Assembly (NCBI RefSeq): GCF_001659685.2 | Contig: NZ_LXYE02000010.1 | Coordinates: 1 to 64,000 of the forward strand | Direction: 5' to 3' | Source: Labilibacter marinus | GTDB lineage: Bacteria; Bacteroidota; Bacteroidia; Bacteroidales; Marinilabiliaceae | Length of the DNA: 64,000 nt | Shown: positions 1 to 64,000 of the stretch, piece after piece | Position numbering within the stretch: position 1 is the stretch's first letter | Layout: each line of letters opens with the position of its first letter | The notes under the pieces: generated by a model | What the model saw: only the letters and a program-made list of their open reading frames with translations | Database searches by the model: none | Told to the model about the DNA's origin: nothing | Program-made: the position numbers and the translations under genes

Positions 1-82
1 CGGATCACGCACAAACATTACTAGGTATCTCTTTTATACTGATGCGTGACAGCTGCGAGAGTGATTCAAATGAAACTTACAC

Positions 83-128
83 CAAACTCAGACCAAACTC
101 ACAGATATGTGAGTTTGGTCTGAGTTTG
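83..128. repeat. 21-bp perfect inverted repeat
   Basis: Positions 83-103 and 108-128 are exact reverse complements with a GATA loop between them. Each arm contains a direct repeat of CAAACTCA separated by three bases. No T-tract follows on either strand, so it is not a standard terminator. It lies about 60 bases before the predicted yaaA promoter. The rest of 1-184 shows no gene that I can support. Confidence 0.8.
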
Positions 129-184
129 ATATGTAAATGGCCTTACTTTATTACGAAGCTGTTTAGAATCTCTTACGACTATAA

Positions 185-217
185 TTTGGGCTAGAATAAA
201 CCATTTCTTTAACTTTG
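185..217 (+). promoter_or_regulatory. Predicted Bacteroidota promoter of yaaA
   Basis: TTTG at 185-188 and TAACTTTG at 210-217 are separated by 21 bases, matching the Bacteroidota -33/-7 pattern (TTTG, then TAnnTTTG). The -7 box ends where the longest possible reading frame of yaaA would begin, which supports the ATG at 238 and implies a very short leader. Confidence 0.5.
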
Positions 218-237
218 TGTTTAAAATTGAAAAACTT

Positions 238-1008
238 ATGCAATTAATTATATCACCTGCAAAATCCTTGGATTTTGAAACTTCAATACCATTTCAACAA
301 AGCTCCGACTATAGATTTACTGAAGAACCCAAAGTGTTAGTGGATAAACTAAATACTTTAAGTAAAGAGGAGCTTTCGTCTCTTATGAAAATTAGCGATA
401 AGCTAGCTGAATTAAATTTTATACGCTTTAAGGAATGGAAGTATCCATTTAATCAAGAATTAGGACGTCAGGCTTTATTTGCATTTAAAGGGGATGTTTA
501 TACGGGCTTGGATGCCTATTCTTTAGATGAAGGTGACGTAACTTACATTCAAAGTAAATTACGCATCTTATCTGGGCTGTACGGCTTATTGCGCCCATTG
601 GATTTAATTTTACCATATCGTTTAGAGATGGGCAGCAAACTGCCTGTGCAGAAGGCTAAGAATTTATATCAATTCTGGGGTGATAAAATTACAGAACTTT
701 TAAATTCAGATATTCAAGATAATAAGCATAAGGTGATTATTAATTTAGCTTCCAGTGAATATTTTAAGTCTATCAATAAAAAACGGCTGAAGGTACCTAT
801 TATCACGCCTGAGTTTAGGGACCTTAAAAATGGAGAATATAAGATGATAAGTTTTTATGCAAAAAAAGCCAGGGGTTTAATGACTCGTTTCATTGTAAAA
901 AATAGAATTCAGGATCCAGAGGAAATCAAAGCATTTGATTTAGATGGTTATTATTACAACAATCAACTTTCTAAGAAGAGTACTCCTGTATTTACAAGAG
1001 ATCATTAA
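238..1008 (+). CDS. yaaA: Peroxide stress protein YaaA (UPF0246)
   Basis: A 256-residue protein, the usual length of the YaaA/UPF0246 family. Visible family signatures are ISPAKSLDFE at the N-terminus, SGLYGLLRPLDLILPYRLEMG-like text near the middle, NLASSEYFK, and FYAKKARGLM near the C-terminus. In E. coli YaaA limits intracellular iron during hydrogen peroxide stress and is cytoplasmic. I start at the ATG at 238, because translation begins with the conserved MQLIISPAKS and a promoter-like box ends at 217. It appears to be transcribed alone, since the next gene begins 115 bases later. The exact biochemical activity is not settled for the family. Confidence 0.93.
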   Translation: MQLIISPAKSLDFETSIPFQQSSDYRFTEEPKVLVDKLNTLSKEELSSLMKISDKLAELNFIRFKEWKYPFNQELGRQALFAFKGDVYTGLDAYSLDEGDVTYIQSKLRILSGLYGLLRPLDLILPYRLEMGSKLPVQKAKNLYQFWGDKITELLNSDIQDNKHKVIINLASSEYFKSINKKRLKVPIITPEFRDLKNGEYKMISFYAKKARGLMTRFIVKNRIQDPEEIKAFDLDGYYYNNQLSKKSTPVFTRDH

Positions 1009-1123
1009 TTCCTATCATATTGACGGAGGATTAAATTCAGATATAAAGGTAGTTTATTGATTTATTAAAGTTTTTTCGTAACTTATTACGACAGAAAATA
1101 CCTAAATCTTAAAGATATTTACC

Positions 1124-1837
1124 ATGGAAAAGAATTTAATTGTTGAAAGATATGGTAACCTGTTAAAAGCAGAACAGCTGGTTACCATGGAAGAAAAAAT
1201 ACTACCTAATACCTTTGTGTTGGAAGCGCCTGAACCATTCCCTGGTTTTTTTAATTATTATAGTGAATCTCCCCAAGACTCAACACCATTATATATTTAC
1301 TTGGTGGTGGATCAGCTATACACCTTGGAGCAGGTAACACGTGCGCGACAAAATATAAAGGAATATTTCCCTTCAGATTTTCATGCGGATGCAGGAACTG
1401 TTACCATTTATAATAAAACATATCATGTTATCAGAATTAGGCACCTGCAGAAGTATGATCAGATAAAAGCTTTACAAACTGCATTTCTGGACGAGGGAAT
1501 TAAATTTAAGAGAAAGCCTTCTAAAAAGATTGAATCTACAGGAGTTATTCGTTTAAAAAAGTTCTTTAGATTAAATGAAGTAGAGGAAGGTTTGTTTTTG
1601 GATGATGTGGAAAAAGATCATGGTTATATTTGTTTACCTAGGTTTGTTAAATGGGCCGAGTTTGAGGAATTAACTAATAAAGTAAAGTATAATTGGTCGG
1701 GTAGTTTTTTCGATGCAGCATTAGGTCATTTCCATAGTAATTTTGAAATCGAGGATATGATTAGAATATACAATCCTAAAATAGATATAGAATTACTGCG
1801 GAAGGCAAAACAAACATATCTTGAACAGATTAAATAG
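1124..1837 (+). CDS. Conserved hypothetical cytoplasmic protein
   Basis: 237 residues that I do not recognise as a characterised family. There is no signal peptide or membrane segment. The protein is mixed alpha/beta in character, with a central basic stretch (KFKRKPSKK, near residue 125) and aromatic-rich motifs such as PFPGFFNYY and FDAALGHFHSNFE. It is flanked by a long leader and followed directly by a strong terminator at 1841-1866, so it is probably a single-gene unit. Codon use looks like that of its neighbours. A housekeeping role restricted to Bacteroidota is a guess. Confidence 0.8.
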   Translation: MEKNLIVERYGNLLKAEQLVTMEEKILPNTFVLEAPEPFPGFFNYYSESPQDSTPLYIYLVVDQLYTLEQVTRARQNIKEYFPSDFHADAGTVTIYNKTYHVIRIRHLQKYDQIKALQTAFLDEGIKFKRKPSKKIESTGVIRLKKFFRLNEVEEGLFLDDVEKDHGYICLPRFVKWAEFEELTNKVKYNWSGSFFDAALGHFHSNFEIEDMIRIYNPKIDIELLRKAKQTYLEQIK

Positions 1838-1840
1838 TAT

Positions 1841-1866
1841 GAAGCTCCTAATAGGAGCTTTTTTTA
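1841..1866 (+). terminator. Rho-independent terminator
   Basis: AAGCTCC and AGGAGCTT arms around a short loop, followed directly by a run of seven T. It lies four bases after the stop of the upstream gene. Confidence 0.85.
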
Positions 1867-1974
1867 TACCAATTGGTCTAGTGTAAAATTAACAAGATGG
1901 TAACTTAAAATTGTTTGATTTTATTGATGTGTGTAGTATGTTTGTGTTTTGCAAATTCTATTAAAAGTAACATA

Positions 1975-2736
1975 ATGGATTTAAATAAATATATTCTCTT
2001 TATTGGCTTATTAATTGGCCTAGTTGCCTGTCAGCAAAAAGAGCATAAAGTCACTTATCAAGAAGGGTCAAATATCTTAATAGATGCTACTACAGCTACA
2101 GATAGCGGTATGATGGAGAAGGTTGCTCCTTATAAAGCAGATATTGATGCTAAAATGAATACGATTATTGGACGTAGTAAAAAGGAATTATTGGCTGATA
2201 AACCGGAAAGCCCTCTTTCTAATTTTGTTTCGGATGTAATTCAACATCAAGCCCAAGCTTATTTAATTCAGCATAAGATGGATTCAATTCCTGTTGTGTC
2301 ACTAATGAATATAAAGGGACTTAGGGCACCTATACCCTTGGGAGATATTACGATTCGCAATATTTTTGAAGTGATGCCTTTTGAAAATGAAATTGTTTTA
2401 TTGGCTTTACCGGGAGATAGTATCTTATCCTTATTTAAATACTTAGGGACTAGTGAAGGTGATGGAATTGCAGGAGCTTCTGTTGTTTATGACGGAACTA
2501 AATTGAGGGAAGTATTGTTAGATAATAAAGCGATTGATCCTAAGAAGAATTATTTTTTAGCTACATCTGACTATTTGGCGAATGGAGGAGATCATTATCA
2601 TATGATTATGAATGCATCGTTTAAAAGGAAGATTAATATGAAACTACGAGAAGCAATCATTGAAGAAATACAGGATTTAAGTGATAAGGATTTGGATGTG
2701 GATGCCAATGTGGAAGGTAGAATTATTTTCAATTAA
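1975..2736 (+). CDS. 5'-nucleotidase C-terminal domain lipoprotein
   Basis: A 253-residue lipoprotein corresponding to the substrate-binding C-terminal domain of UshA-type 5'-nucleotidases. It starts with a hydrophobic signal ending in a lipobox (LIGLVAC). Family motifs include the GDITIRNIFEVMPFENEIV region and YLANGGDHYHM near the end, where the GGD motif contacts the nucleoside. The catalytic metallophosphoesterase half is encoded separately just downstream, 11 bases after the stop, so the two proteins probably act together in the periplasm. I choose the ATG at 1975. A longer frame opens at a TTG at 1915, but that start would place an odd cysteine-rich stretch before the signal. Confidence 0.9.
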   Translation: MDLNKYILFIGLLIGLVACQQKEHKVTYQEGSNILIDATTATDSGMMEKVAPYKADIDAKMNTIIGRSKKELLADKPESPLSNFVSDVIQHQAQAYLIQHKMDSIPVVSLMNIKGLRAPIPLGDITIRNIFEVMPFENEIVLLALPGDSILSLFKYLGTSEGDGIAGASVVYDGTKLREVLLDNKAIDPKKNYFLATSDYLANGGDHYHMIMNASFKRKINMKLREAIIEEIQDLSDKDLDVDANVEGRIIFN

Positions 2737-2747
2737 AATCGTGGGTT

Positions 2748-3659
2748 GTGATAAACAATAGAAGAAAGTTTTTAAAAACTATAGCATTCGGGTCTGCAGC
2801 AGGAATGCTAACGATACCATCATGTAAAGTTGGAAATGGAGGAAAGGTTAAAGTAACTATATTGCATACCAACGATGTACATAGCCATATAGAACCATTT
2901 CCAGATAATCATGCTAAATATCCAGGTCAAGGTGGGTTTGCGCGTCGCTTTGCATTAATAAAGCAGGTGAGGAGAGAAGAGGAGCATGTACTTTTATTAG
3001 ATTCTGGAGATATATTTCAAGGAACGCCTTACTTTAATTTTTATAAGGGAGAACTGGATATTAAATTAATGGGTGAGATGGGGTACGATGCAGGTACCAT
3101 TGGTAACCATGAGTTTGATAATGGTATTGATGAGTTGGCTAATCAAATAAGCAAATCTAATTTTCCATTTTTATGTAGTAACTACAAGCTAAATAATTCA
3201 GCTCTAGATGGATTGACACAACCTTATAAGATATTTAAAAAAGGGCCAATTAAAATTGGTGTTATTGGATTAGGGATTCAGCTAAATGGACTTGTAACTC
3301 CAGTGAATTATAAAGGGGTAGATTGTTTAGACCCTGTTGTAGAAGGAGAAAAGGTCGCTCAATATTTAAAGGAAAAAGAAAAATGTAATTTAGTCATAGC
3401 CCTATCCCATTTAGGTTATGAGTATAAACAAGATTATTTTAGTGATATTAAAACGGCTAAAAATACAAAGTACATAGATGTACTATTAGGTGGCCATACC
3501 CATACATTTCTAGATCAGCCTACTATCCTTAATAATAAGGAGGGTAATGCAGTTATTGTTAATCAAACAGGTTGGGGAGGTATTAATTTGGGCAGATTAG
3601 ATTTCACGTTTGATACTTCTGATACTTCTGGGAATTTAGCTTTTAATGCACAATTATAA
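2748..3659 (+). CDS. Tat-exported metallophosphoesterase (5'-nucleotidase N-terminal half)
   Basis: 303 residues forming the catalytic domain of a 5'-nucleotidase. Metal-binding motifs are all present: HTNDVHSH (near residue 41), DSGDIFQG, GNHEFDNG, LSHLGY and GGHTHTFL. The N-terminus NNRRKFLK is a twin-arginine signal, and IPSC after it could be a lipobox. It starts at a GTG at 2748. It forms an operon with the separate C-terminal-domain lipoprotein upstream, a split of what is usually one polypeptide. A full-length, fused homologue is encoded at 45124-46602. The predicted role is dephosphorylation of periplasmic nucleotides. Confidence 0.92.
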   Translation: MINNRRKFLKTIAFGSAAGMLTIPSCKVGNGGKVKVTILHTNDVHSHIEPFPDNHAKYPGQGGFARRFALIKQVRREEEHVLLLDSGDIFQGTPYFNFYKGELDIKLMGEMGYDAGTIGNHEFDNGIDELANQISKSNFPFLCSNYKLNNSALDGLTQPYKIFKKGPIKIGVIGLGIQLNGLVTPVNYKGVDCLDPVVEGEKVAQYLKEKEKCNLVIALSHLGYEYKQDYFSDIKTAKNTKYIDVLLGGHTHTFLDQPTILNNKEGNAVIVNQTGWGGINLGRLDFTFDTSDTSGNLAFNAQL

Positions 3660-3671
3660 TGATCTATTTAT

Positions 3672-4238
3672 ATGAAAATACCTATCGTAGATTTATCTTT
3701 AGATAACTTAATTAAACTAAAAACAGAAAATGACTGGAACGACCACTTTAATTTGGTGGTATGGCCTAGAACCTTATTTTGGTTAGGTTTGAAAGAGCAG
3801 TTTGCGGAATATGAGTCTTTGAATTGGAAGATTCATTTTACTCCTAATAACATGCATAATAATTTTATATCTATGCATGTAACGGATCCTAATGAAGTAT
3901 TTAATTTTTACTTTCAAGTTCCACTGGTAGAAAAGTTATCTCTGAATTTATACCTAGGAGACAATACATATAATTTCTTTGAGATACATCCTTTTTTAGT
4001 TTCTAAGGGTGTTATTAAGCCGGATGAGCCAGAGATAAAAGCCACCTCTACCATATTACCACATTTATTGCTGTCGTCTACTAATACTAAGTATGAAAAA
4101 AAGACCTTGTGGGATATTGATACAGATAACTGCTTGGAGATAGTAAAAACAGATCCCATTATAAATTTACTGATACAACGCTTTAAACAATATGTTCCTC
4201 CATTAAAGAAAATAATTTCGAGCGAGTGGGCATTATAA
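3672..4238 (+). CDS. Hypothetical protein
   Basis: 188 residues, no recognised family. There is no signal peptide or membrane helix. The sequence is rich in aromatic residues (for example WPRTLFWLGL near residue 31 and FNFYFQVPLVEKL near 80). It begins 12 bases after the metallophosphoesterase stop, so it probably belongs to that transcript, but nothing in it suggests a nucleotidase role. The stop is followed directly by a strong two-way terminator. Confidence 0.75.
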   Translation: MKIPIVDLSLDNLIKLKTENDWNDHFNLVVWPRTLFWLGLKEQFAEYESLNWKIHFTPNNMHNNFISMHVTDPNEVFNFYFQVPLVEKLSLNLYLGDNTYNFFEIHPFLVSKGVIKPDEPEIKATSTILPHLLLSSTNTKYEKKTLWDIDTDNCLEIVKTDPIINLLIQRFKQYVPPLKKIISSEWAL

Positions 4239-4241
4239 AAT

Positions 4242-4283
4242 AAAAAACTCCGATTACTTCATGTAAGTAATCGGAGTTTTTTT
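4242..4283. terminator. Bidirectional terminator
   Basis: An 18-bp perfect stem (4242-4259 with 4265-4282) around a five-base loop. The arms begin with six A and end with a run of T, so it works on both strands. It sits between converging genes (the 188-residue unknown and the Lrp-type regulator). Confidence 0.9.
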
Positions 4284-4300
4284 ATATCGTAATATTTCTT

Positions 4301-4762
4301 TTAATCTATCGGTAATTGACGTTTAAATGTTTCTTCAAGAGATATGATTGTCTCTGTTGAAGATATACCCGTGATAGATTGCAGTCTGTCGTGTAGCATA
4401 CGTTTTAAATCTTCATTGTTACGTGCATAAATCTTAATGAAAATGGCATACTGACCCGTGGTATAGTGACACTCAACAATCTGAGGGATATCTTTTAACA
4501 TCTCAACCACCTTGTCAAATAAGCTTGCTTTTTTCAGAAATATACCCATAAATGCACAGGTATGATATCCAATTTTAGCTGGATTAATAATAAATTCAGA
4601 CCCTTTAATTACCTCTAAATTCATTAAACGCTGAATTCTTTGGTGAATAGCAGCTCCAGAAACTTTACATTCTCGGGCTACCTCCAAAAAAGGGATTCGG
4701 GCATTTTTAGTGATAAGAGATAATATTTTTTTATCTAAACTATCAATTTGTTGGTTATCCAT
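4301..4762 (-). CDS. Lrp/AsnC family transcriptional regulator
   Basis: 153 residues, the standard length of the family. An N-terminal AsnC-type helix-turn-helix covers roughly residues 5-65 (DSLDKKILSLITKNARIPF, then VSGAAIHQRIQRL). The C-terminal RAM/ligand-binding ferredoxin-like domain follows (HYTTGQYAIFIKIYARN). Proteins of this type sense amino acids and act as octamers or dimers of dimers. No adjacent amino-acid gene points to a target. It is transcribed alone and ends at the shared terminator at 4242-4283. Confidence 0.95.
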   Translation of the reverse strand: MDNQQIDSLDKKILSLITKNARIPFLEVARECKVSGAAIHQRIQRLMNLEVIKGSEFIINPAKIGYHTCAFMGIFLKKASLFDKVVEMLKDIPQIVECHYTTGQYAIFIKIYARNNEDLKRMLHDRLQSITGISSTETIISLEETFKRQLPID

Positions 4763-4918
4763 TTTATCCTACTAGGGTTATAAATTGTAATGATAATTGC
4801 TTATTTACTAATAATATGGAACAAAAGTATAAATTTGAGGACTAATATTCAATAGTATTTGTCATGTTTATTTTAAATATGTTACCATTTTTTAGGTGTA
4901 GCTTATAAATTATAAGCA

Positions 4919-6211
4919 TTATTCGCTCATGTAGGCATTTTGAACATTTTGTTCTGTTGGAAATTGGAATACGCTTAGTCCAAATTCTGGCAATACAGCT
5001 AAAATATGATCGAAGATATCGGCCTGAATACTCTCGTAATTAGCCCAAGCCTGATCGTTACTAAATACATATATTTCTATAGGAAGCCCTTTTTCATTGG
5101 GCTGAAGGTGACGTACCAAAAATGTCATTCCCTTATGGATTTTTGGGTGATGTCTTAAGTAGCTTTCTAAATACTTTCTGAAAATCCCCAGATTAGTTAA
5201 GTTACGACCATTTATAGCTGATGATTCGTCAATGTCAAATTGTTTGTTGTATTCATCTAGCTCATCTAGTTTATCTTCAATGTAATCTTGTAGAAACTTT
5301 ACCTTTTTGTATTTAGAAATCATCTCAGGTGAGCAAAATTTCACACTCTTCATATCTATGTTAATAGAGCGCTTTATTCTTCTACCGCCCGATTCCTCCA
5401 TCCCTTTCCAGTTGGTAAAGCTTTCGCTCACTAATGCATAGGTGGGAACTGTAGAAATTGTTTTATCCCAGTTTTGTATTTTAACCGTGTTTAAAGTAAT
5501 CTCCAAAACAGAGCCATCCGTATTTCTTGAAGGCATAACAATCCAATCGCCAGGTTTAACCATGTTGTTGGCCGATAGTTGAATACTAGCCACAAATCCT
5601 AAAATAGTATCTTTAAACACCAAAATTAATACAGCAGCTATCGCTCCTAAACCTGTAAATATAGCCGTGAGTTTAATGTCAAATATTATAGAGACAATAA
5701 TCAGGATTCCCACTAAAGTTATCATCAATTGTATGCCTTGAACATAACCTTTTATCGGACGATCTTTTCCGTAAGGTTGTGTGTCGTATATATCTTGAGT
5801 AGCCTTTAAAAAGGAATCAACCATTAACAATATTACTATGATAAAATAGGAGGATATGGTACTATTTAATATGGTATAGATAGTGGGGTAGGGTGTAAAA
5901 ATAATATCTATAAACGCATAAATAATAATAGCAGGAACCAATAAGGCTGCTCTTTTTATTAGTTTTCGTTTTACGTAAAAATCGTCATATTGTGATTTGG
6001 TTTTTTCCATCACACGCTCAATCGTTTTAACCAAATATTTTTTGGCAAAATAGTGCCCTACTTTGGCTAATATGATGGCAATTATAGAGAATGTAGCTAC
6101 TTGTATGTAAGCAATAGCATCTTCACCTAAATTAGCCTTCTTTAATAAAGCTTGAAAAGAACTCGCTAAACTTTCTGTGTTGAGTGTGGTTGTGTTAATG
6201 TTTTCAGGCAT
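4919..6211 (-). CDS. ybdG: Mechanosensitive channel, YbdG/MscM-like
   Basis: 430 residues from the ATG at 6211. N-terminal membrane helices lie at roughly residues 25-190, followed by the MscS pore helix and beta domain. The beta domain text (GDWIVMPSRNTDGSVLEI, TVPTYALVSESFTNWKGM, SGGRRIKRSI) is very close to E. coli YbdG, a small-conductance channel of the MscS superfamily that protects against osmotic stress in the inner membrane. The longer frame opening at 6256 overlaps the divergent gene and adds a non-conserved stretch, so I prefer MPENINT as the start. It is transcribed alone and is divergent from the M64 peptidase. Confidence 0.92.
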   Translation of the reverse strand: MPENINTTTLNTESLASSFQALLKKANLGEDAIAYIQVATFSIIAIILAKVGHYFAKKYLVKTIERVMEKTKSQYDDFYVKRKLIKRAALLVPAIIIYAFIDIIFTPYPTIYTILNSTISSYFIIVILLMVDSFLKATQDIYDTQPYGKDRPIKGYVQGIQLMITLVGILIIVSIIFDIKLTAIFTGLGAIAAVLILVFKDTILGFVASIQLSANNMVKPGDWIVMPSRNTDGSVLEITLNTVKIQNWDKTISTVPTYALVSESFTNWKGMEESGGRRIKRSINIDMKSVKFCSPEMISKYKKVKFLQDYIEDKLDELDEYNKQFDIDESSAINGRNLTNLGIFRKYLESYLRHHPKIHKGMTFLVRHLQPNEKGLPIEIYVFSNDQAWANYESIQADIFDHILAVLPEFGLSVFQFPTEQNVQNAYMSE

Positions 6212-6280
6212 AGAATAGTTTTTTAACCTATAAGTTGTACATTGTAATGAATGCAAAAATACAAGTTAATTTTTTTCCAC

Positions 6281-7555
6281 ATGAAGCAATTTGTACTATT
6301 TCTTTTATTTTTTCTTATCGTTCAGATAGATAGCGATGCGCAATTCAAAAGTTACTTTCAAAATGGTAGTTTAAGAATTGATTTTGTATTAAGTGGTAAT
6401 GCCCAAGAATCGAAGGCTTCCATTTTTGAATTAAAAAAAGAGCGGTTTTATGGCGGCTCCTTGCATAAAACCATAGACTCATTAAATTATGGCGAGTTTA
6501 AAATTTCTCTTTTAGATAAGTTAGACAGTACAGTGATATACACTCGTGGGTTTTGTACCTTATTTGAAGAATGGCAAACAACGGATGAAGCTAAAAGAAT
6601 GGATAAGAGCTTTTTTCAAACGGTAACAGTGCCTTTCCCTAAAAAAGAAGTGGTTGTATCTATTGAGCGACGAAAAAGAAATGGACAGTTTTATAATTTA
6701 TTGAATACCTCCATCGATCCTAGGGCATACTCTATCGTAAAGGGAAAATTAAATGGCGTTAAGACTCATAAATTGATAGATAATGGAAATAAAGATGAAT
6801 GTGTTGATATAGCTTTTATCGGAGAAGGATATGCAGATTATGAAATGGACAAGTTTCATCAGGATATTCAACGAATGTATGATTACATGATTACCCAGAG
6901 TCCTTTTGATCGTTATCAGAATAAATTTAATTTTTGGGCTGTGGACGCCGTATCTGCGGAGTCAGGTGTAACAGATCCAAGAAAAGATGTTTGGAAAGAT
7001 ACAGCTTTGAAGTCGAGCTTTAATACGCTTAATTCTGATAGATACCTTGAAAGCACCCATACATTTTTAATTAGAGATTATGCAGCCTTGGTTCCCTACG
7101 ATCAGATTTATGTAATAGCAAATACCGATAAATATGGTGGAGGTGGAATTTATAATCACTTCTCACTAACATCTATTGATAATAGTAGGTCGTTGACTGT
7201 TTTTATTCATGAATTTGGACATGCTTTCGCAGGATTGGGAGATGAATATTATACTTCGGAAGTGAGTTATAGCGAGTATTTTAATCAGGAAATAGAGCCT
7301 TGGCAGCCTAATTTAACTACGCTTATAAATTTCGAGGCTAAGTGGAAAGGTATGATATCTAAATCAACCCCTATTCCAACACCTGCCAAAGAAAAATATT
7401 TAGATAAAGTGGGCGTTTTTGAAGGTGGAGGTTATTCTGCCAAGGGCATTTATCGACCAACTTACGATTGTAGAATGAAATCCAATGAAGCAGATGAGTT
7501 TTGCCCTGTTTGTCAAAAGGCTATTGAGGAAATGATTTTGTTTTTAACAGACTAA
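6281..7555 (+). CDS. M64 family metallopeptidase (IgA peptidase-like)
   Basis: 424 residues from the ATG at 6281, which begins a clear signal peptide (MKQFVLFLLFFLIVQIDSDAQ up to AQ). An N-terminal beta-rich M64_N-type domain is followed by the catalytic domain with the zinc motif HEFGHAFAGLGDEYY, where two His and the later Asp are the expected ligands. Four C-terminal cysteines (DCRMK, FCPVCQK) may form disulfides. The family includes the Clostridium ramosum IgA peptidase, but members in environmental Bacteroidota have unknown substrates. It is predicted to be periplasmic or secreted. A start 30 bases upstream is possible but would precede the signal peptide. Confidence 0.92.
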   Translation: MKQFVLFLLFFLIVQIDSDAQFKSYFQNGSLRIDFVLSGNAQESKASIFELKKERFYGGSLHKTIDSLNYGEFKISLLDKLDSTVIYTRGFCTLFEEWQTTDEAKRMDKSFFQTVTVPFPKKEVVVSIERRKRNGQFYNLLNTSIDPRAYSIVKGKLNGVKTHKLIDNGNKDECVDIAFIGEGYADYEMDKFHQDIQRMYDYMITQSPFDRYQNKFNFWAVDAVSAESGVTDPRKDVWKDTALKSSFNTLNSDRYLESTHTFLIRDYAALVPYDQIYVIANTDKYGGGGIYNHFSLTSIDNSRSLTVFIHEFGHAFAGLGDEYYTSEVSYSEYFNQEIEPWQPNLTTLINFEAKWKGMISKSTPIPTPAKEKYLDKVGVFEGGGYSAKGIYRPTYDCRMKSNEADEFCPVCQKAIEEMILFLTD

Positions 7556-7676
7556 GTAAAATTGTTTTTGCTTGATTCGTAAAAACTCTGATATTTGGAA
7601 AGTAAATATGAGGAGAGTGAATCAGAATCTACATTAAAATATACATTGTTAATAAAAAAAATAAAGTAATTGAAAT

Positions 7677-8672
7677 ATGCAACACCAGGCAAATAAGGAA
7701 CGATACGAAGAAATGCTTTACCAACGCTGTGGTAGGAGTGGAATAAAGTTGCCAGCCATCTCATTGGGTTTATGGCATAATTTCGGATCAGTTGATGTTT
7801 ATGAAAATGGGAAAGCCATTATTTTTGAGGCTTTTGATAAAGGAATAACGCATTTTGATTTAGCTAATAATTACGGACCAGAACCAGGTAGTGCTGAAGA
7901 AAATTTTGGGTCAGTTTTTAATAAGCATTTAAAAGCTTATCGCGATGAGATGCTAATTTCGACTAAGGCGGGATATTATATGTGGCCAGGTCCATACGGT
8001 GAGTGGGGATCTAGAAAAAACTTGATTTCAAGTTTAGATCAAAGTTTAAAGAGAATGGATTTAGAATATGTGGATGTTTTTTATTCGCACCGTTTTGATC
8101 CTGAAACGCCGCTAGAGGAAACAATGATGGCCTTAGATCATGCCGTCCGTCAAGGGAAAGCCTTATATGCGGGAATCTCTAACTACCCAGCCGATAAAAC
8201 TCGCGAAGCTGAATCTATCCTAAGGGAATTAGGAACGCCTTGTTTAATTCATCAGGCTCGCTATAGTATGTTAGACCGTTGGGTGGAAGACGAGTTGCTA
8301 GATGTGGTGGATAAGAGAGGGATGGGGCTAATAGCTTTTTCTCCATTAGCACAAGGTCTATTGACTAACAAATATATTAAGGGTGTGCCCGAAGGGTCGA
8401 GAATGACTCGCAATCATTTTCTAAAAGAAGAGCATTTGACTACGCAAAAGTTAGATGCCATTAAAGATTTAAATGAGATTGCTCAGAATAGGAATCAATC
8501 CTTAGCTCAAATGGCTATTGCTTGGTTGTTAAAGGATGATAGAGTAACGTCGGTATTAGTTGGAGCAAGTTCTGTACGTCAGTTAAACGACAGTATTAAT
8601 AGTCTAAATAACCTAAAATTTCAGTCTGATGAACTGGATAAGATTGAAGGTATCTTAAAAACGATTAAATAA
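7677..8672 (+). CDS. Aldo/keto reductase, YghZ-like
   Basis: 331 residues. The N-terminus (RYEEMLYQRCGRSGIKLP, then SLGLWHNFG) and the whole length match YghZ/Gpr, an NADPH-dependent L-glyceraldehyde 3-phosphate reductase also linked to methylglyoxal detoxification. The catalytic tetrad is present: Asp61, Tyr66, Lys97 and His138. The C-terminal GASSVRQLNDS region binds the cofactor phosphate. The protein is cytoplasmic and probably monocistronic, since a terminator follows. It could also be annotated as a voltage-gated potassium channel beta-subunit-like AKR, but the YghZ resemblance is stronger. Confidence 0.92.
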   Translation: MQHQANKERYEEMLYQRCGRSGIKLPAISLGLWHNFGSVDVYENGKAIIFEAFDKGITHFDLANNYGPEPGSAEENFGSVFNKHLKAYRDEMLISTKAGYYMWPGPYGEWGSRKNLISSLDQSLKRMDLEYVDVFYSHRFDPETPLEETMMALDHAVRQGKALYAGISNYPADKTREAESILRELGTPCLIHQARYSMLDRWVEDELLDVVDKRGMGLIAFSPLAQGLLTNKYIKGVPEGSRMTRNHFLKEEHLTTQKLDAIKDLNEIAQNRNQSLAQMAIAWLLKDDRVTSVLVGASSVRQLNDSINSLNNLKFQSDELDKIEGILKTIK

Positions 8673-8704
8673 ATCAAGACTATAAGTTCTTTGTACAAGA
8701 ATTT

Positions 8705-8755
8705 AAAGCTCTTCTCTTTATTCATGTTAATAAGGAGAAGGGCTTTAGTTTTTTG
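8705..8755 (+). terminator. Rho-independent terminator
   Basis: AAAGCTCTTCTC (8705-8716) pairs with GAGAAGGGCTTT (8735-8746), one G-T pair, followed by AGTTTTTT. It follows the aldo/keto reductase. Confidence 0.75.
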
Positions 8756-8804
8756 TGGATGATTTTGGAAATAATCAGTATGGACTTATAGACTATGAAA
8801 CTAA

Positions 8805-11369
8805 TCAATTCAAATACTTCTCTTTAATCATTCTGCTTCTTGAAACCATATCGCTCGATTGCAAAGTTTTCATCTTTAAATCCTCGGGGAAAGCAGGATT
8901 GTCTTTGAAAAAGTAATCAACAATCTGCAGTGCATGAACAGAATTGTATCCATTTAGTGTATTGTTGAGCCAGCCAATCGGAAAGAAAATATCACCTGTT
9001 TCTTTTATCGTTTCAGTCAGCTTGAGGGCACCCTCTAAGTATTTCAGATTACGTTCTTCGTGGTATGGATGATGCAGATAATAAACCGCACTCAATACCC
9101 AATTTTCTTTTCTGCGATTTTCTAACTTATTCAGACTTTCTACAAATAAATTAATTTCATTGGAGTTAGCCGAAAAAACTTGACTGACGAAAATCATTCT
9201 GTTCTTCAGGTCTTCATCATCCAATTTGTGAGCGAATTGAGCAATATCTGTATTGTCAAAACGATCATCTTTTAGAGCAAGTTGGTATACTGCCGATTCT
9301 AATTCTCTTTCCGATAGTTTAACGTCCCCTACTTTTTTTCTTTTTATTACTTGGTTCAATTTTTTTAAACCTGAAGGACTCGAAACTATATGTACGTAAT
9401 TATTAAAAAGTAACTTTTTTAGGCTAATTGAAGACCTGGTTTCGTTCAATCTATCCATAAAGGTATCTTCTAAATTCTCTGCAAAGCTATTTCTAAGTTT
9501 TGAGGTAGTACATCTCCAAAAAATGCTATTTAACTGATTACAGGCCAACCTTAAAATCTGCTCATTCTCTTCATATGTTATCTCTTGATGTAACATTTTA
9601 AGATATTGTTCTGGATGAATATTACCGTGTAAAAAGTTTTCGTATAGCTGGATTAGTGTAGCACCACGGCAGAGCTCATCCTGCAAAAGATGTAAATTAT
9701 TTAAAGCATATTGCAATGAGGGTGTATTCATTAAAAACAGGCCATATCCTGCTTGGTCCACAGTTGGGAGAATAAAGTCTGCTTGTTTTTCAATACCTCC
9801 CAAGCTTGTTTTTTTAGATAAGAGCTCAACTTCTTCAGTAATTATATTCGAATCAGTTATTCTACTATAGTTTATTCTTTGTGCCCAAACCTTGCTCGAA
9901 TGGCTATATTCTGGTTTTTGAATTATGTTGAGTTTTTCCTCTTGTTGAACAAATTCAATAACGGGTCTGCCAGGTTCGTTTACCCAAGTGTTGCTCCATA
10001 AAGCCAAATCGTATTCAGATAAATCATTTAAAATCATCATTAAATCATCCCAAGTGGCATTTTGGTAAGCGTATTTTTTTAGGTAGGAAGAAAGTCCATG
10101 CTTTAAATTATCTTCTCCCAATAAACTTTCCAACTGGTTCATCATAATAGGAGCCTTGTGATAGATAATGCTTCCGTACATAGAACCTGCGTCGCTTAAA
10201 TTATCTAACTTTTGTTGTATCGAGTTAGCTCCAATGGTTCTGTCAACGCTATATGAGGCAGGAAAATGAGCGCTTAAAAAAGTTAGTTTATGGTTTAAAT
10301 GCGGGAATTGTTCTTCCACTATTTTATCGGCAATAAAATTGGCAAATACTTCCTTTTGCCATACGCCGCTAAACCATTTCATGGTAACCAAATCGCCAAA
10401 CCACATATGGGCAGTTTCGTGGGCAAGCAATTGAGCTCTTCGGAGTAGTTGTTTTTGAGTAGGGGTTTCGTTTAAGAATAATAATTCAGAACGATAGTAA
10501 ATGGCTCCTGGGTGTTCCATGCCTGCAAACTGAAAAGATGGAATACAAACTAGGTCATATTTACCAAAAGGAAACTCGACTTCGGTGAAATCTTCCAGCC
10601 AATCGATAGAATGAAATACTTGCTGAAAAACCTGTGATGCATTCCGTTTAACCTTACTCGAATCTTTTTCCATATGGTAAATAGAAATCTTTCTTCCATT
10701 AAGCGAGGTTGTTAGTTTATTAAACTTACCAACCGTAAAAGCCCACAAATAGGAACTAATGGGTTTTGATGTTTGGAAGCTCAATAGTTTTCTGTTGTCA
10801 GATAACTTTTCGTTATAGATAAGCTGACCGTTTGTGATGGCATTATACTCCTCGGGTAAGTTAACTGAAACGGAGAATTCTGCTTTTAAATCAGGTTGAT
10901 CAAAACAAGGAATGGCTGTGCGAGCCCTGGCAGGAACAAACAGCGAATACATATAATCCTCATTTCTATTTAAAGCGGCATTTCCTAGAGTAAATTTTAT
11001 TTCAATACGATTATTTCCTTCCGATAAAAAACGATGGGGTATCACCAAATGCTCATTTTCAAGAGAAAAAAATGCTTTGCTATCGTTCACCATCACTTCT
11101 TTAATAAGCTTGGGAGAACTGGCAAAATCAAGAATTAAAGGTGTTATGGCACTCTTTTTTATGAGCTGAATATCTGCTACGCCTTGAATATTTCCTTTTA
11201 AGGAATCAGGAATGGTTAGTTCAAGTTTGTATTTAATATCTGATATATCTTTGAATCGCTCCTGTGCTAACTCCCAGGAAACTCCTTTTTTTAAAGATCT
11301 TGGTGTTTCTTCTTTACAAGCGCTGAGTAATATTATTACTAGGATAAAGGCAAGTTGAATATGTTTCAT
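8805..11369 (-). CDS. M1 family aminopeptidase lipoprotein
   Basis: 854 residues. A signal peptide with a lipobox (LLSAC) directs it to the membrane as a lipoprotein. The M1 catalytic core is intact: the exopeptidase motif appears as GMEHPG at 283-288, and the zinc site as HETAH at 317-321 with the third ligand Glu340 in WQKEVFAN. A long alpha-helical C-terminal domain completes the usual aminopeptidase N architecture. It probably trims N-terminal residues from peptides outside the cytoplasm. The first residue of the GxMEN motif region deviates (GMEHP), which is common among bacterial members. It is transcribed alone. Confidence 0.94.
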   Translation of the reverse strand: MKHIQLAFILVIILLSACKEETPRSLKKGVSWELAQERFKDISDIKYKLELTIPDSLKGNIQGVADIQLIKKSAITPLILDFASSPKLIKEVMVNDSKAFFSLENEHLVIPHRFLSEGNNRIEIKFTLGNAALNRNEDYMYSLFVPARARTAIPCFDQPDLKAEFSVSVNLPEEYNAITNGQLIYNEKLSDNRKLLSFQTSKPISSYLWAFTVGKFNKLTTSLNGRKISIYHMEKDSSKVKRNASQVFQQVFHSIDWLEDFTEVEFPFGKYDLVCIPSFQFAGMEHPGAIYYRSELLFLNETPTQKQLLRRAQLLAHETAHMWFGDLVTMKWFSGVWQKEVFANFIADKIVEEQFPHLNHKLTFLSAHFPASYSVDRTIGANSIQQKLDNLSDAGSMYGSIIYHKAPIMMNQLESLLGEDNLKHGLSSYLKKYAYQNATWDDLMMILNDLSEYDLALWSNTWVNEPGRPVIEFVQQEEKLNIIQKPEYSHSSKVWAQRINYSRITDSNIITEEVELLSKKTSLGGIEKQADFILPTVDQAGYGLFLMNTPSLQYALNNLHLLQDELCRGATLIQLYENFLHGNIHPEQYLKMLHQEITYEENEQILRLACNQLNSIFWRCTTSKLRNSFAENLEDTFMDRLNETRSSISLKKLLFNNYVHIVSSPSGLKKLNQVIKRKKVGDVKLSERELESAVYQLALKDDRFDNTDIAQFAHKLDDEDLKNRMIFVSQVFSANSNEINLFVESLNKLENRRKENWVLSAVYYLHHPYHEERNLKYLEGALKLTETIKETGDIFFPIGWLNNTLNGYNSVHALQIVDYFFKDNPAFPEDLKMKTLQSSDMVSRSRMIKEKYLN

Positions 11370-11581
11370 CTATGTTTAGAATTAGCAAAAAAAATGGATA
11401 AGCAATACTAATTTTATTAAGGCACCCGTGTGCTCAATTAAATTGCTCTGGTTGTACAAGTTTAATGATTCATCTTTTAAGTCGACGTTCAAATATAATA
11501 AATAAACCTATTTACTTCCTCTATTCTTAACTAATCCCATTTATGGCTTAGTTTTGGCCTTATTCTTTTAATATTACGATC

Positions 11582-12751
11582 TTACACCTTAAAACTTTTA
11601 AACTTTCCTTCAATAATAGCTTGATTACTCCCCAACCAGTTTTTAAGAATTGAAGAATATATTTCTCTAAAATCTAAGGTGTGGAGCAGGTCTTTTTCGT
11701 CTTGCAAGTTTAAATTGGTAGTGTTGTTGGCAAAGCCCGGTTTATTTAAATTGCCACCAAGCAACCAAACATTATTGGCCTTACCATGGTCTGTTCCTTT
11801 ACTACCATTTTCGTTGATACGTCGGCCAAATTCAGAAAAGACAAGAATGAGTGTATTTTCATAGTTTCCAGTTTGTTTTAAATCTTTCACCAAGGAAGAA
11901 AGAGAACTATCCAAGGTGCTCAGTAGTTGCTTTTGCTTGTTTTGCTGATTGCTATGGGTATCAAATCCACTCATCGATGCATAATATACGGGTGTTTCAA
12001 CACCAGAACCAATCAATGAAGCAATGGTTTTTAAGGAACGAGCCAGTTCTGAATTGGGGTAATCAACGTTTGTTTTGTAGGTTTTATATTTATCGAATAA
12101 ATAATCGGTTGATGATTTTGTGTTGTTAAAGGTTTTGTACAAATAACCCAAGGTTTCATTACCTTGATGGTTTACTTTGTTTAGAGCATTAAAAAAAGAG
12201 GTATTACCAACCCGTTTTAGTTCTGCAGGATTGGTAAAGGCCATTCCTAATCCCTTTTTTCCTTTTAAGGCCAAAGACATGCTGGTTCCAATTTCTATGG
12301 CAGAATGGGGTGCATTACATTCCGCATCCAGATATTTCCCTAGCCATCCCGAGGAGTAATATTTATTCGCATCGCTAGCAGTTAACCAAATATCGGTAGC
12401 TCTAAAATGCGATTTGTTTTGATTAGGATAGCCTACCTGGTTAAAAATAGTCATCTCTCCATTTTCGAAAAGTGAAGCTGTGTTTTTTAAGGAAGGATGC
12501 ATTCCAAGCTCACTATTTATCCCTAATACTTCGCTGGGTTTTATGCTTATTGTAGGACGTTGTTTATAGTAAATATCATTGCGATAAGGGACAATGGTAT
12601 TAAGCCCATCGTTGCCACCAGCTAACTGAACAACAATTAATCGCTTGCCATTAAAACTTACATCACTTTGGTTAATGCCTTGCAAAAACTGAGGAACCAT
12701 AAGCGCTGAACTAGCGACTACACTATGCTTTAAAAATGCTCTTCTATCCAT
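11582..12751 (-). CDS. DUF1501 secreted protein
   Basis: 389 residues. It begins with a twin-arginine-like signal (MDRRAFLKHSVVASSAL), consistent with Tat export. The DUF1501 family signatures are visible: VVQLAGGNDGLNTIVPYRND near residue 40, SGFDTHSNQ, VFSEFGRRINENGSKGTDHGKAN, and WLLGGNL. The fold is related to alkaline phosphatase/sulfatase proteins, but no activity is established. It lies 36 bases downstream of the DUF1800 gene. The two families travel together in many Bacteroidota and Planctomycetes and are probably exported as a functional pair. Confidence 0.93.
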   Translation of the reverse strand: MDRRAFLKHSVVASSALMVPQFLQGINQSDVSFNGKRLIVVQLAGGNDGLNTIVPYRNDIYYKQRPTISIKPSEVLGINSELGMHPSLKNTASLFENGEMTIFNQVGYPNQNKSHFRATDIWLTASDANKYYSSGWLGKYLDAECNAPHSAIEIGTSMSLALKGKKGLGMAFTNPAELKRVGNTSFFNALNKVNHQGNETLGYLYKTFNNTKSSTDYLFDKYKTYKTNVDYPNSELARSLKTIASLIGSGVETPVYYASMSGFDTHSNQQNKQKQLLSTLDSSLSSLVKDLKQTGNYENTLILVFSEFGRRINENGSKGTDHGKANNVWLLGGNLNKPGFANNTTNLNLQDEKDLLHTLDFREIYSSILKNWLGSNQAIIEGKFKSFKV

Positions 12752-12787
12752 AACACTTAATCTAAAATCAATAACTAAAAAAACGGT

Positions 12788-14131
12788 TTAACACATTTGA
12801 AAATCGGGTACCGACAACATTTTTACTATTCGTTCTTTCTGATTTTTATCTTGAAACAAAGCTTTAACTTCTGCATGTGGAGTTTTTCCAAATAGCAGGA
12901 TTTCAAGTTTGATAGTATCCATCTTTTTTAGCGCAGACAGTTGACTTTCATCTACATTAATTTTCAATTTATTATTCACTTTTCTTTTTTGCATCATGCT
13001 CACCTGTTCTTCACTAGCTTGGGTGTCAATCATCCCTTTGTTAACGATAAGCGAAGGCAAACGTAAACGAAGCATTAATGTATTGCTGTCAATCCAATTT
13101 AAACCACCGGGCCAACCAGCAACATTAGGAGGGTATAATAAAATTTGTCCCAAACTTCGTTGAAAATATAGAAACTGCTTTTCGTTTTCCATCTCAAAGG
13201 GAAACAGCTGATGTATAGAAACCAAAAGCTCAATGGGCGATTTTACCTTATTGGCCATGTTTACTTCATCATAAAACCAATCTTGCATAAATAGGTATCG
13301 CATCAATTTTTCGATGTCATAAGTCTGATAAAAAACATCGGTCAATTCATTTACATGCCTTGTGTTAATATTCTCGTTGACAAATTCTCGATATACTTCT
13401 TTACAGATAAAGTGGGCGCATTCTTTGTTTTCAAGGATGATGTCAATAATATCTTCACCTTTAAAATTACCTTGCTTTCCTAAAAAGGATTTTTCGCTAT
13501 CGTCGTGCTGGCGTTGAGCAAAAATAAAATCGCCTTCTCTGTTCGATCGCCATCCAGTAAATGCTTTTGCAGCTTCTTTAATATCTTTTTCGGTATACAA
13601 AACATCACGACCAAGCGTAAAAAGCTCCATTAATTCGCGAGCAAAATTCTCGTTGGGTGCTTGCTTTTTATTTTTATTATTGTCGAGGTATTGTATCATA
13701 GCAGCTTCCTTAGCCACTGCTATCGTTAGTTCTTTAAAATTGCCCAAGGCATGGTTGCGCAAACTATTATTAAACGATTCTGCAGGAGCTATCGATTTGC
13801 TCATCACCACAAAGTGGTTAGCCCAGAATAATACCATGCGCTCTCTTAAATTATCGGCTTCATCACACATTCTGGCGAACCAAGCTTTGTTGTATTCAAT
13901 TAGTTTTTCTCGGTTATACTTATTTAATTGTTTACGTTGTTGTGCAGAAAGATCCTTATAAACTACATTATTCCATTTCTGATGCTCAATATTTAAAGGC
14001 TTAACAGTACTGGCCTTTTTAAATATATTATCTAGCGCTGACTTTCTATTGCTAGGAAGTTTATTCAGTTGTTCGGGCTTTACCGCAATGGTGGCTCTTT
14101 TGAGTAGATGACAATATTCTTTTAGTTCCAT
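12788..14131 (-). CDS. DUF1800 family protein
   Basis: 447 residues of the DUF1800 family. Motifs include RMVLFWANHFVV near residue 115, NENFARELMELFTLG near 160, EAAKAFTGWR, and LGQILLYPPNVAGWPGG in the C-terminal half. No clear signal peptide is visible in this start, unlike many relatives, although a shorter or alternative upstream start was not found. It is the first gene of a two-gene operon with DUF1501. The function is unknown; the conserved pairing suggests a joint extracytoplasmic role. Confidence 0.92.
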   Translation of the reverse strand: MELKEYCHLLKRATIAVKPEQLNKLPSNRKSALDNIFKKASTVKPLNIEHQKWNNVVYKDLSAQQRKQLNKYNREKLIEYNKAWFARMCDEADNLRERMVLFWANHFVVMSKSIAPAESFNNSLRNHALGNFKELTIAVAKEAAMIQYLDNNKNKKQAPNENFARELMELFTLGRDVLYTEKDIKEAAKAFTGWRSNREGDFIFAQRQHDDSEKSFLGKQGNFKGEDIIDIILENKECAHFICKEVYREFVNENINTRHVNELTDVFYQTYDIEKLMRYLFMQDWFYDEVNMANKVKSPIELLVSIHQLFPFEMENEKQFLYFQRSLGQILLYPPNVAGWPGGLNWIDSNTLMLRLRLPSLIVNKGMIDTQASEEQVSMMQKRKVNNKLKINVDESQLSALKKMDTIKLEILLFGKTPHAEVKALFQDKNQKERIVKMLSVPDFQMC

Positions 14132-14270
14132 ATGCTAACGTAATTAAAGCAGGTGTATTAATAGGACTGCTGAAAGTTAGAAAAGTTTAATGAGTACGAT
14201 TTAAAATGTGCTGATTCATTGAAGAATAAGTGATTGTTTTGTAGATTTGATTGGATTTAAAAAGAATACT

Positions 14271-14837
14271 ATGAGTTTGGTGGATAAAAAGGCTGCTTTA
14301 TTGCTAATTGATTTGCAAGAAGGATTTAAAGAGGAGGATTATTGGGGAGGAAAAAGAAACAACCCCAACGCAGAAAAAATATGTGCTCAGATACTTGAAA
14401 GGTGGAGAGCTTTAAGTTTGCCCGTTTATCATATACGCCATAGTTCGGATACGCCCGTTTCTAAGTTGCACGCATCCTATTCTGGTTTTGCTTTTATGCC
14501 CGAAACGGCTCCTATTTATGGCGAAGTGGAGATGGTAAAAAATGTAAATAGTGCATTTATCGGTACTAAACTAAAGGAGCATTTGGATGCTGCAGGTATT
14601 ACTACATTAGTAATCGTAGGCTTAACAACTAATCATTGTATATCAACTACAACTCGTATGGCAGGTAATTATGGATACGAGACTTATGTAGTTTCTGATG
14701 CCACGGCCACTTTTCCTCGCAAAGGGATTAATGGAGAATTATACGATGCAGAAACGATTCACTTAACTGCTTTAGCTAGTTTAAACGAAGAATTTGCCAC
14801 TGTTTTAAGTAAGGATAAGTTATTGGAATTGTTATAA
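14271..14837 (+). CDS. Cysteine hydrolase, isochorismatase family
   Basis: 188 residues from the ATG at 14271. It has the isochorismatase-like hydrolase triad: Asp in LLIDLQEGF, Lys in EMVKNVNSAFIGT, and the nucleophilic Cys in LTTNHCISTTTRMAGN. Relatives hydrolyse nicotinamide, ureidoacrylate, N-carbamoylsarcosine or isochorismate. The sequence does not choose among these, and no pathway gene adjoins it. The longer frame from a TTG at 14247 adds eight non-conserved residues. The next gene starts about 60 bases downstream and may be co-transcribed. Confidence 0.92.
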   Translation: MSLVDKKAALLLIDLQEGFKEEDYWGGKRNNPNAEKICAQILERWRALSLPVYHIRHSSDTPVSKLHASYSGFAFMPETAPIYGEVEMVKNVNSAFIGTKLKEHLDAAGITTLVIVGLTTNHCISTTTRMAGNYGYETYVVSDATATFPRKGINGELYDAETIHLTALASLNEEFATVLSKDKLLELL

Positions 14838-14895
14838 CTTTAACGGAGAATTTATATTGATTAATACCTAAATTTTAAACCTAATATCATCCATC

Positions 14896-15780
14896 ATGAA
14901 AACGACTTATTTAATTACCCTGATTTGTGTTGCAGCTTTATTAAGCTCATGCGCCAGTAAAGCAAAGCAAAAAAAGAAAGCGGAAGTAGAGTTAAAACCT
15001 CAGCTTGAACTGGTATGGGAGAGCGATAGTTTAATGACGACTTGCGAATCGGTGCTTTATCATAAAGAATCAGGAATCATTTATGTGTCCAATGTAAATG
15101 CGTCTCCATGGGAAATTGATCATAATGGATTTGTTTCTACCATGGATACTTTAGGAAATATTCTGGAACTAAAATGGATGGAAGGGATGAGTGGCCCCAA
15201 AGGGTCGGGTATTGTGGGTAATAAATTCTATGTAAATGATATTAATAGGGTAGTGGAGATTGATATGGCAGCCAGAGAAATAGTAAATACTTACCCAGTA
15301 GAGGATGATCCAGCTTTAAATGATATTACGGTCTCCAAAGAGGGTGTTGTTTATGTTTCGGGATCGGCAAGCGGGAGCATTTATGCCATACAAAACGAAA
15401 AATTGGATACCGTAGTGACCAAGGAATTTGGTAGATTGAATGGACTTTTATCCAAAGAAGAGGGTATGTATTATTTAACTTCTGCAGCTGGTGATTTTGG
15501 TTTATGTAATCTGGATGATGGCAGTACAAATGTATTAACAACAGAGCTTGGTCATGGCGATGGAATTGTGAAGTTACCTAACGGTGATTTTATTACCTCG
15601 GATTGGAAAGGACGAGTATTTTATATTTATGCTAAAGATTGGAGTAAGACTTTATTGCTTGATACCAGAGAACAGGGAATTAATGCTGCCGATATTGATT
15701 TTATTGCAGATCAGAATTTATTATTGGTTCCTACCTTTTTCCATAATCGCGTAATGGCTTATAGGTTAGTTTTTAAATAA
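14896..15780 (+). CDS. SMP-30/gluconolactonase-like beta-propeller lipoprotein
   Basis: 294 residues with a lipoprotein signal (ALLSSCASK) and a charged linker. The body shows repeated beta-propeller-like blades of the SMP-30/NHL type (SVLYHKESGIIYVSNV, DITVSKEGVVYVSGSASGSIY, GDGIVKLPNGDFITSDWKGRVF, DIDFIADQNLLLVPTFFHNRV). Family members bind a metal and hydrolyse lactones, but catalytic residues cannot be assigned confidently here, so a binding role is possible. It is likely anchored in the periplasm or outer membrane and may share a transcript with the upstream hydrolase. Confidence 0.85.
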   Translation: MKTTYLITLICVAALLSSCASKAKQKKKAEVELKPQLELVWESDSLMTTCESVLYHKESGIIYVSNVNASPWEIDHNGFVSTMDTLGNILELKWMEGMSGPKGSGIVGNKFYVNDINRVVEIDMAAREIVNTYPVEDDPALNDITVSKEGVVYVSGSASGSIYAIQNEKLDTVVTKEFGRLNGLLSKEEGMYYLTSAAGDFGLCNLDDGSTNVLTTELGHGDGIVKLPNGDFITSDWKGRVFYIYAKDWSKTLLLDTREQGINAADIDFIADQNLLLVPTFFHNRVMAYRLVFK

Positions 15781-15885
15781 AAACAAGGTGTTAATGGCTC
15801 TTCCCTTTACCCATTGAAGATAAGGGGAAGTACCAAACTAAAAGAAGGTAATATATTTATAAACCTTCTAGTTCAATCTTGATTT

Positions 15886-16992
15886 CTACAGCTTAAAAAA
15901 TTGTAATGAAGAACTTAGTTTTTCTGCCCCTCCTAATAAGGTTTTAGCGCTATCCGATAATTTATCTGCGGTAGTTGAATTAAGTTGTGTTACATTGTTC
16001 AATTGTTGTAAGGCCTCATTAACCTGTGATACTCCGTTATTTTGCTCAGTACTTGCTGCAGCAATTTCTTGCACTAAACTGGCTGTTTTATCAATTTCAG
16101 GTAGTACATTATTTAATTGCTCGGTGGAGATATCCGATTTCTCCACGCTTTCTAATACCAAGTCAGAAATTTCCTTAGCGGCTTCGCTACTTCTATCGGC
16201 CAACACCCTAACCTCATTGGCTACAACAGCAAAACCTCTTCCTGCCTCTCCAGCTCTAGAAGCCTCAACAGCCGCATTTAAGGCCAGTATATTTGTTTGT
16301 TGCGATATCTCAGAAATCACTTTTATTTTTTCGGCAATGGTTTTAATGGAGTTATTGCTTTCAGATACTGTTCCTTGTGTTTCATTCATCACACCCGATG
16401 AAGAAGTAGCTAAATCTTTGGCCTGATTACTATTAAAGGTGTTTTGCTCAATGTTAGCAGAAATCTCTTCCATAGTAGATGATATTTCTTCTACAGAAGC
16501 TGCTTGTTCGTTGCTGTTTTGAGCCAGTTGTTGTGAGTTTTTATTTAACGATTGACCACTATTATTTAAAAAGTGAGCACTATCCTTTACATCATTAACA
16601 ATGTCCTGCAGGTTTTTATTGAGTTGAATAATAGATTTATTCAGAATACCCAATTCGCTCTGCTGCTTTTGCTCTTTTATTTCGTTATTTAAATGTCCAT
16701 TAGATATTTTCTGCAGTTGTGCTATACTTTCTTCTAATGGTACCTTAAGTTTTTTATTGATGATAATAAACACCACAATACCTACCGCAAAGGCCGTAGG
16801 AAACGACCAAGCCATATGCACCAGTTCTGTATGACCAACAATGTAAGAAACAATACTAGTGTAATATACCAAATACATGGTTAGTTTAAGTATGGTGCCT
16901 AAAATTGATTTTTTGAAAATCCAATTGATTAATAGAATAGAAAAAGGTAAGGAACCTAATAAAAATGCTCCAAATATAAGTATGTCAGACAT
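15886..16992 (-). CDS. Methyl-accepting chemotaxis-like receptor without periplasmic domain
   Basis: 368 residues. Three hydrophobic segments occupy roughly residues 1-82, with only short loops and no extracellular sensing domain. A short HAMP-like stretch follows, then a long coiled coil containing the canonical signalling tip ([31 protein letters not shown] is the core region, near 240-275). The protein should couple to CheA/CheW, but no chemotaxis gene is in the window. With its membrane segments it may sense membrane state or an intramembrane ligand. It is convergent with the beta-propeller gene and appears monocistronic. Confidence 0.92.
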
Positions 16993-17186
16993 TATGCGTG
17001 TATTTTAATTTTTGTGAACGATCAACTGATCAAATGCTACTATTACTCACTAAGCGTATTTTCTACTACAACGGTTCATTCGGACTAAGGTTTCGAAGTA
17101 TTGTACAAATGACCATTAATAATTGTCAATATTTTATAAATTTAGCAGCATAGTTTTCATCTATAATAATGATTTAAAAAAATAAT

Positions 17187-17504
17187 ATGATTGCACAGAC
17201 ACCTAAGCCTCCCTACTATGTGGTTATTTTTACTTCTGTTAGAACGGAGGTAGATGAAGGTTATGCAGAAATGGCAGATTATATGTTAGAGTTGGCTCAA
17301 AGTCAGGATGGATTCTTGGGAGCAGAAAGTGCACGTAACGAGCTAGGTATAACTGTTTCGTATTGGAAAAGTTTAGAATCTATAAAAAATTGGAAACACC
17401 ATGTAGAGCATGTAAAAGCCAGAGAGAAAGGACGAAACATTTGGTATAGTAGTTATAAAACAAGAATAGCTCGTGTTGAGATGGATTACGGATTTGAACA
17501 ATAA
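17187..17504 (+). CDS. Antibiotic biosynthesis monooxygenase (ABM) domain protein
   Basis: 105 residues covering one ABM domain, a ferredoxin-like dimeric alpha/beta fold. Recognisable text is YYVVIFTSVR at the start, LELAQSQDGFLGAESAR near residue 40 and ISYWKSLESIKNWKHHVEHVKAREKGR (valine in place of the first Ile) after it. The family includes small oxygenases and haem-degrading enzymes, and many members have no known substrate. It is cytoplasmic and sits 24 bases upstream of a membrane-associated unknown, probably in one transcript. Confidence 0.88.
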   Translation: MIAQTPKPPYYVVIFTSVRTEVDEGYAEMADYMLELAQSQDGFLGAESARNELGITVSYWKSLESIKNWKHHVEHVKAREKGRNIWYSSYKTRIARVEMDYGFEQ

Positions 17505-17528
17505 CTAACCACCTATTTAAACTAATAT

Positions 17529-18170
17529 ATGAGTTTTGGAGGATCAGTAGCAGCGATGATTAGTTCGATGAAGAACAATAGAAAGTTGTTATCGCAAAGA
17601 AAAACTTTTAAGGATCAAAAAAAGGATTCTCGCTTTAGGATAGGAAAAGCCTTAAAATTTAAAGAACCATCTAACGCGGATTTACTTAAAATAAAAGAAC
17701 GAATTAGAGCGAAAGCAATTCGTCAAAGAAGAATTAATACTGTAATAATTTTAGTGGTTGTATTGGTTGTTTCGTACTTGGGGGTTTCATTTTTAGGTAA
17801 GGTTGATGATAAATATAGAGAGATACATACTAGAGAATTAGAGGAGAAGGAAGCTATGCTTTTAAAGATAAAAGAAGAAAACGAGGAGGAAAGAGAGGAG
17901 TTGATTGTTTATTTTTTGAATCATGGTTATGAGTGCTTATCTCAGGAGAAATATTATTACGCCAAGTATTACTTTAAACAAATTTATGATTCCGAAAAAG
18001 ATGATTATCGTGTAGCTTTGGCATATACAAGAAGTTACGTGTATGATTGTATCAATAATAAAAGAGAGTGCGAAAATACAAAGCTTTTGATAGATAGATT
18101 AAAAACTAAGTTTGGCGATAAGTTGGAGGTTGCAGAACTTAATTTGCTATATACAGAACACAAGTACTAA
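17529..18170 (+). CDS. Hypothetical single-pass membrane protein
   Basis: 213 residues, family not recognised. The basic N-terminal region (about 1-72) contains RKTFKDQKKDSRFR-type text. One transmembrane helix follows at about 74-95 (TVIILVVVLVVSYLGVSFL), then a charged coiled coil (about 100-130), then a helical C-terminal region with tetratricopeptide-like spacing of Tyr, Ala and Leu (CLSQEKYYYAKYYFKQIYD). The Lys/Arg-rich side is predicted to be cytoplasmic. The ABM-domain gene lies just upstream. Confidence 0.75.
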   Translation: MSFGGSVAAMISSMKNNRKLLSQRKTFKDQKKDSRFRIGKALKFKEPSNADLLKIKERIRAKAIRQRRINTVIILVVVLVVSYLGVSFLGKVDDKYREIHTRELEEKEAMLLKIKEENEEEREELIVYFLNHGYECLSQEKYYYAKYYFKQIYDSEKDDYRVALAYTRSYVYDCINNKRECENTKLLIDRLKTKFGDKLEVAELNLLYTEHKY

Positions 18171-18307
18171 CGCTAATTGCTTCAAATCCATTCCGCCATT
18201 TCATTATTCAGTTCAGCCCACTATTAAAACGACTCTGCAATTATCTTTTCATATCACCTTTAGTAAGGATTTACTTTGGGTTATTATTAACTTTAAAGAA
18301 ATAAACT

Positions 18308-19345
18308 ATGGAAAAGATTAGCGCAAAATTTTGGTGGCGATATCACATTGGAATGATCATGTTCTGCATGTTGGCAGCAATAGGGATGAAGTATAAACAA
18401 TTGGGTAGCATACTGCATCCTAATATGATTTCTACTTTTTTTATCATTCTTTCTGTTTCGTTGGGAGTAGGTTATTTAACCATGTATATGGTAAGGCGTT
18501 TTGCTCAATACAATAAAAAACGTTTAAGTAAAATTATTTTACCTGCCTTATTTATATATTATGTCGTGGCTTTTTTAATTGCCAATGTAAGTGTAAGCAT
18601 TGGTGTTTGGGTAATGTATATTTATCATGGGCGCGATATGTCTACCTTTTGGCACAATTTATTTAAGTACGAACTGTCTTTTGCAAATGGAAATTTTTTA
18701 TCGTGGTTGTTGTTTTTTACCGTGGCCTTTTTTTATATCATGTGGAATAAAGCCAACAAAAAAGAGCAAAAACTTAACGAAGAAAACTTAAAGTATAAAT
18801 ACAATACATTGAAGGCTCAGGTGAATCCTCATTTTTTATTTAATAGCTTAAATACGCTTAGCGAATTGGTTCATGTAGATGCCCAGAAGTCAGACTTATT
18901 TATTCAGAAACTTTCAAAGGTGTATCGTTATATACTCGAAAACGAAAACAATGATTGGATTAGTTTAGAGCGGGAACTTGATTTTGTAAAGCAGTATTTC
19001 GATTTGCAGTTACAGCGTAACCAAGGTAATATCTCGATGGAGATAAATATTGAAAATCCCGAAAAATGGAAAGTCATACCTGTATCTGTTCAGTTATTGG
19101 TTGAAAACGCCATAAAGCATAATCAGGCTACTACTGATAAGCCATTACATATTTGGCTGTTTGTTAAGGATGAATACATAGGTGTAGAAAATACCCTTCA
19201 ACGTAAAGATATTCTGGAGAATTCGATGAAAACGGGTTTGCAGAATTTAAAGGAGAGAGTTTCTTTAACAACGGAGAAGCAATTAATCATTAAGGAAGAC
19301 AATCAAAAGTTTTTAGTGATGTTGCCTGTAGAAAATAAAGATTAG
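18308..19345 (+). CDS. LytS-type sensor histidine kinase
   Basis: 345 residues. Four membrane helices occupy roughly residues 12-155 with no large sensing domain. The His_kinase motif NPHFLFNSLNTLSELV follows near residue 175, with the phosphoacceptor His in it, and a degenerate HATPase region is visible (LLVENAIKHNQ near 258, then GLQNLKERV). It is followed six bases later by its LytTR response regulator. A paralogous pair lies in the opposite orientation at 20557-22357. The signal and the target genes are not evident. Confidence 0.93.
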   Translation: MEKISAKFWWRYHIGMIMFCMLAAIGMKYKQLGSILHPNMISTFFIILSVSLGVGYLTMYMVRRFAQYNKKRLSKIILPALFIYYVVAFLIANVSVSIGVWVMYIYHGRDMSTFWHNLFKYELSFANGNFLSWLLFFTVAFFYIMWNKANKKEQKLNEENLKYKYNTLKAQVNPHFLFNSLNTLSELVHVDAQKSDLFIQKLSKVYRYILENENNDWISLERELDFVKQYFDLQLQRNQGNISMEINIENPEKWKVIPVSVQLLVENAIKHNQATTDKPLHIWLFVKDEYIGVENTLQRKDILENSMKTGLQNLKERVSLTTEKQLIIKEDNQKFLVMLPVENKD

Positions 19346-19351
19346 GAGTAC

Positions 19352-20101
19352 ATGAATATATTAATAATAGAAGATGAAATGCCTGCAGCGCTTAAGTTAG
19401 AGCGAATGCTAAAAGGTATAGATGAAACGATTCATTTGGTTAAGGTGTTGGCTTCCGTTCAGGAGGCCACTACCTGGCTAAATAATAATCAGCATCCCGA
19501 CTTAATATTTATGGATATCCAGTTATCGGATGGTGTATGTTTCGAGATTTTTGAGAACTGTGAGATATCCAAACCTATTATTTTTACCACGGCCTATCAT
19601 GAGTATACCTTGCAAGCCTTTAAAGTAAATAGTGTGGATTATCTGCTAAAACCAGTGGATGAAGATGAACTTAAACAGGCGATAAATAAATACAGGTTAT
19701 TACATAAAGACGATACCCAAGCTAAATTACAAGAAGTGCTCAAGCAACTTCAGCCCAAACGAAAAGAACGATTTTTAATTAAGGTAGGAGAGCACTTTAA
19801 ATCTGTTGATGTAAACCAGATTAACTGTATTTATATTGAGGAGCGTTGCACTTTTATCCAAGTGGGTAAGGATAAAAATTATGCGATTGATTATTCATTG
19901 GAGAAGGTTGAAGGTATGTTAGATGAAAATTTATTCTTTAGAATCAATCGAAATATGATGGTGAATTTTTATGCCATCAAAGATATTGTGATTTACTCTT
20001 CTAACAGGCTAAAACTTGAAATGATGAACGGACATAACTCAGAACCTGTATTAGTTAGCCGCGAAAGAGTGAATGCCTTTAAAAAATGGATGGACAGGTA
20101 A
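19352..20101 (+). CDS. LytTR-family response regulator
   Basis: 249 residues. The receiver domain holds the acidic pair Glu7-Asp8, phosphoacceptor Asp55 (IFMDIQL) and Lys100 (YLLKP). The LytTR DNA-binding domain follows at about 145-249 (RFLIKVGEHFKSVDVNQI, then FFRINRNMMVNFYAIKDI). It starts six bases after the kinase stop, so the two form an operon. Downstream DNA is a palindrome-rich region rather than an obvious target gene. Confidence 0.95.
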   Translation: MNILIIEDEMPAALKLERMLKGIDETIHLVKVLASVQEATTWLNNNQHPDLIFMDIQLSDGVCFEIFENCEISKPIIFTTAYHEYTLQAFKVNSVDYLLKPVDEDELKQAINKYRLLHKDDTQAKLQEVLKQLQPKRKERFLIKVGEHFKSVDVNQINCIYIEERCTFIQVGKDKNYAIDYSLEKVEGMLDENLFFRINRNMMVNFYAIKDIVIYSSNRLKLEMMNGHNSEPVLVSRERVNAFKKWMDR

Positions 20102-20149
20102 GAGTTTAAAGTATCTAGTTAAAAGTGTTTAGTTGCTAGTTGTGAGTTT

Positions 20150-20505
20150 TTTAAGTCCAACGGACTTATTACAAAATTCCACCTCATTGTTCTGGATATA
20201 CAAGTCAATGTAAATAATTACTCCAATTTGTAATTGAGTGAGGACTAGCTCTAGCTCCTTTGGAGCAGAATATCAAGATGTTTATTTTCGTAGGGCGATG
20301 CCCCACGCTGTTGCTATAGCCCCGTTGGGGCAGATGTGCAGCAATGTTAATAATATCCATCAATTATTGGTTGGGGGAATGTAAAAAATGTAAATCGGGT
20401 TTCTGAATTGAAATACTAAAAAGTCCAACGGACTTATAGCACTAGCCCAGTGCAACGCTCTGGGTAACTAATGCAATGCAAATCATTGCTCCAACGAAGC
20501 AAAAG
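20150..20505. repeat. Cluster of short palindromes (REP-like)
   Basis: The 455-base gap between the two converging two-component operons contains at least six short hairpins: AAGTCCAACGGACTT at 20153-20167 and identically at 20421-20435, GCTCCTTTGGAGC at 20254-20266, an imperfect GTAGGGC/GCCCCAC pair at 20290-20306, GCCCCGTTGGGGC at 20319-20331, CCCAG/CTGGG at 20446-20464, and TTGCT/AGCAA at 20487-20503. The loops are often AAC, TTT or GTT. No coding frame is supported. The array resembles REP-type elements that are mobilised by RAYT transposases elsewhere in a genome. Confidence 0.7.
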
Positions 20506-20556
20506 CACCTTTCTTCATTTAACCTTTCTCCTTTTTTCCTGTTCCCTTCTCCTTTT

Positions 20557-21327
20557 TTATTTGCTTAACCACTGTTTAAACTTAGGAGATTTCTCTGCAG
20601 ATATAATGGCATCAAAAGGTAGCGGAGGTTCTATATTTAGCTTGAGTTTGTTTTTGGAATACACCACGGCATCCTTAACCGCTTTAATTTGTACAATACA
20701 TTTTCTATTGGCTCTGAAAAAATACTTGGGGTTTAGCTTTTCCTCTAACTGCTCCAATGTATTAGGTAGGTCGTAGGAGTGACCATCGAATGTGGTAATA
20801 AACACCGATTTATTCTCCGCATAAAAAGAAGCTATATCATCCACTTTTATGGTTTTAATTTTATCTCTAAAATGCACCATAAAACGCTCCTGATATTCAG
20901 GTTTATTTAAAGACTGCGATATGATCTGATTGATTTGTTGATAATCCACCACCGTAGAAGCTTGGCTATTGAGGTGAATCTTCTTGTATTTGCCAATCGC
21001 CTGTTCTAATCGCTCTTTTTCAATGGGTTTTAGTAAGTAGTCAACACTCACCTGTTGAAAAGCATCTATGGCATATTGATTAAAAGCAGTGGTGAAAATG
21101 ATGGGTGTTTCTACCTGTATCTGTTCAAAAATGGTAAAGCTGTTACCATCTGCCAAATGAATATCTAAAAAGATAAGGTCTACTTTGTTGTTGTTTAAAA
21201 ACTGCACCGTTTCCTGTACCGAATCCAATATTTCAACCACCTCAAATTCGGGAGCAATAATGCCTATGAGCGCATTAAGCTTTCGTGCCGATGGCATTTC
21301 GTCTTCTACAATTAGTACTTTAACCAT
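20557..21327 (-). CDS. LytTR-family response regulator (efflux operon)
   Basis: 256 residues with the same layout as the regulator at 19352: a receiver with Glu8-Asp9, phosphoacceptor Asp55 (IFLDIHL) and Lys100 (YLLKP), then a LytTR domain at about 150-256 (RFMVHFRDKIKTIKVDDI, then FFRANRKCIVQIKAVKDA). Its start overlaps the 3' end of the kinase gene by eight bases, showing translational coupling. It is the last gene of a five-gene unit with adaptor, RND pump and TolC, so it probably controls that pump. Confidence 0.95.
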   Translation of the reverse strand: MVKVLIVEDEMPSARKLNALIGIIAPEFEVVEILDSVQETVQFLNNNKVDLIFLDIHLADGNSFTIFEQIQVETPIIFTTAFNQYAIDAFQQVSVDYLLKPIEKERLEQAIGKYKKIHLNSQASTVVDYQQINQIISQSLNKPEYQERFMVHFRDKIKTIKVDDIASFYAENKSVFITTFDGHSYDLPNTLEQLEEKLNPKYFFRANRKCIVQIKAVKDAVVYSKNKLKLNIEPPLPFDAIISAEKSPKFKQWLSK

Positions 21328-22357
21328 GGCTTGGAGGTATTAAGGTTATTTTTACAGAGTATGATGTGCCGTCGTTTTTAATAACAGGTATCGTATAGTT
21401 TAGTAGCTCATATTTCTCCATGATATTGGTTTGTCCTGTATTGGTTGAGTCAATATCAGAGAGGTCTCTTTGTTGCAAGTTGTTACTTACAATTAAACAA
21501 TTGTCTTCACTATAAATTTTTATACTCAGTGGTTGATTGCGTGCTACCACATTGTGTTTAATCGCATTTTCAACTAACACTTGCAAAGTTAATGGAGCTA
21601 TCATCATATCCATTTTTTCAGTGGCTATGTCTATCTCGTAAGCAAATCCTTCCTCAAACCTAAATTTGTATAATTGAAGGTAACTCTTGATAAATTCAAC
21701 CTCTTCTTCCAAACTCACTAAATCGCGTTTGTTGATGGATAAAACATAACGGTATACCTGAGAGAAACGCTGAATGAATTTGTCGGCTTTTTCTACATCT
21801 TCATAAATAATACCAGATAGTACACTCAGGTTATTGAATAAAAAATGGTGATCGAGCTGGGTTTTTAAGGCACTGTATTTGGCATTTATCTGTTCTTTTT
21901 CGAGATGAGCTACCTGAATGGCCAACTTATTTCTTTCTTCCATACCCATGATTAGCTCAATAAGTACCAGAAACAGTGTGTCCATCATAAGCGGTACTAC
22001 ATACAGAAAATCTCTGCTATGTTCGTGTTCTGAACCAAAATGGCCACAGCTTGACAAATAATTAATACCCCATATTCCTAAAGAGGCATGCACTAAAACT
22101 AAACCTGCATCCATGAGTAAACGCAGACTCCACTTATCGTTCCAGTCTACTTTTTTATTAAACCAGCTCACTGCAAAGTAAAAAACTGTAACCGTTACTG
22201 CTGCGTTTAATAAAGCCCATCCCATACGAGTGGCTATAATTTCTTGTACTTCTTCAATTGTTCTGTAGCCAAAAAATAGCATCAGCAAAATAGAAGTTAC
22301 CATAATTAAGATGGTAATTAATGGGATGAATATTACTTTTCCTCTATTAGGTATCAT
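21320..22357 (-). CDS. LytS-type sensor histidine kinase (efflux operon)
   Basis: 345 residues, the same length as the kinase at 18308. About four membrane helices lie in residues 8-155. The phosphoacceptor region reads LDHHFLFNNLSVLSG, so the usual Asn-Pro before His is Asp-His. The ATPase region contains LLVENAIKHN in the form LVENAIKHNVV. It begins 24 bases after the TolC stop and overlaps the response regulator by eight bases. The location suggests a sensor of envelope stress or of a pump substrate. Confidence 0.93.
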   Translation of the reverse strand: MIPNRGKVIFIPLITILIMVTSILLMLFFGYRTIEEVQEIIATRMGWALLNAAVTVTVFYFAVSWFNKKVDWNDKWSLRLLMDAGLVLVHASLGIWGINYLSSCGHFGSEHEHSRDFLYVVPLMMDTLFLVLIELIMGMEERNKLAIQVAHLEKEQINAKYSALKTQLDHHFLFNNLSVLSGIIYEDVEKADKFIQRFSQVYRYVLSINKRDLVSLEEEVEFIKSYLQLYKFRFEEGFAYEIDIATEKMDMMIAPLTLQVLVENAIKHNVVARNQPLSIKIYSEDNCLIVSNNLQQRDLSDIDSTNTGQTNIMEKYELLNYTIPVIKNDGTSYSVKITLIPPSHG

Positions 22358-22381
22358 TCTGTGCGGGTTTAAGGGTAACTA

Positions 22382-23701
22382 TTAGTTTTTAACCAACTCT
22401 CCTGTAATTCGTAATAAATTAAACTCAGCTACTTTGGCGTTAAAGCGAGCATCGTTATAATTAAAAGCTACGTTTAGTAGGTTTTGCTGAGCGGTTCTAA
22501 ACTCAATAGATGTTACGCTACCAAGTTTAAACATTTCTTGGGTTTGCTCAAAATTTAAACGGGCCTGAGCCATGCTTCTTTCTTCCAGTTCAATAATTTG
22601 CTTTTTATAGGCATAGTCGGTATAAGCATTGGCCGCGTCTCGTTCCAGTTCCGACTTTAATTGCAAGGTACGTTCCTGTTCGCTCAAAATATTTAATTTC
22701 GCATTTTTCTCGCGTGTACGTTGTTGCCCTCCGTTAAATACATTAAACTTTAAAGATAAACCTGTGTTTACCCCATTGCTTTGCGAGTAGATGCTATTGT
22801 TATTAGTAAAGTCAGTTCTGTTATACCCATATTGACCGTAAGCCGATATAGTAGGGTATTTGCCCGCTTGAGCCAGTTTTAAATCCAGACTTGTAATTTC
22901 TTCTTGCTTTAATTGCGACTGTAAATAGGTATTGTGCGTTAAGGCCGAAGCCACCACTTGTTCGCTTGTAAATAACTTTTCAAAGGATAAATCTTCGTTA
23001 ACGCTATAGGTGGAATTAACAGGTGCTCCCAATACCACATTTAAATCTTTTATAGCTGTAACGTAGTTTTGTTCTGCGTTTAATATACGGGTGCTATCCG
23101 TATTCATATCTACTTCAGCATTTAGTACTGCTAACGAGTTTGCTTGACCATAAACTTTTCTATCCAATGCTTTTTGGTAGCGTTCTTTAGATATTTCCAT
23201 TGAAGCTTTTGCTAAACGTAGTACTTGTTGTGCACTACATACTGTGTAATAACTCTGCACCACGTTAAGCATTGTATTTTCCATTTGTTGCTTAAAAAGT
23301 ATCTGCTGACGCTCGTCGGTTTGTTGCAGTTTTTTGTAGTTATAACGATTGCCAAAACCATCGAATAGCGCATAGTCTATACGGGCATTTCCGTTGTATC
23401 CAGTTGAGCTGGCGTCTTCATTTTTAATGACTCCCCAAATTTTATTTTCACTTTCCGAGTCTGTAAAGTCATAGTCGGCACCTCCATTTACGGAAACCGA
23501 TGGAAGTAAACCTGCATTACCAATGGTATTATTGTTTTTGGCTTGTTGCAATTGATTTTCTGCAATTTTTAAATCGTAATTGTTGGTCATGGCAACACCA
23601 ATAGCTTTTTCAAGCGTAAGCTCGCCTTCTATCTGCTGAGCTTTAAGTAATGGAAAAACCATCAAGCTTAAAGCCATTATAATAAATGTTTTTCTTAACA
23701 T
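22382..23701 (-). CDS. TolC-family outer-membrane efflux protein
   Basis: 439 residues with a signal peptide ending near LLKAQ. Two OEP repeats are visible (about 30-220 and 240-435), each with long amphipathic helices: LTLEKAIGVAMTNNYDLKIAENQL at the start and VASALTHNTYLQSQL at the second. It forms the outer-membrane channel of a tripartite pump with the adjoining RND and adaptor proteins. It lies 75 bases after the RND stop. Confidence 0.95.
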   Translation of the reverse strand: MLRKTFIIMALSLMVFPLLKAQQIEGELTLEKAIGVAMTNNYDLKIAENQLQQAKNNNTIGNAGLLPSVSVNGGADYDFTDSESENKIWGVIKNEDASSTGYNGNARIDYALFDGFGNRYNYKKLQQTDERQQILFKQQMENTMLNVVQSYYTVCSAQQVLRLAKASMEISKERYQKALDRKVYGQANSLAVLNAEVDMNTDSTRILNAEQNYVTAIKDLNVVLGAPVNSTYSVNEDLSFEKLFTSEQVVASALTHNTYLQSQLKQEEITSLDLKLAQAGKYPTISAYGQYGYNRTDFTNNNSIYSQSNGVNTGLSLKFNVFNGGQQRTREKNAKLNILSEQERTLQLKSELERDAANAYTDYAYKKQIIELEERSMAQARLNFEQTQEMFKLGSVTSIEFRTAQQNLLNVAFNYNDARFNAKVAEFNLLRITGELVKN

Positions 23702-23776
23702 GCTCTTGTTATTAAAACCAGTTTAATACTAGCTCCTATAAATAGCAGGAGTTAGTATTAGAACCTAGCTTATTAT

Positions 23777-26700
23777 TTATTCGTTTTCTTCTTCAAAATG
23801 AATTTCTTTAATCGCATTCTCTACTTCTTCATGTGTTACTTTTCTTCCTTTAATTAAAGATAGAATGCTAACTCTAGAATTGTTGGTAATGGTTAACATC
23901 ACAGGTAGTAATACCAAGGTTGTTGTGGTAGCCATTAACATACCGTATGCTAAGGATAGCGCAACGGGAATTAAGAACTTAGCTTGCATGCTGGTTTCTA
24001 ACACCATTGGTGCCATACCTACCACCGTTGTTAAAGTGGTTAATAGGATAGGGCGTAATCTTGATACACCAGCATCAACGAGTGCTTCCTGATATTTCAT
24101 GCCTTCCTTGAGGTTAATGTTGAGGGCATTAATTAATACCAAACTATCATTAATCATTACACCCATTAGGGCTATAATACCCATGGCCGACATAATACTG
24201 AGGCTCATGCCATGAATCCAGTGCCCTACAATAACACCCACTAAAGCCAAAGGAATCATGGCATATACTAGTAGACTTTGCGTTACAGAACGAAGGGTAA
24301 GCATAACAATAGCTAACATCAGTATTAAAACAATAGGCATAACTATTTGAGCGGAATTCTTTACTTTATCCGTCTCTCTCTTTTGTCCATCGTAAATAGG
24401 TTTTATATTCGGATATTTTAATAACAAATCTTCCAGTACCTCTACTTTTAAATTGGCCATTATATCCGATACGGAAGCAGCAGGGTCGGTTAAGTTAGCT
24501 TCTATCTGTACTTCTTTCTCAAATTCAAGGTGACGAACATTAGATATTCCGTTCACGGTTTTTAAGGTGGCTAATTCCGATAGCGGATAGGCTTTACCAT
24601 TGCCCAAACGTATTTTCATATTTTCGAGCTGACCTATCGAACGACGATTTTCAATATCGTAACGAACCCAAACACGAACTTCATCTTTTCCACGTTGTAT
24701 TCTTTGTGCTTCGTTACCAAAAAATGCGTAACGAACTTGCGTAATAACATCGCGGTATGTAATGCCTAATAAATACGCTTTCTCTTTTAATTCTATCTCA
24801 ATCTCTCTGTTTCCAACAGGAGCAACATCAGATACTTCAGCAAACTCAGGTCTGTTCTTTAATATTTGTTTTAGCTCTTCTTTTACCTCTTGAAGTTCCT
24901 TATTATCGTTACCAACTAAGCTTAAAACAAAAGCCTTACCAAACGGAGAGAAGCCTTCAATTAATAAAGATTCTGCTCCAGGAATTACACCCACTTTTTC
25001 TCTAATCATAGAGGTGACTGTTCCGGTAAGCGAGTTTCTCGTTTCAGAATCTTTCATCTGAACCTGTATCATTGCCGAATGCCCAGAACCCTTAAATTGT
25101 TGATATACTTTATCAATAATGTCTACATCCTCAATGCCTTCTTCCTTTAATTCATCGTTTACTTCCCAAATAGCATTGTAAATAACATCAAGCGATTCTT
25201 GGGTAATTTCATCTTCAGTACCTGAAGGCATTACCAAACTAATGGTGAAATTGTCTCCTTCTACCTGAGGGAAAAAAGTTGTTCCAACGAATCCTGCTTT
25301 TACTAATCCTATGGAAAGAATAAATACAGCCGTAAATCCTGCCAATGTTATGGTACGATTATTTATAGACCATTTTATAAATGGACGATAATACCTATCG
25401 GCAAAAACAATAACCCATCGTTCGGCCCAGCCCATATATTTTTTCCATGCCGAGCCATTGTTTTTGGTTAATGCTTTAGAGTGTGCCAGGTGAGATGGTA
25501 AAATAATTAATCCTTCTATTAGAGAAACGAATAATATGAAGATGACAATAACAGCTACTTCACTAAAAAAGTCTCCCATTCTTCCATCTAAAAATATAAA
25601 GGACGAGAAGGCTAACATGGTAGTAATTACTCCTGAAACAACTGCAGGCGTAACCTCCATGGTTCCGTCAATGGCCGCTTTAATAGGTTTTTTACCCATG
25701 TTCCAATGGCGGTATACATTTTCAGCTACCACAATGGCATCATCCACTAATATACCCAACACTAATATTAAACCAAAAAGGGATAACATATTAATGGTAA
25801 CATTAGTTAGTGGTAGTAATATAAACATCCCTAAAATAGAGATGGGGATACCAACAGCTACCCAAAATGCCAATCGTGGATTTAGAAACAACGACAAGAA
25901 CAACAACACCAATAAAATACCCATCCAACCATTTTTAAACAGTAAATCGATACGTTGATTTAAGGTAACACTCATGTCGTTGTTTACCGTTGCCACAAAT
26001 AATTCTTGCGCGCTATTAAACTCCTCAAGGTATTTCTTAATGTCATCTGTGGAGCTTAATATATCTTCGTTAAAGGTATTTTCAATGGTGAAAACAACGG
26101 CTTGTTTGTTATTGAATAGTACTTGCGAAGGTTTGTCTTCCCACATATCTTTAATCTGGGCCACATCTTTTAAGCGAATAACACCGCTGTTGGTTGTGCG
26201 AATAACAATATCTTCGATGCCTTCGCTTTGGTAAGCTCTATTTCTAACCCTAATGTAAAATTCTTCTTCACCATCTTTTACACTTCCTCCCGTCATAATC
26301 AGGTTGGTAGAAGATACTGCTTGAGCTATTTCATTAAAAGTAATTTGATAGGACTCCAGTTTCTTTTCGTTTAGTAAAATCGCAATCTCTTCATCGGGAT
26401 ATCCACCCAATGTAATTTTAGAAACACTGGGCATCTTTAATAGATCGCGTTCAATCAGACGAGCTGCAGTTTTAAGCTGTTTTAAAGAAGCTTTTTTATC
26501 ACCTTTGGCAGTAATTACAAAGGTCATTGCCCTATTTACATCATCGTGCTTGTAAGTTACAATAGATTCTATGGCCACAGGAAACGACGATATTCTGTCT
26601 ACCTCATTTTTTACTTTAATCAAGGCTTCATCCATATCAGTGCCCTTCAGCATTTCAATGGTCACTGTTCCGCTATTTTCTCTCGAAACGGAGGTCACGC

Positions 26701-26938
26701 GTTCCATGTTTTCAAGACCTTTAATATTCTCTTCTATTTTTAAGATAGCGCCCTCTTCAACCTCCTCAGGCGAGGCTCCTGGGTGAACGATATCTACATA
26801 AATAAATCGTTGAGCAACATTCGGAAAGAAGTTTCTTTGCATTCCGATCAATGCAACAGCTCCAAATATTATTATCATTCCCATGATCAGATTTACTGCC
26901 AATGGAAACTTTATAAAGTATGTAATTAATTTTTTCAT
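23777..26938 (-). CDS. Efflux RND transporter permease
   Basis: 1053 residues from the ATG at 26938 (MKKLITYFIKFPLAVNL). It is a 12-helix inner-membrane RND pump of the AcrB/MMPL superfamily with two large periplasmic loops. The proton-relay Asp pair is present in LVDDAIVVAENVYRH (about residue 400), and the second half has VMINDSLVLINALN. The absence of the hydrophobic-drug-pump residues typical of AcrB means that the substrate cannot be named. Together with the adaptor upstream and TolC downstream it makes a full tripartite system. The longer frame to 26956 adds six residues ahead of the conserved MKKL. Confidence 0.95.
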   Translation of the reverse strand: MKKLITYFIKFPLAVNLIMGMIIIFGAVALIGMQRNFFPNVAQRFIYVDIVHPGASPEEVEEGAILKIEENIKGLENMERVTSVSRENSGTVTIEMLKGTDMDEALIKVKNEVDRISSFPVAIESIVTYKHDDVNRAMTFVITAKGDKKASLKQLKTAARLIERDLLKMPSVSKITLGGYPDEEIAILLNEKKLESYQITFNEIAQAVSSTNLIMTGGSVKDGEEEFYIRVRNRAYQSEGIEDIVIRTTNSGVIRLKDVAQIKDMWEDKPSQVLFNNKQAVVFTIENTFNEDILSSTDDIKKYLEEFNSAQELFVATVNNDMSVTLNQRIDLLFKNGWMGILLVLLFLSLFLNPRLAFWVAVGIPISILGMFILLPLTNVTINMLSLFGLILVLGILVDDAIVVAENVYRHWNMGKKPIKAAIDGTMEVTPAVVSGVITTMLAFSSFIFLDGRMGDFFSEVAVIVIFILFVSLIEGLIILPSHLAHSKALTKNNGSAWKKYMGWAERWVIVFADRYYRPFIKWSINNRTITLAGFTAVFILSIGLVKAGFVGTTFFPQVEGDNFTISLVMPSGTEDEITQESLDVIYNAIWEVNDELKEEGIEDVDIIDKVYQQFKGSGHSAMIQVQMKDSETRNSLTGTVTSMIREKVGVIPGAESLLIEGFSPFGKAFVLSLVGNDNKELQEVKEELKQILKNRPEFAEVSDVAPVGNREIEIELKEKAYLLGITYRDVITQVRYAFFGNEAQRIQRGKDEVRVWVRYDIENRRSIGQLENMKIRLGNGKAYPLSELATLKTVNGISNVRHLEFEKEVQIEANLTDPAASVSDIMANLKVEVLEDLLLKYPNIKPIYDGQKRETDKVKNSAQIVMPIVLILMLAIVMLTLRSVTQSLLVYAMIPLALVGVIVGHWIHGMSLSIMSAMGIIALMGVMINDSLVLINALNINLKEGMKYQEALVDAGVSRLRPILLTTLTTVVGMAPMVLETSMQAKFLIPVALSLAYGMLMATTTTLVLLPVMLTITNNSRVSILSLIKGRKVTHEEVENAIKEIHFEEENE

Positions 26939-26972
26939 TGCTAAAGTATGTATCAAATGTCAATGATCAGTA

Positions 26973-28082
26973 TTAATTGCTAATAGAAACTGGCATGCCA
27001 TCGTAGGCATTTTTTACCACTGTTGACAATACTGCTGCATCATTGTCTAAACCTTCAATAATGGCAATATCTCCCTGTCTCATTAGTACTTTAACTGTAC
27101 GATGTATTAATTTTCCATCTTCAACAATAAACACTTGGTTGTTGTCGTCAATCATTTTTCGAGGTATACTCATTGCATTTTCAAAAGGAGCAAGACCAAT
27201 GTGAGCAGTTAAGTACATTCCTTCTTTTAACTCCTGACCAGAAGTACGAATAAATACTTTTACACTTTGGGATAACTCATCAATATCACCTCCAATGCGA
27301 ATCACTTTCCCATTCCATTCACCGCTCATTTCAGATGAGCTAAGCTTCGTTTCGGTACCTATTTTTATTTCTTTCATAGCAGCCAAAGGGAGCGTTACCT
27401 CTAAATCGTATAGCGAAGGGTTAATGAATGCACCCAGTTCAGTTCCTGAACGCACAGCCATTCCTGCTTCTGCTTGAGATGCGGTAACGATACCATTGAA
27501 TGGAGCTCTGATAGTATATTTATAAAAACGTTCTTCCGAAGATTGAATGGTAAAATAATTGGCATAAACACCTTTGCCACTTAAGTAAAATTTTTCCTGG
27601 TCATCATTGGCCTTAGGCATGGCAGGAAGTTTTTTATTGATATCTAATTCAAGTACATATGCACGCCAGCTTTTGTATGCAATAGGGTAATCTGCCTTTA
27701 AATCGGGTAATATTGAAGTGATAAGTGTAATGAAATTACTTTTTTGCGAAAGTAAAGTCATTCGGTATTCTTCAGCATCAATGGCCAACATGATATCGCC
27801 TTTGCTGTATTTTTTACCTTCTCTAAATGTTTTAGCTGATTCGAGTAGTTGACCTTCTACCTGCGCAAAAATAACAAGTCGTTCTGCTGCAGTAATCTTA
27901 CCTGTTGAAGTTACATTGTATGCTACATTGCCCACTTTGGGTTGAATAACTTTAACCAATGCGGCTTTTGTTTCTGTGTTTGGTTGCTTTTTTTTGTTTT
28001 TGGCCGGTAAAGCTTTAACAATCAATAATGCCATAACTACAATTAATACAGCAGTTCCGATGGCAATTAATCTCTTTTTCAT
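26973..28082 (-). CDS. Efflux RND periplasmic adaptor (HlyD/MFP family)
   Basis: 369 residues with an N-terminal membrane anchor (about 4-24). A lipoyl-like domain and a short helical hairpin follow (VTSTGKITAAERLVIFAQVEGQL near 60, then RAPFNGIVTASQAEAGMAVRSG). The beta-barrel and membrane-proximal domains complete it. It is the first gene of the unit adaptor-RND-TolC-kinase-regulator on the minus strand. About 260 bases of AT-rich DNA upstream hold its promoter, which I cannot pinpoint. Confidence 0.94.
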   Translation of the reverse strand: MKKRLIAIGTAVLIVVMALLIVKALPAKNKKKQPNTETKAALVKVIQPKVGNVAYNVTSTGKITAAERLVIFAQVEGQLLESAKTFREGKKYSKGDIMLAIDAEEYRMTLLSQKSNFITLITSILPDLKADYPIAYKSWRAYVLELDINKKLPAMPKANDDQEKFYLSGKGVYANYFTIQSSEERFYKYTIRAPFNGIVTASQAEAGMAVRSGTELGAFINPSLYDLEVTLPLAAMKEIKIGTETKLSSSEMSGEWNGKVIRIGGDIDELSQSVKVFIRTSGQELKEGMYLTAHIGLAPFENAMSIPRKMIDDNNQVFIVEDGKLIHRTVKVLMRQGDIAIIEGLDNDAAVLSTVVKNAYDGMPVSISN

Positions 28083-28345
28083 CGTGATTATATTTAAGTT
28101 TTAATTTTTGCTCAAGTTTCATTAACGACAATAAAGGTGAATATTTCAAGGTCAAAATGAAAAATGAAAGGAGTGAACTAGGTAATAGTGTTATTGAATT
28201 GGATTTTTAGGAGATAAAGTTTTAAATGAAATTAAGATAGTGTAATGTTTGAAGAACTTAGCTGGCAATCTGGAAGACATAGCTATTTATTCGTTACTTT
28301 ATGAATTGGAGTTTATCTTGAATGGCTTATATAGGTGTTTATATT

Positions 28346-28807
28346 TCAAATAGAGTAATCATTCCATTCTATCAGAATCCAGTTTCCATTTCTTTTCTCA
28401 AAAACAAAGTCTATACTAATTCCATTATCTATTCCTCTGATTAAAATCTTTGCCTTATCTACTCCAAGTTCAATTGATTGTTGATGAGAATTCGTATTTC
28501 TGTTTTTAGTTTCTGAATTGTTACCCAATTGTAGAAATTTCCAATCTTCCTTTTTAATTAGGTCTATAAATTCATCTTCTTCCATATCGATTGAAGTGAA
28601 CTTGAGAGGAAATAATATATGATTTAATTGGAATGTAGAGTCAGAGCTAAACAACTCTAGAAAGTTATTAAAACTCATACATGTTGAGTCTTGTATTGGT
28701 GTTAATGGAGATCTATTGAACTTTTTATCATGCTGTGAGAATGAATTTCTAAAACCATTTAGAGTGAAAAAAAGAATTACTCCAAGTATTAAAATATGTG
28801 CTTTCAT
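28346..28807 (-). CDS. Hypothetical exported protein (possibly DUF4348)
   Basis: 153 residues. The N-terminus is a signal peptide (LILGVILFFTLNGF). The mature part resembles the DUF4348 layout I know from Bacteroides: a conserved FNNFLELFSSDSTFQLNHILFPL segment and a C-terminal WILIEWNDYSI strand. I hold the family assignment loosely. The gene lies 22 bases downstream of the CBM9-like lipoprotein and may share its transcript. Confidence 0.7.
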   Translation of the reverse strand: MKAHILILGVILFFTLNGFRNSFSQHDKKFNRSPLTPIQDSTCMSFNNFLELFSSDSTFQLNHILFPLKFTSIDMEEDEFIDLIKKEDWKFLQLGNNSETKNRNTNSHQQSIELGVDKAKILIRGIDNGISIDFVFEKRNGNWILIEWNDYSI

Positions 28808-28829
28808 ATCTATTGTTTATATGAGTTAT

Positions 28830-29954
28830 CTACCTCACTTTCCAGATTTTACCCTCTTGGTTAATTAAGTAGTTAGTGTTGGGGCCTTCTCCTTTAATGC
28901 TAGCTTTAAACGTATCATTTTTTACATCAATATTAACTTTGTAACTGAACTCCGAAGACTCCAGACCTACACCTTCAAGTCCTGCTAATTTGCGAGCGTA
29001 GCGTTTATGCTTTTTAAGGTGCATTTGCTGGGCATAATATACATTTCTAAGTTCCCATTTAATTCGCCTTTGACTTTGTAATAGGTTTATTTGTTCGGCA
29101 GTCTGCCCATTCGCATTAAAGTTCCATTCGCCCCACAATTCAGGATTATGGATACTGTTTTCGTTTAAAAAGCTCCATACCCATTTTTCACTTTCGTATT
29201 TTTTACCTGTTTCTGGGTTCAGCATTTTCTTATATACGCCCGAAACTACTGTAGTAGGCCAATGCAAACGTCTTACATTGGTATTCCATTGCGTATTGGG
29301 CTTTAAAAAAGTATGACCCTCAATCTGTAAATTCAGGGGTATGGCGCATTCCACCGCCCAATAATTATCCAGGTCTTTGGGGTTATTCAAGGTGCCTTCC
29401 ACATGCACAGCACATCTGGCAAGGGAATTATCTAACAATGGGAAGCGTAATAAAGGTTTTTCATTCGTAGATGTTCTGTACTCTCCGCAAAGGTTGCCTA
29501 GGGCATTCATCTTTAATACTACATAGTCTAACTCAGTATTGTCATCATCAATAAATAGCTCAAGAAAGTTATCATCAAAAAAGTAAGACTGACATATATC
29601 GTTAACGCTCCAAATATGTTGGTCGTAAATAATGGCTGCAAAGTATAAGGTATCGTTGTTAATACCCAGTTTGTATTTGCTGGAAAATTGCGGTTCTGTA
29701 TTCCCATTTTTAAACTCAGAAACCAGCTGCTCGCTCCAATCAATATTTTGCCATTCATTATCATTAATAATTCCATCTATGTTGGGGATGGTATTCATAG
29801 TATTCACATTATAAATTTTCGGAATACAATAATCGGGACAATTGGGCAGCCCAAATTGGTTTCTTTTATGGTCGGTTTCAGGAGCGTCGTTGCATCCTGC
29901 CAGAACCGCCAATACAAGAAATATGAGTAAATGATATGTTGCTTTTTTATACAT
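28830..29954 (-). CDS. CBM9-like carbohydrate-binding lipoprotein
   Basis: 374 residues from the ATG at 29954, which opens a lipoprotein signal (LVLAVLAGCNDAP). The central part matches the CBM9-like domain of Bacteroidota: TIPNIDGIINDNEWQNIDW, then FAAIIYDQHIW, the acidic FFDDNFLELFIDDDNTELDY strand, and NTNVRRLHWPTTVVSG. The C-terminal third is unrecognised. It may bind plant or algal sugars, but no glycoside hydrolase is adjacent. The longer frame to 30002 starts before the signal peptide and is not preferred. Confidence 0.87.
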   Translation of the reverse strand: MYKKATYHLLIFLVLAVLAGCNDAPETDHKRNQFGLPNCPDYCIPKIYNVNTMNTIPNIDGIINDNEWQNIDWSEQLVSEFKNGNTEPQFSSKYKLGINNDTLYFAAIIYDQHIWSVNDICQSYFFDDNFLELFIDDDNTELDYVVLKMNALGNLCGEYRTSTNEKPLLRFPLLDNSLARCAVHVEGTLNNPKDLDNYWAVECAIPLNLQIEGHTFLKPNTQWNTNVRRLHWPTTVVSGVYKKMLNPETGKKYESEKWVWSFLNENSIHNPELWGEWNFNANGQTAEQINLLQSQRRIKWELRNVYYAQQMHLKKHKRYARKLAGLEGVGLESSEFSYKVNIDVKNDTFKASIKGEGPNTNYLINQEGKIWKVR

Positions 29955-30089
29955 TAAAGTACGTGAGTGGTAGATACAATTTACATGTATTCTTTGTTCC
30001 ATGCAAATTATCTAGGGGTGCTTATTAAAATAAAAAATAATTGTTGGCTGAATCTGTTCATTCGCCAAAATAGTTTTAGAAACTAATTA

Positions 30090-30803
30090 TTAAATTCCTA
30101 AAATTTGAATGGCTAAGCCAGATAAAAAAATCATGCTACCTGCAATTACATGGGTATACAAGCCTATTTTTTTTACAGGTATAAATGAAAAGCCAAATGT
30201 ACCAATAGTCACTGAAATCATCATGGCCAATAGCGTTGAAACTCCAAAAGCAAGGGTAACCATTAGCATGCCCGAGGTACTTGTTTGAGCTGCAGGATAC
30301 ATTAATAAAGGAATGAGTACTTCGCAAGGGCCAAGCACAAAAATGATAAATAGTACCCAAGGTGTTATCTTTTTACCTTCTGCCTGTGCATGAACATGTG
30401 AATGATCGCTTTGGTGATTATGTTCGTGACTATGCACAACTCCACAACTGTGCAGGTGAGCATGGGTGTGTTTCTTGTTTTTATATACTTTCCTTAATCC
30501 CCAAATGCTATACATTAATCCAAATGCGATTAAAGCCCAAGCGGCTAAGTTACCTCTTGTGGCTTCAATCAAATTTAGTTTTTCAAGTCCAACGCCAAAA
30601 AATACGCCAATTAACCCCAATACAACTGAGCTTAAAACATGCCCCAAACCACATATAAATGTCAAGGACAAAATTTTAGTAATATTCCAGTTGCGGGCTT
30701 TGCCTATCATAATAAAGGGCAGGTAATGATCAGGCCCTAAAATGGTATGTATAAAGCCTGCTGATATGGCTGTGGTTATAAGAACTTGTATGTCTAATGT
30801 CAT
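30090..30803 (-). CDS. Metal transporter-like membrane protein with His-rich loop
   Basis: 237 residues with six hydrophobic segments and the motif HTILGPDHYLPF near residue 19, typical of the UreH/NiCoT and TauE-like superfamily. A cytosol- or periplasm-facing loop between helices (about 110-142) contains at least ten His in alternation with acidic and small residues (HAHLHSC, HSHEHNHQSDHSHVHA), suggesting binding of nickel, cobalt or zinc. It lies 11 bases after the stop of mutS2, so the two are probably co-transcribed. The direction of transport is not shown by the sequence. Confidence 0.85.
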   Translation of the reverse strand: MTLDIQVLITTAISAGFIHTILGPDHYLPFIMIGKARNWNITKILSLTFICGLGHVLSSVVLGLIGVFFGVGLEKLNLIEATRGNLAAWALIAFGLMYSIWGLRKVYKNKKHTHAHLHSCGVVHSHEHNHQSDHSHVHAQAEGKKITPWVLFIIFVLGPCEVLIPLLMYPAAQTSTSGMLMVTLAFGVSTLLAMMISVTIGTFGFSFIPVKKIGLYTHVIAGSMIFLSGLAIQILGI

Positions 30804-30814
30804 TCCTATTTTTT

Positions 30815-33352
30815 TTAGATGTCAATCTCTACAATTGTGATGCCACTTCCACCATACTGGATGTGCTCATCTCTAAAACTTTTAATGTGAGGCATGGTGT
30901 TCAGCATTTCGCGAAGCATCTGCCTAAGTATACCGTTACCTTTACCGTGAAGTATCTTTATGCTACCCACTTCGCACATGACTGCATCATCAATATGGTT
31001 GGTAACAATTTGAATAGCTTCGTCGGCACGTTGCCCTCTTACATCAATGTCTGCCTTAAAGGTAAGCTTTCTTTGTCTAACTGTCTCTGCTAAATTAGCA
31101 CCTAAACTAGGCTGGTTTAACGAGCGCATAGCCTGTTTTACCTGATTATTACTAATTTTTTCTAATCTAGATACCTTAACATTGGTGACCAAATGACCAA
31201 AAGCTACTTGCGCATTTTTACCATTTATCTGCATCACCTCACCAGGCAAAGACTGTCCTTCTAGCTTTACTTTATCGCCTTTACGAATAATGCCATCATC
31301 AACAACTTTGGTTTTCTTAACCTGTTTTTTAACTGGAGCATTAGCCTTTACATTATCGTTGGATTCCGAAAACTCTTCTTGTTCTTGCTTTTCGCCTTTT
31401 CTTTTTTTCCTGTTTTTTATGCGCTCAATTTCTCGCTCAATTTTATGCTTTTGCTTATCGTCTTGATTTTCTAACTTTTCTTTAAAGTTGCTTAAGGATG
31501 CACGGGCTTTTTTAGTTCTTTCCTTTTCTGCCTGACTTTCCTTAATTTCTCTAATGGTTCTTTCAATGCGCTTGTTCGCATTAGCCATCAACTCTTCAGC
31601 TTCCTTTTGCGCTTTCTCAACAATCTTATTGCGCTCTTTTTTGCTGCTCTCTAATTGAGACAAATATTTTTCATAAACATCTTCTAACTGTTTGTCTTTA
31701 CGACGAATATTATCTCGCTTATTCTCCCAATACCTTTTATCACGAGCAATCTCACGAAGGTGTTTGTCGAAATTAATATGATCTTCACCAATTTCTGCTT
31801 TGGCACTATCTAACAAACCTTCGGGTAATCCAATTTTGCGAGCAATTTCAAAAGCAAATGAACTTCCTGGCTGTCCGATTAATAGCTTAAAGAGTGGTTT
31901 GATTTGATGCGTATCAAACTGCATAGCACCGTTTTCAATGCCCTCTACACCTGATGCATAATGCTTCAGATTGGTATAATGCGTAGTGATAACTCCATTT
32001 AATTTCATGGCATTAAACTCCTTTAATACCGATTCGGCTATGGCACCACCCAAAGCAGGTTCGGTACCTGTACCGAATTCATCAATCAATATTAAAGTTT
32101 CAGGCGTACCATTCTTTAAAAAGTACTTCATGTTTAGCAAATGCGAACTATAGGTACTTAAGTCATTTTCGATGGATTGCTGATCGCCAATATCAATAAA
32201 AATGTGGTTGTAAATACCCATGGTACTGCGTTCGTCCATAGGAACCAGCAAACCACACTGAAACATATATTGAACCAAACCAACGGTTTGTAAACAAACC
32301 GATTTACCTCCCGCATTGGGGCCAGATATTAATACAATTCGCTGTTCTTTATTCAGTTGAATATTTAAGGGCACCACTGCTTTACCTTCTGCTGCATGCT
32401 GCAAGTAGAGTAGGGGGTGGGTTGCGTCTTCCCAGTTTACCTCAGGATGAGTAACCATATCGGGCAAGCATGCATTTATCTGCAAAGCAAATTTAGCTTT
32501 GGCTCTGATAAAATCCATAATGCCTAAAAACTCATAAGAGAAAACTAGATCGTCTAAATAAGGTCTGATACCATCTGAAAAAGCAACTAGTATTCTATTG
32601 ATTTCTCGTTTCTCAGCATATTCTAATTCACGAATCTCGTTGTTGATTTCAACAATTTCGGTAGGCTCAATAAATGATGTTTTACCCGTAGCTGATTCAT
32701 CATGAATAATACCGTTTAATTTACGTTTGTTACCTGCAGGTACAGGAATTACTGCACGTCCATCGCGAATAGCTACGTTGGTTTCGGCTTCCACTAAACC
32801 TTCTTTACGAGCATGGTTTAATATGCTAGCCATCTTTCGAGAAACGCTACCCTGCTTTTTCACCATGTCGGTTCTGATGCGAGCTAACTCTGGCGAGGCA
32901 CTATCTTTAATCTTTCCAAACTTATTAAGTATGGCATCAATGCGATCGAAAATATATGGATAGACCATCACTTTGGAGGCAATCTCTCTTAGATGAGGAT
33001 ATACGTTCTGCTCCTCTTTATTCTTAAAAAAGCGAACGATATCTTTTACCGATAACAATGAACGGCGCAAGTCAAACATTTCCCTTTCTTCCAAGTAGAG
33101 GCCTTCCACTCTAATTCTGTTTAAAGGACCTCTTACATCTATATAATAACTGGTAGGAAATGAAGATTCCTCCACGCAAATTCGCTTAAATTCATTGGTT
33201 TGATTCACCCAACGACGAATCACATCGTGTAAAGTCACAAATCGCATGCCGTCTACACGTTCCTTTCCCATAGAGCTTAAACACTGCTCTTTAATTAATT
33301 CTCGAACCCGATTAAATCGGATTTTCTCTTCAAAAAACTCTGGATATATCAA
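30815..33352 (-). CDS. mutS2: MutS2-family endonuclease/ATPase
   Basis: 845 residues. The MutS core ATPase is present: Walker A GPNAGGKS at 344-351, Walker B LILIDEFGTGTEP near 425, and signature STYSSHLLNM. A long charged coiled coil with KOW-like loop (about 530-690) follows, and the C-terminal Smr nuclease domain ends the protein (DVRGQRADEAIQIV, then ILHGKGNGILRQ). No N-terminal mismatch-binding domain is present, as expected for MutS2. In other bacteria MutS2 suppresses recombination or resolves stalled ribosomes. It starts an operon with the downstream metal transporter. Confidence 0.95.
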   Translation of the reverse strand: MIYPEFFEEKIRFNRVRELIKEQCLSSMGKERVDGMRFVTLHDVIRRWVNQTNEFKRICVEESSFPTSYYIDVRGPLNRIRVEGLYLEEREMFDLRRSLLSVKDIVRFFKNKEEQNVYPHLREIASKVMVYPYIFDRIDAILNKFGKIKDSASPELARIRTDMVKKQGSVSRKMASILNHARKEGLVEAETNVAIRDGRAVIPVPAGNKRKLNGIIHDESATGKTSFIEPTEIVEINNEIRELEYAEKREINRILVAFSDGIRPYLDDLVFSYEFLGIMDFIRAKAKFALQINACLPDMVTHPEVNWEDATHPLLYLQHAAEGKAVVPLNIQLNKEQRIVLISGPNAGGKSVCLQTVGLVQYMFQCGLLVPMDERSTMGIYNHIFIDIGDQQSIENDLSTYSSHLLNMKYFLKNGTPETLILIDEFGTGTEPALGGAIAESVLKEFNAMKLNGVITTHYTNLKHYASGVEGIENGAMQFDTHQIKPLFKLLIGQPGSSFAFEIARKIGLPEGLLDSAKAEIGEDHINFDKHLREIARDKRYWENKRDNIRRKDKQLEDVYEKYLSQLESSKKERNKIVEKAQKEAEELMANANKRIERTIREIKESQAEKERTKKARASLSNFKEKLENQDDKQKHKIEREIERIKNRKKRKGEKQEQEEFSESNDNVKANAPVKKQVKKTKVVDDGIIRKGDKVKLEGQSLPGEVMQINGKNAQVAFGHLVTNVKVSRLEKISNNQVKQAMRSLNQPSLGANLAETVRQRKLTFKADIDVRGQRADEAIQIVTNHIDDAVMCEVGSIKILHGKGNGILRQMLREMLNTMPHIKSFRDEHIQYGGSGITIVEIDI

Positions 33353-33677
33353 TTGTAATTTCTTTAAAAGTAATGTATATGCCCATTGACTTTACAAGGG
33401 GCAAAAATAATAAAATAAATGGCGCTGTGACGGATTATTAACGCTTCAATAAAAGATTAACTTGTCTTTGTGAGAAAACACCAAATGCTTTGTTAATTCC
33501 TTCAAAAATTCTCCTTAAAACAAGTTAACCTTTATTTTTCCAAGTACTTGATTCGACAAGCCTTAGTTCAAGGCTTGTCCTTTTTGAAAGTCAAGGAGTT
33601 TACTTTTGTAAATGACTGTTTTCAAAAAGGACGTAACGAAGAAACTAGACTTTTGGGACAAGTACTATTTAAGGAAT
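33353..33677. other. Structured intergenic region
   Basis: No gene is supported here. Two inverted repeats are visible: GACAAGCCTT/AAGGCTTGTC at 33555-33579 followed by CTTTTT, which resembles a terminator on the plus strand, and GTCCTTTTTGAAA/TTTCAAAAAGGAC pairing 33577-33589 with 33620-33632. They overlap by three bases, so they compete. A plus-strand gene upstream of this terminator is not visible. Confidence 0.6.
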
Positions 33678-34742
33678 TTAACCTTTCCGCTTCTTTACCT
33701 CTTTAATCATCTTAGCAAGGTTTTTTCCTTTCCGTCGTTTCTGAACTTCACTATCTTCGTAATGCTCTTTTTCGCGCCTTAGTTTTAAATAGTTTTGATA
33801 ACTATCTTCGTTTAGTTCACCATCTTCGAGTGCTTGTAAAACAGCACAGCCTTTTTCATGCATATGTGTACAATCCGAAAATCTACAGTCGTATGATAAT
33901 TCAGCGATGCTTTTAAAACTAGTATTTAAACCATGTGCAGAGTCTGCCAAACCTACTTCTCTCATGCCTGGATTATCGATAACTATTCCTCCATCTTTTA
34001 ACACAACCAACTGACGGTGCGAAGTGGTATGTTTACCTCTATCTATACTTTCGCTTATTTCGCCAACCTCCATCAATTCATCCTGATGTAAGGTGTTAAT
34101 AATGGTTGATTTCCCTACGCCAGATGACCCTAAAAAGCAATAGGTTTTACCTTTGGTAATAGATTCCCGGATGGAATTTAAACCTGAGTGATGCGCACAG
34201 CTTATTGTGTGTAAATCTACTTCAGGTATCCTTTCTTTAATCTGATGAATTAAGGAAGAAAGTTCTTCATTGGTAATTAAATCAGTTTTATTTAAAACTA
34301 AAATAGGTTCAATATTGTCCTCTCGACAAATCGTAATATAACGTTCAAACCGATTGATGCTAAAGTCCCGATTAACAGCTTCTACAATAAATGCATAATC
34401 AATGTTGGTTGCAATTATTTGTAGTTCACCTTCCTTACCAATGGCTCGTCTTTTTAACAGGTTTTGCCTTGGTATTACTTGGTGGATAAGTGCTTTTTTA
34501 TCATCGAATGACGAAATGTAAACCCAATCGCCCACAGCAGGAAAATCTAATCTGCTACTGGCTGAGTATCTGAGATTGCCCAGAATTTCTCCTTCTAGTT
34601 CTCGCTGTCCATTATTTACGATATATCGTTCTCGGTGTTCAGCTACTATTCGGCCAATTTGCCAATCTGTTTTGTTTAATGATTTTTCTATTTCAGTATT
34701 AAATCCTAAACTATATAATGTTGTATGTAAATGCGTATTCAT
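33678..34742 (-). CDS. rsgA: Ribosome small subunit-dependent GTPase A
   Basis: 354 residues from the ATG at 34742. It is a circularly permuted GTPase: an N-terminal OB-fold domain (about 15-80), then G4 VLNKTD, G1 GSSGVGKST, switch-region G3 DNPGMRE in permuted order, and a C-terminal zinc-binding domain with Cys and His in DCRFSDCTHMHEKGCAV. RsgA helps late maturation of the 30S subunit. The upstream Met at 34778 would add 12 hydrophobic residues that do not look like RsgA, so the later ATG is preferred. Confidence 0.96.
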   Translation of the reverse strand: MNTHLHTTLYSLGFNTEIEKSLNKTDWQIGRIVAEHRERYIVNNGQRELEGEILGNLRYSASSRLDFPAVGDWVYISSFDDKKALIHQVIPRQNLLKRRAIGKEGELQIIATNIDYAFIVEAVNRDFSINRFERYITICREDNIEPILVLNKTDLITNEELSSLIHQIKERIPEVDLHTISCAHHSGLNSIRESITKGKTYCFLGSSGVGKSTIINTLHQDELMEVGEISESIDRGKHTTSHRQLVVLKDGGIVIDNPGMREVGLADSAHGLNTSFKSIAELSYDCRFSDCTHMHEKGCAVLQALEDGELNEDSYQNYLKLRREKEHYEDSEVQKRRKGKNLAKMIKEVKKRKG

Positions 34743-34815
34743 TATTAAAAACAATAAGAGTACCCTTGAAATATTCAATGGTATAAATTAAAAAAAAATA
34801 AGATTTTAATAAATA

Positions 34816-34875
34816 GACAGGTGCCACAAAGCATTAAGCAATGCTTTGAAAACAAATACAAGGAAGACACCTGTC
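34816..34875. ncRNA. Nested-hairpin intergenic element, possible structured leader or RNA
   Basis: GACAGGTG at 34816-34823 pairs with CACCTGTC at 34868-34875, and inside it a 9-bp perfect hairpin (CAAAGCATT with AATGCTTTG, loop AAGC) covers 34827-34848. The element lies between rsgA (minus, 74 bases away) and the response regulator gene (plus). A short CGGTTACACCG hairpin follows at 34875-34885. I do not recognise a named RNA family. Confidence 0.4.
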
Positions 34876-35046
34876 GGTTACACCGAATACAAGTGCTCTA
34901 TTGAAATAGTATGAATAGTAGTTATTGTCATGAACCACAAATGTAGTTTAATTTTAAATAAGCTCAAAATTCTTATTTCTTCTAGTATAAATATGTAATA
35001 TGAAGTCTATTTTCATTAAATTGAAAGCAAATTATCAAAGCAACAT

Positions 35047-36231
35047 ATGTTTACACCAGATCCCCAGAAAATACTTATTGTAGATGATAGCATGTCTAAT
35101 ATCATGATGCTAAAAGAATCGCTGAGTGATTTTAATTGTATTGCGGCTACTTCTGGCAATCAGGCACTTTTATTGGCCAAGCAAGATAAAAAACCTGACC
35201 TCATATTGCTGGATATTGTTATGAAAGGAATGGATGGGTATGAGGTGTGTATGGAATTAAAAAAAGATCCATTAACATTAGATATTCCAGTTATCTTTTT
35301 AAGCTCGCAGGATGATGCGGATAGTTTGGTGAAGGGGTTTAATGTTGGTGCGGTTGATTTTATAGGTAAGCCTTTTCATGAAGATGAATTAACCGTTAGA
35401 GTAAACAATCAACTTAAGTTTAAAAAGTCGTTGGATAATAATGCTCTATACCTTAAATCGATAGAGGATATTTACGATACGATTACAGATAGTATGTATT
35501 ACGCGCAAAAAATTCAACAAGCTACTCTGCCACATAAAGATTATATGGATAGAGTTTTAGATGAGTATTTTGTGTTTTATAAACCGAGAGATATTGTAAG
35601 CGGGGATTTTTACTTGGTACACGAAATTGATAATAAGGTATTATTGGTTGCAGCTGATTGTACAGGTCATGGTGTGCCTGGAGCTTTAATGAGCATGATG
35701 AGCATGGCATTAATTAATGAAATGATTAACATCGAAAATAAATATACTCCTAATGAAATATTAAATCAGTTACGCTATATCATTATTGATACTTTTAATG
35801 CGGAAGGAAAGGATGAAATTACAGATGGATTAGATGCTTCCATTATTGTTATTGATAAAGCACAAAATGAGGCTGTGTTTTCAGGTGCAAATTCACCACT
35901 GTATTTAGTTCGGGACGGAGAACTGATAGAGTATAAGGGAGACCGAATGCCAGTAGGTATATATCCAACGCAAACCCCTTTTACTAAGCATAAAATTGAG
36001 TTGAAAGAGAATGATTGTATTTATCTTTCTTCGGATGGATATGCCGATCAGTTTGGAGGAGAATCAAATAGGAAAATGATGTTAAAGCCTTTTAAAGAAG
36101 TACTCGCTTCGGGTAGTTATTTACATATGAAAGAACAGGAAGAACGTATTAATAAGCATTTTTCGGATTGGAAAGGGTATAACGAGCAAGTGGATGATGT
36201 GCTGGTAATGGGCTATAGATATAAAGGGTAA
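35047..36231 (+). CDS. Response regulator with PP2C-type phosphatase output
   Basis: 394 residues. An N-terminal receiver domain (about 8-125) has Asp13-Asp14, phosphoacceptor Asp56 (LILLDIV) and Lys108 (FIGKPF). A linker helix resembling a SpoIIE/RsbU linker (DSMYYAQKIQQATLPH) is followed by a PP2C-like domain at about 190-394 with GDFYLVHE, DCTGHGVPGALMSMM and DGYADQFGG metal-site text. Proteins of this kind dephosphorylate anti-sigma antagonists, but no sigma system genes are adjacent. The upstream gap is noted separately at 34816. Confidence 0.93.
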   Translation: MFTPDPQKILIVDDSMSNIMMLKESLSDFNCIAATSGNQALLLAKQDKKPDLILLDIVMKGMDGYEVCMELKKDPLTLDIPVIFLSSQDDADSLVKGFNVGAVDFIGKPFHEDELTVRVNNQLKFKKSLDNNALYLKSIEDIYDTITDSMYYAQKIQQATLPHKDYMDRVLDEYFVFYKPRDIVSGDFYLVHEIDNKVLLVAADCTGHGVPGALMSMMSMALINEMINIENKYTPNEILNQLRYIIIDTFNAEGKDEITDGLDASIIVIDKAQNEAVFSGANSPLYLVRDGELIEYKGDRMPVGIYPTQTPFTKHKIELKENDCIYLSSDGYADQFGGESNRKMMLKPFKEVLASGSYLHMKEQEERINKHFSDWKGYNEQVDDVLVMGYRYKG

Positions 36232-36332
36232 GCGTACATTAAATCTTATAACGTCTAGTGAATGTCTGTTTATAGGAATCGATTTTTGACTCTTAACGTT
36301 ACTAACTTTAAGAACTTAGTTTAGACTTAAAT

Positions 36333-36361
36333 AAAAAGGGCGAATCTTTAAGATCCGCCCC
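36333..36361 (-). terminator. Rho-independent terminator of ppdK
   Basis: On the minus strand GGGCGGATCTT pairs with AAGATTCGCCC (one mismatch-type wobble) followed by TTTTTAT. It lies 25 bases after the ppdK stop. The plus strand has no T-tract. Confidence 0.85.
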
Positions 36362-36385
36362 ATGAGTTGTAAATTATAATCTGTG

Positions 36386-39100
36386 TTAACCGTTCTTTTT
36401 TATATTTGCCTGAGCTGCTGCAACTCGTGCAATAGGCACTCTGAAAGGAGAACAAGAAACATAGTTCATTCCTACTGAATCACAAAATTCAACAGAACTA
36501 GGTTCTCCACCATGCTCACCACAAATACCTACCTTTAGGTCAGGTTTTGTAGAGCGACCTCTTTGAGTTCCCATTTCTACCAACTGTCCAACCCCTGTTT
36601 GATCTAATACTTGGAAAGGATCATGCTTCAGGATACCTTTTTCAAGATAAATAGGTAAAAACTTGTTGGCATCATCGCGAGAATAACCAAAAGCCATTTG
36701 TGTAAGGTCATTAGTTCCAAACGAGAAAAACTCAGCTACCTCTGCTACTTTATCTGCAGTTAATGCGGCACGAGGAATTTCAATCATCGTACCAACCATG
36801 TATTCCACTTTGTCGCCTCTTTCTGCAAAAATAATTTCTGCTGTTTGATGTATAATATCCGATTGCATTTTTAGCTCCTCAACTGTTCCAATTAATGGAA
36901 CCATAATTTCAGGAACTGTGGTAATACCTTTCGCTTTTAAATTTAATGCAGCTTCAATAATAGCGCGTGCTTGCATTTCGGTGATTTCGGGATAGGTATT
37001 ACCTAAACGACAACCACGGTGACCAAGCATTGGATTGAATTCGGATAAATCAGAAACCTTAGTTTTTACTTCGGCAAGACTGATACCCATTTCTTTAGCC
37101 ATTTCTTGCTGAGCAGCTTCGGTATGCGGAACGAACTCATGTAATGGTGGATCTAACAAACGGATGGTAACAGCATAGCCTTTCATAGCTTCTAAAATAC
37201 CTTCAAAATCTTCGCGTTGGAACGGAAGTAATTTGTCTAAAGCAGCTCTTCTTCCTTTTTCATCAGAAGAAAGAATCATCTCTCGTACCGTTTTAATTCT
37301 TTCTCCTTCAAAGAACATATGTTCTGTCCTACAGAGTCCAATGCCTTCAGCTCCAAATTCTCTGGCTGTTTTAGCATCTTTAGGCGTATCGGCATTTGTA
37401 CGCACATTCATTCGAGTGTATTTAGCCGAGAAGTCCATAATTGAAGCAAAGTCTCCATCTAAATCTGGTTGACGTGTTTTTACCCTACCATCATATACTT
37501 TACCTGTAGATCCGTTTAACGAAATCCAATCTCCTTCTTTATAGATGTTACCACCAATTCTTAAAACACGCTCTTTGTAATCTATTTTTAAAGCACCTGC
37601 ACCCGATACACAGCATTTACCCATACCACGAGCAACTACCGCAGCATGAGAGGTCATACCTCCACGTGCCGTTAATATACCTTTGGCCACTAACATCCCT
37701 TCTAAATCTTCTGGCGAAGTTTCAATTCTAACCAATATAGTATCTGGGTATTTGTTGGCTTCATCCGCAAAGAAAATAATTTGACCAGAAGCTGCACCTG
37801 GTGAAGCAGGAAGTCCTTTAGCCAATTCATTGGCCGAACCAATGGCATCCATATCAAATACAGGATGTAATAATTCATCCAATTTATTAGGCTCAACACG
37901 CATTAAAGCCAACTTATCATCAATTACCTTTTCTCGGTATAAATCCATGGCTATCTTAACCATGGCAGCACCTGTGCGCTTACCGTTACGTGTTTGTAAT
38001 AACCATAGTTTACCATCCTGAACAGTAAACTCAAGGTCTTGCATGTCTTTATAGTGTTTCTCTAATTTGTCTTGTACAGCGTTTAGTTCCCCATATACAA
38101 CTGGCATGGCTTCCTCTAACGAAGGATACATCATAGCTCTATCTTCCTCCAAAACGCCCTGCAGTTCTGCCCATCTTAAAGAACCTTCTTTGGTAATTTG
38201 CTGAGGGGTACGAATACCCGCTACCACATCTTCTCCCTGTGCATTAATTAAATATTCGCCATTAAACACATTTTCGCCTGTGCCAGCATCACGTGTAAAG
38301 GCAACTCCAGTAGCTGAATTGTCGCCCATATTACCATAGACCATGGCTTGTACGTTTACGGCAGTTCCCCATTCGTCAGGAATGCTTTCCATGCGACGAT
38401 ATAGTATAGCTCTATCATTATTCCAACTATCAAATACGGCCATTATCGCACCCCATAACTGTTCCCATGCACTTTCTGGGAAACCATGACCTGTTTGCTC
38501 TTTAACAGCTGCCTTAAATAGTTTAACTAGTTCTTTTAAATCTTCAACTTCTAAATCCGTATCTAAATCTACCCCCCTCTGTTCTTTCACTTCTTCCATT
38601 ATACGCTCAAAAGGATCTATCTCCTCTTTTGATTCAGGCTTCATACCTAATACAACATCGCCGTACATTTGTACAAAACGACGGTAAGAATCCCATGCAA
38701 AACGTTCGTTACCCGATTTAATAGCAATTCCCGCTACCGAATCATCATTCAATCCTAAATTAAGCACTGTATCCATCATTCCAGGCATTGAAGCTCTAGC
38801 TCCCGAACGCACCGAAACCAACAATGGATTAGTTTTATCACCAAAAGAAGTCTCCGTTAAAGCCTCAATGTTTTTAATTGCAGCTTCAACATCGGATTTT
38901 AAAAGATCAACAACGGCATCTTTACCTATATCGTTGTATTCAATACAAACATCAGTAGTTATAGTGAACCCTGGAGGCACAGGCACACCAATTAGATTCA
39001 TTTCGGCTAAATTCGCTCCTTTACCTCCAAGGAGATTCTTCATGTCAGCCTTTCCTTCTGCTTGTCCGTTTCCGAAGGTATAAACTCTTTTTACAGCCAT
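36386..39100 (-). CDS. ppdK: Pyruvate, phosphate dikinase
   Basis: 904 residues, the usual PPDK length. The N-terminal ATP-binding domain (MKNLLGGKGANLAEM near 20-35) is followed by the phosphohistidine domain with catalytic His485 in GGMTSHAAVVARGMGKCC, and a C-terminal PEP/pyruvate domain ending with the catalytic Cys in GICGEHGGEPSS (near 862). The enzyme interconverts pyruvate, ATP and phosphate with PEP, AMP and pyrophosphate and supports pyrophosphate-linked glycolysis or gluconeogenesis in anaerobes. It is monocistronic with its own terminator. Confidence 0.97.
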   Translation of the reverse strand: MAVKRVYTFGNGQAEGKADMKNLLGGKGANLAEMNLIGVPVPPGFTITTDVCIEYNDIGKDAVVDLLKSDVEAAIKNIEALTETSFGDKTNPLLVSVRSGARASMPGMMDTVLNLGLNDDSVAGIAIKSGNERFAWDSYRRFVQMYGDVVLGMKPESKEEIDPFERIMEEVKEQRGVDLDTDLEVEDLKELVKLFKAAVKEQTGHGFPESAWEQLWGAIMAVFDSWNNDRAILYRRMESIPDEWGTAVNVQAMVYGNMGDNSATGVAFTRDAGTGENVFNGEYLINAQGEDVVAGIRTPQQITKEGSLRWAELQGVLEEDRAMMYPSLEEAMPVVYGELNAVQDKLEKHYKDMQDLEFTVQDGKLWLLQTRNGKRTGAAMVKIAMDLYREKVIDDKLALMRVEPNKLDELLHPVFDMDAIGSANELAKGLPASPGAASGQIIFFADEANKYPDTILVRIETSPEDLEGMLVAKGILTARGGMTSHAAVVARGMGKCCVSGAGALKIDYKERVLRIGGNIYKEGDWISLNGSTGKVYDGRVKTRQPDLDGDFASIMDFSAKYTRMNVRTNADTPKDAKTAREFGAEGIGLCRTEHMFFEGERIKTVREMILSSDEKGRRAALDKLLPFQREDFEGILEAMKGYAVTIRLLDPPLHEFVPHTEAAQQEMAKEMGISLAEVKTKVSDLSEFNPMLGHRGCRLGNTYPEITEMQARAIIEAALNLKAKGITTVPEIMVPLIGTVEELKMQSDIIHQTAEIIFAERGDKVEYMVGTMIEIPRAALTADKVAEVAEFFSFGTNDLTQMAFGYSRDDANKFLPIYLEKGILKHDPFQVLDQTGVGQLVEMGTQRGRSTKPDLKVGICGEHGGEPSSVEFCDSVGMNYVSCSPFRVPIARVAAAQANIKKNG

Positions 39101-39406
39101 AATTAAGGAATTTTATAAGTTAGAAAATGTGAATTTTGGGATAATTCATTAACTGTGCTATTAAAGTAAGCGATTTTTTTTGAGAATTAAAATATTTTGA
39201 TAATTGAGTATTTTGAAACTGATATAATAAAACAGCTACTTTTCTTGTGTAGTAGGTGGTATAAGAGAAATATGATTTTTACTAGTTTTTTAGATTTACA
39301 TAATGTGTAAAGTGATGACATTTATGATAAAGATATGTTTAGGCCAATAAAAAAGGTCAACCAAATAAATGATTGACCTTTTAAAGTATTACTCAATTTT
39401 AAAATA
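39101..39406. other. AT-rich gap with one terminator
   Basis: Between ppdK (start side) and the dihydroorotate dehydrogenase-like gene (stop side) no coding frame is supported. A perfect hairpin AAAAGGTCAA/TTGACCTTTT at 39351-39382 flanked by A and T tracts is the likely terminator for the minus-strand gene whose stop is at 39407. The remaining bases are AT-rich and hold the presumed ppdK promoter. Confidence 0.7.
39350..39383 (-). terminator. Rho-independent terminator
   Basis: A 10-bp perfect inverted repeat with an 11- to 12-base loop, A-rich on the left and T-rich on the right, so it can act for the minus-strand gene that ends at 39407. Confidence 0.75.
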
Positions 39407-40414
39407 CTACACCGAATATTGTTTTATTATTTCTTTTGATTTCATCAGATAGTCAACGTACTGTGCTCTCTTGTATGCGAAAGGCTCTTTCAAATTATTT
39501 TTAGATAATTTTCCTTTAAACTCTGATAGATTATTGTAGCCTTTGTTTTTCATCCAAACAGCTAAATCTTCGAGCATGGTAGTAATTTGTACTAATCCAT
39601 TTTTATAGATAGTACTAACAATTTGTGCAGCATCGGCACCAGCTAACAACACAGAAATAAGATCTTCTGTATCATGAATACCATTATTGGCACATAAGGA
39701 TCCTTTCACAGTTCCAGACACAAGACCTGTATATCTCAATGCAATTCTATTATCATTTTTACTACTTAAGTTATAAGGCATTTTTAGCTCCTCATTTTCC
39801 GTATCAATATCTGGTTGGAAAAGACGATTAAATAAAATAAATGCATCTGCACCTACTGCATCAAACTCACGAATAACGTTAAGTGTATTTGAATAATATG
39901 GACTTAGTTTTACACTTACAGGAATGCTTAAAGCGGTTTTTACTTTATTCAAAGCTTCTACCTGTTCATGTTCTATTTCGGCCGAGCTTTTTTGCTCTTC
40001 AGAAATGGTATGATAGAAGTTTAATTCGATACCAGCAACGCCTGTTTCTTCAAGATATTTAGCATATTCTACCCAACTTACATCGTATAGGCAATTTAAA
40101 CTTGCAAATACAGGAATGGAAACAGCATCAACAACCTTTTTCAGGGCAATTAAGTGTGCTTTAGGTCCACTATGTTCCACTTGGGGAAATAAGGAAGTCA
40201 TTTCGGCATTTCGCTCGTCGAATTCATGCAAATCTTCATCTAATTCAGCTGCTTCTAAATGAATCTGTTCTTCAAAAAGCGATTTGAAAACGATGGCTGC
40301 AGCACCGGCTTCTTCGAGCTTTTGCGCCATATTTACATTGGTTACTAAATTGCATGCTCCAACTATAATGGGATTTTTTAATTCAATCCCCATGTAGGTT
40401 GTTTTTAAATCCAT
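39407..40414 (-). CDS. Dihydroorotate dehydrogenase-like protein
   Basis: 335 residues of an FMN-binding TIM-barrel of the dihydroorotate dehydrogenase superfamily: LKNPIIVGACNLVTN near 12-28, VFASLNCLYDVSWVEYA, VSVKLSPYYSN, and LCANNGIHDTEDLISVLLAGADAAQIVS, the FMN phosphate-binding part. Such orphan paralogues are common in Bacteroidota beside a true PyrD. The catalytic base position is not clearly conserved, so the substrate is unknown. It is encoded alone, downstream of an MFS gene with a gap of about 94 bases. Confidence 0.88.
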   Translation of the reverse strand: MDLKTTYMGIELKNPIIVGACNLVTNVNMAQKLEEAGAAAIVFKSLFEEQIHLEAAELDEDLHEFDERNAEMTSLFPQVEHSGPKAHLIALKKVVDAVSIPVFASLNCLYDVSWVEYAKYLEETGVAGIELNFYHTISEEQKSSAEIEHEQVEALNKVKTALSIPVSVKLSPYYSNTLNVIREFDAVGADAFILFNRLFQPDIDTENEELKMPYNLSSKNDNRIALRYTGLVSGTVKGSLCANNGIHDTEDLISVLLAGADAAQIVSTIYKNGLVQITTMLEDLAVWMKNKGYNNLSEFKGKLSKNNLKEPFAYKRAQYVDYLMKSKEIIKQYSV

Positions 40415-40508
40415 GGTAAGTTATTATTAAGGGGTTATATCATGAATTTATAACATCTTAGCTATTAAAATGTTTATGGCAAAATATAATTATGGCAAAA
40501 TATAGACT

Positions 40509-41651
40509 TTAATTTTGTGATGGGATTTTAATCTTTTGTACAAAAAACAAGGATACTAAGGCAATCAGGGCACCAGCAAAAAAAGGTATTCTGGAATCAA
40601 TCATCCAAAGGGCTCCGCCAACTACAGGAATGATAACGGCAGAAATATGGTTGATGGTAAAACCTACGGCCATGGATGGTGCTATATCTTCTTTATTACC
40701 AATTTTATGAAAGTATGTATTAACTGCCATGGCTGCGCCAAAAAAGATATGGTCAAGCACATACAACACTGCCACCAGAGTTTTGTCCTTTACTAAAGCA
40801 TAGGCGATAAAAATTCCAATTAATGAGATATACTCAATGGATAGGACCCACTTTTCTCCATATTTATTAATAGCCTTAGCGATTAAAGGAGCTACAAAGT
40901 ATGTTATTACATTATTAATGATAAAAAGAATAGCTATAGTTTCAACTTTATATTCGAACTTTTCAACTAGCATAAAAACGGCAAAAGCGACAAAAATCTG
41001 CCTACGAGCTCCACTTAAAAAGTTTAAGGTATAAAATAGCCAATACTTCTTTTTAAGCACCATGCGCTTGCTTTGTGCTGGTATCGATTTATCAACGGGA
41101 TTTCGGGTTAGCGCGTATAGTCCGCTTAATATGATTAATAATCCGAATAGTAAAAATATATCCGACAGATTAAAGTACTTGGTTAAAACCCAAATTAATC
41201 CACCTACTATAATATTGGTTATTGCACCAAAACTCTTTATGCGGCCTAGAACTATTGGAACCTGTTTTTTTGTAAAGTACTGTAGGGTTAGGCTTTTGTT
41301 GATGGTCTCGAAATAATGAAACCCTAAAGACATGATAAGGGTAGTAAATATAAGCCCTCCAAATGAAGGAAAGAAACCTGTTAAGCATACGCCAACTCCC
41401 ATTACCAAAACAGATAATGCTGCAATTTTATGTTCTTTGATGATAAGAATTAAGTACACTACTAAAAGTGCCATGAACCCAGGGATTTCTCTTACGGACT
41501 GAATAACTCCAATCTGAAATCCACTGATACCCACTTCGTCAACCGCAAAATTATTAAAGATGGTACGCCATGCTTGTAAACCAGCCACTATTGTTATAGA
41601 TAACAATAGCAGATAGGTATACATAGGGTTTTTTCTTAATTCTTTATACAT
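40509..41651 (-). CDS. MFS transporter
   Basis: 380 residues with 12 predicted membrane segments and the characteristic two-half MFS arrangement. The sequence shows no conserved substrate motif that I can use. It could be a small-molecule exporter. It follows the DMT-family gene by 33 bases and is read in the same direction, so these two probably form an operon. Confidence 0.85.
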   Translation of the reverse strand: MYKELRKNPMYTYLLLLSITIVAGLQAWRTIFNNFAVDEVGISGFQIGVIQSVREIPGFMALLVVYLILIIKEHKIAALSVLVMGVGVCLTGFFPSFGGLIFTTLIMSLGFHYFETINKSLTLQYFTKKQVPIVLGRIKSFGAITNIIVGGLIWVLTKYFNLSDIFLLFGLLIILSGLYALTRNPVDKSIPAQSKRMVLKKKYWLFYTLNFLSGARRQIFVAFAVFMLVEKFEYKVETIAILFIINNVITYFVAPLIAKAINKYGEKWVLSIEYISLIGIFIAYALVKDKTLVAVLYVLDHIFFGAAMAVNTYFHKIGNKEDIAPSMAVGFTINHISAVIIPVVGGALWMIDSRIPFFAGALIALVSLFFVQKIKIPSQN

Positions 41652-41684
41652 GTAATTGATCGTTTGTTGGATTTTGGTTGTTGG

Positions 41685-42611
41685 TTATTGAAGTTGTTTT
41701 GACTTTTTCTTTGCTGCTCTTTTGTTGGCAAGGCTATACAAAATCAGGGAAATGCCGATGATTATCATTCCTACAATAGGAATTAATTCAGGTTGTTCAT
41801 CAGGAAGTAATATCCAGCTTAATAAAGCTCCAAATATAGGTATGATGAATTTCCAAATGTTTAAATCTGACACTAAAACGTTGGGACGCTGCAATAACAT
41901 AAACCAGATGGTAAAGGCAGCAGCCGATAAAAAGCTTAGCCAACCTAAGGATAAGAAATAGGGCAAAGGTTGATTAAAACCAGTAAAGGGTTGAGAGTAA
42001 AGCGAGATTAAAAATAATACCAAACCTCCAATGCTCATTTGCCAAGCACTTAATACGGTTGAAGGTAATTGTCCTTTTTGTTTGGCAACAAATACATTTC
42101 CAATTCCGGATGAAATATTGGCCAATACCAAAATTCCCATACCTATTAATTGTTGGCTACCTTGTTTGTCGTCCCAGCCTTTATTGTAGGCTATTAATAC
42201 AATTCCTCCAATACCTAAAGAGATGGTGAATAATTTCATGAACGATAGCTTGTCGTTTTTTTGCATGGCCGATGAAACCAATGCAGCAAACAAGGGCTGA
42301 GAACCAATTAAGATGGCTGCTATAGCTCCAGGAACCATACTTAATCCAGTATAAAAAAGACTATACAATATGATAGTTTGGAATAGTGAAACACGCAAAA
42401 TCAACCAAGGGTTTGTTTTGATGGCGTTTACAAATGTTTTTAAGTTTTTAGTTAAAGGGATGATTAATAATCCAGCAATGAAAAACCTTAAGCCCGCAAA
42501 CTGCAATGGTGTAGTGTATTCCAAACCAATTTTTATGCCGGCAAAGGCAGTTGACCAAAGTAAACAAGCAATAATAGCTAAAGTATATGTATGCGAAAAT
42601 ATTTTTCTCAT
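41685..42611 (-). CDS. EamA/DMT-superfamily transporter
   Basis: 308 residues from the ATG at 42611 with ten membrane helices arranged as two EamA repeats. Motifs include ACLLWSTAFAGIKIGLEY at the start and LLPDEQPELIPIVGMIIIG near the end. Members export amino acids, nucleotides or drugs. The longer frame to 42680 adds a soluble, Cys/His-rich stretch with no homology signal, so I prefer the later ATG. It is adjacent to the MFS gene downstream. Confidence 0.9.
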   Translation of the reverse strand: MRKIFSHTYTLAIIACLLWSTAFAGIKIGLEYTTPLQFAGLRFFIAGLLIIPLTKNLKTFVNAIKTNPWLILRVSLFQTIILYSLFYTGLSMVPGAIAAILIGSQPLFAALVSSAMQKNDKLSFMKLFTISLGIGGIVLIAYNKGWDDKQGSQQLIGMGILVLANISSGIGNVFVAKQKGQLPSTVLSAWQMSIGGLVLFLISLYSQPFTGFNQPLPYFLSLGWLSFLSAAAFTIWFMLLQRPNVLVSDLNIWKFIIPIFGALLSWILLPDEQPELIPIVGMIIIGISLILYSLANKRAAKKKSKQLQ

Positions 42612-42928
42612 GATAAAATGTAAATAAGTAATGTGTTCATCTGACCAACAATACATCCTCTGAAAGAAATAATACCCCAAAAAAGGTGTTGTAAGGTTTA
42701 TATCTGAAGGTTAGAAAATCAAAGCAAGAAGTGTTTTGAAAATTCTTTGCAAAGAAAGCTATTTACTATGATTTGTAAAATAAAAGACCCACAATATCAA
42801 AGATAGATTTACTATGATTTCTGAATTTGTTTAAATAAAGTAGGTAAAAACTGTAAGGAATTAGAAAGACTTGCGTCTATATCATCAAATAAGATAAAAG
42901 AGTCTATTAATCTTTAAATATAGTTGCG
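42612..42928. promoter_or_regulatory. Divergent promoter region with a direct repeat
   Basis: The 317 bases separating the EamA gene and the RiPP precursor gene contain no gene. A 14-base direct repeat ATTTACTATGATTT lies at 42761-42774 and 42807-42820, 46 bases apart, compatible with paired regulator sites on one helical face. No clear TAnnTTTG box was found near the precursor. Confidence 0.4.
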
Positions 42929-43357
42929 ATGAAATTAGAAAGAAAAAGTATCCTAAAAGGAGTTGTTATAAGTGGAATGATTGCTGGGGCAATGCCAGCT
43001 ATGGCTAATTCAACAGATTTATTTAATTACGATACAATGGGAAGTGGTGCCGAACTAAGAGCTGAACTGTTGGAGCAATATGGTTCTCCTATTGATGTTC
43101 AAAACTTAAATAGTGAGGATTTTTTACTGGGAGAGAATAAATGTGGAGAAGGCAAGTGTGGAGAAAAAGCCAAGAAAGAAGGTACTAAGGAAGCTAAGAA
43201 ATCAGAAACCAAAGAAAAGACTTCGGAGGCCAAATGTGGTGAAGCTAAGTGCGGCGAGAAAGGTAAAAAGGAAGCTACCAAAGAAGCTAAAAAAGAAAGT
43301 AAAAGTAAAACTAGCGAAGCCAAGTGTGGAGAAAGTACTTGTGGTGGAGGTAAATAG
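42929..43357 (+). CDS. hvfA: HvfA-like RiPP precursor (secreted, Cys-pair repeats)
   Basis: 142 residues. A signal peptide covers about 1-27 (AGAMPAMANS). It is followed by a short conserved core (NSTDLFNYDTMGSGAELRAELLEQ) and a Lys/Glu-rich tail with three modules. Each module has a Cys pair of spacing C-x4-C: Cys72/77, 103/108 and 133/138, in the text KCGEGKCGE, AKCGEAKCGE and AKCGESTCGG. The CGExxCG motif is the core modified in HvfA/bufferin precursors. The encoded modules differ in synonymous codons while the protein is kept, which suggests selection on the peptide. The neighbours are a DUF692 oxidase and a DUF2063 partner. The modification (thiazole/oxazolone-type chemistry) is inferred by homology only. 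Confidence 0.85.
   Translation: MKLERKSILKGVVISGMIAGAMPAMANSTDLFNYDTMGSGAELRAELLEQYGSPIDVQNLNSEDFLLGENKCGEGKCGEKAKKEGTKEAKKSETKEKTSEAKCGEAKCGEKGKKEATKEAKKESKSKTSEAKCGESTCGGGK
43139..43354 (+). repeat. Three-fold repeat in the HvfA-like peptide
   Basis: Residues 71-142 hold three modules at a spacing of 31 and 30 residues, each with a CGExxCG-type pair followed by a KK-x-K/E-rich spacer. The DNA is divergent at synonymous positions (tgtgga, tgtggt, tgcggc), so it is not a recent tandem duplication. Confidence 0.85.
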
Positions 43358-43365
43358 TTTGTTTA

Positions 43366-43408
43366 GGGCTACCTAAGGAAGATTTGTGAAGTAGGTTATA
43401 GGTAGCCC
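43366..43408 (+). terminator. Hairpin between precursor and modifying genes (possible attenuator)
   Basis: GGGCTACCT at 43366-43374 pairs exactly with AGGTAGCCC at 43400-43408 around a 25-base loop. No T-run follows, so termination would be partial. It lies nine bases after the precursor stop and 140 bases before the DUF692 gene. Such a hairpin may let the precursor be made in excess of its enzymes. Confidence 0.45.
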
Positions 43409-43549
43409 GTATTCGGTTAAGTTGTGTGTTAGGCTGTTGTTTGAGTATGAGAAAGATGTTGTATTTGTGTAGTTTTTGATTCTTGAGTTGAGCATATCTT
43501 TTCAGAATTTGAACAACAGCTCTTTTATTGATTTGTGACTGTTTTATGT

Positions 43550-44377
43550 ATGGGTAAGGTAGGATTAGGTTTTAGGCGCGATATTGCAGATGAGTTTTTA
43601 GAGAATGAAAGCTTTACGCCCGATTTTATAGAGTTTGCTCCCGAAAATTGGATGGGCATGGGGGGCTATTGGAAAAAAGTGCTAGACAAAGCGGCTGAAC
43701 GTTACCCGATTACTTGTCACGGACTTTCCTTATCTATTGGTAGTCCTGAAGCATTGGATTATCATTTTCTAAAGGATTTAAAGCAGTTTTTAAAAGAATA
43801 CCAAGTAAGTATTTATTCCGAGCATTTATCCTATACAAAGAGTAAAAACGCACATTTGTACGATCTCTTGCCGGTGCCATTTCGCGATGATGCCATTAAG
43901 CATATCGTATCGCGTATAAAAGAAGTTCAGGAAATATTAGAACGTAAAATAGCGATTGAAAATGTATCCTATTATGTAACTCCAGGTGCAGAAATGGATG
44001 AGGCTACATTTGTTAAAGCCATTGTTGAAGAAGCAGATTGTGAATTATTACTCGATGTTAATAATGTATATGTAAATGCTTTTAATCATGGTTACGATGC
44101 TATCGATTTTATCAATAAAATGCCTTTAGATAAAGTTTCATATATACATATGGCTGGGCACGAAAAGGTAAGTGATGATTTAATTATTGATACCCATGGT
44201 CAGCCAATCATTGACCCAGTGTATGAGTTGTTTGATTCTACTCTTCGTAAAATGAATCCAGTACCTGTTCTGTTGGAACGCGATTTTAATTTTGAAAATT
44301 TTGATGCAATTGTGGAAGAGTTCGGTCAGTTAAAAAGTATAACACATAAAGCTTGGGAGGTAAATCATGTATCTTAA
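43550..44377 (+). CDS. hvfB: DUF692 MNIO-type RiPP maturase (HvfB-like)
   Basis: 275 residues from the ATG at 43550. It is a TIM-barrel DUF692 protein, the multinuclear non-haem iron oxidase (MNIO) family. Probable iron ligands are His57 (CHGLSLSIG), His92 (SEHLSY), Glu137 (IENVSYY), Asp169 with Asn171/172 (LLDVNNVYVN), His200 (YIHMAGH), Asp214 and His216 (DTHG), and Glu243 (LLERDF). MbnB and HvfB enzymes of this type oxidise Cys residues in a precursor with a partner protein. Its 3' end overlaps the partner gene by 11 bases. A GTG at 43535 is a possible earlier start. Confidence 0.9.
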   Translation: MGKVGLGFRRDIADEFLENESFTPDFIEFAPENWMGMGGYWKKVLDKAAERYPITCHGLSLSIGSPEALDYHFLKDLKQFLKEYQVSIYSEHLSYTKSKNAHLYDLLPVPFRDDAIKHIVSRIKEVQEILERKIAIENVSYYVTPGAEMDEATFVKAIVEEADCELLLDVNNVYVNAFNHGYDAIDFINKMPLDKVSYIHMAGHEKVSDDLIIDTHGQPIIDPVYELFDSTLRKMNPVPVLLERDFNFENFDAIVEEFGQLKSITHKAWEVNHVS

Positions 44378-45107
44378 CAAAAGCACCATTGATATACAAA
44401 CACAGTTGGCAAGTTATTGCAGAACAGGCCAGGAACAGGAAATAGAAAAAGTTTCGCAGGAGCGTGTAAAGCATTACAGAAGATTAGTTTTTAGCAATGT
44501 AAAAAACACCCTCGAAACAGCCTACCCTATTACGCTTGAATGGCTAAGTGATGATGAATGGTTAAAATTAGTGAATGACTTTTTTGAAATGCATGATGCT
44601 CAAAGCCCCAAGATTTGGGAATTACCTAAAGAATTTATGGAGTTTGTAACTCAGAATAAATATGCTGCTACCTTTAATAAACCTGCTTTAAACAACTTGT
44701 TATTGGTTGAATGGGTAGAAATAGAAGTGCATACCATGATGGATAAAGAATGGCCTGCAGTAGAAGCTAGAGGTGAAGTGTTGTTGCTTACTCCAGAATA
44801 TCAGTTATTACATTTAGATTATCCGGTTCATATATTTAATGGCGATGATGCACAAGATAAAAAAGGGGATTGGTTTATTTATATTTTTAGAAATAGAGAA
44901 ACAGACGGAGTTCAGTTTTTAAATATTTCAGCTCTCCACGTATTTGTATTGGAGAAATTATATGAAACCCCACTTACCTTAGATGATTTGTTACCAATTA
45001 TTTCTGCTGTTTTTGGACTTAACGATATGAAAACCCTACAAAATCACTTGAAAACCTTTTTCTCTGACTTAAGAAAAAAAGGTGCTTTGTTATCTAAAAT
45101 AGCCTAA
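44367..45107 (+). CDS. hvfC: DUF2063 RiPP maturation partner (HvfC-like)
   Basis: 246 residues. The N-terminal half matches the DUF2063 domain (VKHYRRLVFSNVKNTLETAYPITLEWL near 30-57), a helical domain of MNIO partner proteins. The C-terminal half (about 130-246) resembles a winged-helix peptide-recognition element. In homologues the partner helps the oxidase bind and position the precursor. It overlaps the DUF692 gene by 11 bases, so production is coupled. No DoxX-type HvfD gene follows; the next gene is read toward it on the other strand. Confidence 0.88.
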   Translation: MYLNKSTIDIQTQLASYCRTGQEQEIEKVSQERVKHYRRLVFSNVKNTLETAYPITLEWLSDDEWLKLVNDFFEMHDAQSPKIWELPKEFMEFVTQNKYAATFNKPALNNLLLVEWVEIEVHTMMDKEWPAVEARGEVLLLTPEYQLLHLDYPVHIFNGDDAQDKKGDWFIYIFRNRETDGVQFLNISALHVFVLEKLYETPLTLDDLLPIISAVFGLNDMKTLQNHLKTFFSDLRKKGALLSKIA

Positions 45108-45123
45108 TGTTTAGAGAATAAAC

Positions 45124-46602
45124 CTACTCGTTAAATATGCGAATAACATCTTTATAATCTATTTGCTTCTTAAATTTAATGTAATCGATGAGGGCTTGCA
45201 CAGAAGTTTCTTTTGTGTTTTCTCCGGAGTCCACATGTTCAAAATTATAAGCAGATGCAATATAAGAGTTCATAGCAACCGTATAAGTTTTATCCACATC
45301 CAAGCGATTCCCTTGCATATCATTTAAGCCAATATAACCGCTCTGATAATATACTATTTGCATTCCCGATGGTTTTAAATCTCCCATACGACTATTTTTT
45401 ATCAGTGTAAATAGTTCTTTATGAGTAAGCGTAAATTTTATTACCTCATTACCAAAAGGGTCAATCTTGTATACATCTTTTGCCAATATATCGCCCTCAG
45501 GTAATTTATTTCGAATTCCTCCCGAATTTTGAAAAGCAATATCCACATTATATTTCCAAGTGATGGCATCTGTCATTAAGCTACCTAGTTCATCTTTTGA
45601 GTTTAATGGATGTGTGGCGGTTCCTAGTTTTTCGTATAAAATAGGGTTGTTGTTATTGTTGTAATCATTTACTACTTCTTGAATATCGTCATCTTTCTCA
45701 CCATAGTCATTCATATTTTTTAGGTAAGCATTTTTACTAACTACCGCTTTGTTTTTTACTTGAATATGTACAACGCCGATATGCTTTCCGTTAGATCCTG
45801 CTTGACATACCAAGGCATTGTTAAATATTTGTGGTTGATGCACTGTGGCATGCGAGTGTCCTCCAATAATTAAATCAATTTCAGGATTATCATTGGCCAG
45901 TGTTTCATCCGACCCTATTCCTAAATGAGATAATATGATAAATAAATTATCCTTTTCTTTAAGATGGGTGTATTTTTTAATTTCTGTTTTATAATATGGA
46001 AACTCACAGCCTAATACTTTATCAGGATGGGTAGATGGAATATACTTTTCTTCAACTTTAGTTCCTGTTTCAATTAACCCCAGTGTTACTATTTCAAAAC
46101 CTTCTTTCGACTTTAATACTTTATAGGCCTCTGGTTGATTTAAAATGCCAGATGTGGCATCTATATTTGCGCAAATAAACGGAAATTCTGCTTGAGCAAT
46201 GCGCTGATTAAGGATGGTTTGACCATAATCGAATTCGTGGTTGCCAATTACTGCCAAGTCCACATTTATCTTATTCATTAGGTCAATCATAGGATAGCCT
46301 TTATCCAAATGCATATCTACCATCGGATTGCCGCTAAATACGTCTCCAGCGCAGAGCACAAATACATTTTCGCAAGTATCCTTAACTCCATTTATAAATG
46401 CAGCCATTTGCGGAAATGCATCTATGTTACCATGTACATCATTTATATGCAGAATGACAATACTTTCATTAATGTCTTCTTTTTTATCAGCAGGTGTTGG
46501 GGCAGGAGATGAGTTATCTTCTTTATTACAAGCGCTAAATACAAATACTACAGCAAGTAATAATAGCGTGTGAAGAGTATTCTTTAATTTAAATATTTGC
46601 AT
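45124..46602 (-). CDS. Full-length 5'-nucleotidase lipoprotein
   Basis: 492 residues. The lipobox FVFSAC at residues about 19-25 is followed by a Ser/Pro linker. The metallophosphoesterase domain covers about 45-310 (LHINDVHGNID, GNHEFDYG, SHLGIGSDE, IGGHSHATVHQP) and the C-terminal 5'-nucleotidase domain covers about 330-490 (SGGIRNKLPEGDI, PFGNEVIKFTLTHKE). It should degrade extracytoplasmic nucleotides or 2',3'-cyclic phosphates. The two halves are fused here but split in the operon at 1975-3659. It converges with hvfC, 16 bases separating the stops. Confidence 0.94.
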   Translation of the reverse strand: MQIFKLKNTLHTLLLLAVVFVFSACNKEDNSSPAPTPADKKEDINESIVILHINDVHGNIDAFPQMAAFINGVKDTCENVFVLCAGDVFSGNPMVDMHLDKGYPMIDLMNKINVDLAVIGNHEFDYGQTILNQRIAQAEFPFICANIDATSGILNQPEAYKVLKSKEGFEIVTLGLIETGTKVEEKYIPSTHPDKVLGCEFPYYKTEIKKYTHLKEKDNLFIILSHLGIGSDETLANDNPEIDLIIGGHSHATVHQPQIFNNALVCQAGSNGKHIGVVHIQVKNKAVVSKNAYLKNMNDYGEKDDDIQEVVNDYNNNNNPILYEKLGTATHPLNSKDELGSLMTDAITWKYNVDIAFQNSGGIRNKLPEGDILAKDVYKIDPFGNEVIKFTLTHKELFTLIKNSRMGDLKPSGMQIVYYQSGYIGLNDMQGNRLDVDKTYTVAMNSYIASAYNFEHVDSGENTKETSVQALIDYIKFKKQIDYKDVIRIFNE

Positions 46603-46711
46603 GGAATTAGTTTTAGCTTTGATCTTACAAATGTAATACTTTGCGCAAGGATATAAATATGTAGAATGTCAAGAATAGATTAACAAAGTGATGTTATTTA
46701 ATAATTAATTA

Positions 46712-46719
46712 TAATTTTG
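46712..46719 (+). promoter_or_regulatory. Predicted -7 box before the cobalamin riboswitch
   Basis: TAATTTTG matches the Bacteroidota TAnnTTTG element and lies a few bases before the start of the riboswitch fold, where a transcription start would be expected. A matching -33 element is weak. Confidence 0.45.
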
Positions 46720-46905
46720 CCGTATCTGGTGTTTTATAATGCATTCGCATGATAAAATGAAAAGGGAATGCCGTGTAATTCGGCAACAGTACCCGCTGCT
46801 GTAAGTCCTATAAAATGATTTTAAATACTAAGCCACTGTGTTAACGGGAAGGCCTTAAAATCAAGGATAAGTCAGAAGACCTGCCAGTGATTGTAGAATC
46901 AATGT
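46720..46905 (+). ncRNA. Cobalamin riboswitch
   Basis: The hallmark elements occur in order: GGGAATGCCGTG (near 46764), GGCAACAGTACCCGCTGCTGTAAG, GCCACTG, CGGGAAGGC, and the B12 box AAGTCAGAAGACCTGCC at 46869-46885. Downstream, AATAAAAG at 46913-46920 and CTTTTATT at 46946-46953 can pair before the gene's start, and may form the expression platform. The gene controlled is the small CWC protein at 46995. Confidence 0.93.
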
Positions 46906-46994
46906 TTTCGGGAATAAAAGCAAAGTTACTTCGTTAGAAGCTAATCTTTTATTGGCATTGGTGTTTATTTACTAATTACTTAAACACAAGTGAA

Positions 46995-47207
46995 ATGATT
47001 AAAGAATGTCCTAAATGCAGTCAGGCATTTAATTGTAGAAATGATGAGATTTTTGAGTGCCATTGTATTTATGTACCTGTATCGGGTGAGGCTCAAAAGT
47101 ACCTGGCAGAGAAGTACAAAGATTGTTTATGTAATATTTGTTTGCGTGAAGTAGCAGCTATGTTCTCAAGCAAATTAGTAGCACAAAAAGAATGCTGTTC
47201 GCATTAA
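46995..47207 (+). CDS. Cysteine-rich CWC-type small protein
   Basis: 70 residues with ten Cys: C5xxC8, C14, C22xC24, C44xC46xxC49, and the terminal C67C68 before SH. It matches the small cysteine-rich CWC family (Cys_rich_CWC). The conserved N-terminal KECPKC and central CLCNICL are visible. Function is unknown; a metal-binding role is likely. It is directly preceded by a cobalamin riboswitch and is the only gene after it, so expression is expected to be repressed by cobalamin. Homologues can occur with cobalamin transport or salvage genes. Confidence 0.85.
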   Translation: MIKECPKCSQAFNCRNDEIFECHCIYVPVSGEAQKYLAEKYKDCLCNICLREVAAMFSSKLVAQKECCSH

Positions 47208-47226
47208 CCGTTTTGAGTAAACAAAA

Positions 47227-47252
47227 GAGGGTGCCAATCATTGACACCCTCT
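47227..47252 (-). terminator. Rho-independent terminator
   Basis: GAGGGTG and CACCCTC arms with a loop of about 11 bases. On the minus strand it is followed by TTTTGTTT, so it acts for the lipoprotein gene whose stop is at 47275. No T-run is present on the plus strand side. Confidence 0.7.
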
Positions 47253-47274
47253 AGTATATAGTTGTTAATTGAGA

Positions 47275-48267
47275 TTATTCGCAAGGACAATAAGTACTAT
47301 ACCATCCCCATCTTTTTGCATCAAACTTAGTTCCTGTACTCCAAGATGTTTCACTCCATGTTTTGTTGCCCATTGTTTTAGAAACAACCCCGTGAGCAGC
47401 AATTGGCCAACATCCATTAGCATCTTTACAAACGTCTTCTAGATCAGCAAGAGGAATCATCAGTACATTACCGTTAAAGTCATCTATATGATAGGGGAAA
47501 TTACCGTTTTTAGGATTTCCATTTTTAGTGGCTGGCATCTTATCAATACAACCAACATATACATGTGCTTCATCAAGGTTAAAACCTTCTTCTAAATCAT
47601 AGTTGATATACAGATATTCATCATCTTCCCATACAACCAAGTCTCCAACATTATGGTGTTGAGCAGCTACAATATCTCCAATTTTTTGAGGCGGACAAGG
47701 GTTGCATTCTTTCCAGCAGTAGTCTAAGTAATAGTTGTATCCTGTTTCATTATCTGAAGTAAGCCACCAGCTTGCCCATTTTTTTAAAGCCTCATTATAA
47801 GCTCTTATTTTTACGTTAAGTTTAATGCAATCTGACCATTCTCCTTTAGGGATTTTAAAGGTTGTAAGTTTAGTGTCAGAGTCACGAGTGAATTCCATTT
47901 GATAAGGAAAATTTTCGTAATCCCTACTCAATTCATCTCCTTCGTTAAATAGGTTTAAAGAGATTAACCTAAGTTTCCATCCATCTTCTACCTTAACATG
48001 AATATAAATGTAGTTTTCATCATTCATAATTGATACCATTGCAGCATCAAAGAAAGGGTATACATCTTTTTCTCCACATATATCAATATTAGTTTGGTTC
48101 ATGGAATAATACCAATCAAAGTCTGTCATGTGGGTCCAATGATCTAGATGACCACTTTTTAGGTTTGCTTCTACATTTAATTCTTCTACTACATCGCTTT
48201 GTGTACAAGATGTAAATCCGATTACAACTATTGCAAAAACGAAAAGATATTTTCCTAACTTCTTCAT
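47275..48267 (-). CDS. Hypothetical lipoprotein, paralogue A (two-domain, CPC tail)
   Basis: 330 residues with a lipoprotein signal (VVIGFTSC). It has an N-terminal domain (about 40-180: DFDWYYSM, FPYQMEFTRDSD, WSDCIKLNVKIRAYNEALKKWASWWLTSD, YYLDYCW) and a C-terminal domain with a fold-like signature seen in other Bacteroidota surface proteins (VWEDDEYLYINYDLEEGF, AHVYVGC, KNGNPKNGNFPY, IPLADLE, IAAHGVVSK). The final residues are YCPCE. I do not recognise a function. Its paralogue is next on the same strand. It is not a known enzyme and could bind an extracellular ligand. Confidence 0.82.
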   Translation of the reverse strand: MKKLGKYLFVFAIVVIGFTSCTQSDVVEELNVEANLKSGHLDHWTHMTDFDWYYSMNQTNIDICGEKDVYPFFDAAMVSIMNDENYIYIHVKVEDGWKLRLISLNLFNEGDELSRDYENFPYQMEFTRDSDTKLTTFKIPKGEWSDCIKLNVKIRAYNEALKKWASWWLTSDNETGYNYYLDYCWKECNPCPPQKIGDIVAAQHHNVGDLVVWEDDEYLYINYDLEEGFNLDEAHVYVGCIDKMPATKNGNPKNGNFPYHIDDFNGNVLMIPLADLEDVCKDANGCWPIAAHGVVSKTMGNKTWSETSWSTGTKFDAKRWGWYSTYCPCE

Positions 48268-48386
48268 GACTTTTATTTTTAGTTATAAATGCAAATTGCC
48301 CTTTTTAAAGATTAATGTCAATTTATTTTTGATAGACGACCTGATTTATGTTATTGTTTACACTGAAAGAACAGAAACCTTACATA

Positions 48387-48432
48387 TTAAAACCCAAAAG
48401 AGCTATAATTATAAAGCTCTTTTGGGTTTTAA
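48387..48432 (-). terminator. Strong terminator between the lipoprotein paralogues
   Basis: An 18-bp perfect stem (48387-48404 with 48415-48432) around a 10-base AT loop. The A-rich start and T-rich end let it work on the minus strand, ending the paralogue B transcript. It shows that the two paralogues are separately transcribed. Confidence 0.88.
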
Positions 48433-48451
48433 TATTAGATCAGTAATAACT

Positions 48452-49441
48452 CTAATCACAAGGACAATATTGGGAAGAAATCCACCATCTTTGTCCATAG
48501 CTTCTATATCTTCTTCGACATTTCTTTTCTTCATCAGATTTTTCTTTTGAAATGCTTCCGTATGCGAAAATAGGATAACACCCATTTGTATTCTTTTTAA
48601 TAGTTTCTAATTCAGCAAGAGGAACAGTTAAAACTCCATTGTCAAAATCTTTCATAGAAAACACTAGCTTATTATGGTTGCATCTACCTCTTTTTGAGCT
48701 ATACAATTTTTTGTAATCACCAATGTAAAAAATAGTGCTTTTTAGTTCATATGATTCTTCAACATTATACTTAACGTAGAAGTTTTCTTCGTCTTCCCAG
48801 ACAATGATATCTCCTAGATCATATTTTCTGTATGCTTTAATGTCTCCTATGTTTTGAGGTTCACATACTTTGCAGTCTTTCCAGCAGTAATCCAGGTAGT
48901 AGTTGTATCCGCTTAGATTATCAGAAGTTAACCACCAACTTTGCCATTTTTTTAATTCTTCATTATAAGCTTCAATTTTAATGTTAACCTTGAAGCAATT
49001 AGACCATTCACCATTGAATGGCACTTTGAATTTGGCTTGCTTTGTATCTGATTCTCTCGAGAATTCCATTTGGTAAGGAAAGTTTTCATAGTCTCTACTT
49101 AGCTCCTCGCCATCACTAAAAATGTTAAATGAAAGAAGTCTTAATTTCCAGCCTTCATTGGCTTGTAAATCAATATAAAGAAAGTCCTCGTCATTTTTGA
49201 TTGAAGCTTGTGCAGCATCAAAAAATGGGTAGGTGTCCGCTGCGTCGCAATAATTAATATCTATTTTGTCAACTGAATAATACCAATTATCTTCAGCCAT
49301 ATAAGTCCAATGATCAACTTGGGCACTCTTCAAGGTAACCGCTTCTTGAGCTATCTCTTCTATTTCTTCATTACTCTCACATGAAGTAAATGCAATAAAT
49401 AATATTGCAATTGACCATACATAGTTAAAATTACATTTCAT
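48452..49441 (-). CDS. Hypothetical lipoprotein, paralogue B (two-domain, CPC tail)
   Basis: 329 residues from the ATG at 49441, with lipobox IAFTSC. It matches paralogue A over its whole length: DNWYYSVDKIDI, FFDAAQASIKNDEDFLYI, SRDYENFPYQMEFSRESDTK, WWLTSDNLSGYNYYLDYCWKDCKVC and a second domain around VWEDEENFYVKYNVEES. It also ends in YCPCD. The C-terminal half is more diverged than the N-terminal half (the GNPKNGNFPY stretch is replaced by RCNHNKLVF). The function is unknown. Codon use and GC look like the surrounding genes. Confidence 0.82.
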   Translation of the reverse strand: MKCNFNYVWSIAILFIAFTSCESNEEIEEIAQEAVTLKSAQVDHWTYMAEDNWYYSVDKIDINYCDAADTYPFFDAAQASIKNDEDFLYIDLQANEGWKLRLLSFNIFSDGEELSRDYENFPYQMEFSRESDTKQAKFKVPFNGEWSNCFKVNIKIEAYNEELKKWQSWWLTSDNLSGYNYYLDYCWKDCKVCEPQNIGDIKAYRKYDLGDIIVWEDEENFYVKYNVEESYELKSTIFYIGDYKKLYSSKRGRCNHNKLVFSMKDFDNGVLTVPLAELETIKKNTNGCYPIFAYGSISKEKSDEEKKCRRRYRSYGQRWWISSQYCPCD

Positions 49442-49588
49442 AACAATAGGTTTATTTATTTTGTGTTCTAGTTTATGCATGCAAGTTGGCCAATTCATAG
49501 ATAAGTGTCAATCTTATTTTGATGGATAGTTATTTATTTGTTTTGTACACGTATTTTTTGAGTAAAATATATTTTAAGACATGCTATT

Positions 49589-51430
49589 TTATTGAGGTTT
49601 TGATGTTAGTTCTATAACTAATACACTTTTAGCTTTCGCTGTAACTTTGTCTAGTGATTGAATTTTTCGCCCTGTAAGAATATTGGTTCCATACCTATAT
49701 TGGCCTAATATTTCTTTAAATCTATTCAGTAGAATGGTACTCTTACCAGTCGTATTATTGTTTAACACAACCATCACTGTTTCAGTGTTTGAAAATCTAA
49801 AATAAATGTATATTCCATCTTCAGGGATAAAGTGTAGGGTTTTGCCATATCTAAGGGCATTAGATTTTTTTCGATAGTTTAAGAGCTTTTTAATATGATT
49901 AAATATTTGGTTTTGCTCTTTGCTTCTACCTTGTTTTCTAAATCCATTTATACTGTCACTTTTCCATCCTCCAGGAAAGTCGAGTCGTATTTTATCGTGG
50001 CCCTCTAAACCGTTACCATTCATCAGCAACTCGGTGCCATAATATATTTGAGGGATACCACGAGTGGTTAGCACATACGTCAAGGCCATTTTAAGTTTAT
50101 AGGTATTATTATCGAGCATATGGAGTATTCTTCCTTCATCATGATTATCGGGGAAAACGACCATATTCATCGGGTTTGGATAAAGGTGGTCATCTGCTAA
50201 CGTGTTGTATAAACGTACTAAACCTGTGCTCCAACTTTCTTCTTCGTTAAAAGCGTGTCTGATGGCTTGTTGCATAGGGAAGTCCATTAAGCTAGGAAGA
50301 TAAGAGTTGTAGCCATCTTGATTTGGAAAGTCCTTTTGCCAGTAACACAGTTTAGAGGCTTCGTTAATCCATGATTCTCCTACAATATTGAAGTTGGGAT
50401 ATTCCTTTAAAATACGTTGTGCCCAAATAGCCATTCCATGCTGATCGGGATATGGGAAAGTGTCCATCCGTATGCCTTGAAGCCCTGCATATTCAATCCA
50501 CCAAATACTATTTTGAATCATATAGGTCAGCAGGAATTTATTTTCCAAGTTTAGGTCCGGCATATGTGTATCGAACCAACCTTTTACGGATAAATCTTTA
50601 TCTGCTTTAGCTACGTATGGGTCAGAGATGGTAGATAAACGATAATTAGAGCGTGTAAATTCCTCCCATTGGTTAATCCAGCTAAACATGGGCAGATCAT
50701 GCATCCACCAGTGATTACTACCACAATGGTTAAAGACCATATCCATAATCATTTTTAACCCGCGTTTATGGCATTCTTGGCTGAGTTCTTTGAATTCCTT
50801 ATTTGTCCCAAAGCGTGGGTCTATAGTATAAAAATCGGTAATGGCATAACCATGGTAGGAAGAATGTTCCTGATTATTCTCCAATACTGGATTTAACCAG
50901 ATAGAAGTAAAACCCATCTCTTGTATGTAATCAAGATGATTACTAATGCCTTGCAAATCGCCTCCATGTCTTCCGTGTGGAGCTTTTCGATCGACCGATT
51001 CAAGCATTCCGTCGACTTGGTCTATTTTAGGGTTACCATTTGAAAAGCGGTCGGGCATTAAAAGATAGATGGCATCGCCAGAATCAAAGCCTTGCCTGTT
51101 GGCAGAATCATCTTTTCGCTTTAATAAAGGATATATATGGGTATGAACAAGCTTGTTATTCTGTGAAAAATGGATGGTAAATTCCGTTTCTTCTAAGGTG
51201 TGTGGAAGAAGTAAATCAATAAATAAGTAATTGGAGTTTTCTACTTTAGATACTTTACGGACTTGTATAGAAGGGTGGGCTATAGCGAGATCAAGGGATG
51301 CAATTTCTTTTCCATAAATCATTAACTGCAACTCTTCCGAATCCATGCCCACCCACCAATTGGGAGGTTCAATTCTTTTAATTAAATTATTTTGGCAATC
51401 ATTCTTTGCTGCTTTATCCGAAGTTTCCAT
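49589..51430 (-). CDS. GH13 cyclomaltodextrinase/neopullulanase-type glucosidase
   Basis: 613 residues. An N-terminal cyclomaltodextrinase-type beta domain (about 18-100, RIEPPNWWVGM) is followed by the GH13 barrel with nucleophile Asp323 (GIRMDTF), acid Glu352 (GESWI), stabiliser Asp431 (PDNHDEGR) and MDMVFNHCG. A C-terminal beta domain ends it. No signal peptide or lipobox is visible, so it is probably cytoplasmic. It would split maltodextrins or cyclodextrins to maltose and glucose for the phosphorylase encoded next to it. It is the last gene of the alpha-glucan set, following a terminator at 51521. Confidence 0.93.
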   Translation of the reverse strand: METSDKAAKNDCQNNLIKRIEPPNWWVGMDSEELQLMIYGKEIASLDLAIAHPSIQVRKVSKVENSNYLFIDLLLPHTLEETEFTIHFSQNNKLVHTHIYPLLKRKDDSANRQGFDSGDAIYLLMPDRFSNGNPKIDQVDGMLESVDRKAPHGRHGGDLQGISNHLDYIQEMGFTSIWLNPVLENNQEHSSYHGYAITDFYTIDPRFGTNKEFKELSQECHKRGLKMIMDMVFNHCGSNHWWMHDLPMFSWINQWEEFTRSNYRLSTISDPYVAKADKDLSVKGWFDTHMPDLNLENKFLLTYMIQNSIWWIEYAGLQGIRMDTFPYPDQHGMAIWAQRILKEYPNFNIVGESWINEASKLCYWQKDFPNQDGYNSYLPSLMDFPMQQAIRHAFNEEESWSTGLVRLYNTLADDHLYPNPMNMVVFPDNHDEGRILHMLDNNTYKLKMALTYVLTTRGIPQIYYGTELLMNGNGLEGHDKIRLDFPGGWKSDSINGFRKQGRSKEQNQIFNHIKKLLNYRKKSNALRYGKTLHFIPEDGIYIYFRFSNTETVMVVLNNNTTGKSTILLNRFKEILGQYRYGTNILTGRKIQSLDKVTAKAKSVLVIELTSKPQ

Positions 51431-51520
51431 ATATCCTAAATCGAATCTAAAATTAAGGATTCTTAAACGAATACTTTAAGCGAGACTTGAAAATATTTTA
51501 TTGGGTTATATGCATAAAAC

Positions 51521-51557
51521 AAAAAACCTCCTTACCGTTATGGCAAGAAGGCTTTTG
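51521..51557 (-). terminator. Terminator of the GH65 gene
   Basis: On the minus strand GCCTTCTTGCC pairs with GGTAAGGAGGT (wobbles) and is followed by TTTTTTGTTTT. It lies 16 bases after the GH65 stop and may reduce, or stop, read-through into the GH13 gene. Confidence 0.7.
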
Positions 51558-51572
51558 TATCCAAATCGAAAT

Positions 51573-53879
51573 TTATCGGGAAATAGTCTTTGACTGATTA
51601 GCTTCAACAGTCACTAATTCGTCGTAAACGTATAATTCAATGGTTTCTTTGGCATGAGATAAAATTTCTACTTCTTGAGTAGTTACCCTTACCTCCAAGT
51701 CGTTTCCTTTAAATGTAATACGGAAAGCATATTCATCCCATTCCTTTGGAATGTCTGGGCTTAAATACAGCTTCTCATTATAGGCTCTTTTACCTCCAAA
51801 ACCTTCAACAATACTCATCCATGTTCCTGCCATACTGGTAATATGCAAGCCTTCATGAACCTCTGCATTATAATCATCTAAATCTAAACGCGATGTTCTT
51901 AAATACATCTCATAAGCTTTCTCAACCCTACCAATTTTAGTAGCTAAGATGGAATGAACACAAGGAGATAATGAAGATTCATGCACGGTTCTTGGTTCGT
52001 AAAAATTGAAGTTTCTCTCAATTTCTTCTTTAGAAAACTCTTCCTCTAGCACATACATACCTTGTAAGGTGTCTGCTTGTTTTATAAAGTTAGAACGAAG
52101 AATTCTATCCCAAGACCAGTGCTGGTTTATTGGACGTTGAGCTGGATCAAGGTCATCTGCCATAACCTGCTCTTTATCCATAAAACCATCTTGTTGCATA
52201 AATACTTGCAGCTCCTCATTGTATGGAAAGTGCATTTTATCAACTATATCAACCCAACGAGTAGTTTCTTCAGCTTTGAACGAAAGCTTGCTAACTAACT
52301 CATCATATCTGGCAGGGTTGCTGGCTTTAACATGCTCTAATGCTTCCTTGGTATATTTTAAACACCAAGTAGCCATTTTATTCGTATACCAGTTGTTGTT
52401 AATGTTGTTTTCGTATTCATTAGGACCAGTAACACCTAGCATCACATACTTTTGGCGAGCCTCAGAGAAGGTAATTCTCTGACTCCAAAAACGGGAAATA
52501 CCTACAAGTACTTCAATACCGTACTCTTCCAAGTATTTTTTATCGCCTGTATGGCGGATGTAATTATGAATAGCATATGCAATGGCGCCATTACGGTGAA
52601 TTTCTTCAAATGTAATTTCCCACTCATTATGACACTCTTCACCATTGGCGGTTACCATTGGGTATAATGCTGCACCATCAGTAAAACCTAACTTTTGCGC
52701 ATTTTCAATCGCTTTTTGTAGATGCTTATATCTATATACTAAAAGCTGGCGAGTAACTTCCTTTGGAGAAGTCATCAGGAAAAAAGGAATACAATATGCT
52801 TCGGTATCCCAATATGTGGTACCTCCATATTTTTCTCCAGTAAATCCTTTAGGACCAACGTTTAATCTTTCGTCTTCTCCTGTGTATGTTTGGTTCAGAT
52901 GAAAAATGTTAAAACGAATAGCCTGTTGTGCAGCTACATCACCTTTAATTTTAACATCACTGTGAACCCACTTTTCAGCCCATTGTTTTTTGTGATCGGC
53001 AAAAAGCTGGTCGAAACCTTTATGAGCAGCATAAGAAGCTAACTCTTCAGCGTTACTCTTTAACTCACCATCTGCATAGTTTAAAGATGAAACTACCCCA
53101 GCAAATTTTTCGATAGTAGCAGTTTGTCCTTCTTTAACTTCAGTTTCCACTTTATTACCAGCCCATTTAGCTAATTGAATAACTTCAGGCTTCGCTTGTA
53201 CTTGTTTGCCATCCAATAGTAAATGGTACTTGATAGCAAAACCACAACGGAAATCTGATTTTTTAGTTTGACATTCTAAATAAGCAGAACCTTGAGCTGC
53301 ATCTACATCAAGCACATTCCAAAACTTCTCATCGTAGTTTGAATCTTCATTTTCGATGTCTCCATCAATATATGGCGTGAAGCTAATTGCACCAGAAAAA
53401 TTCTTTGGTGTAACTTCGTAACGGATAGCACCATTTTCTGTGTCAGCCATACTTACAAAACGTTTGGCTTTAACATGAATTTGTTTGTTCCCCGCTAAAG
53501 TAGCGTTAAATTCTCTTTCTAAATAGCCTTCTTGCATATTTAAGGTACGCACAAAATTAGCTACTTCGCATTGGCTTAAGTCTAACTCAATACCATCAAT
53601 TGTAACATCAATACCAATCCAATTTGGAGAGTTAAGAACTTTAGCAAAATATTCTGGATACCCATTTTTCCACCAACCTACTCTAGTTTTGTCTGGGTAA
53701 TATACACCAGCAACATAACTACCTTGTAAACTAGGACCTGAGTATTTTTCTTCGAAGTTGGCACGCTGTCCCATTTTGCCATTACCAATACTAAAGATAC
53801 TTTCTGATGCTTCGTGATTGTTAGGATCGAAACCTTCTTCGATCACACTCCATTCGTCATGTTTAAGATATTCTTTCAT
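51573..53879 (-). CDS. GH65 maltose phosphorylase-type enzyme
   Basis: 768 residues, the usual GH65 phosphorylase length, with no signal peptide. The N-terminal beta-sandwich (SIFSIGNGKMGQRANFEE) precedes an (alpha/alpha)6 barrel that carries the acid Glu421 in HNEWEITFEEIHRNGAIAYA and the YGGTTYWDTEAYCIPFF substrate region. Enzymes of this family phosphorolyse maltose, trehalose, kojibiose or nigerose. The context favours maltose, giving glucose and beta-glucose 1-phosphate for the phosphoglucomutase gene upstream. It follows the pgmB gene by 29 bases. Confidence 0.95.
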   Translation of the reverse strand: MKEYLKHDEWSVIEEGFDPNNHEASESIFSIGNGKMGQRANFEEKYSGPSLQGSYVAGVYYPDKTRVGWWKNGYPEYFAKVLNSPNWIGIDVTIDGIELDLSQCEVANFVRTLNMQEGYLEREFNATLAGNKQIHVKAKRFVSMADTENGAIRYEVTPKNFSGAISFTPYIDGDIENEDSNYDEKFWNVLDVDAAQGSAYLECQTKKSDFRCGFAIKYHLLLDGKQVQAKPEVIQLAKWAGNKVETEVKEGQTATIEKFAGVVSSLNYADGELKSNAEELASYAAHKGFDQLFADHKKQWAEKWVHSDVKIKGDVAAQQAIRFNIFHLNQTYTGEDERLNVGPKGFTGEKYGGTTYWDTEAYCIPFFLMTSPKEVTRQLLVYRYKHLQKAIENAQKLGFTDGAALYPMVTANGEECHNEWEITFEEIHRNGAIAYAIHNYIRHTGDKKYLEEYGIEVLVGISRFWSQRITFSEARQKYVMLGVTGPNEYENNINNNWYTNKMATWCLKYTKEALEHVKASNPARYDELVSKLSFKAEETTRWVDIVDKMHFPYNEELQVFMQQDGFMDKEQVMADDLDPAQRPINQHWSWDRILRSNFIKQADTLQGMYVLEEEFSKEEIERNFNFYEPRTVHESSLSPCVHSILATKIGRVEKAYEMYLRTSRLDLDDYNAEVHEGLHITSMAGTWMSIVEGFGGKRAYNEKLYLSPDIPKEWDEYAFRITFKGNDLEVRVTTQEVEILSHAKETIELYVYDELVTVEANQSKTISR

Positions 53880-53908
53880 TTTAATTTCTTTTTTTCAATT
53901 ACAAATGA

Positions 53909-54565
53909 TTAGTCGTTTAACAGACCAAGTTTTTGCATACTCATTTTATGCAAACCATCCACAACTAAATGTGCTTTACCTAACACATCCTCTTTACCAA
54001 TACCTACGCACTTCATGCCTCCTGCTAAAGCAGCTTCCACTCCTGCTTCTGCATCTTCAAAAACCACACAATCTTCTGCTTGTACGCCCAATGCTTCTGC
54101 ACCTTTAATAAATACTTCAGGATCAGGTTTTGCTTTTGCAACGCTGGTTCCATCAATAATAGCCTCAAAATATGATGTCAATTTTAATCGCTCAAGAATC
54201 AACATTGCGTTTTTACTGGCCGAACCAAGCGCAATTTTTATATTTTCTTTTTGTAATAGTTCTAAAAACTCTTTGGTTCCAGGAAGTATTTCTTCAGGTC
54301 CCATTTTTAGAATATATGTCAAGTAATTTTCGTTCTTTTTGGTAGCTAAGGCTACTTTTTCTTCTTCACTCTTTTCAACCTGTCCAATTGAAAGTAGTAT
54401 ATCTAAAGAAGTCATTCTGCTAACTCCTTTTAGTCTTTCGTTATCTTCAAGGGTAAAATCAAACCCCATTTCGTTTGCTAACTCTTTCCACGCTATGTAA
54501 TGATACTTTGCTGTATCTACAATTACCCCATCTAAATCGAAAAGACATGCTTTTACTTTTCCCAT
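53909..54565 (-). CDS. pgmB: Beta-phosphoglucomutase
   Basis: 218 residues of the HAD superfamily. The nucleophile Asp10 and acid/base Asp12 are in LFDLDGVIVDT, the cap domain follows (residues about 15-90, LKGVSRMTSLDILLSIG), and the phosphate motifs are GSASKN near 117 and FEDAEAGVEAALAGGMKCVGI near 170. It turns beta-glucose 1-phosphate into glucose 6-phosphate. It sits 88 bases downstream of the MFS gene and 29 upstream of the GH65 gene, so it is part of the alpha-glucan operon. Confidence 0.97.
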   Translation of the reverse strand: MGKVKACLFDLDGVIVDTAKYHYIAWKELANEMGFDFTLEDNERLKGVSRMTSLDILLSIGQVEKSEEEKVALATKKNENYLTYILKMGPEEILPGTKEFLELLQKENIKIALGSASKNAMLILERLKLTSYFEAIIDGTSVAKAKPDPEVFIKGAEALGVQAEDCVVFEDAEAGVEAALAGGMKCVGIGKEDVLGKAHLVVDGLHKMSMQKLGLLND

Positions 54566-54653
54566 TTTGTTTTTTTTAATATTGATTCTTCAATAAAATG
54601 ATATTTTAAAACCACCTGTTTAAAAATCTGGTAGTATTGAATTGTAATTGGTA

Positions 54654-56054
54654 TTAGGCTTCTACTTTTTCTTCGGACTTTACAAAGAATACGGAGACTG
54701 CACCTAAAAGCATACTTACTCCTGCAATTATGATCATAAATATTGCCTCACCTCCGAAGAAGTGTTTAAGAATGGAGCCAGCAACTAGGCCACTTAGTAT
54801 TTGAGGTCCTGCTATCGTGAAATTAAATACCCCCATGAAAACACCCATTTTATCAGCTGGCAGTGAATCGGATAGAATAGCATAAGGCATAGCTAGAATA
54901 GCAGCCCAAGCTATACCAACGCCAAGCATTGGTATCATCCAAAATATTGCACCAGTTGGAACATCTACTTGAGTGAAGAGAAGGTTTAAGTGAACAATAT
55001 CTCCTCCTTTAAAAAAGAAGCTTGATATATATGCTAAGCCTCCTATAAATAGAGCTACACTATATACTGTCTTACGACCGATTTTATTAGCGATTTTAGT
55101 CATGAAAATTGAGAATATTGCCGCAAACAAGCTATAGCCCGCAAATAAAATACCAATCCAATCACCAGCATCTTGTGCAGCCTGCGATGAACTATCTCCA
55201 ATCTCACAACCCCAAACGTGTTGAGAAACAGCAGGTGTCATATATACCCACATTAAGTATAAGGCAAACCAACTGAAGAATTGAACAATGGCTAGCTGGA
55301 TCATTGTTTTTGGAGTAATTTTTAACAATCTAAAGAATCCCCAAAAACCTTTGTACTTAGGTTCTACTTCTGCATTTGCATCTAGTCCTTTGTATTCCGC
55401 ATATTCTTCAGGGGGATATTCTTTTGTTTTGAAGACTGTCCAAATTACAGATAGTAACAATACAGCACCTCCTATGTAAAATGACCATATTACTGACGGA
55501 GGTACTTGACCTGTTGGAGCAGTATTGGAAATTTTTAAAGAATTAGTTAGTACAAATGGTAGAATTGAACCAATTACGGCTCCTGCGTTAATTAAAAAGC
55601 TTTGAGTTGAGTAACCCAGGTTTCTTTGTTCAGAAGGAGTCATGTCTGCTACCAAAGCTCTAAATGGCTGCATAGTGATATTAAAAGAGCCATCCATTAA
55701 TGCAAACATCAGCAGTCCGAAAAGAAGTACAGGCATAACGGCAACAACAATTGACGCGTTAGGCATTAAAAACATGGATAAAGCAGCAATAATTGCTCCA
55801 CCCAGTATATATGGTTTTCTTCGACCCAACTTATTCCATGTTTTATCACTTGCTGATCCAACAATGGGCTGTACAATTAGTCCCATGGCGGGAGCAGCAA
55901 TCCAAAATAAAGGTAAAGCATGGAGGTCCGCTCCTAGGTTTGATAAAATACGGCTTACGTTAGCGCTCTGTAAGGCAAAACCCATTTGTATTCCTAGGAA
56001 ACCGAAACTTAAATTCCAGATTTGCCAAAAGGATAATCGAGGCATTTTCTTCAT
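54654..56054 (-). CDS. SLC45/GPH-like MFS sugar transporter
   Basis: 466 residues from the ATG at 56054. Twelve membrane segments are predicted, and motifs such as WNLSFGFLGIQMGFALQSANVSRI, GSASDKTWNKLGRRKPYI and FGLLMFALMDGSFNITMQPFRALVAD are typical of SLC45-type MFS transporters seen in Bacteroidota alpha-glucan loci. It is proposed to take maltose/maltodextrin across the inner membrane. The longer frame to 56090 adds 12 residues. It starts the operon MFS-pgmB-GH65. Confidence 0.93.
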   Translation of the reverse strand: MKKMPRLSFWQIWNLSFGFLGIQMGFALQSANVSRILSNLGADLHALPLFWIAAPAMGLIVQPIVGSASDKTWNKLGRRKPYILGGAIIAALSMFLMPNASIVVAVMPVLLFGLLMFALMDGSFNITMQPFRALVADMTPSEQRNLGYSTQSFLINAGAVIGSILPFVLTNSLKISNTAPTGQVPPSVIWSFYIGGAVLLLSVIWTVFKTKEYPPEEYAEYKGLDANAEVEPKYKGFWGFFRLLKITPKTMIQLAIVQFFSWFALYLMWVYMTPAVSQHVWGCEIGDSSSQAAQDAGDWIGILFAGYSLFAAIFSIFMTKIANKIGRKTVYSVALFIGGLAYISSFFFKGGDIVHLNLLFTQVDVPTGAIFWMIPMLGVGIAWAAILAMPYAILSDSLPADKMGVFMGVFNFTIAGPQILSGLVAGSILKHFFGGEAIFMIIIAGVSMLLGAVSVFFVKSEEKVEA

Positions 56055-56267
56055 ATTCAAAATAATTATATGATAATTAAGTATCTCCAATAAAATAGAG
56101 ACGAAAATCGTGGGAATAAATGATAAATGCTATCAACCCCGATTTGTTTATCCAGCGAGAGTAAATAAAACAATAATTCCTGATTAGGAAATATAGTGGT
56201 GTTATGTATATGTTATTAAATCGTGTCCAGTGATTTAAAATCTAATGTAAAGATACACTATTGCAAG

Positions 56268-56275
56268 CAAATTTA
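56268..56275 (-). promoter_or_regulatory. Predicted -7 box of the MFS operon
   Basis: The minus strand reads TAAATTTG, a TAnnTTTG match, about 215 bases upstream of the MFS start. A clear -33 box is not seen, so the call is provisional. Confidence 0.35.
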
Positions 56276-56336
56276 CCTAATAGTAATTTTTGCTTGAGGC
56301 TTGTAAATGAGAGTGCTTGTTGCTTAAATGCCAGTT

Positions 56337-56350
56337 TGCAACCGTTTGCA
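56337..56350. promoter_or_regulatory. LacI-type operator (MFS side, copy 1)
   Basis: TGCAACCGTTTGCA, an imperfect 14-bp palindrome of the LacI-family kind. An identical copy lies 66 bases away, and a perfect form stands upstream of susC. Confidence 0.7.
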
Positions 56351-56402
56351 GAATATAGCTTCTTTTGAGTAAAAAAAATGAAAAAAATTATTGACTGGCT
56401 TC

Positions 56403-56416
56403 TGCAACCGTTTGCA
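56403..56416. promoter_or_regulatory. LacI-type operator (MFS side, copy 2)
   Basis: A second exact TGCAACCGTTTGCA. The two copies sit upstream of the predicted MFS promoter rather than over it. Confidence 0.7.
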
Positions 56417-56715
56417 AAATACCCACTTGCTCTCATTTTTTAGAGAAATAATGTGTTTAAATCGGTATCAAAACAATTTAATTGGGGTACAGACTTAGAG
56501 TTTTGTACGGTACTTAAAAACCTTGACTAGGGTTGTAGCTTGTAATTATTTATATATGAACCACTACCTCGCTTCACAATAACTAGGAACTTCTGGGTGC
56601 TTTGCGGTTTTCTAATATATAATATAAAGAACGCCCAATATGTGAGCGTTCATTATAACAAGTTGTACTATTGCAGTAGTAGTGAAAAATCTGACCTTGA
56701 TACTAAAGAGTTAAA
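56417..56715. other. Remainder of the MFS/LacI gap
   Basis: No gene is supported in this stretch. It holds AT-rich DNA and, at its right end, the LacI gene's terminator, listed next. Confidence 0.6.
56627..56653 (-). terminator. Rho-independent terminator of the LacI gene
   Basis: On the minus strand GAACGCTC pairs with GGGCGTTC and is followed by TTTATATTAT. It lies 63 bases after the stop of the LacI regulator gene. Confidence 0.6.
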
Positions 56716-57741
56716 TTAATCTTTAAATTTTGCAGTAGATTCTCTAATTCTTAAAACTGGAGTTAATACTTTTGTTTGAGGTGTGTAGGTCTCTTCTTCG
56801 TTTTCAATTTGGTTAATTAATAATTGAATAGCTTCTTTACCCATTTCAATTCCTTTTTGCTCTACTGTAGAAAGTGGAGGATAAGCAATGGTTGCATTGG
56901 GACCATCTCCAAAACCAATAACTGCTATATGGTCAGGAATTTTAATACCATTTTTCATTAAAACTTGCATGGCCGCGATGGCCGTAGAATCGTTAACCGC
57001 AAAAATACCATCAATTTCATTGGCCATAGTTAATATTTTACCTGCATTGGCAAATACTTCGTCTCTGGTATCACACTTTATCAGGTAATCAGGGTTAAAA
57101 TCAATTCCTATTTCATTTAGAGCCGATTCGTATCCTTCCTTTCTTCTTTTTCCAATGGCTAAATGTTGAGGGCCTGCTAAATGAAGTATTTTTTTACAAC
57201 CAATAGATATTAAATGATGTGTAGCAATTTTGGCTCCTACATAATCATCTATTACCACTCTGTCAGCAGAAATTCCTTCGGGTGCTCTGTCGAAAAATAC
57301 GACTGGCACACCATTATCTATCAGGCCATTTATATGGTCAAAGTTAGTGGTGGTTTTGCTTAATGACATCAATATACCATCTACTCTGTTATCAAGTAAG
57401 GCCTGTGCATCACTTACTTCTCTATCATAATCTTCGTTCGATTGGCATATCATTACATTATACCCAGCGGCATAAGCAACTTTATCTATACCCGCTAGTA
57501 CTGAAGAAAAAAAGTGGTGTACAATTTCAGGTATTATAATACCAATTGTGTTGGTTTTACTCCTGCGCAAATTTAAAGCCAATGCATTAGGCCTGTAATG
57601 TACTTTGGCAGCAAAGGCTTGAACCATTTTTTTGGTTTTAGGACTGATGTCTGGATGATCCTTTAATGCTCTAGAAACAGTTGAGGCAGAGATGCCTAGT
57701 ATTTTAGCAATATCCTTAATAGTAACTTGATGTGATGCCAT
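56716..57741 (-). CDS. LacI-family transcriptional regulator of the alpha-glucan locus
   Basis: 341 residues. The N-terminal helix-turn-helix and hinge (VTIKDIAKILGISASTVSRALKDHP, then YRPNALALNLR) is followed by a periplasmic-binding-protein-like ligand domain (NTIGIIIPEIVHHFFSSVLAGID, FFDRAPEGISADRVVIDDYVGA, AVNDSTAIAAMQVL, VIGFGDGPN). It lies between the MFS-pgmB-GH65 operon and susCDE and is divergent from the latter. Operator-like palindromes lie upstream of both arms. The ligand is presumably a malto-sugar. Confidence 0.95.
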   Translation of the reverse strand: MASHQVTIKDIAKILGISASTVSRALKDHPDISPKTKKMVQAFAAKVHYRPNALALNLRRSKTNTIGIIIPEIVHHFFSSVLAGIDKVAYAAGYNVMICQSNEDYDREVSDAQALLDNRVDGILMSLSKTTTNFDHINGLIDNGVPVVFFDRAPEGISADRVVIDDYVGAKIATHHLISIGCKKILHLAGPQHLAIGKRRKEGYESALNEIGIDFNPDYLIKCDTRDEVFANAGKILTMANEIDGIFAVNDSTAIAAMQVLMKNGIKIPDHIAVIGFGDGPNATIAYPPLSTVEQKGIEMGKEAIQLLINQIENEEETYTPQTKVLTPVLRIRESTAKFKD

Positions 57742-57916
57742 TTATATAGTGTGTGCTATGATATTATTGATGTAATGCTCCAATTGCAATATTTAAAAAT
57801 ACAATAAATACATAATATACGAGTATAATAACTCTTCTATTTAGATTTTAATTAACAAAATGTTGGTTGATAGGGGTAAAATGGATTGTTTTGAACAGAT
57901 AATTGATATGTTCAAA

Positions 57917-57934
57917 ATATGTTATACAACATAT
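57917..57934. promoter_or_regulatory. Secondary palindrome upstream of susC
   Basis: ATATGTT-ATAC-AACATAT is a perfect 7-bp inverted repeat between the LacI gene and the susC operator. It may be a second regulator site, or simply AT-rich chance structure. Confidence 0.3.
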
Positions 57935-57966
57935 AGATATTTTGCAATCGTAATCGCAAACGACTC

Positions 57967-57980
57967 CGCAAACGTTTGCG
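57967..57980. promoter_or_regulatory. LacI-type operator (susC side)
   Basis: CGCAAACGTTTGCG, a perfect 14-bp palindrome, with a partial TTTGC/GCAAA pair just upstream at about 57941-57960. It shares its core with the two MFS-side copies. Confidence 0.8.
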
Positions 57981-58045
57981 TTAAAAAGTGTCAACAATCA
58001 CCTTCTCAATGTTAACAAATGTTTAAAAGTGATGTTGAATTGTTA

Positions 58046-58053
58046 TAGATTTG
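58046..58053 (+). promoter_or_regulatory. Predicted -7 box of susCDE
   Basis: TAGATTTG fits TAnnTTTG and lies about 135 bases before the susC start codon. The matching -33 box is not clear. The LacI operator is centred about 76 bases upstream of it. Confidence 0.45.
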
Positions 58054-58187
58054 TGTCGTCCATTAATGAGTAAGCTAGTTGGAAACAAGGTGTTATACTG
58101 GTTTATTGAATTAAGTCCAAAATTTAAAATCTACAATTTATTATTTAAAAAGTTAAACAAGTTTTAAACTGTTAAATCTTTGGTTTT

Positions 58188-61145
58188 ATGATTAAGTTAT
58201 TTCGTTTTAATAAAGTTGTTTTCGTTCTGACTGGTTTGCTTTTGATGGCAAGCCATATGTCAGCTCAGGAAATGACAATTACTGGAATTATTACAGATGC
58301 CAGTGATGGAGAACCGCTTCCTGGAGTAACGGTAGCAATTAAAAATACTACTTCGGGTACTATTACCATGATAGATGGTACATATAATATAAATGCAAAT
58401 AAAGGCGATATATTATTCTATTCTTTTATAGGTTACACAACTCAGGAAGTTACTTTGGAAGATCAAACAACAATCAATATAGCCTTAGAATCTGAAGTGA
58501 TTGGCATGGATGAGGTTGTTATTATTGGGTATGGAGTGCAACGCAAAGAAGATAAAACGGGAGCGGTTGCTCAGGTTACATCTGAAGAGCTAGTGCGCGG
58601 TGCTATTCAGGATCCGGTGCAATCCATTCAAGGTAAGACTGCAGGGGTTTCTGTAACCAAAACTGGAGGTGACCCAAATGGAGGTTTCTCTGTAAAGATT
58701 AGAGGTGCATCTGGATTTGATTCAAACACTCAACCTCTTTATGTTATTGATGGTGTTCCTGGTGTTGATCCAACAACGGTTGCTCCTGAAGATATCGAAA
58801 CTTTTAATGTGTTAAAAGACGCAGCCTCTACTGCAATTTATGGTTCACAAGGAGCCAATGGAGTCGTTATTATCACCACCAAACGAGGTTCTATAGATAA
58901 TAGTACGGTTAATGTTAATATGTCTTGGTCTATGGATAATGTTGCTAATCGATTGGATATGCTTTCTGCCACAGAAATGCGTAGTCATTATGTTAGTACA
59001 GGTCAGGAATCTTTGGATGGAGGAGCTTCTACGGATTGGCAAGATGAAATCTTCCGAACTGGCATGACTCATAATTATAATGTCAACTTCTCTGGAGGTA
59101 ATGATAAGAGTACCTATTATGCTTCATTAACTAATACCAACTGGGAAGGGGTTATGAAAGGAACGGGTAAGGAGCGTACGATTGGAAAAGTTAACTTAAT
59201 GCATAAAGGGCTAGAAGATAAACTAACTCTGTCTGCTAGTTTATCGATGACTATTGAGTCTAACGACTATGAAAGTTATGATGGCTATGATAAGGATGAT
59301 ATTCTATATCAAGCTTATTCAAGAAACCCAACAGATCCAGTTTATAATGAAGATGGATCATATTATCAAACGGATAGAGAATTTAACTATGAGAATCCAC
59401 TTTCTGTAATTGATAATATTGATAATTTAAGGGATGCCAAAAGATACTTCGGGAATTTTAAAGCGGATTATGATTTTGCGGAAGGACTAAAAGGATCGGT
59501 AAATTTAGGATATACAAGAGACGATTCTGAAAGTACATATTTTCGTCCAATGGATGTTTATTCACAACCAAATGATGGATATGCAAGAAAAGGGTATGAT
59601 AATACCAGTAAAAGTTTAATTGAAGCTACGCTGAATTATGTAAAAACATTTAATGCGGACCATAACTTAAATGCCATTGGAGGTTATTCTTGGCAAGAGA
59701 CTAATTATAATGGATTTTATGCGCAAGGTAGTAATCCTGCTTCTCCTCATATGGGAGCTGATAATTTGGGAGGAATGCAACTCGTTAATTATGGAGATGT
59801 TGGTTCTTGGAGAGGAATGTCTCGTTTAATAGGATATTTTGGTAGAGCTCAGTATAATTATAAGCATAAATACTATTTGTCAGCTTCTGTTAGGGCAGAT
59901 GGTTCTACGAAGTTTGGTGAGAATAATAGATGGGGGGTATTTCCAACCTTAGCAGGGGGATGGACTTTAAGTCAAGAAGAATTTATGCAGACAATTGATT
60001 GGTTAGATAACTTAAAGTTAAGGGTGAGTTATGGAGTTTCTGGGAACCAAAATATTGGAGAGTATAGGAGCCAGATTTTGTATCAAACAGATGGGCTTGT
60101 TACAAACCCTGAAACGGGTCTTCCTGTGTTAAGTTTCCGTCCAGCATGGAATTCTAATCCAGACCTTAAGTGGGAAACAACAGCTGAGACTAATGTGGGG
60201 TTTGATTTTGCAATGTTTAATAGTCGCTTGAGCGGTTCATTTGAGTACTATTATAAAAAGACAACAGATCTTTTAGGAGCTTACCAAGTGCCGGTTCCTC
60301 CAAATTTAGCCCAAACAACATTTGCTAATTCTGGAGAATTACAAAACTCGGGAGTTGAATTAAACCTTCAATATTTTATTATAGATACTAAAGATTTTCA
60401 GTGGAAAACAAATTTTAATGTTTCGCATAACAAACAGGTTATGTTAGAGCTTGGTGAGTATGCTCCTGATGACGGAATAAGAAAAGAAGGTTTCTTAAGT
60501 GGGCGAGGCTTAATTGGTAACAATAATTATGTAACAGGAGTTATTGTTGATGAGGCACTTGGTTCATTCTATTTGCCAGAGTATAGAGGGTTAAACGATG
60601 AAGGAAAGTTTCTTTACACATCTAGTACTGGTGGTGTAACTTCAGAACTTAGTGATGCCCAAAGATATGTTGCAGGAAGCCCTCTTCCTGATGTGGAGTT
60701 TGGTTGGTCCAACAGTTTGACCTATAGGAAGAATTGGACACTTGATTTTACATTCCGCTCAATGATAGGTAATGAGGTTTATAATGCTACTACTATGTTT
60801 TTTGATGACCCATCTTTATTAGGAGGTTTAAATGCCTTGCCAGAAGCTAAAGATTGGGCTCAATTAGGAAGAACAACAGGTCCTGCAGTTGCAGATATTT
60901 ATGTTGAGGATGCATCGTTTATAAGGTTGGACTATTTAGCTCTTGGGTACAACTTAAGGCCTAAAAATGATGGGTGGCTTGAAAACGTAAGGTTTACACT
61001 CTCAGGTAATAACTTATTTGTTGTGACAGGATATTCGGGTGTTGACCCAGAAGCTAGTTTAGACGGAGTTGCATTTGGTATTGACCAATATAACGTTTAC
61101 CCTAAAACGAGGTCATTTGCGTTTGGAGTAAGTGCTACATTCTAA
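58188..61145 (+). CDS. susC: SusC/RagA-family TonB-dependent transporter
   Basis: 985 residues. A signal peptide is followed by a carboxypeptidase-regulatory-like domain (about 30-110), the plug domain (DEVVIIGYGVQRKEDKTGAV near 107), and a 22-strand barrel. It carries oligosaccharides across the outer membrane with SusD as a lid, driven by TonB. The order susC-susD-SusE and nearby GH13/GH65 genes point to malto-oligosaccharides. It is divergent from the LacI gene. Confidence 0.97.
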   Translation: MIKLFRFNKVVFVLTGLLLMASHMSAQEMTITGIITDASDGEPLPGVTVAIKNTTSGTITMIDGTYNINANKGDILFYSFIGYTTQEVTLEDQTTINIALESEVIGMDEVVIIGYGVQRKEDKTGAVAQVTSEELVRGAIQDPVQSIQGKTAGVSVTKTGGDPNGGFSVKIRGASGFDSNTQPLYVIDGVPGVDPTTVAPEDIETFNVLKDAASTAIYGSQGANGVVIITTKRGSIDNSTVNVNMSWSMDNVANRLDMLSATEMRSHYVSTGQESLDGGASTDWQDEIFRTGMTHNYNVNFSGGNDKSTYYASLTNTNWEGVMKGTGKERTIGKVNLMHKGLEDKLTLSASLSMTIESNDYESYDGYDKDDILYQAYSRNPTDPVYNEDGSYYQTDREFNYENPLSVIDNIDNLRDAKRYFGNFKADYDFAEGLKGSVNLGYTRDDSESTYFRPMDVYSQPNDGYARKGYDNTSKSLIEATLNYVKTFNADHNLNAIGGYSWQETNYNGFYAQGSNPASPHMGADNLGGMQLVNYGDVGSWRGMSRLIGYFGRAQYNYKHKYYLSASVRADGSTKFGENNRWGVFPTLAGGWTLSQEEFMQTIDWLDNLKLRVSYGVSGNQNIGEYRSQILYQTDGLVTNPETGLPVLSFRPAWNSNPDLKWETTAETNVGFDFAMFNSRLSGSFEYYYKKTTDLLGAYQVPVPPNLAQTTFANSGELQNSGVELNLQYFIIDTKDFQWKTNFNVSHNKQVMLELGEYAPDDGIRKEGFLSGRGLIGNNNYVTGVIVDEALGSFYLPEYRGLNDEGKFLYTSSTGGVTSELSDAQRYVAGSPLPDVEFGWSNSLTYRKNWTLDFTFRSMIGNEVYNATTMFFDDPSLLGGLNALPEAKDWAQLGRTTGPAVADIYVEDASFIRLDYLALGYNLRPKNDGWLENVRFTLSGNNLFVVTGYSGVDPEASLDGVAFGIDQYNVYPKTRSFAFGVSATF

Positions 61146-61180
61146 ACAAAAATTATTGGTTATTAAAAAAACGATTCAAG

Positions 61181-62659
61181 ATGAAGAAAATTATATTTAA
61201 CATAACTTTATTGTCTATACTTATCAGTTCATGTACTGATTTAAGAGAAGAGGTGTATGACAAGATTCCTGCAGAGAAGTATCCTGAAAATGATTCGCAG
61301 GTAGCTACTTTAACTGTTCCAGCATATAAGACTTTTTATAATCTTGTAGATGATTGGGCTTGGTGGTATCTAACCCAAATTGTTACATCAGATGAAATCT
61401 GTTTTCCAACTAGAGGAACAGATTGGGATGATGGTGGAAAATGGCGTATCCTTCATCAGCATAAATGGAGTAACGATGTAGACGCGGTTAATAGTATGTG
61501 GGACCACTTTTGGCAAGGTATCACAATAAGTAACCAAATACTTGATCAATTAAGTCAGTATGATCAAAATGAATTAATTCTCGCTAAGCAAGCAGAAGTT
61601 AGAACAGTAAGGTCTTTTTATTACTATTTATTAATGGATAATTATGGAGATGCACCATATCTGGAATCTGCTCTTGATGCACCTGAGTTTCCAGAAAAAA
61701 TCGCTAGAGCTGAGATATTTGAGAACTTAACTACTCAACTTATTGCAGATTCTCCACTTTTAAGTGATAAGAATAATAAATATTTAGCAACTAAGCATTT
61801 CGCTAATGCAATATTAGCTAAGCTTTATATGAATGCAGAAGTATATACCAAGACGGCCATGTGGGATAAGGCAGATCAGTATGTTGATTCTGTTTTAGCA
61901 GGACCTTATTCAATTGATTCTAATGTATCAGATCCATTTTTAACAAATAATGAAGGATCTAGAGAGAATATCTTTACCATCAACTTCGATGAAAATACTG
62001 CGGAAGGTTTTCGTATTCATATGCGTACTTTACATTATTCATCAAACCAAACTTACGATATGAATGTAGGGCCATGGAATGGTGGAGCTTGTCAGCCTGA
62101 TTTCTTTGATTTTTATGAGGATGCAGATCTTCGTAAAGATGCTTACTTGATTTATGGGCCACAATTTAAAAGTGATGGCACGGAAATTGTGTATGATGGT
62201 AAGCCGTTGGTGTTATCTCCTGAAATTTCAAGTATATTAATTCCTGCTTCAGGTACAACAGATGAGGTTAAAAACTCTGGAGCACGTATCTCTAAATATG
62301 AGATTAAGAATGGCGCTTTGGAGAATTTAAGTAATGATTTTGTTGTATTTAGATTAACTGATTTTATGTTGATGAAAACAGAACTTATTCTTATGCATGG
62401 CGTAACTGGGGATCCATTAACATATATTAATCCGATACGATTAAGAGCTGGTATGTCTGAATATGCTTTGGAAGAATTAACAGAGGAGGAGTTTAAAAAA
62501 GAACGAGGAAGAGAAATGTTTGCAGAAGGTCATCGACGTCAGGATTTAATTCGTTGGGGCGATTTTACTAAAGATTGGTGGGAAAAAACTGGATCAAGTG
62601 CTGCTAGAACAATTTTCCCAATTCCTAAGTGGGCCACTGATGCGAACCCAAATTTGTAA
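61181..62659 (+). CDS. susD: SusD-family nutrient-binding lipoprotein
   Basis: 492 residues with a lipobox (SILISSC). It has the TPR-like SusD fold: an N-terminal mimic (TFYNLVDDWAWW), NQILDQLSQYDQ, and the ending RREMFAEGHRRQDLIRWG-like text. It covers the SusC barrel as the oligosaccharide lid. It lies 35 bases after susC in the same transcript. Confidence 0.96.
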   Translation: MKKIIFNITLLSILISSCTDLREEVYDKIPAEKYPENDSQVATLTVPAYKTFYNLVDDWAWWYLTQIVTSDEICFPTRGTDWDDGGKWRILHQHKWSNDVDAVNSMWDHFWQGITISNQILDQLSQYDQNELILAKQAEVRTVRSFYYYLLMDNYGDAPYLESALDAPEFPEKIARAEIFENLTTQLIADSPLLSDKNNKYLATKHFANAILAKLYMNAEVYTKTAMWDKADQYVDSVLAGPYSIDSNVSDPFLTNNEGSRENIFTINFDENTAEGFRIHMRTLHYSSNQTYDMNVGPWNGGACQPDFFDFYEDADLRKDAYLIYGPQFKSDGTEIVYDGKPLVLSPEISSILIPASGTTDEVKNSGARISKYEIKNGALENLSNDFVVFRLTDFMLMKTELILMHGVTGDPLTYINPIRLRAGMSEYALEELTEEEFKKERGREMFAEGHRRQDLIRWGDFTKDWWEKTGSSAARTIFPIPKWATDANPNL

Positions 62660-62700
62660 TATAAGGAGTTATTAATAAATAGACTAAATTATCTTTAAAA

Positions 62701-63930
62701 ATGAATATTATGAAAATGTTTAAATTTTTTGCCTTTTTAATGGCATTCGCAGTTGTATTTACAGCTTGTAGTGATGATGATGGTGATAAAGGCCCAGATG
62801 AGCCTTTAGTTGAAGATGGTGTATATTTAATTGCAGCAGGATCTGCAGTAGATGCGCCTTCAAGTAAAGGTAAATTTACTAAAGCCTCTAATGAAAATGA
62901 TATGGATACCGACCGCCCTTCGCTGATGGAGATTTATATGCCTATAGAAGGAGGTACTACATTTACTATTAAAGAGGTGTCAGGTGCTTCAACTATGAAT
63001 TATGGTTCTGATGATATAGCTGCAGTTGATAAAACTGCAGAAGGAGAAAATGCAGACCAACCAGCAGAGAATATTTGGAGAGGTACTCTAACCGATGGAG
63101 GTGCCGAATTTAGTGTTGCAGAAAGTGGAATGTACCATATTTTTTTAGATAAGGAAACAATGAAAGTTGGTTTTACTAAAGCTGAGTGGGGTGCCATTGG
63201 TTCTGCATGGGCAGAAGGTTGGGGATCTAGCGTTCAGTTTACTGAAGGTACATTCGGAAAAGAAAAAATGACTTGGACTATTGAGGAAGAGCCAATTAAG
63301 AAGTCAGATTGGAAGTTCCGTTATTCCAATGGGTGGAAAGTGTTTTTAGATTACACTACGGTTACTTCAGATGGAAAAGAAGGCGTTGCTGTAAATTGTA
63401 ACTTAGGAGGTGCTTTAGATGCTTTAGAGGCAGGTGCTGATAATATAGTTAATGATGAAGCAGGCTATTTTACGTTAACTTTAACTTGGGAGTTAGGAAA
63501 AGGGTATAGCGCTACTATTGTTAAAACAGGAGACCTTGTAAATACAGATTGGACTGCTGTAAAGTGGGATGCTGTAGGTGATGGTGTTAGTGCTGATAAC
63601 CCAACAGCTGAAGATGACCCGACTTGGACTTGGGGTAAAGTTGTTTTAGCTGATAATTCTGGTTTACCAGCTAAGGATCAAGAAATGTATACTTATACAT
63701 GGACTGGAATTAAATTAGTAAAAGATGCAGGTTTTAAAGTGAGAGCACAAGATGCTAATGCTTCAAATGCAGGTTTTGCACAAGTGGATACGGAAAATAG
63801 TAGTGATAAGGTTGCAGATGTTGATGGTAACTTATCTGTGACAACTGAAGGAACTTATGATATCACTTTAACTATAGATGCTGATAATTCTGATACAATG
63901 GTGGTAACCATTGTTGAGTCGCAACCATAA
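62701..63930 (+). CDS. susE: SusE/SusF-like outer-membrane lipoprotein
   Basis: 409 residues with a lipoprotein signal (FAVVFTACSDDDG). The body shows SusE/SusF-type starch-binding beta domains; two carry related starts, AIGSAWAEGWGS near 161 and AVGDGVSADNPT near 289. It binds glucans at the cell surface beside SusC/SusD. The start may be the ATG at 62710 rather than 62701, since both precede the same signal. It is last in the susCDE transcript. Confidence 0.9.
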   Translation: MNIMKMFKFFAFLMAFAVVFTACSDDDGDKGPDEPLVEDGVYLIAAGSAVDAPSSKGKFTKASNENDMDTDRPSLMEIYMPIEGGTTFTIKEVSGASTMNYGSDDIAAVDKTAEGENADQPAENIWRGTLTDGGAEFSVAESGMYHIFLDKETMKVGFTKAEWGAIGSAWAEGWGSSVQFTEGTFGKEKMTWTIEEEPIKKSDWKFRYSNGWKVFLDYTTVTSDGKEGVAVNCNLGGALDALEAGADNIVNDEAGYFTLTLTWELGKGYSATIVKTGDLVNTDWTAVKWDAVGDGVSADNPTAEDDPTWTWGKVVLADNSGLPAKDQEMYTYTWTGIKLVKDAGFKVRAQDANASNAGFAQVDTENSSDKVADVDGNLSVTTEGTYDITLTIDADNSDTMVVTIVESQP

Positions 63931-63953
63931 TAAATTAAGAATACATAATTTCT

Positions 63954-63983
63954 TAAGCCACCGGAACCCGGTGGCTTTTTTTA
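63954..63983 (+). terminator. Terminator of the susCDE operon
   Basis: AAGCCACCGG pairs perfectly with CCGGTGGCTT around the loop AAC and is followed by a run of T. It lies 24 bases after the SusE-like stop. Confidence 0.92.
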
Positions 63984-64000
63984 CTTAAAATATATACAAA

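Follow-up and report, generated by a model that had tools for sequence, protein, structure and literature searches.

A probable captophorin-type hvfABC locus in Labilibacter marinus with a putative ECF-type promoter shared with related hvfA genes

The window analyzed here, a 64,000-nucleotide stretch of contig NZ_LXYE02000010.1 of Labilibacter marinus, carries three genes on the forward strand, read in the order hvfA, hvfB (MNIO/DUF692), and hvfC (DUF2063), with an overlap of 11 nt between hvfB and hvfC. The trio most probably constitutes a captophorin-type (oxazolin/captophorin) RiPP locus, for which a secreted, modified, copper-binding peptide is predicted, and is in itself ordinary for the captophorin family; its promoter is of a stress type that recurs in many relatives from its phylum. 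What is new here is this ECF-type promoter, TGTAAG-N16-CG[AT]C, ahead of 24 of 41 hvfA genes, that of the window included; the presence, in 22 of the 31 hvf loci that could be assessed, of an ECF sigma gene a short way upstream, unlinked in the window's genome; the occurrence of leader-bearing precursors throughout the 11 MNIO genomes, with none comparable in 236 others; and the existence of two genomes in which MNIO and leader are missing but the promoter, sigma, anti-sigma, Cys-repeat peptide, and HvfX are present. The features are the following:

42852-42879, forward strand: putative ECF-type promoter of hvfA, TGTAAGG-N15-CGTCTA, supported by conservation of the strict form among relatives
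42929-43357, forward strand: hvfA, secreted precursor of 142 aa with six Cys in three pairs (NF050137 match and alignment with 25 relatives)
42929-43006, forward strand: Sec-type signal peptide, HvfA residues 1-26, with the cleavage site placed by eye after AMPAMA and a predicted N-terminal helix 6-18
43037-43060, forward strand: conserved leader motif MGSGAELR, HvfA residues 37-44, candidate HvfC docking site
43142-43159, forward strand: HvfA Cys pair 1 (C72, C77)
43235-43252, forward strand: HvfA Cys pair 2 (C103, C108)
43325-43342, forward strand: HvfA Cys pair 3 (C133, C138; C138 in the context ESTCG)
43366-43408, forward strand: hvfA-hvfB intergenic stem-loop whose 10-bp stem is perfectly paired
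43550-44377, forward strand: hvfB, MNIO (DUF692) peptide maturase (NF003818, nine iron-ligand positions)
44367-45107, forward strand: hvfC, DUF2063 and RRE-fold partner (PF09836 and PF22106 above cut-off, structural match)

An earlier note on this DNA had described a Lys/Glu-rich secreted peptide with Cys pairs 72/77, 103/108, and 133/138, a DUF692 protein with iron-ligand positions, and a DUF2063 protein overlapping it by 11 nt, all of which was confirmed, and comparison with curated family models gave matches well beyond chance for all three proteins (PF05114, PF09836, PF22106, NF003818, NF050137). Every Cys of HvfA is followed by Gly, with Lys before five of the six (KCG) and Thr before one (TCG), so that a precursor with repeated Lys-Cys-Gly, its secretion judged by eye, lies upstream of the MNIO gene. 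Modules 1 and 2 form a repeat at the DNA level (63 nt, 78% identical, 93 nt or 31 codons apart). The KCGExKCG domain NF050137 scored 28 bits (cut-off 19.5); a six-frame search of the whole host genome with this model gave no match at E <= 0.001, and the precursor of the congener L001, Labilibacter sediminis, reached 15.8, below the cut-off. The equivalog NF050188 remained at 22.9 bits against a cut-off of 95; of the five further Bacteroidota precursors from MNIO loci that were scanned with it, four scored 17.9 to 27.8 and that of L031 was not among the matches listed, and two peptides from MNIO-less loci scored 49.2 and 24.2 bits. The leader residues G38 and R44 were invariant in 26/26 aligned precursors. 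The AlphaFold model of HvfA (26 sequences) was mostly disordered, with a mean pLDDT of 50.2 and no strands, and thus gave no sign of the beta-helix described, in the available text of PMC12452194, for members with 17-residue repeats. Its best-modelled block (pLDDT 71) is a predicted helix, residues 40-51, that overlaps MGSGAELR, and the co-occurrence of leader and MNIO makes this motif a likely docking site. Between hvfA and hvfB, the intergenic region as a whole had a z of -3.22, with z < -1.65 in 32 of 37 such intergenics, the window's included; the stem-loop located there is possibly an mRNA processing or attenuation element. An Rfam scan of 42000-46000 returned a single sub-threshold snoRNA match, taken as chance. 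Synteny with the downstream 5'-nucleotidase gene was present in one of nine genomes of the genus, that one being the window's own, and is uninformative.

The DUF692 ORF spans 43535-44377 when read from the GTG at 43535, the ATG at 43550 (MGKVGLGF) being the likelier start. The protein matched PF05114 at 1e-101 and the HvfB equivalog NF003818 with 389 bits (cut-off 360). All nine iron-ligand positions are present, eight by alignment to VcMbnB/TglH and H62 by position, 35 residues before H97, so the loss of ligands on alignment, which the earlier note had named as evidence against its reading, was not seen. H62, H97, E142, D174, N177, H205, D219, H221, and E248, together with the base D250, were invariant in 40/40 rows, and the same rows showed a class signature at R14 (R in 40), R15 (R in 20, K in 19, D in 1), and F251 (F in 36, Y in 4); these three match by motif R15, R16, and F250 of FonB, assigned to the Lys-Cys class in the available text of PMC12668002. 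HvfC matched PF09836 (1e-17) and PF22106 (5.6e-10) and scored 139.6 with the HvfC model NF050145, 2.4 bits short of the cut-off of 142, while its structure model (pLDDT 89.2) matched 3DEE (E 1.7e-8, TM 0.65/0.79) as well as the TglHI entries 8hci and 8hi7. The two domains and the 3DEE fold place a DUF2063 and RRE partner directly 3' of the MNIO gene. The proposal of an HvfABC-type RiPP with up to six modifiable Cys is thereby supported by the family matches and the intact iron-ligand positions, which make metal binding its most plausible role.

Among the closest known systems, H. influenzae hvfABC + hvfX (oxazolin) likewise encodes, according to the available text of PMC13419390, a secreted precursor whose six Cys form three pairs and are modified, along with an MNIO and a DUF2063/RRE partner; the window differs in lacking HvfX, in belonging to another phylum, in its Lys/Ala/Glu linkers that set the pairs 25-26 residues apart, and in motifs more varied than AEGKCGEGKCG. 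The Fontimonas thermophila cluster fonABC (fontiphorin), which as described in the accessible part of PMC12668002 consists only of MNIO, partner, and precursor, shares the minimal three-gene form without DoxX, the Lys-Cys class active site, and Cys-Gly sites, whereas it has seven modified sites in EGKCG repeats and belongs to Pseudomonadota, against six more variable sites here. In Neisseria gonorrhoeae, NGO1944-NGO1948 (gonophorin; NgoC = 3DEE) encode MNIO, DUF2063, and periplasmic peptide in consecutive locus tags and adjoin an ECF sigma gene, as do most Bacteroidota relatives; in Neisseria a sigma gene and a DoxX gene lie beside the cluster, and the window's locus has neither (available text of PMC2954202 and PMC12668002). 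The earlier note had considered the locus set apart by its wide spacing and missing DoxX gene, a view that did not hold, and the number of modules does not distinguish it either: H. influenzae HvfA likewise has three Cys pairs, Bacteroidota relatives commonly have wide gaps of varying length between theirs, and of the 39 Bacteroidota-clade loci that could be assessed, 17 had no DoxX ORF after hvfC.

The absence of a DoxX gene from the window was itself borne out by a genome-wide domain search, since the sole DoxX-domain match of the genome (E <= 0.001) is a 408-aa protein on another contig. The DoxX protein of hvf loci, called HvfD in the earlier note, is correctly named HvfX, following the available text of PMC13419390. 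HvfX, a frequent but non-obligatory captophorin trait, is therefore missing from the locus, and its role must be either dispensable in this locus or performed elsewhere. One could read the locus as decaying, with HvfX and the linked sigma/anti-sigma pair lost in the genus and the remainder on its way out. Of the seven other loci in the family for which this was assessable, six had HvfX, the same-genus locus being the one without it; MNIO was absent from seven of nine genomes of the genus; and the Cys contexts ENKCG, EAKCG, and ESTCG vary more than in the many relatives that have EGKCG. However, none of the three ORFs is disrupted, the promoter and the iron-ligand positions are likewise intact, and hvfB is under purifying selection, with dN (0.18) far below dS (1.62) against the congener L001, which makes decay unlikely.

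The distribution of the precursors bears on whether the peptide is modified at all. Our survey covered 247 genomes of the order, 11 with MNIO and 236 without; six of the 11 are rows of the query profile and the other five are independent. Full-length leader-bearing precursors occurred in 11/11 MNIO genomes and none comparable in the remainder. Precursors without MNIO, which the earlier note had regarded as counting against it, were thus not encountered in full-length leader-bearing form in the 247 genomes, while leaderless Cys-repeat peptides were, a mixed outcome. The latter belong to G053 and G118, which have the promoter, sigma, ZAS-motif anti-sigma, and HvfX without an MNIO match. They lend some weight to the view that the Cys-rich peptide works largely without modification, its thiols simply buffering metals or serving as a redox sink, with HvfB/HvfC modifying it partly or not being needed. 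Their peptides, unlike HvfA, have no leader, the leader-bearing form tracks MNIO, and hvfB is intact and under selection, so that we consider this explanation slightly less probable still than decay. An MNIO of another type is highly improbable, and assignments to bufferin, chryseobasin, or methanobactin chemistry were rejected on family-model scores, for although all of these share the MNIO family and the BufB model still gave 281 bits, this is below its cut-off of 310, ChrH (70, cut-off 600) and MbnB (53.6, cut-off 325) also fell under theirs while the HvfB model was exceeded, and the precursor has Lys-Cys-Gly pairs with no match to DUF2282.

Neither the promoter nor its association with sigma and anti-sigma genes had been noticed in the earlier note. 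The strict promoter was a conserved -35/-10 pair found at a spacing of 16 only, with no occurrence at any other spacing in the range 10-23 and none in 100 shuffle rounds; it was absent from 17 of the 41 hvfA genes. The exact TGTAAGG-N15-CGTCTA had a single match in the host genome and TGTAAG-N16-CGTCTA two, the second of which (C1:10220) is inside an opposite-strand ORF and was taken as chance. One-mismatch matches in the host genome were fewer than those of a reversed control pattern, and a one-mismatch regulon scan of three genomes gave no excess over that control. Among the 22 sigma-linked loci, 19 contained an ORF with the ZAS motif (zinc-type anti-sigma). The host genome has an unlinked sigma/ZAS pair, with a full ZAS motif, on contig C41. 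This sigma falls in a clade of 25 rows, 24 of them unlinked, and is thus not an orthologue of the linked sigma; its anti-sigma scored 45.9 with NF052368, below the cut-off of 50; and similar sigma genes were found in 24 of the 236 MNIO-less genomes and were missing at the same threshold from 2 of the 11 MNIO genomes. The C41 pair might be a paralogue of the hvf-linked pair and is tentatively put forward as the best candidate regulator, and such a sigma is presumed to pair with the hvfA promoter. The sigF/NrsF operons of Caulobacter presumably hold bufferin MNIO genes, and NrsF is not known to be a ZAS protein. Their regulon is similar in its ECF control and bipartite promoter, GTAACC-N16-CGAA (available text of PMC3511200), and sigma/NrsF has been associated with DUF2282 bufferins (available text of PMC12452194). 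For H. influenzae, strong dependence of the four homologous clustered genes on RpoE2 is reported; this ECF sigma has a ZAS anti-sigma of its own, and locus tags place its gene away from the hvf cluster (available text of PMC7907618).

Taken from the promoter and the phylum-wide linkage, envelope thiol or metal stress would inactivate the zinc-type anti-sigma and free the ECF sigma, which would read TGTAAGG-N15-CGTCTA and switch on transcription of hvfA and hvfBC. HvfC would hold the HvfA leader around MGSGAELR, while HvfB, as a multinuclear iron enzyme, would convert up to six Cys, with Lys or Thr before and Gly after, to 5-thiooxazoles in an O2-dependent reaction, each with the loss of 4 H. 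This chemistry is extrapolated from homologues, the catalytic residues being present here; in the accessible part of PMC12668002, FonBC needed a small residue after Cys and tolerated Thr before it. The product would be exported by Sec and may bind copper, holding excess Cu(I) in the periplasm. More speculatively, a ZAS anti-sigma/ECF switch in Bacteroidota could command an envelope thiol-stress regulon with the Cys-repeat peptide and HvfX as its core and MNIO/HvfC with the LGSGAEVR leader as a detachable module. The peptide would then act either as a plain thiol or as a thiooxazole, with oxidation as well as copper as its triggers. G053 and G118 carry peptide and HvfX without MNIO, and the window carries peptide and MNIO without HvfX, its switch unlinked.

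If true, the regulation established experimentally in Haemophilus, where hvf genes answer to an ECF sigma that has a zinc-type anti-sigma, would extend to another phylum, with a promoter recognizable in the sequence itself. Searches for inducers of hvf peptides would thereby gain a direct starting point, and the MNIO-less loci would serve as natural controls for what modification adds.

The window carries a real and probably working hvfABC locus, in which a precursor peptide (hvfA), an MNIO (DUF692) maturase (hvfB) and a DUF2063/RRE partner (hvfC) are encoded in the following arrangement.

42929-43357, co-directional with hvfB and hvfC: hvfA, encoding a 142-aa peptide with six Cys in three pairs
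43550-44377 (GTG alternative start at 43535), co-directional with hvfA and hvfC: hvfB
44367-45107, co-directional with hvfA and hvfB: hvfC
41685-42680, divergent from hvfA: EamA-family gene, outside the trio
45124-46602, convergent: 5'-nucleotidase gene, outside the trio

The hvfB and hvfC reading frames share an 11-nt overlap, and the signal peptide of HvfA was judged by eye from the sequence. According to the family models, HvfB passed the HvfB equivalog (389 bits; cut-off 360), while its assignment as BufB, ChrH or MbnB was rejected, as it failed all three models. HvfA passed the KCGExKCG domain model (28 bits; cut-off 19.5) and reached 22.9 of the 95 bits needed for the HvfA equivalog. HvfC passed both Pfam models and scored 139.6 bits against its NCBIfam model, under the cut-off of 142; its AlphaFold model (20 sequences; pLDDT 89.2) had 3DEE as the best structural match (E 1.7e-8), followed by TglHI entries. 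Alignment to the iron ligands named for VcMbnB (PMC8888699) and TglH (PMC10880893) mapped the HvfB ligands H97, E142, D174, N177, H205, D219, H221, and E248, and H62 was assigned by position, 35 residues before H97, comparable to the pairs H55/H91 and H71/H107, which are 36 apart. Across the 40 aligned rows (39 loci and the window, one row being Chlamydiae), neither the nine ligand positions nor the catalytic-base position D250 varied. Residues R14, R15, and F251 agree with the Lys-Cys class (captophorins) as presented in PMC12668002. Nearby, a small Cys-rich CWC protein (PF14375) is encoded at 46995-47207.

The locus was compared with 49 loci from the genome collection; those numbered L001-L031 and L033-L035 are titled as Bacteroidota, and L032 comes from a Chlamydiae MAG. 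Cysteines were counted in 37 precursors carrying the leader motif by regular expression (LGSGAEVR type; MGSGAELR, residues 37-44, in the window), motif-less rows and duplicate records having been dropped beforehand. These held 224 Cys after the leader, with Lys before 205 and Gly after 222, at 4 to 8 Cys per precursor and gaps of 5 to 56 residues. Likewise, all nine other family loci had Cys pairs or triples set apart by 19- to 42-residue gaps. The three pairs and six Cys of the window's HvfA resemble H. influenzae HvfA, which is described as having the motif AEGKCGEGKCG three times and six Cys that are modified (PMC13419390). At the DNA level, modules 1 and 2 of hvfA form a repeat of 63 nt, 78% identical and 93 nt apart. 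The precursor gene of one locus (L029:7999-8409) was situated 3' of hvfBC rather than upstream.

HvfX, the DoxX protein of hvf loci, was searched for with one seed protein against the sequence stretch available per locus. In the 42-row clade composed of Bacteroidota and L032, where absence was scored only with more than 1.3 kb of sequence available, DoxX followed hvfC in 22 rows, was not found in 17, and was not judged in 3. One of the 17, L056 (G103), had a DoxX match about 3.6 kb off, on the other side of hvfB. The DoxX label changes at least seven or eight times on the HvfB tree of all 53 rows, and L001 (Labilibacter sediminis), nearest to the window at 77% identity, likewise lacked DoxX after hvfC. 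Among the nine other family loci, six had DoxX, L083 (same genus) had none, and two end too soon; the DoxX protein from one such locus passed the HvfX model NF050144. The Chlamydiae MAG bears an hvf-like locus (L032:5539-8028) with a GSCGE-type precursor and DoxX, its HvfB forming a long branch within the Bacteroidota clade.

Upstream of hvfA, the motif TGTAAGG-N15-CGTCTA emerged from the alignment of ten upstream regions. Its strict form, TGTAAG-N16-CG[AT]C, was present before 24 of the 41 hvfA genes that have 100 nt or more of upstream sequence, some of the 41 being close relatives; the 24 comprise 9 of the 10 loci used for discovery and 15 of the remaining 31. It was absent from 100 rounds of dinucleotide shuffling, its halves did not occur at other spacings from 10 to 23 in the 41 regions, and six of the 17 regions without it had a weaker site, falling short of a consensus site by 5.7 to 6.5 bits. 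Duplicate records, Chlamydiae and Pseudomonadota-type loci, and MNIO-less peptides were excluded before this count; among the excluded loci, a looser pattern was found in L062 at the usual place and in L037 at -174, with nothing comparable in L032, L036, L038, L048, and L063. The exact long motif has a single occurrence in the window's genome, at 42852-42879. For comparison, the Caulobacter sigF promoter is given as GTAACC-N16-CGAA (PMC3511200).

Of 31 assessable loci (a subset of L001-L034 plus the window), 22 have an ECF sigma gene on the hvfA strand no more than 1.2 kb upstream of hvfA; the window has none within that distance. With two sigma proteins as queries, 20 of the 22 linked sigmas reached at least 147 bits with one or the other, and the remaining two 27 and 33 bits; in 19 of the 22 the sigma gene is followed by an ORF bearing the zinc motif H-x3-C-x2-C. 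TIGR02943 was the best model for all three linked-type sigma proteins scanned, each under the cut-off. In the window's genome, only one such sigma was found at E <= 1e-20, on contig C41 adjoining a gene read as fabD, accompanied by a 91-aa protein with the full zinc-type anti-sigma (ZAS) pattern; genome G331 shows the same arrangement. The case for the promoter is thus good and that for any particular sigma is not, because the C41 sigma groups in a clade of 25 rows, of which 24 are unlinked, apart from the family's linked sigma genes, and sigma matches occur in 24 of 236 genomes without MNIO as well as in 9 of 11 with it.

The four-gene DoxX/hvf cluster of H. influenzae is reported to depend strongly on RpoE2 under hypochlorite, RpoE2 having a ZAS anti-sigma (PMC7907618), and in Neisseria the ECF gene NGO1944 adjoins the cluster (PMC2954202). 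Neither the promoter nor the sigma linkage was found described for Bacteroidota in the main-text literature searched, which took in sections of PMC12452194 and PMC12668002. The EamA/DMT-family transporter gene (41685-42680) has counterparts adjoining hvfA in the congener loci L001 and L083, and a DMT transporter gene is likewise under RpoE2 control in H. influenzae (PMC7907618). Promoter-like motifs also lie within the 3' part of sigma genes (L088:1528, L062:5253, L145:3841), which may reflect chance within coding sequence or mark an internal promoter that drives the anti-sigma gene. In G331, the exact motif is found 54 nt 5' of a thiol-peroxidase/ResA-like gene (L089:1501-2151; under cut-offs), and in G328 (L092) the sigma/ZAS pair is followed by genes that read as thioredoxin-like and peroxiredoxin-like.

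The MNIO family (PF05114) matched in 11 of the order's 247 genomes, in 11 of the family's 71 (10 over the cut-off) and in 2 of 9 in the genus. The leader tracks the MNIO, since the precursor profile A1 matched nearly end to end in all 11 MNIO genomes of the order (six of which, G000, G007, G040, G130, G172, and G176, supplied its rows, the other five being independent), the 236 others gave seven weak matches of at most 36.2 bits, and direct reading of the G118 peptide showed no LGSGAEVR motif. Of these seven, G118 matched from profile position 7 (23.8 bits) and the other six solely past position 50. In G202, the end-to-end match lies on another contig than the MNIO, whose own neighbour matched only partially. 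The leader sits between the signal peptide and the Cys region, its G38 and R44 are invariant in 26 of 26 aligned precursors, and it overlaps the best-modelled helix of a prediction that is otherwise disordered; we infer that it docks on HvfC. For FonA, the Fontimonas thermophila relative, none of the residues preceding the core proved essential on its own (PMC12668002).

Two loci combine the promoter motif with leaderless Cys-repeat peptides in genomes whose assembled parts gave no MNIO match.

L144:259-2352, G053 (99% complete): Cys-repeat peptide (three wide-spaced pairs), HvfX-like DoxX, ECF sigma, ZAS-motif anti-sigma
L062:4731-6909, G118 (90% complete): Cys-repeat peptide, HvfX-like DoxX, ECF sigma, ZAS-motif anti-sigma

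Proteins with EGKCG repeats towards each end, judged EF-hand-like by eye, are encoded at L146:2033-2638 and L147:1955-2494, also in genomes without an MNIO match.

The hvfA-hvfB intergenic region is more stably folded than its shuffled versions (z < -1.65) in 32 of the 37 loci where it spans at least 40 nt, the window among the 32; L029 and L032 were omitted, and one further region was too short to count. In the window, 43366-43408 folds into a stem-loop whose 10-bp stem is perfectly paired. The fold could plausibly serve to keep the precursor level above that of the enzyme; the same appearance is expected of an ordinary terminator or of a processing site. The gene content of hvfABC is ordinary, and the regulatory and modular pattern around the locus is the part worth following.
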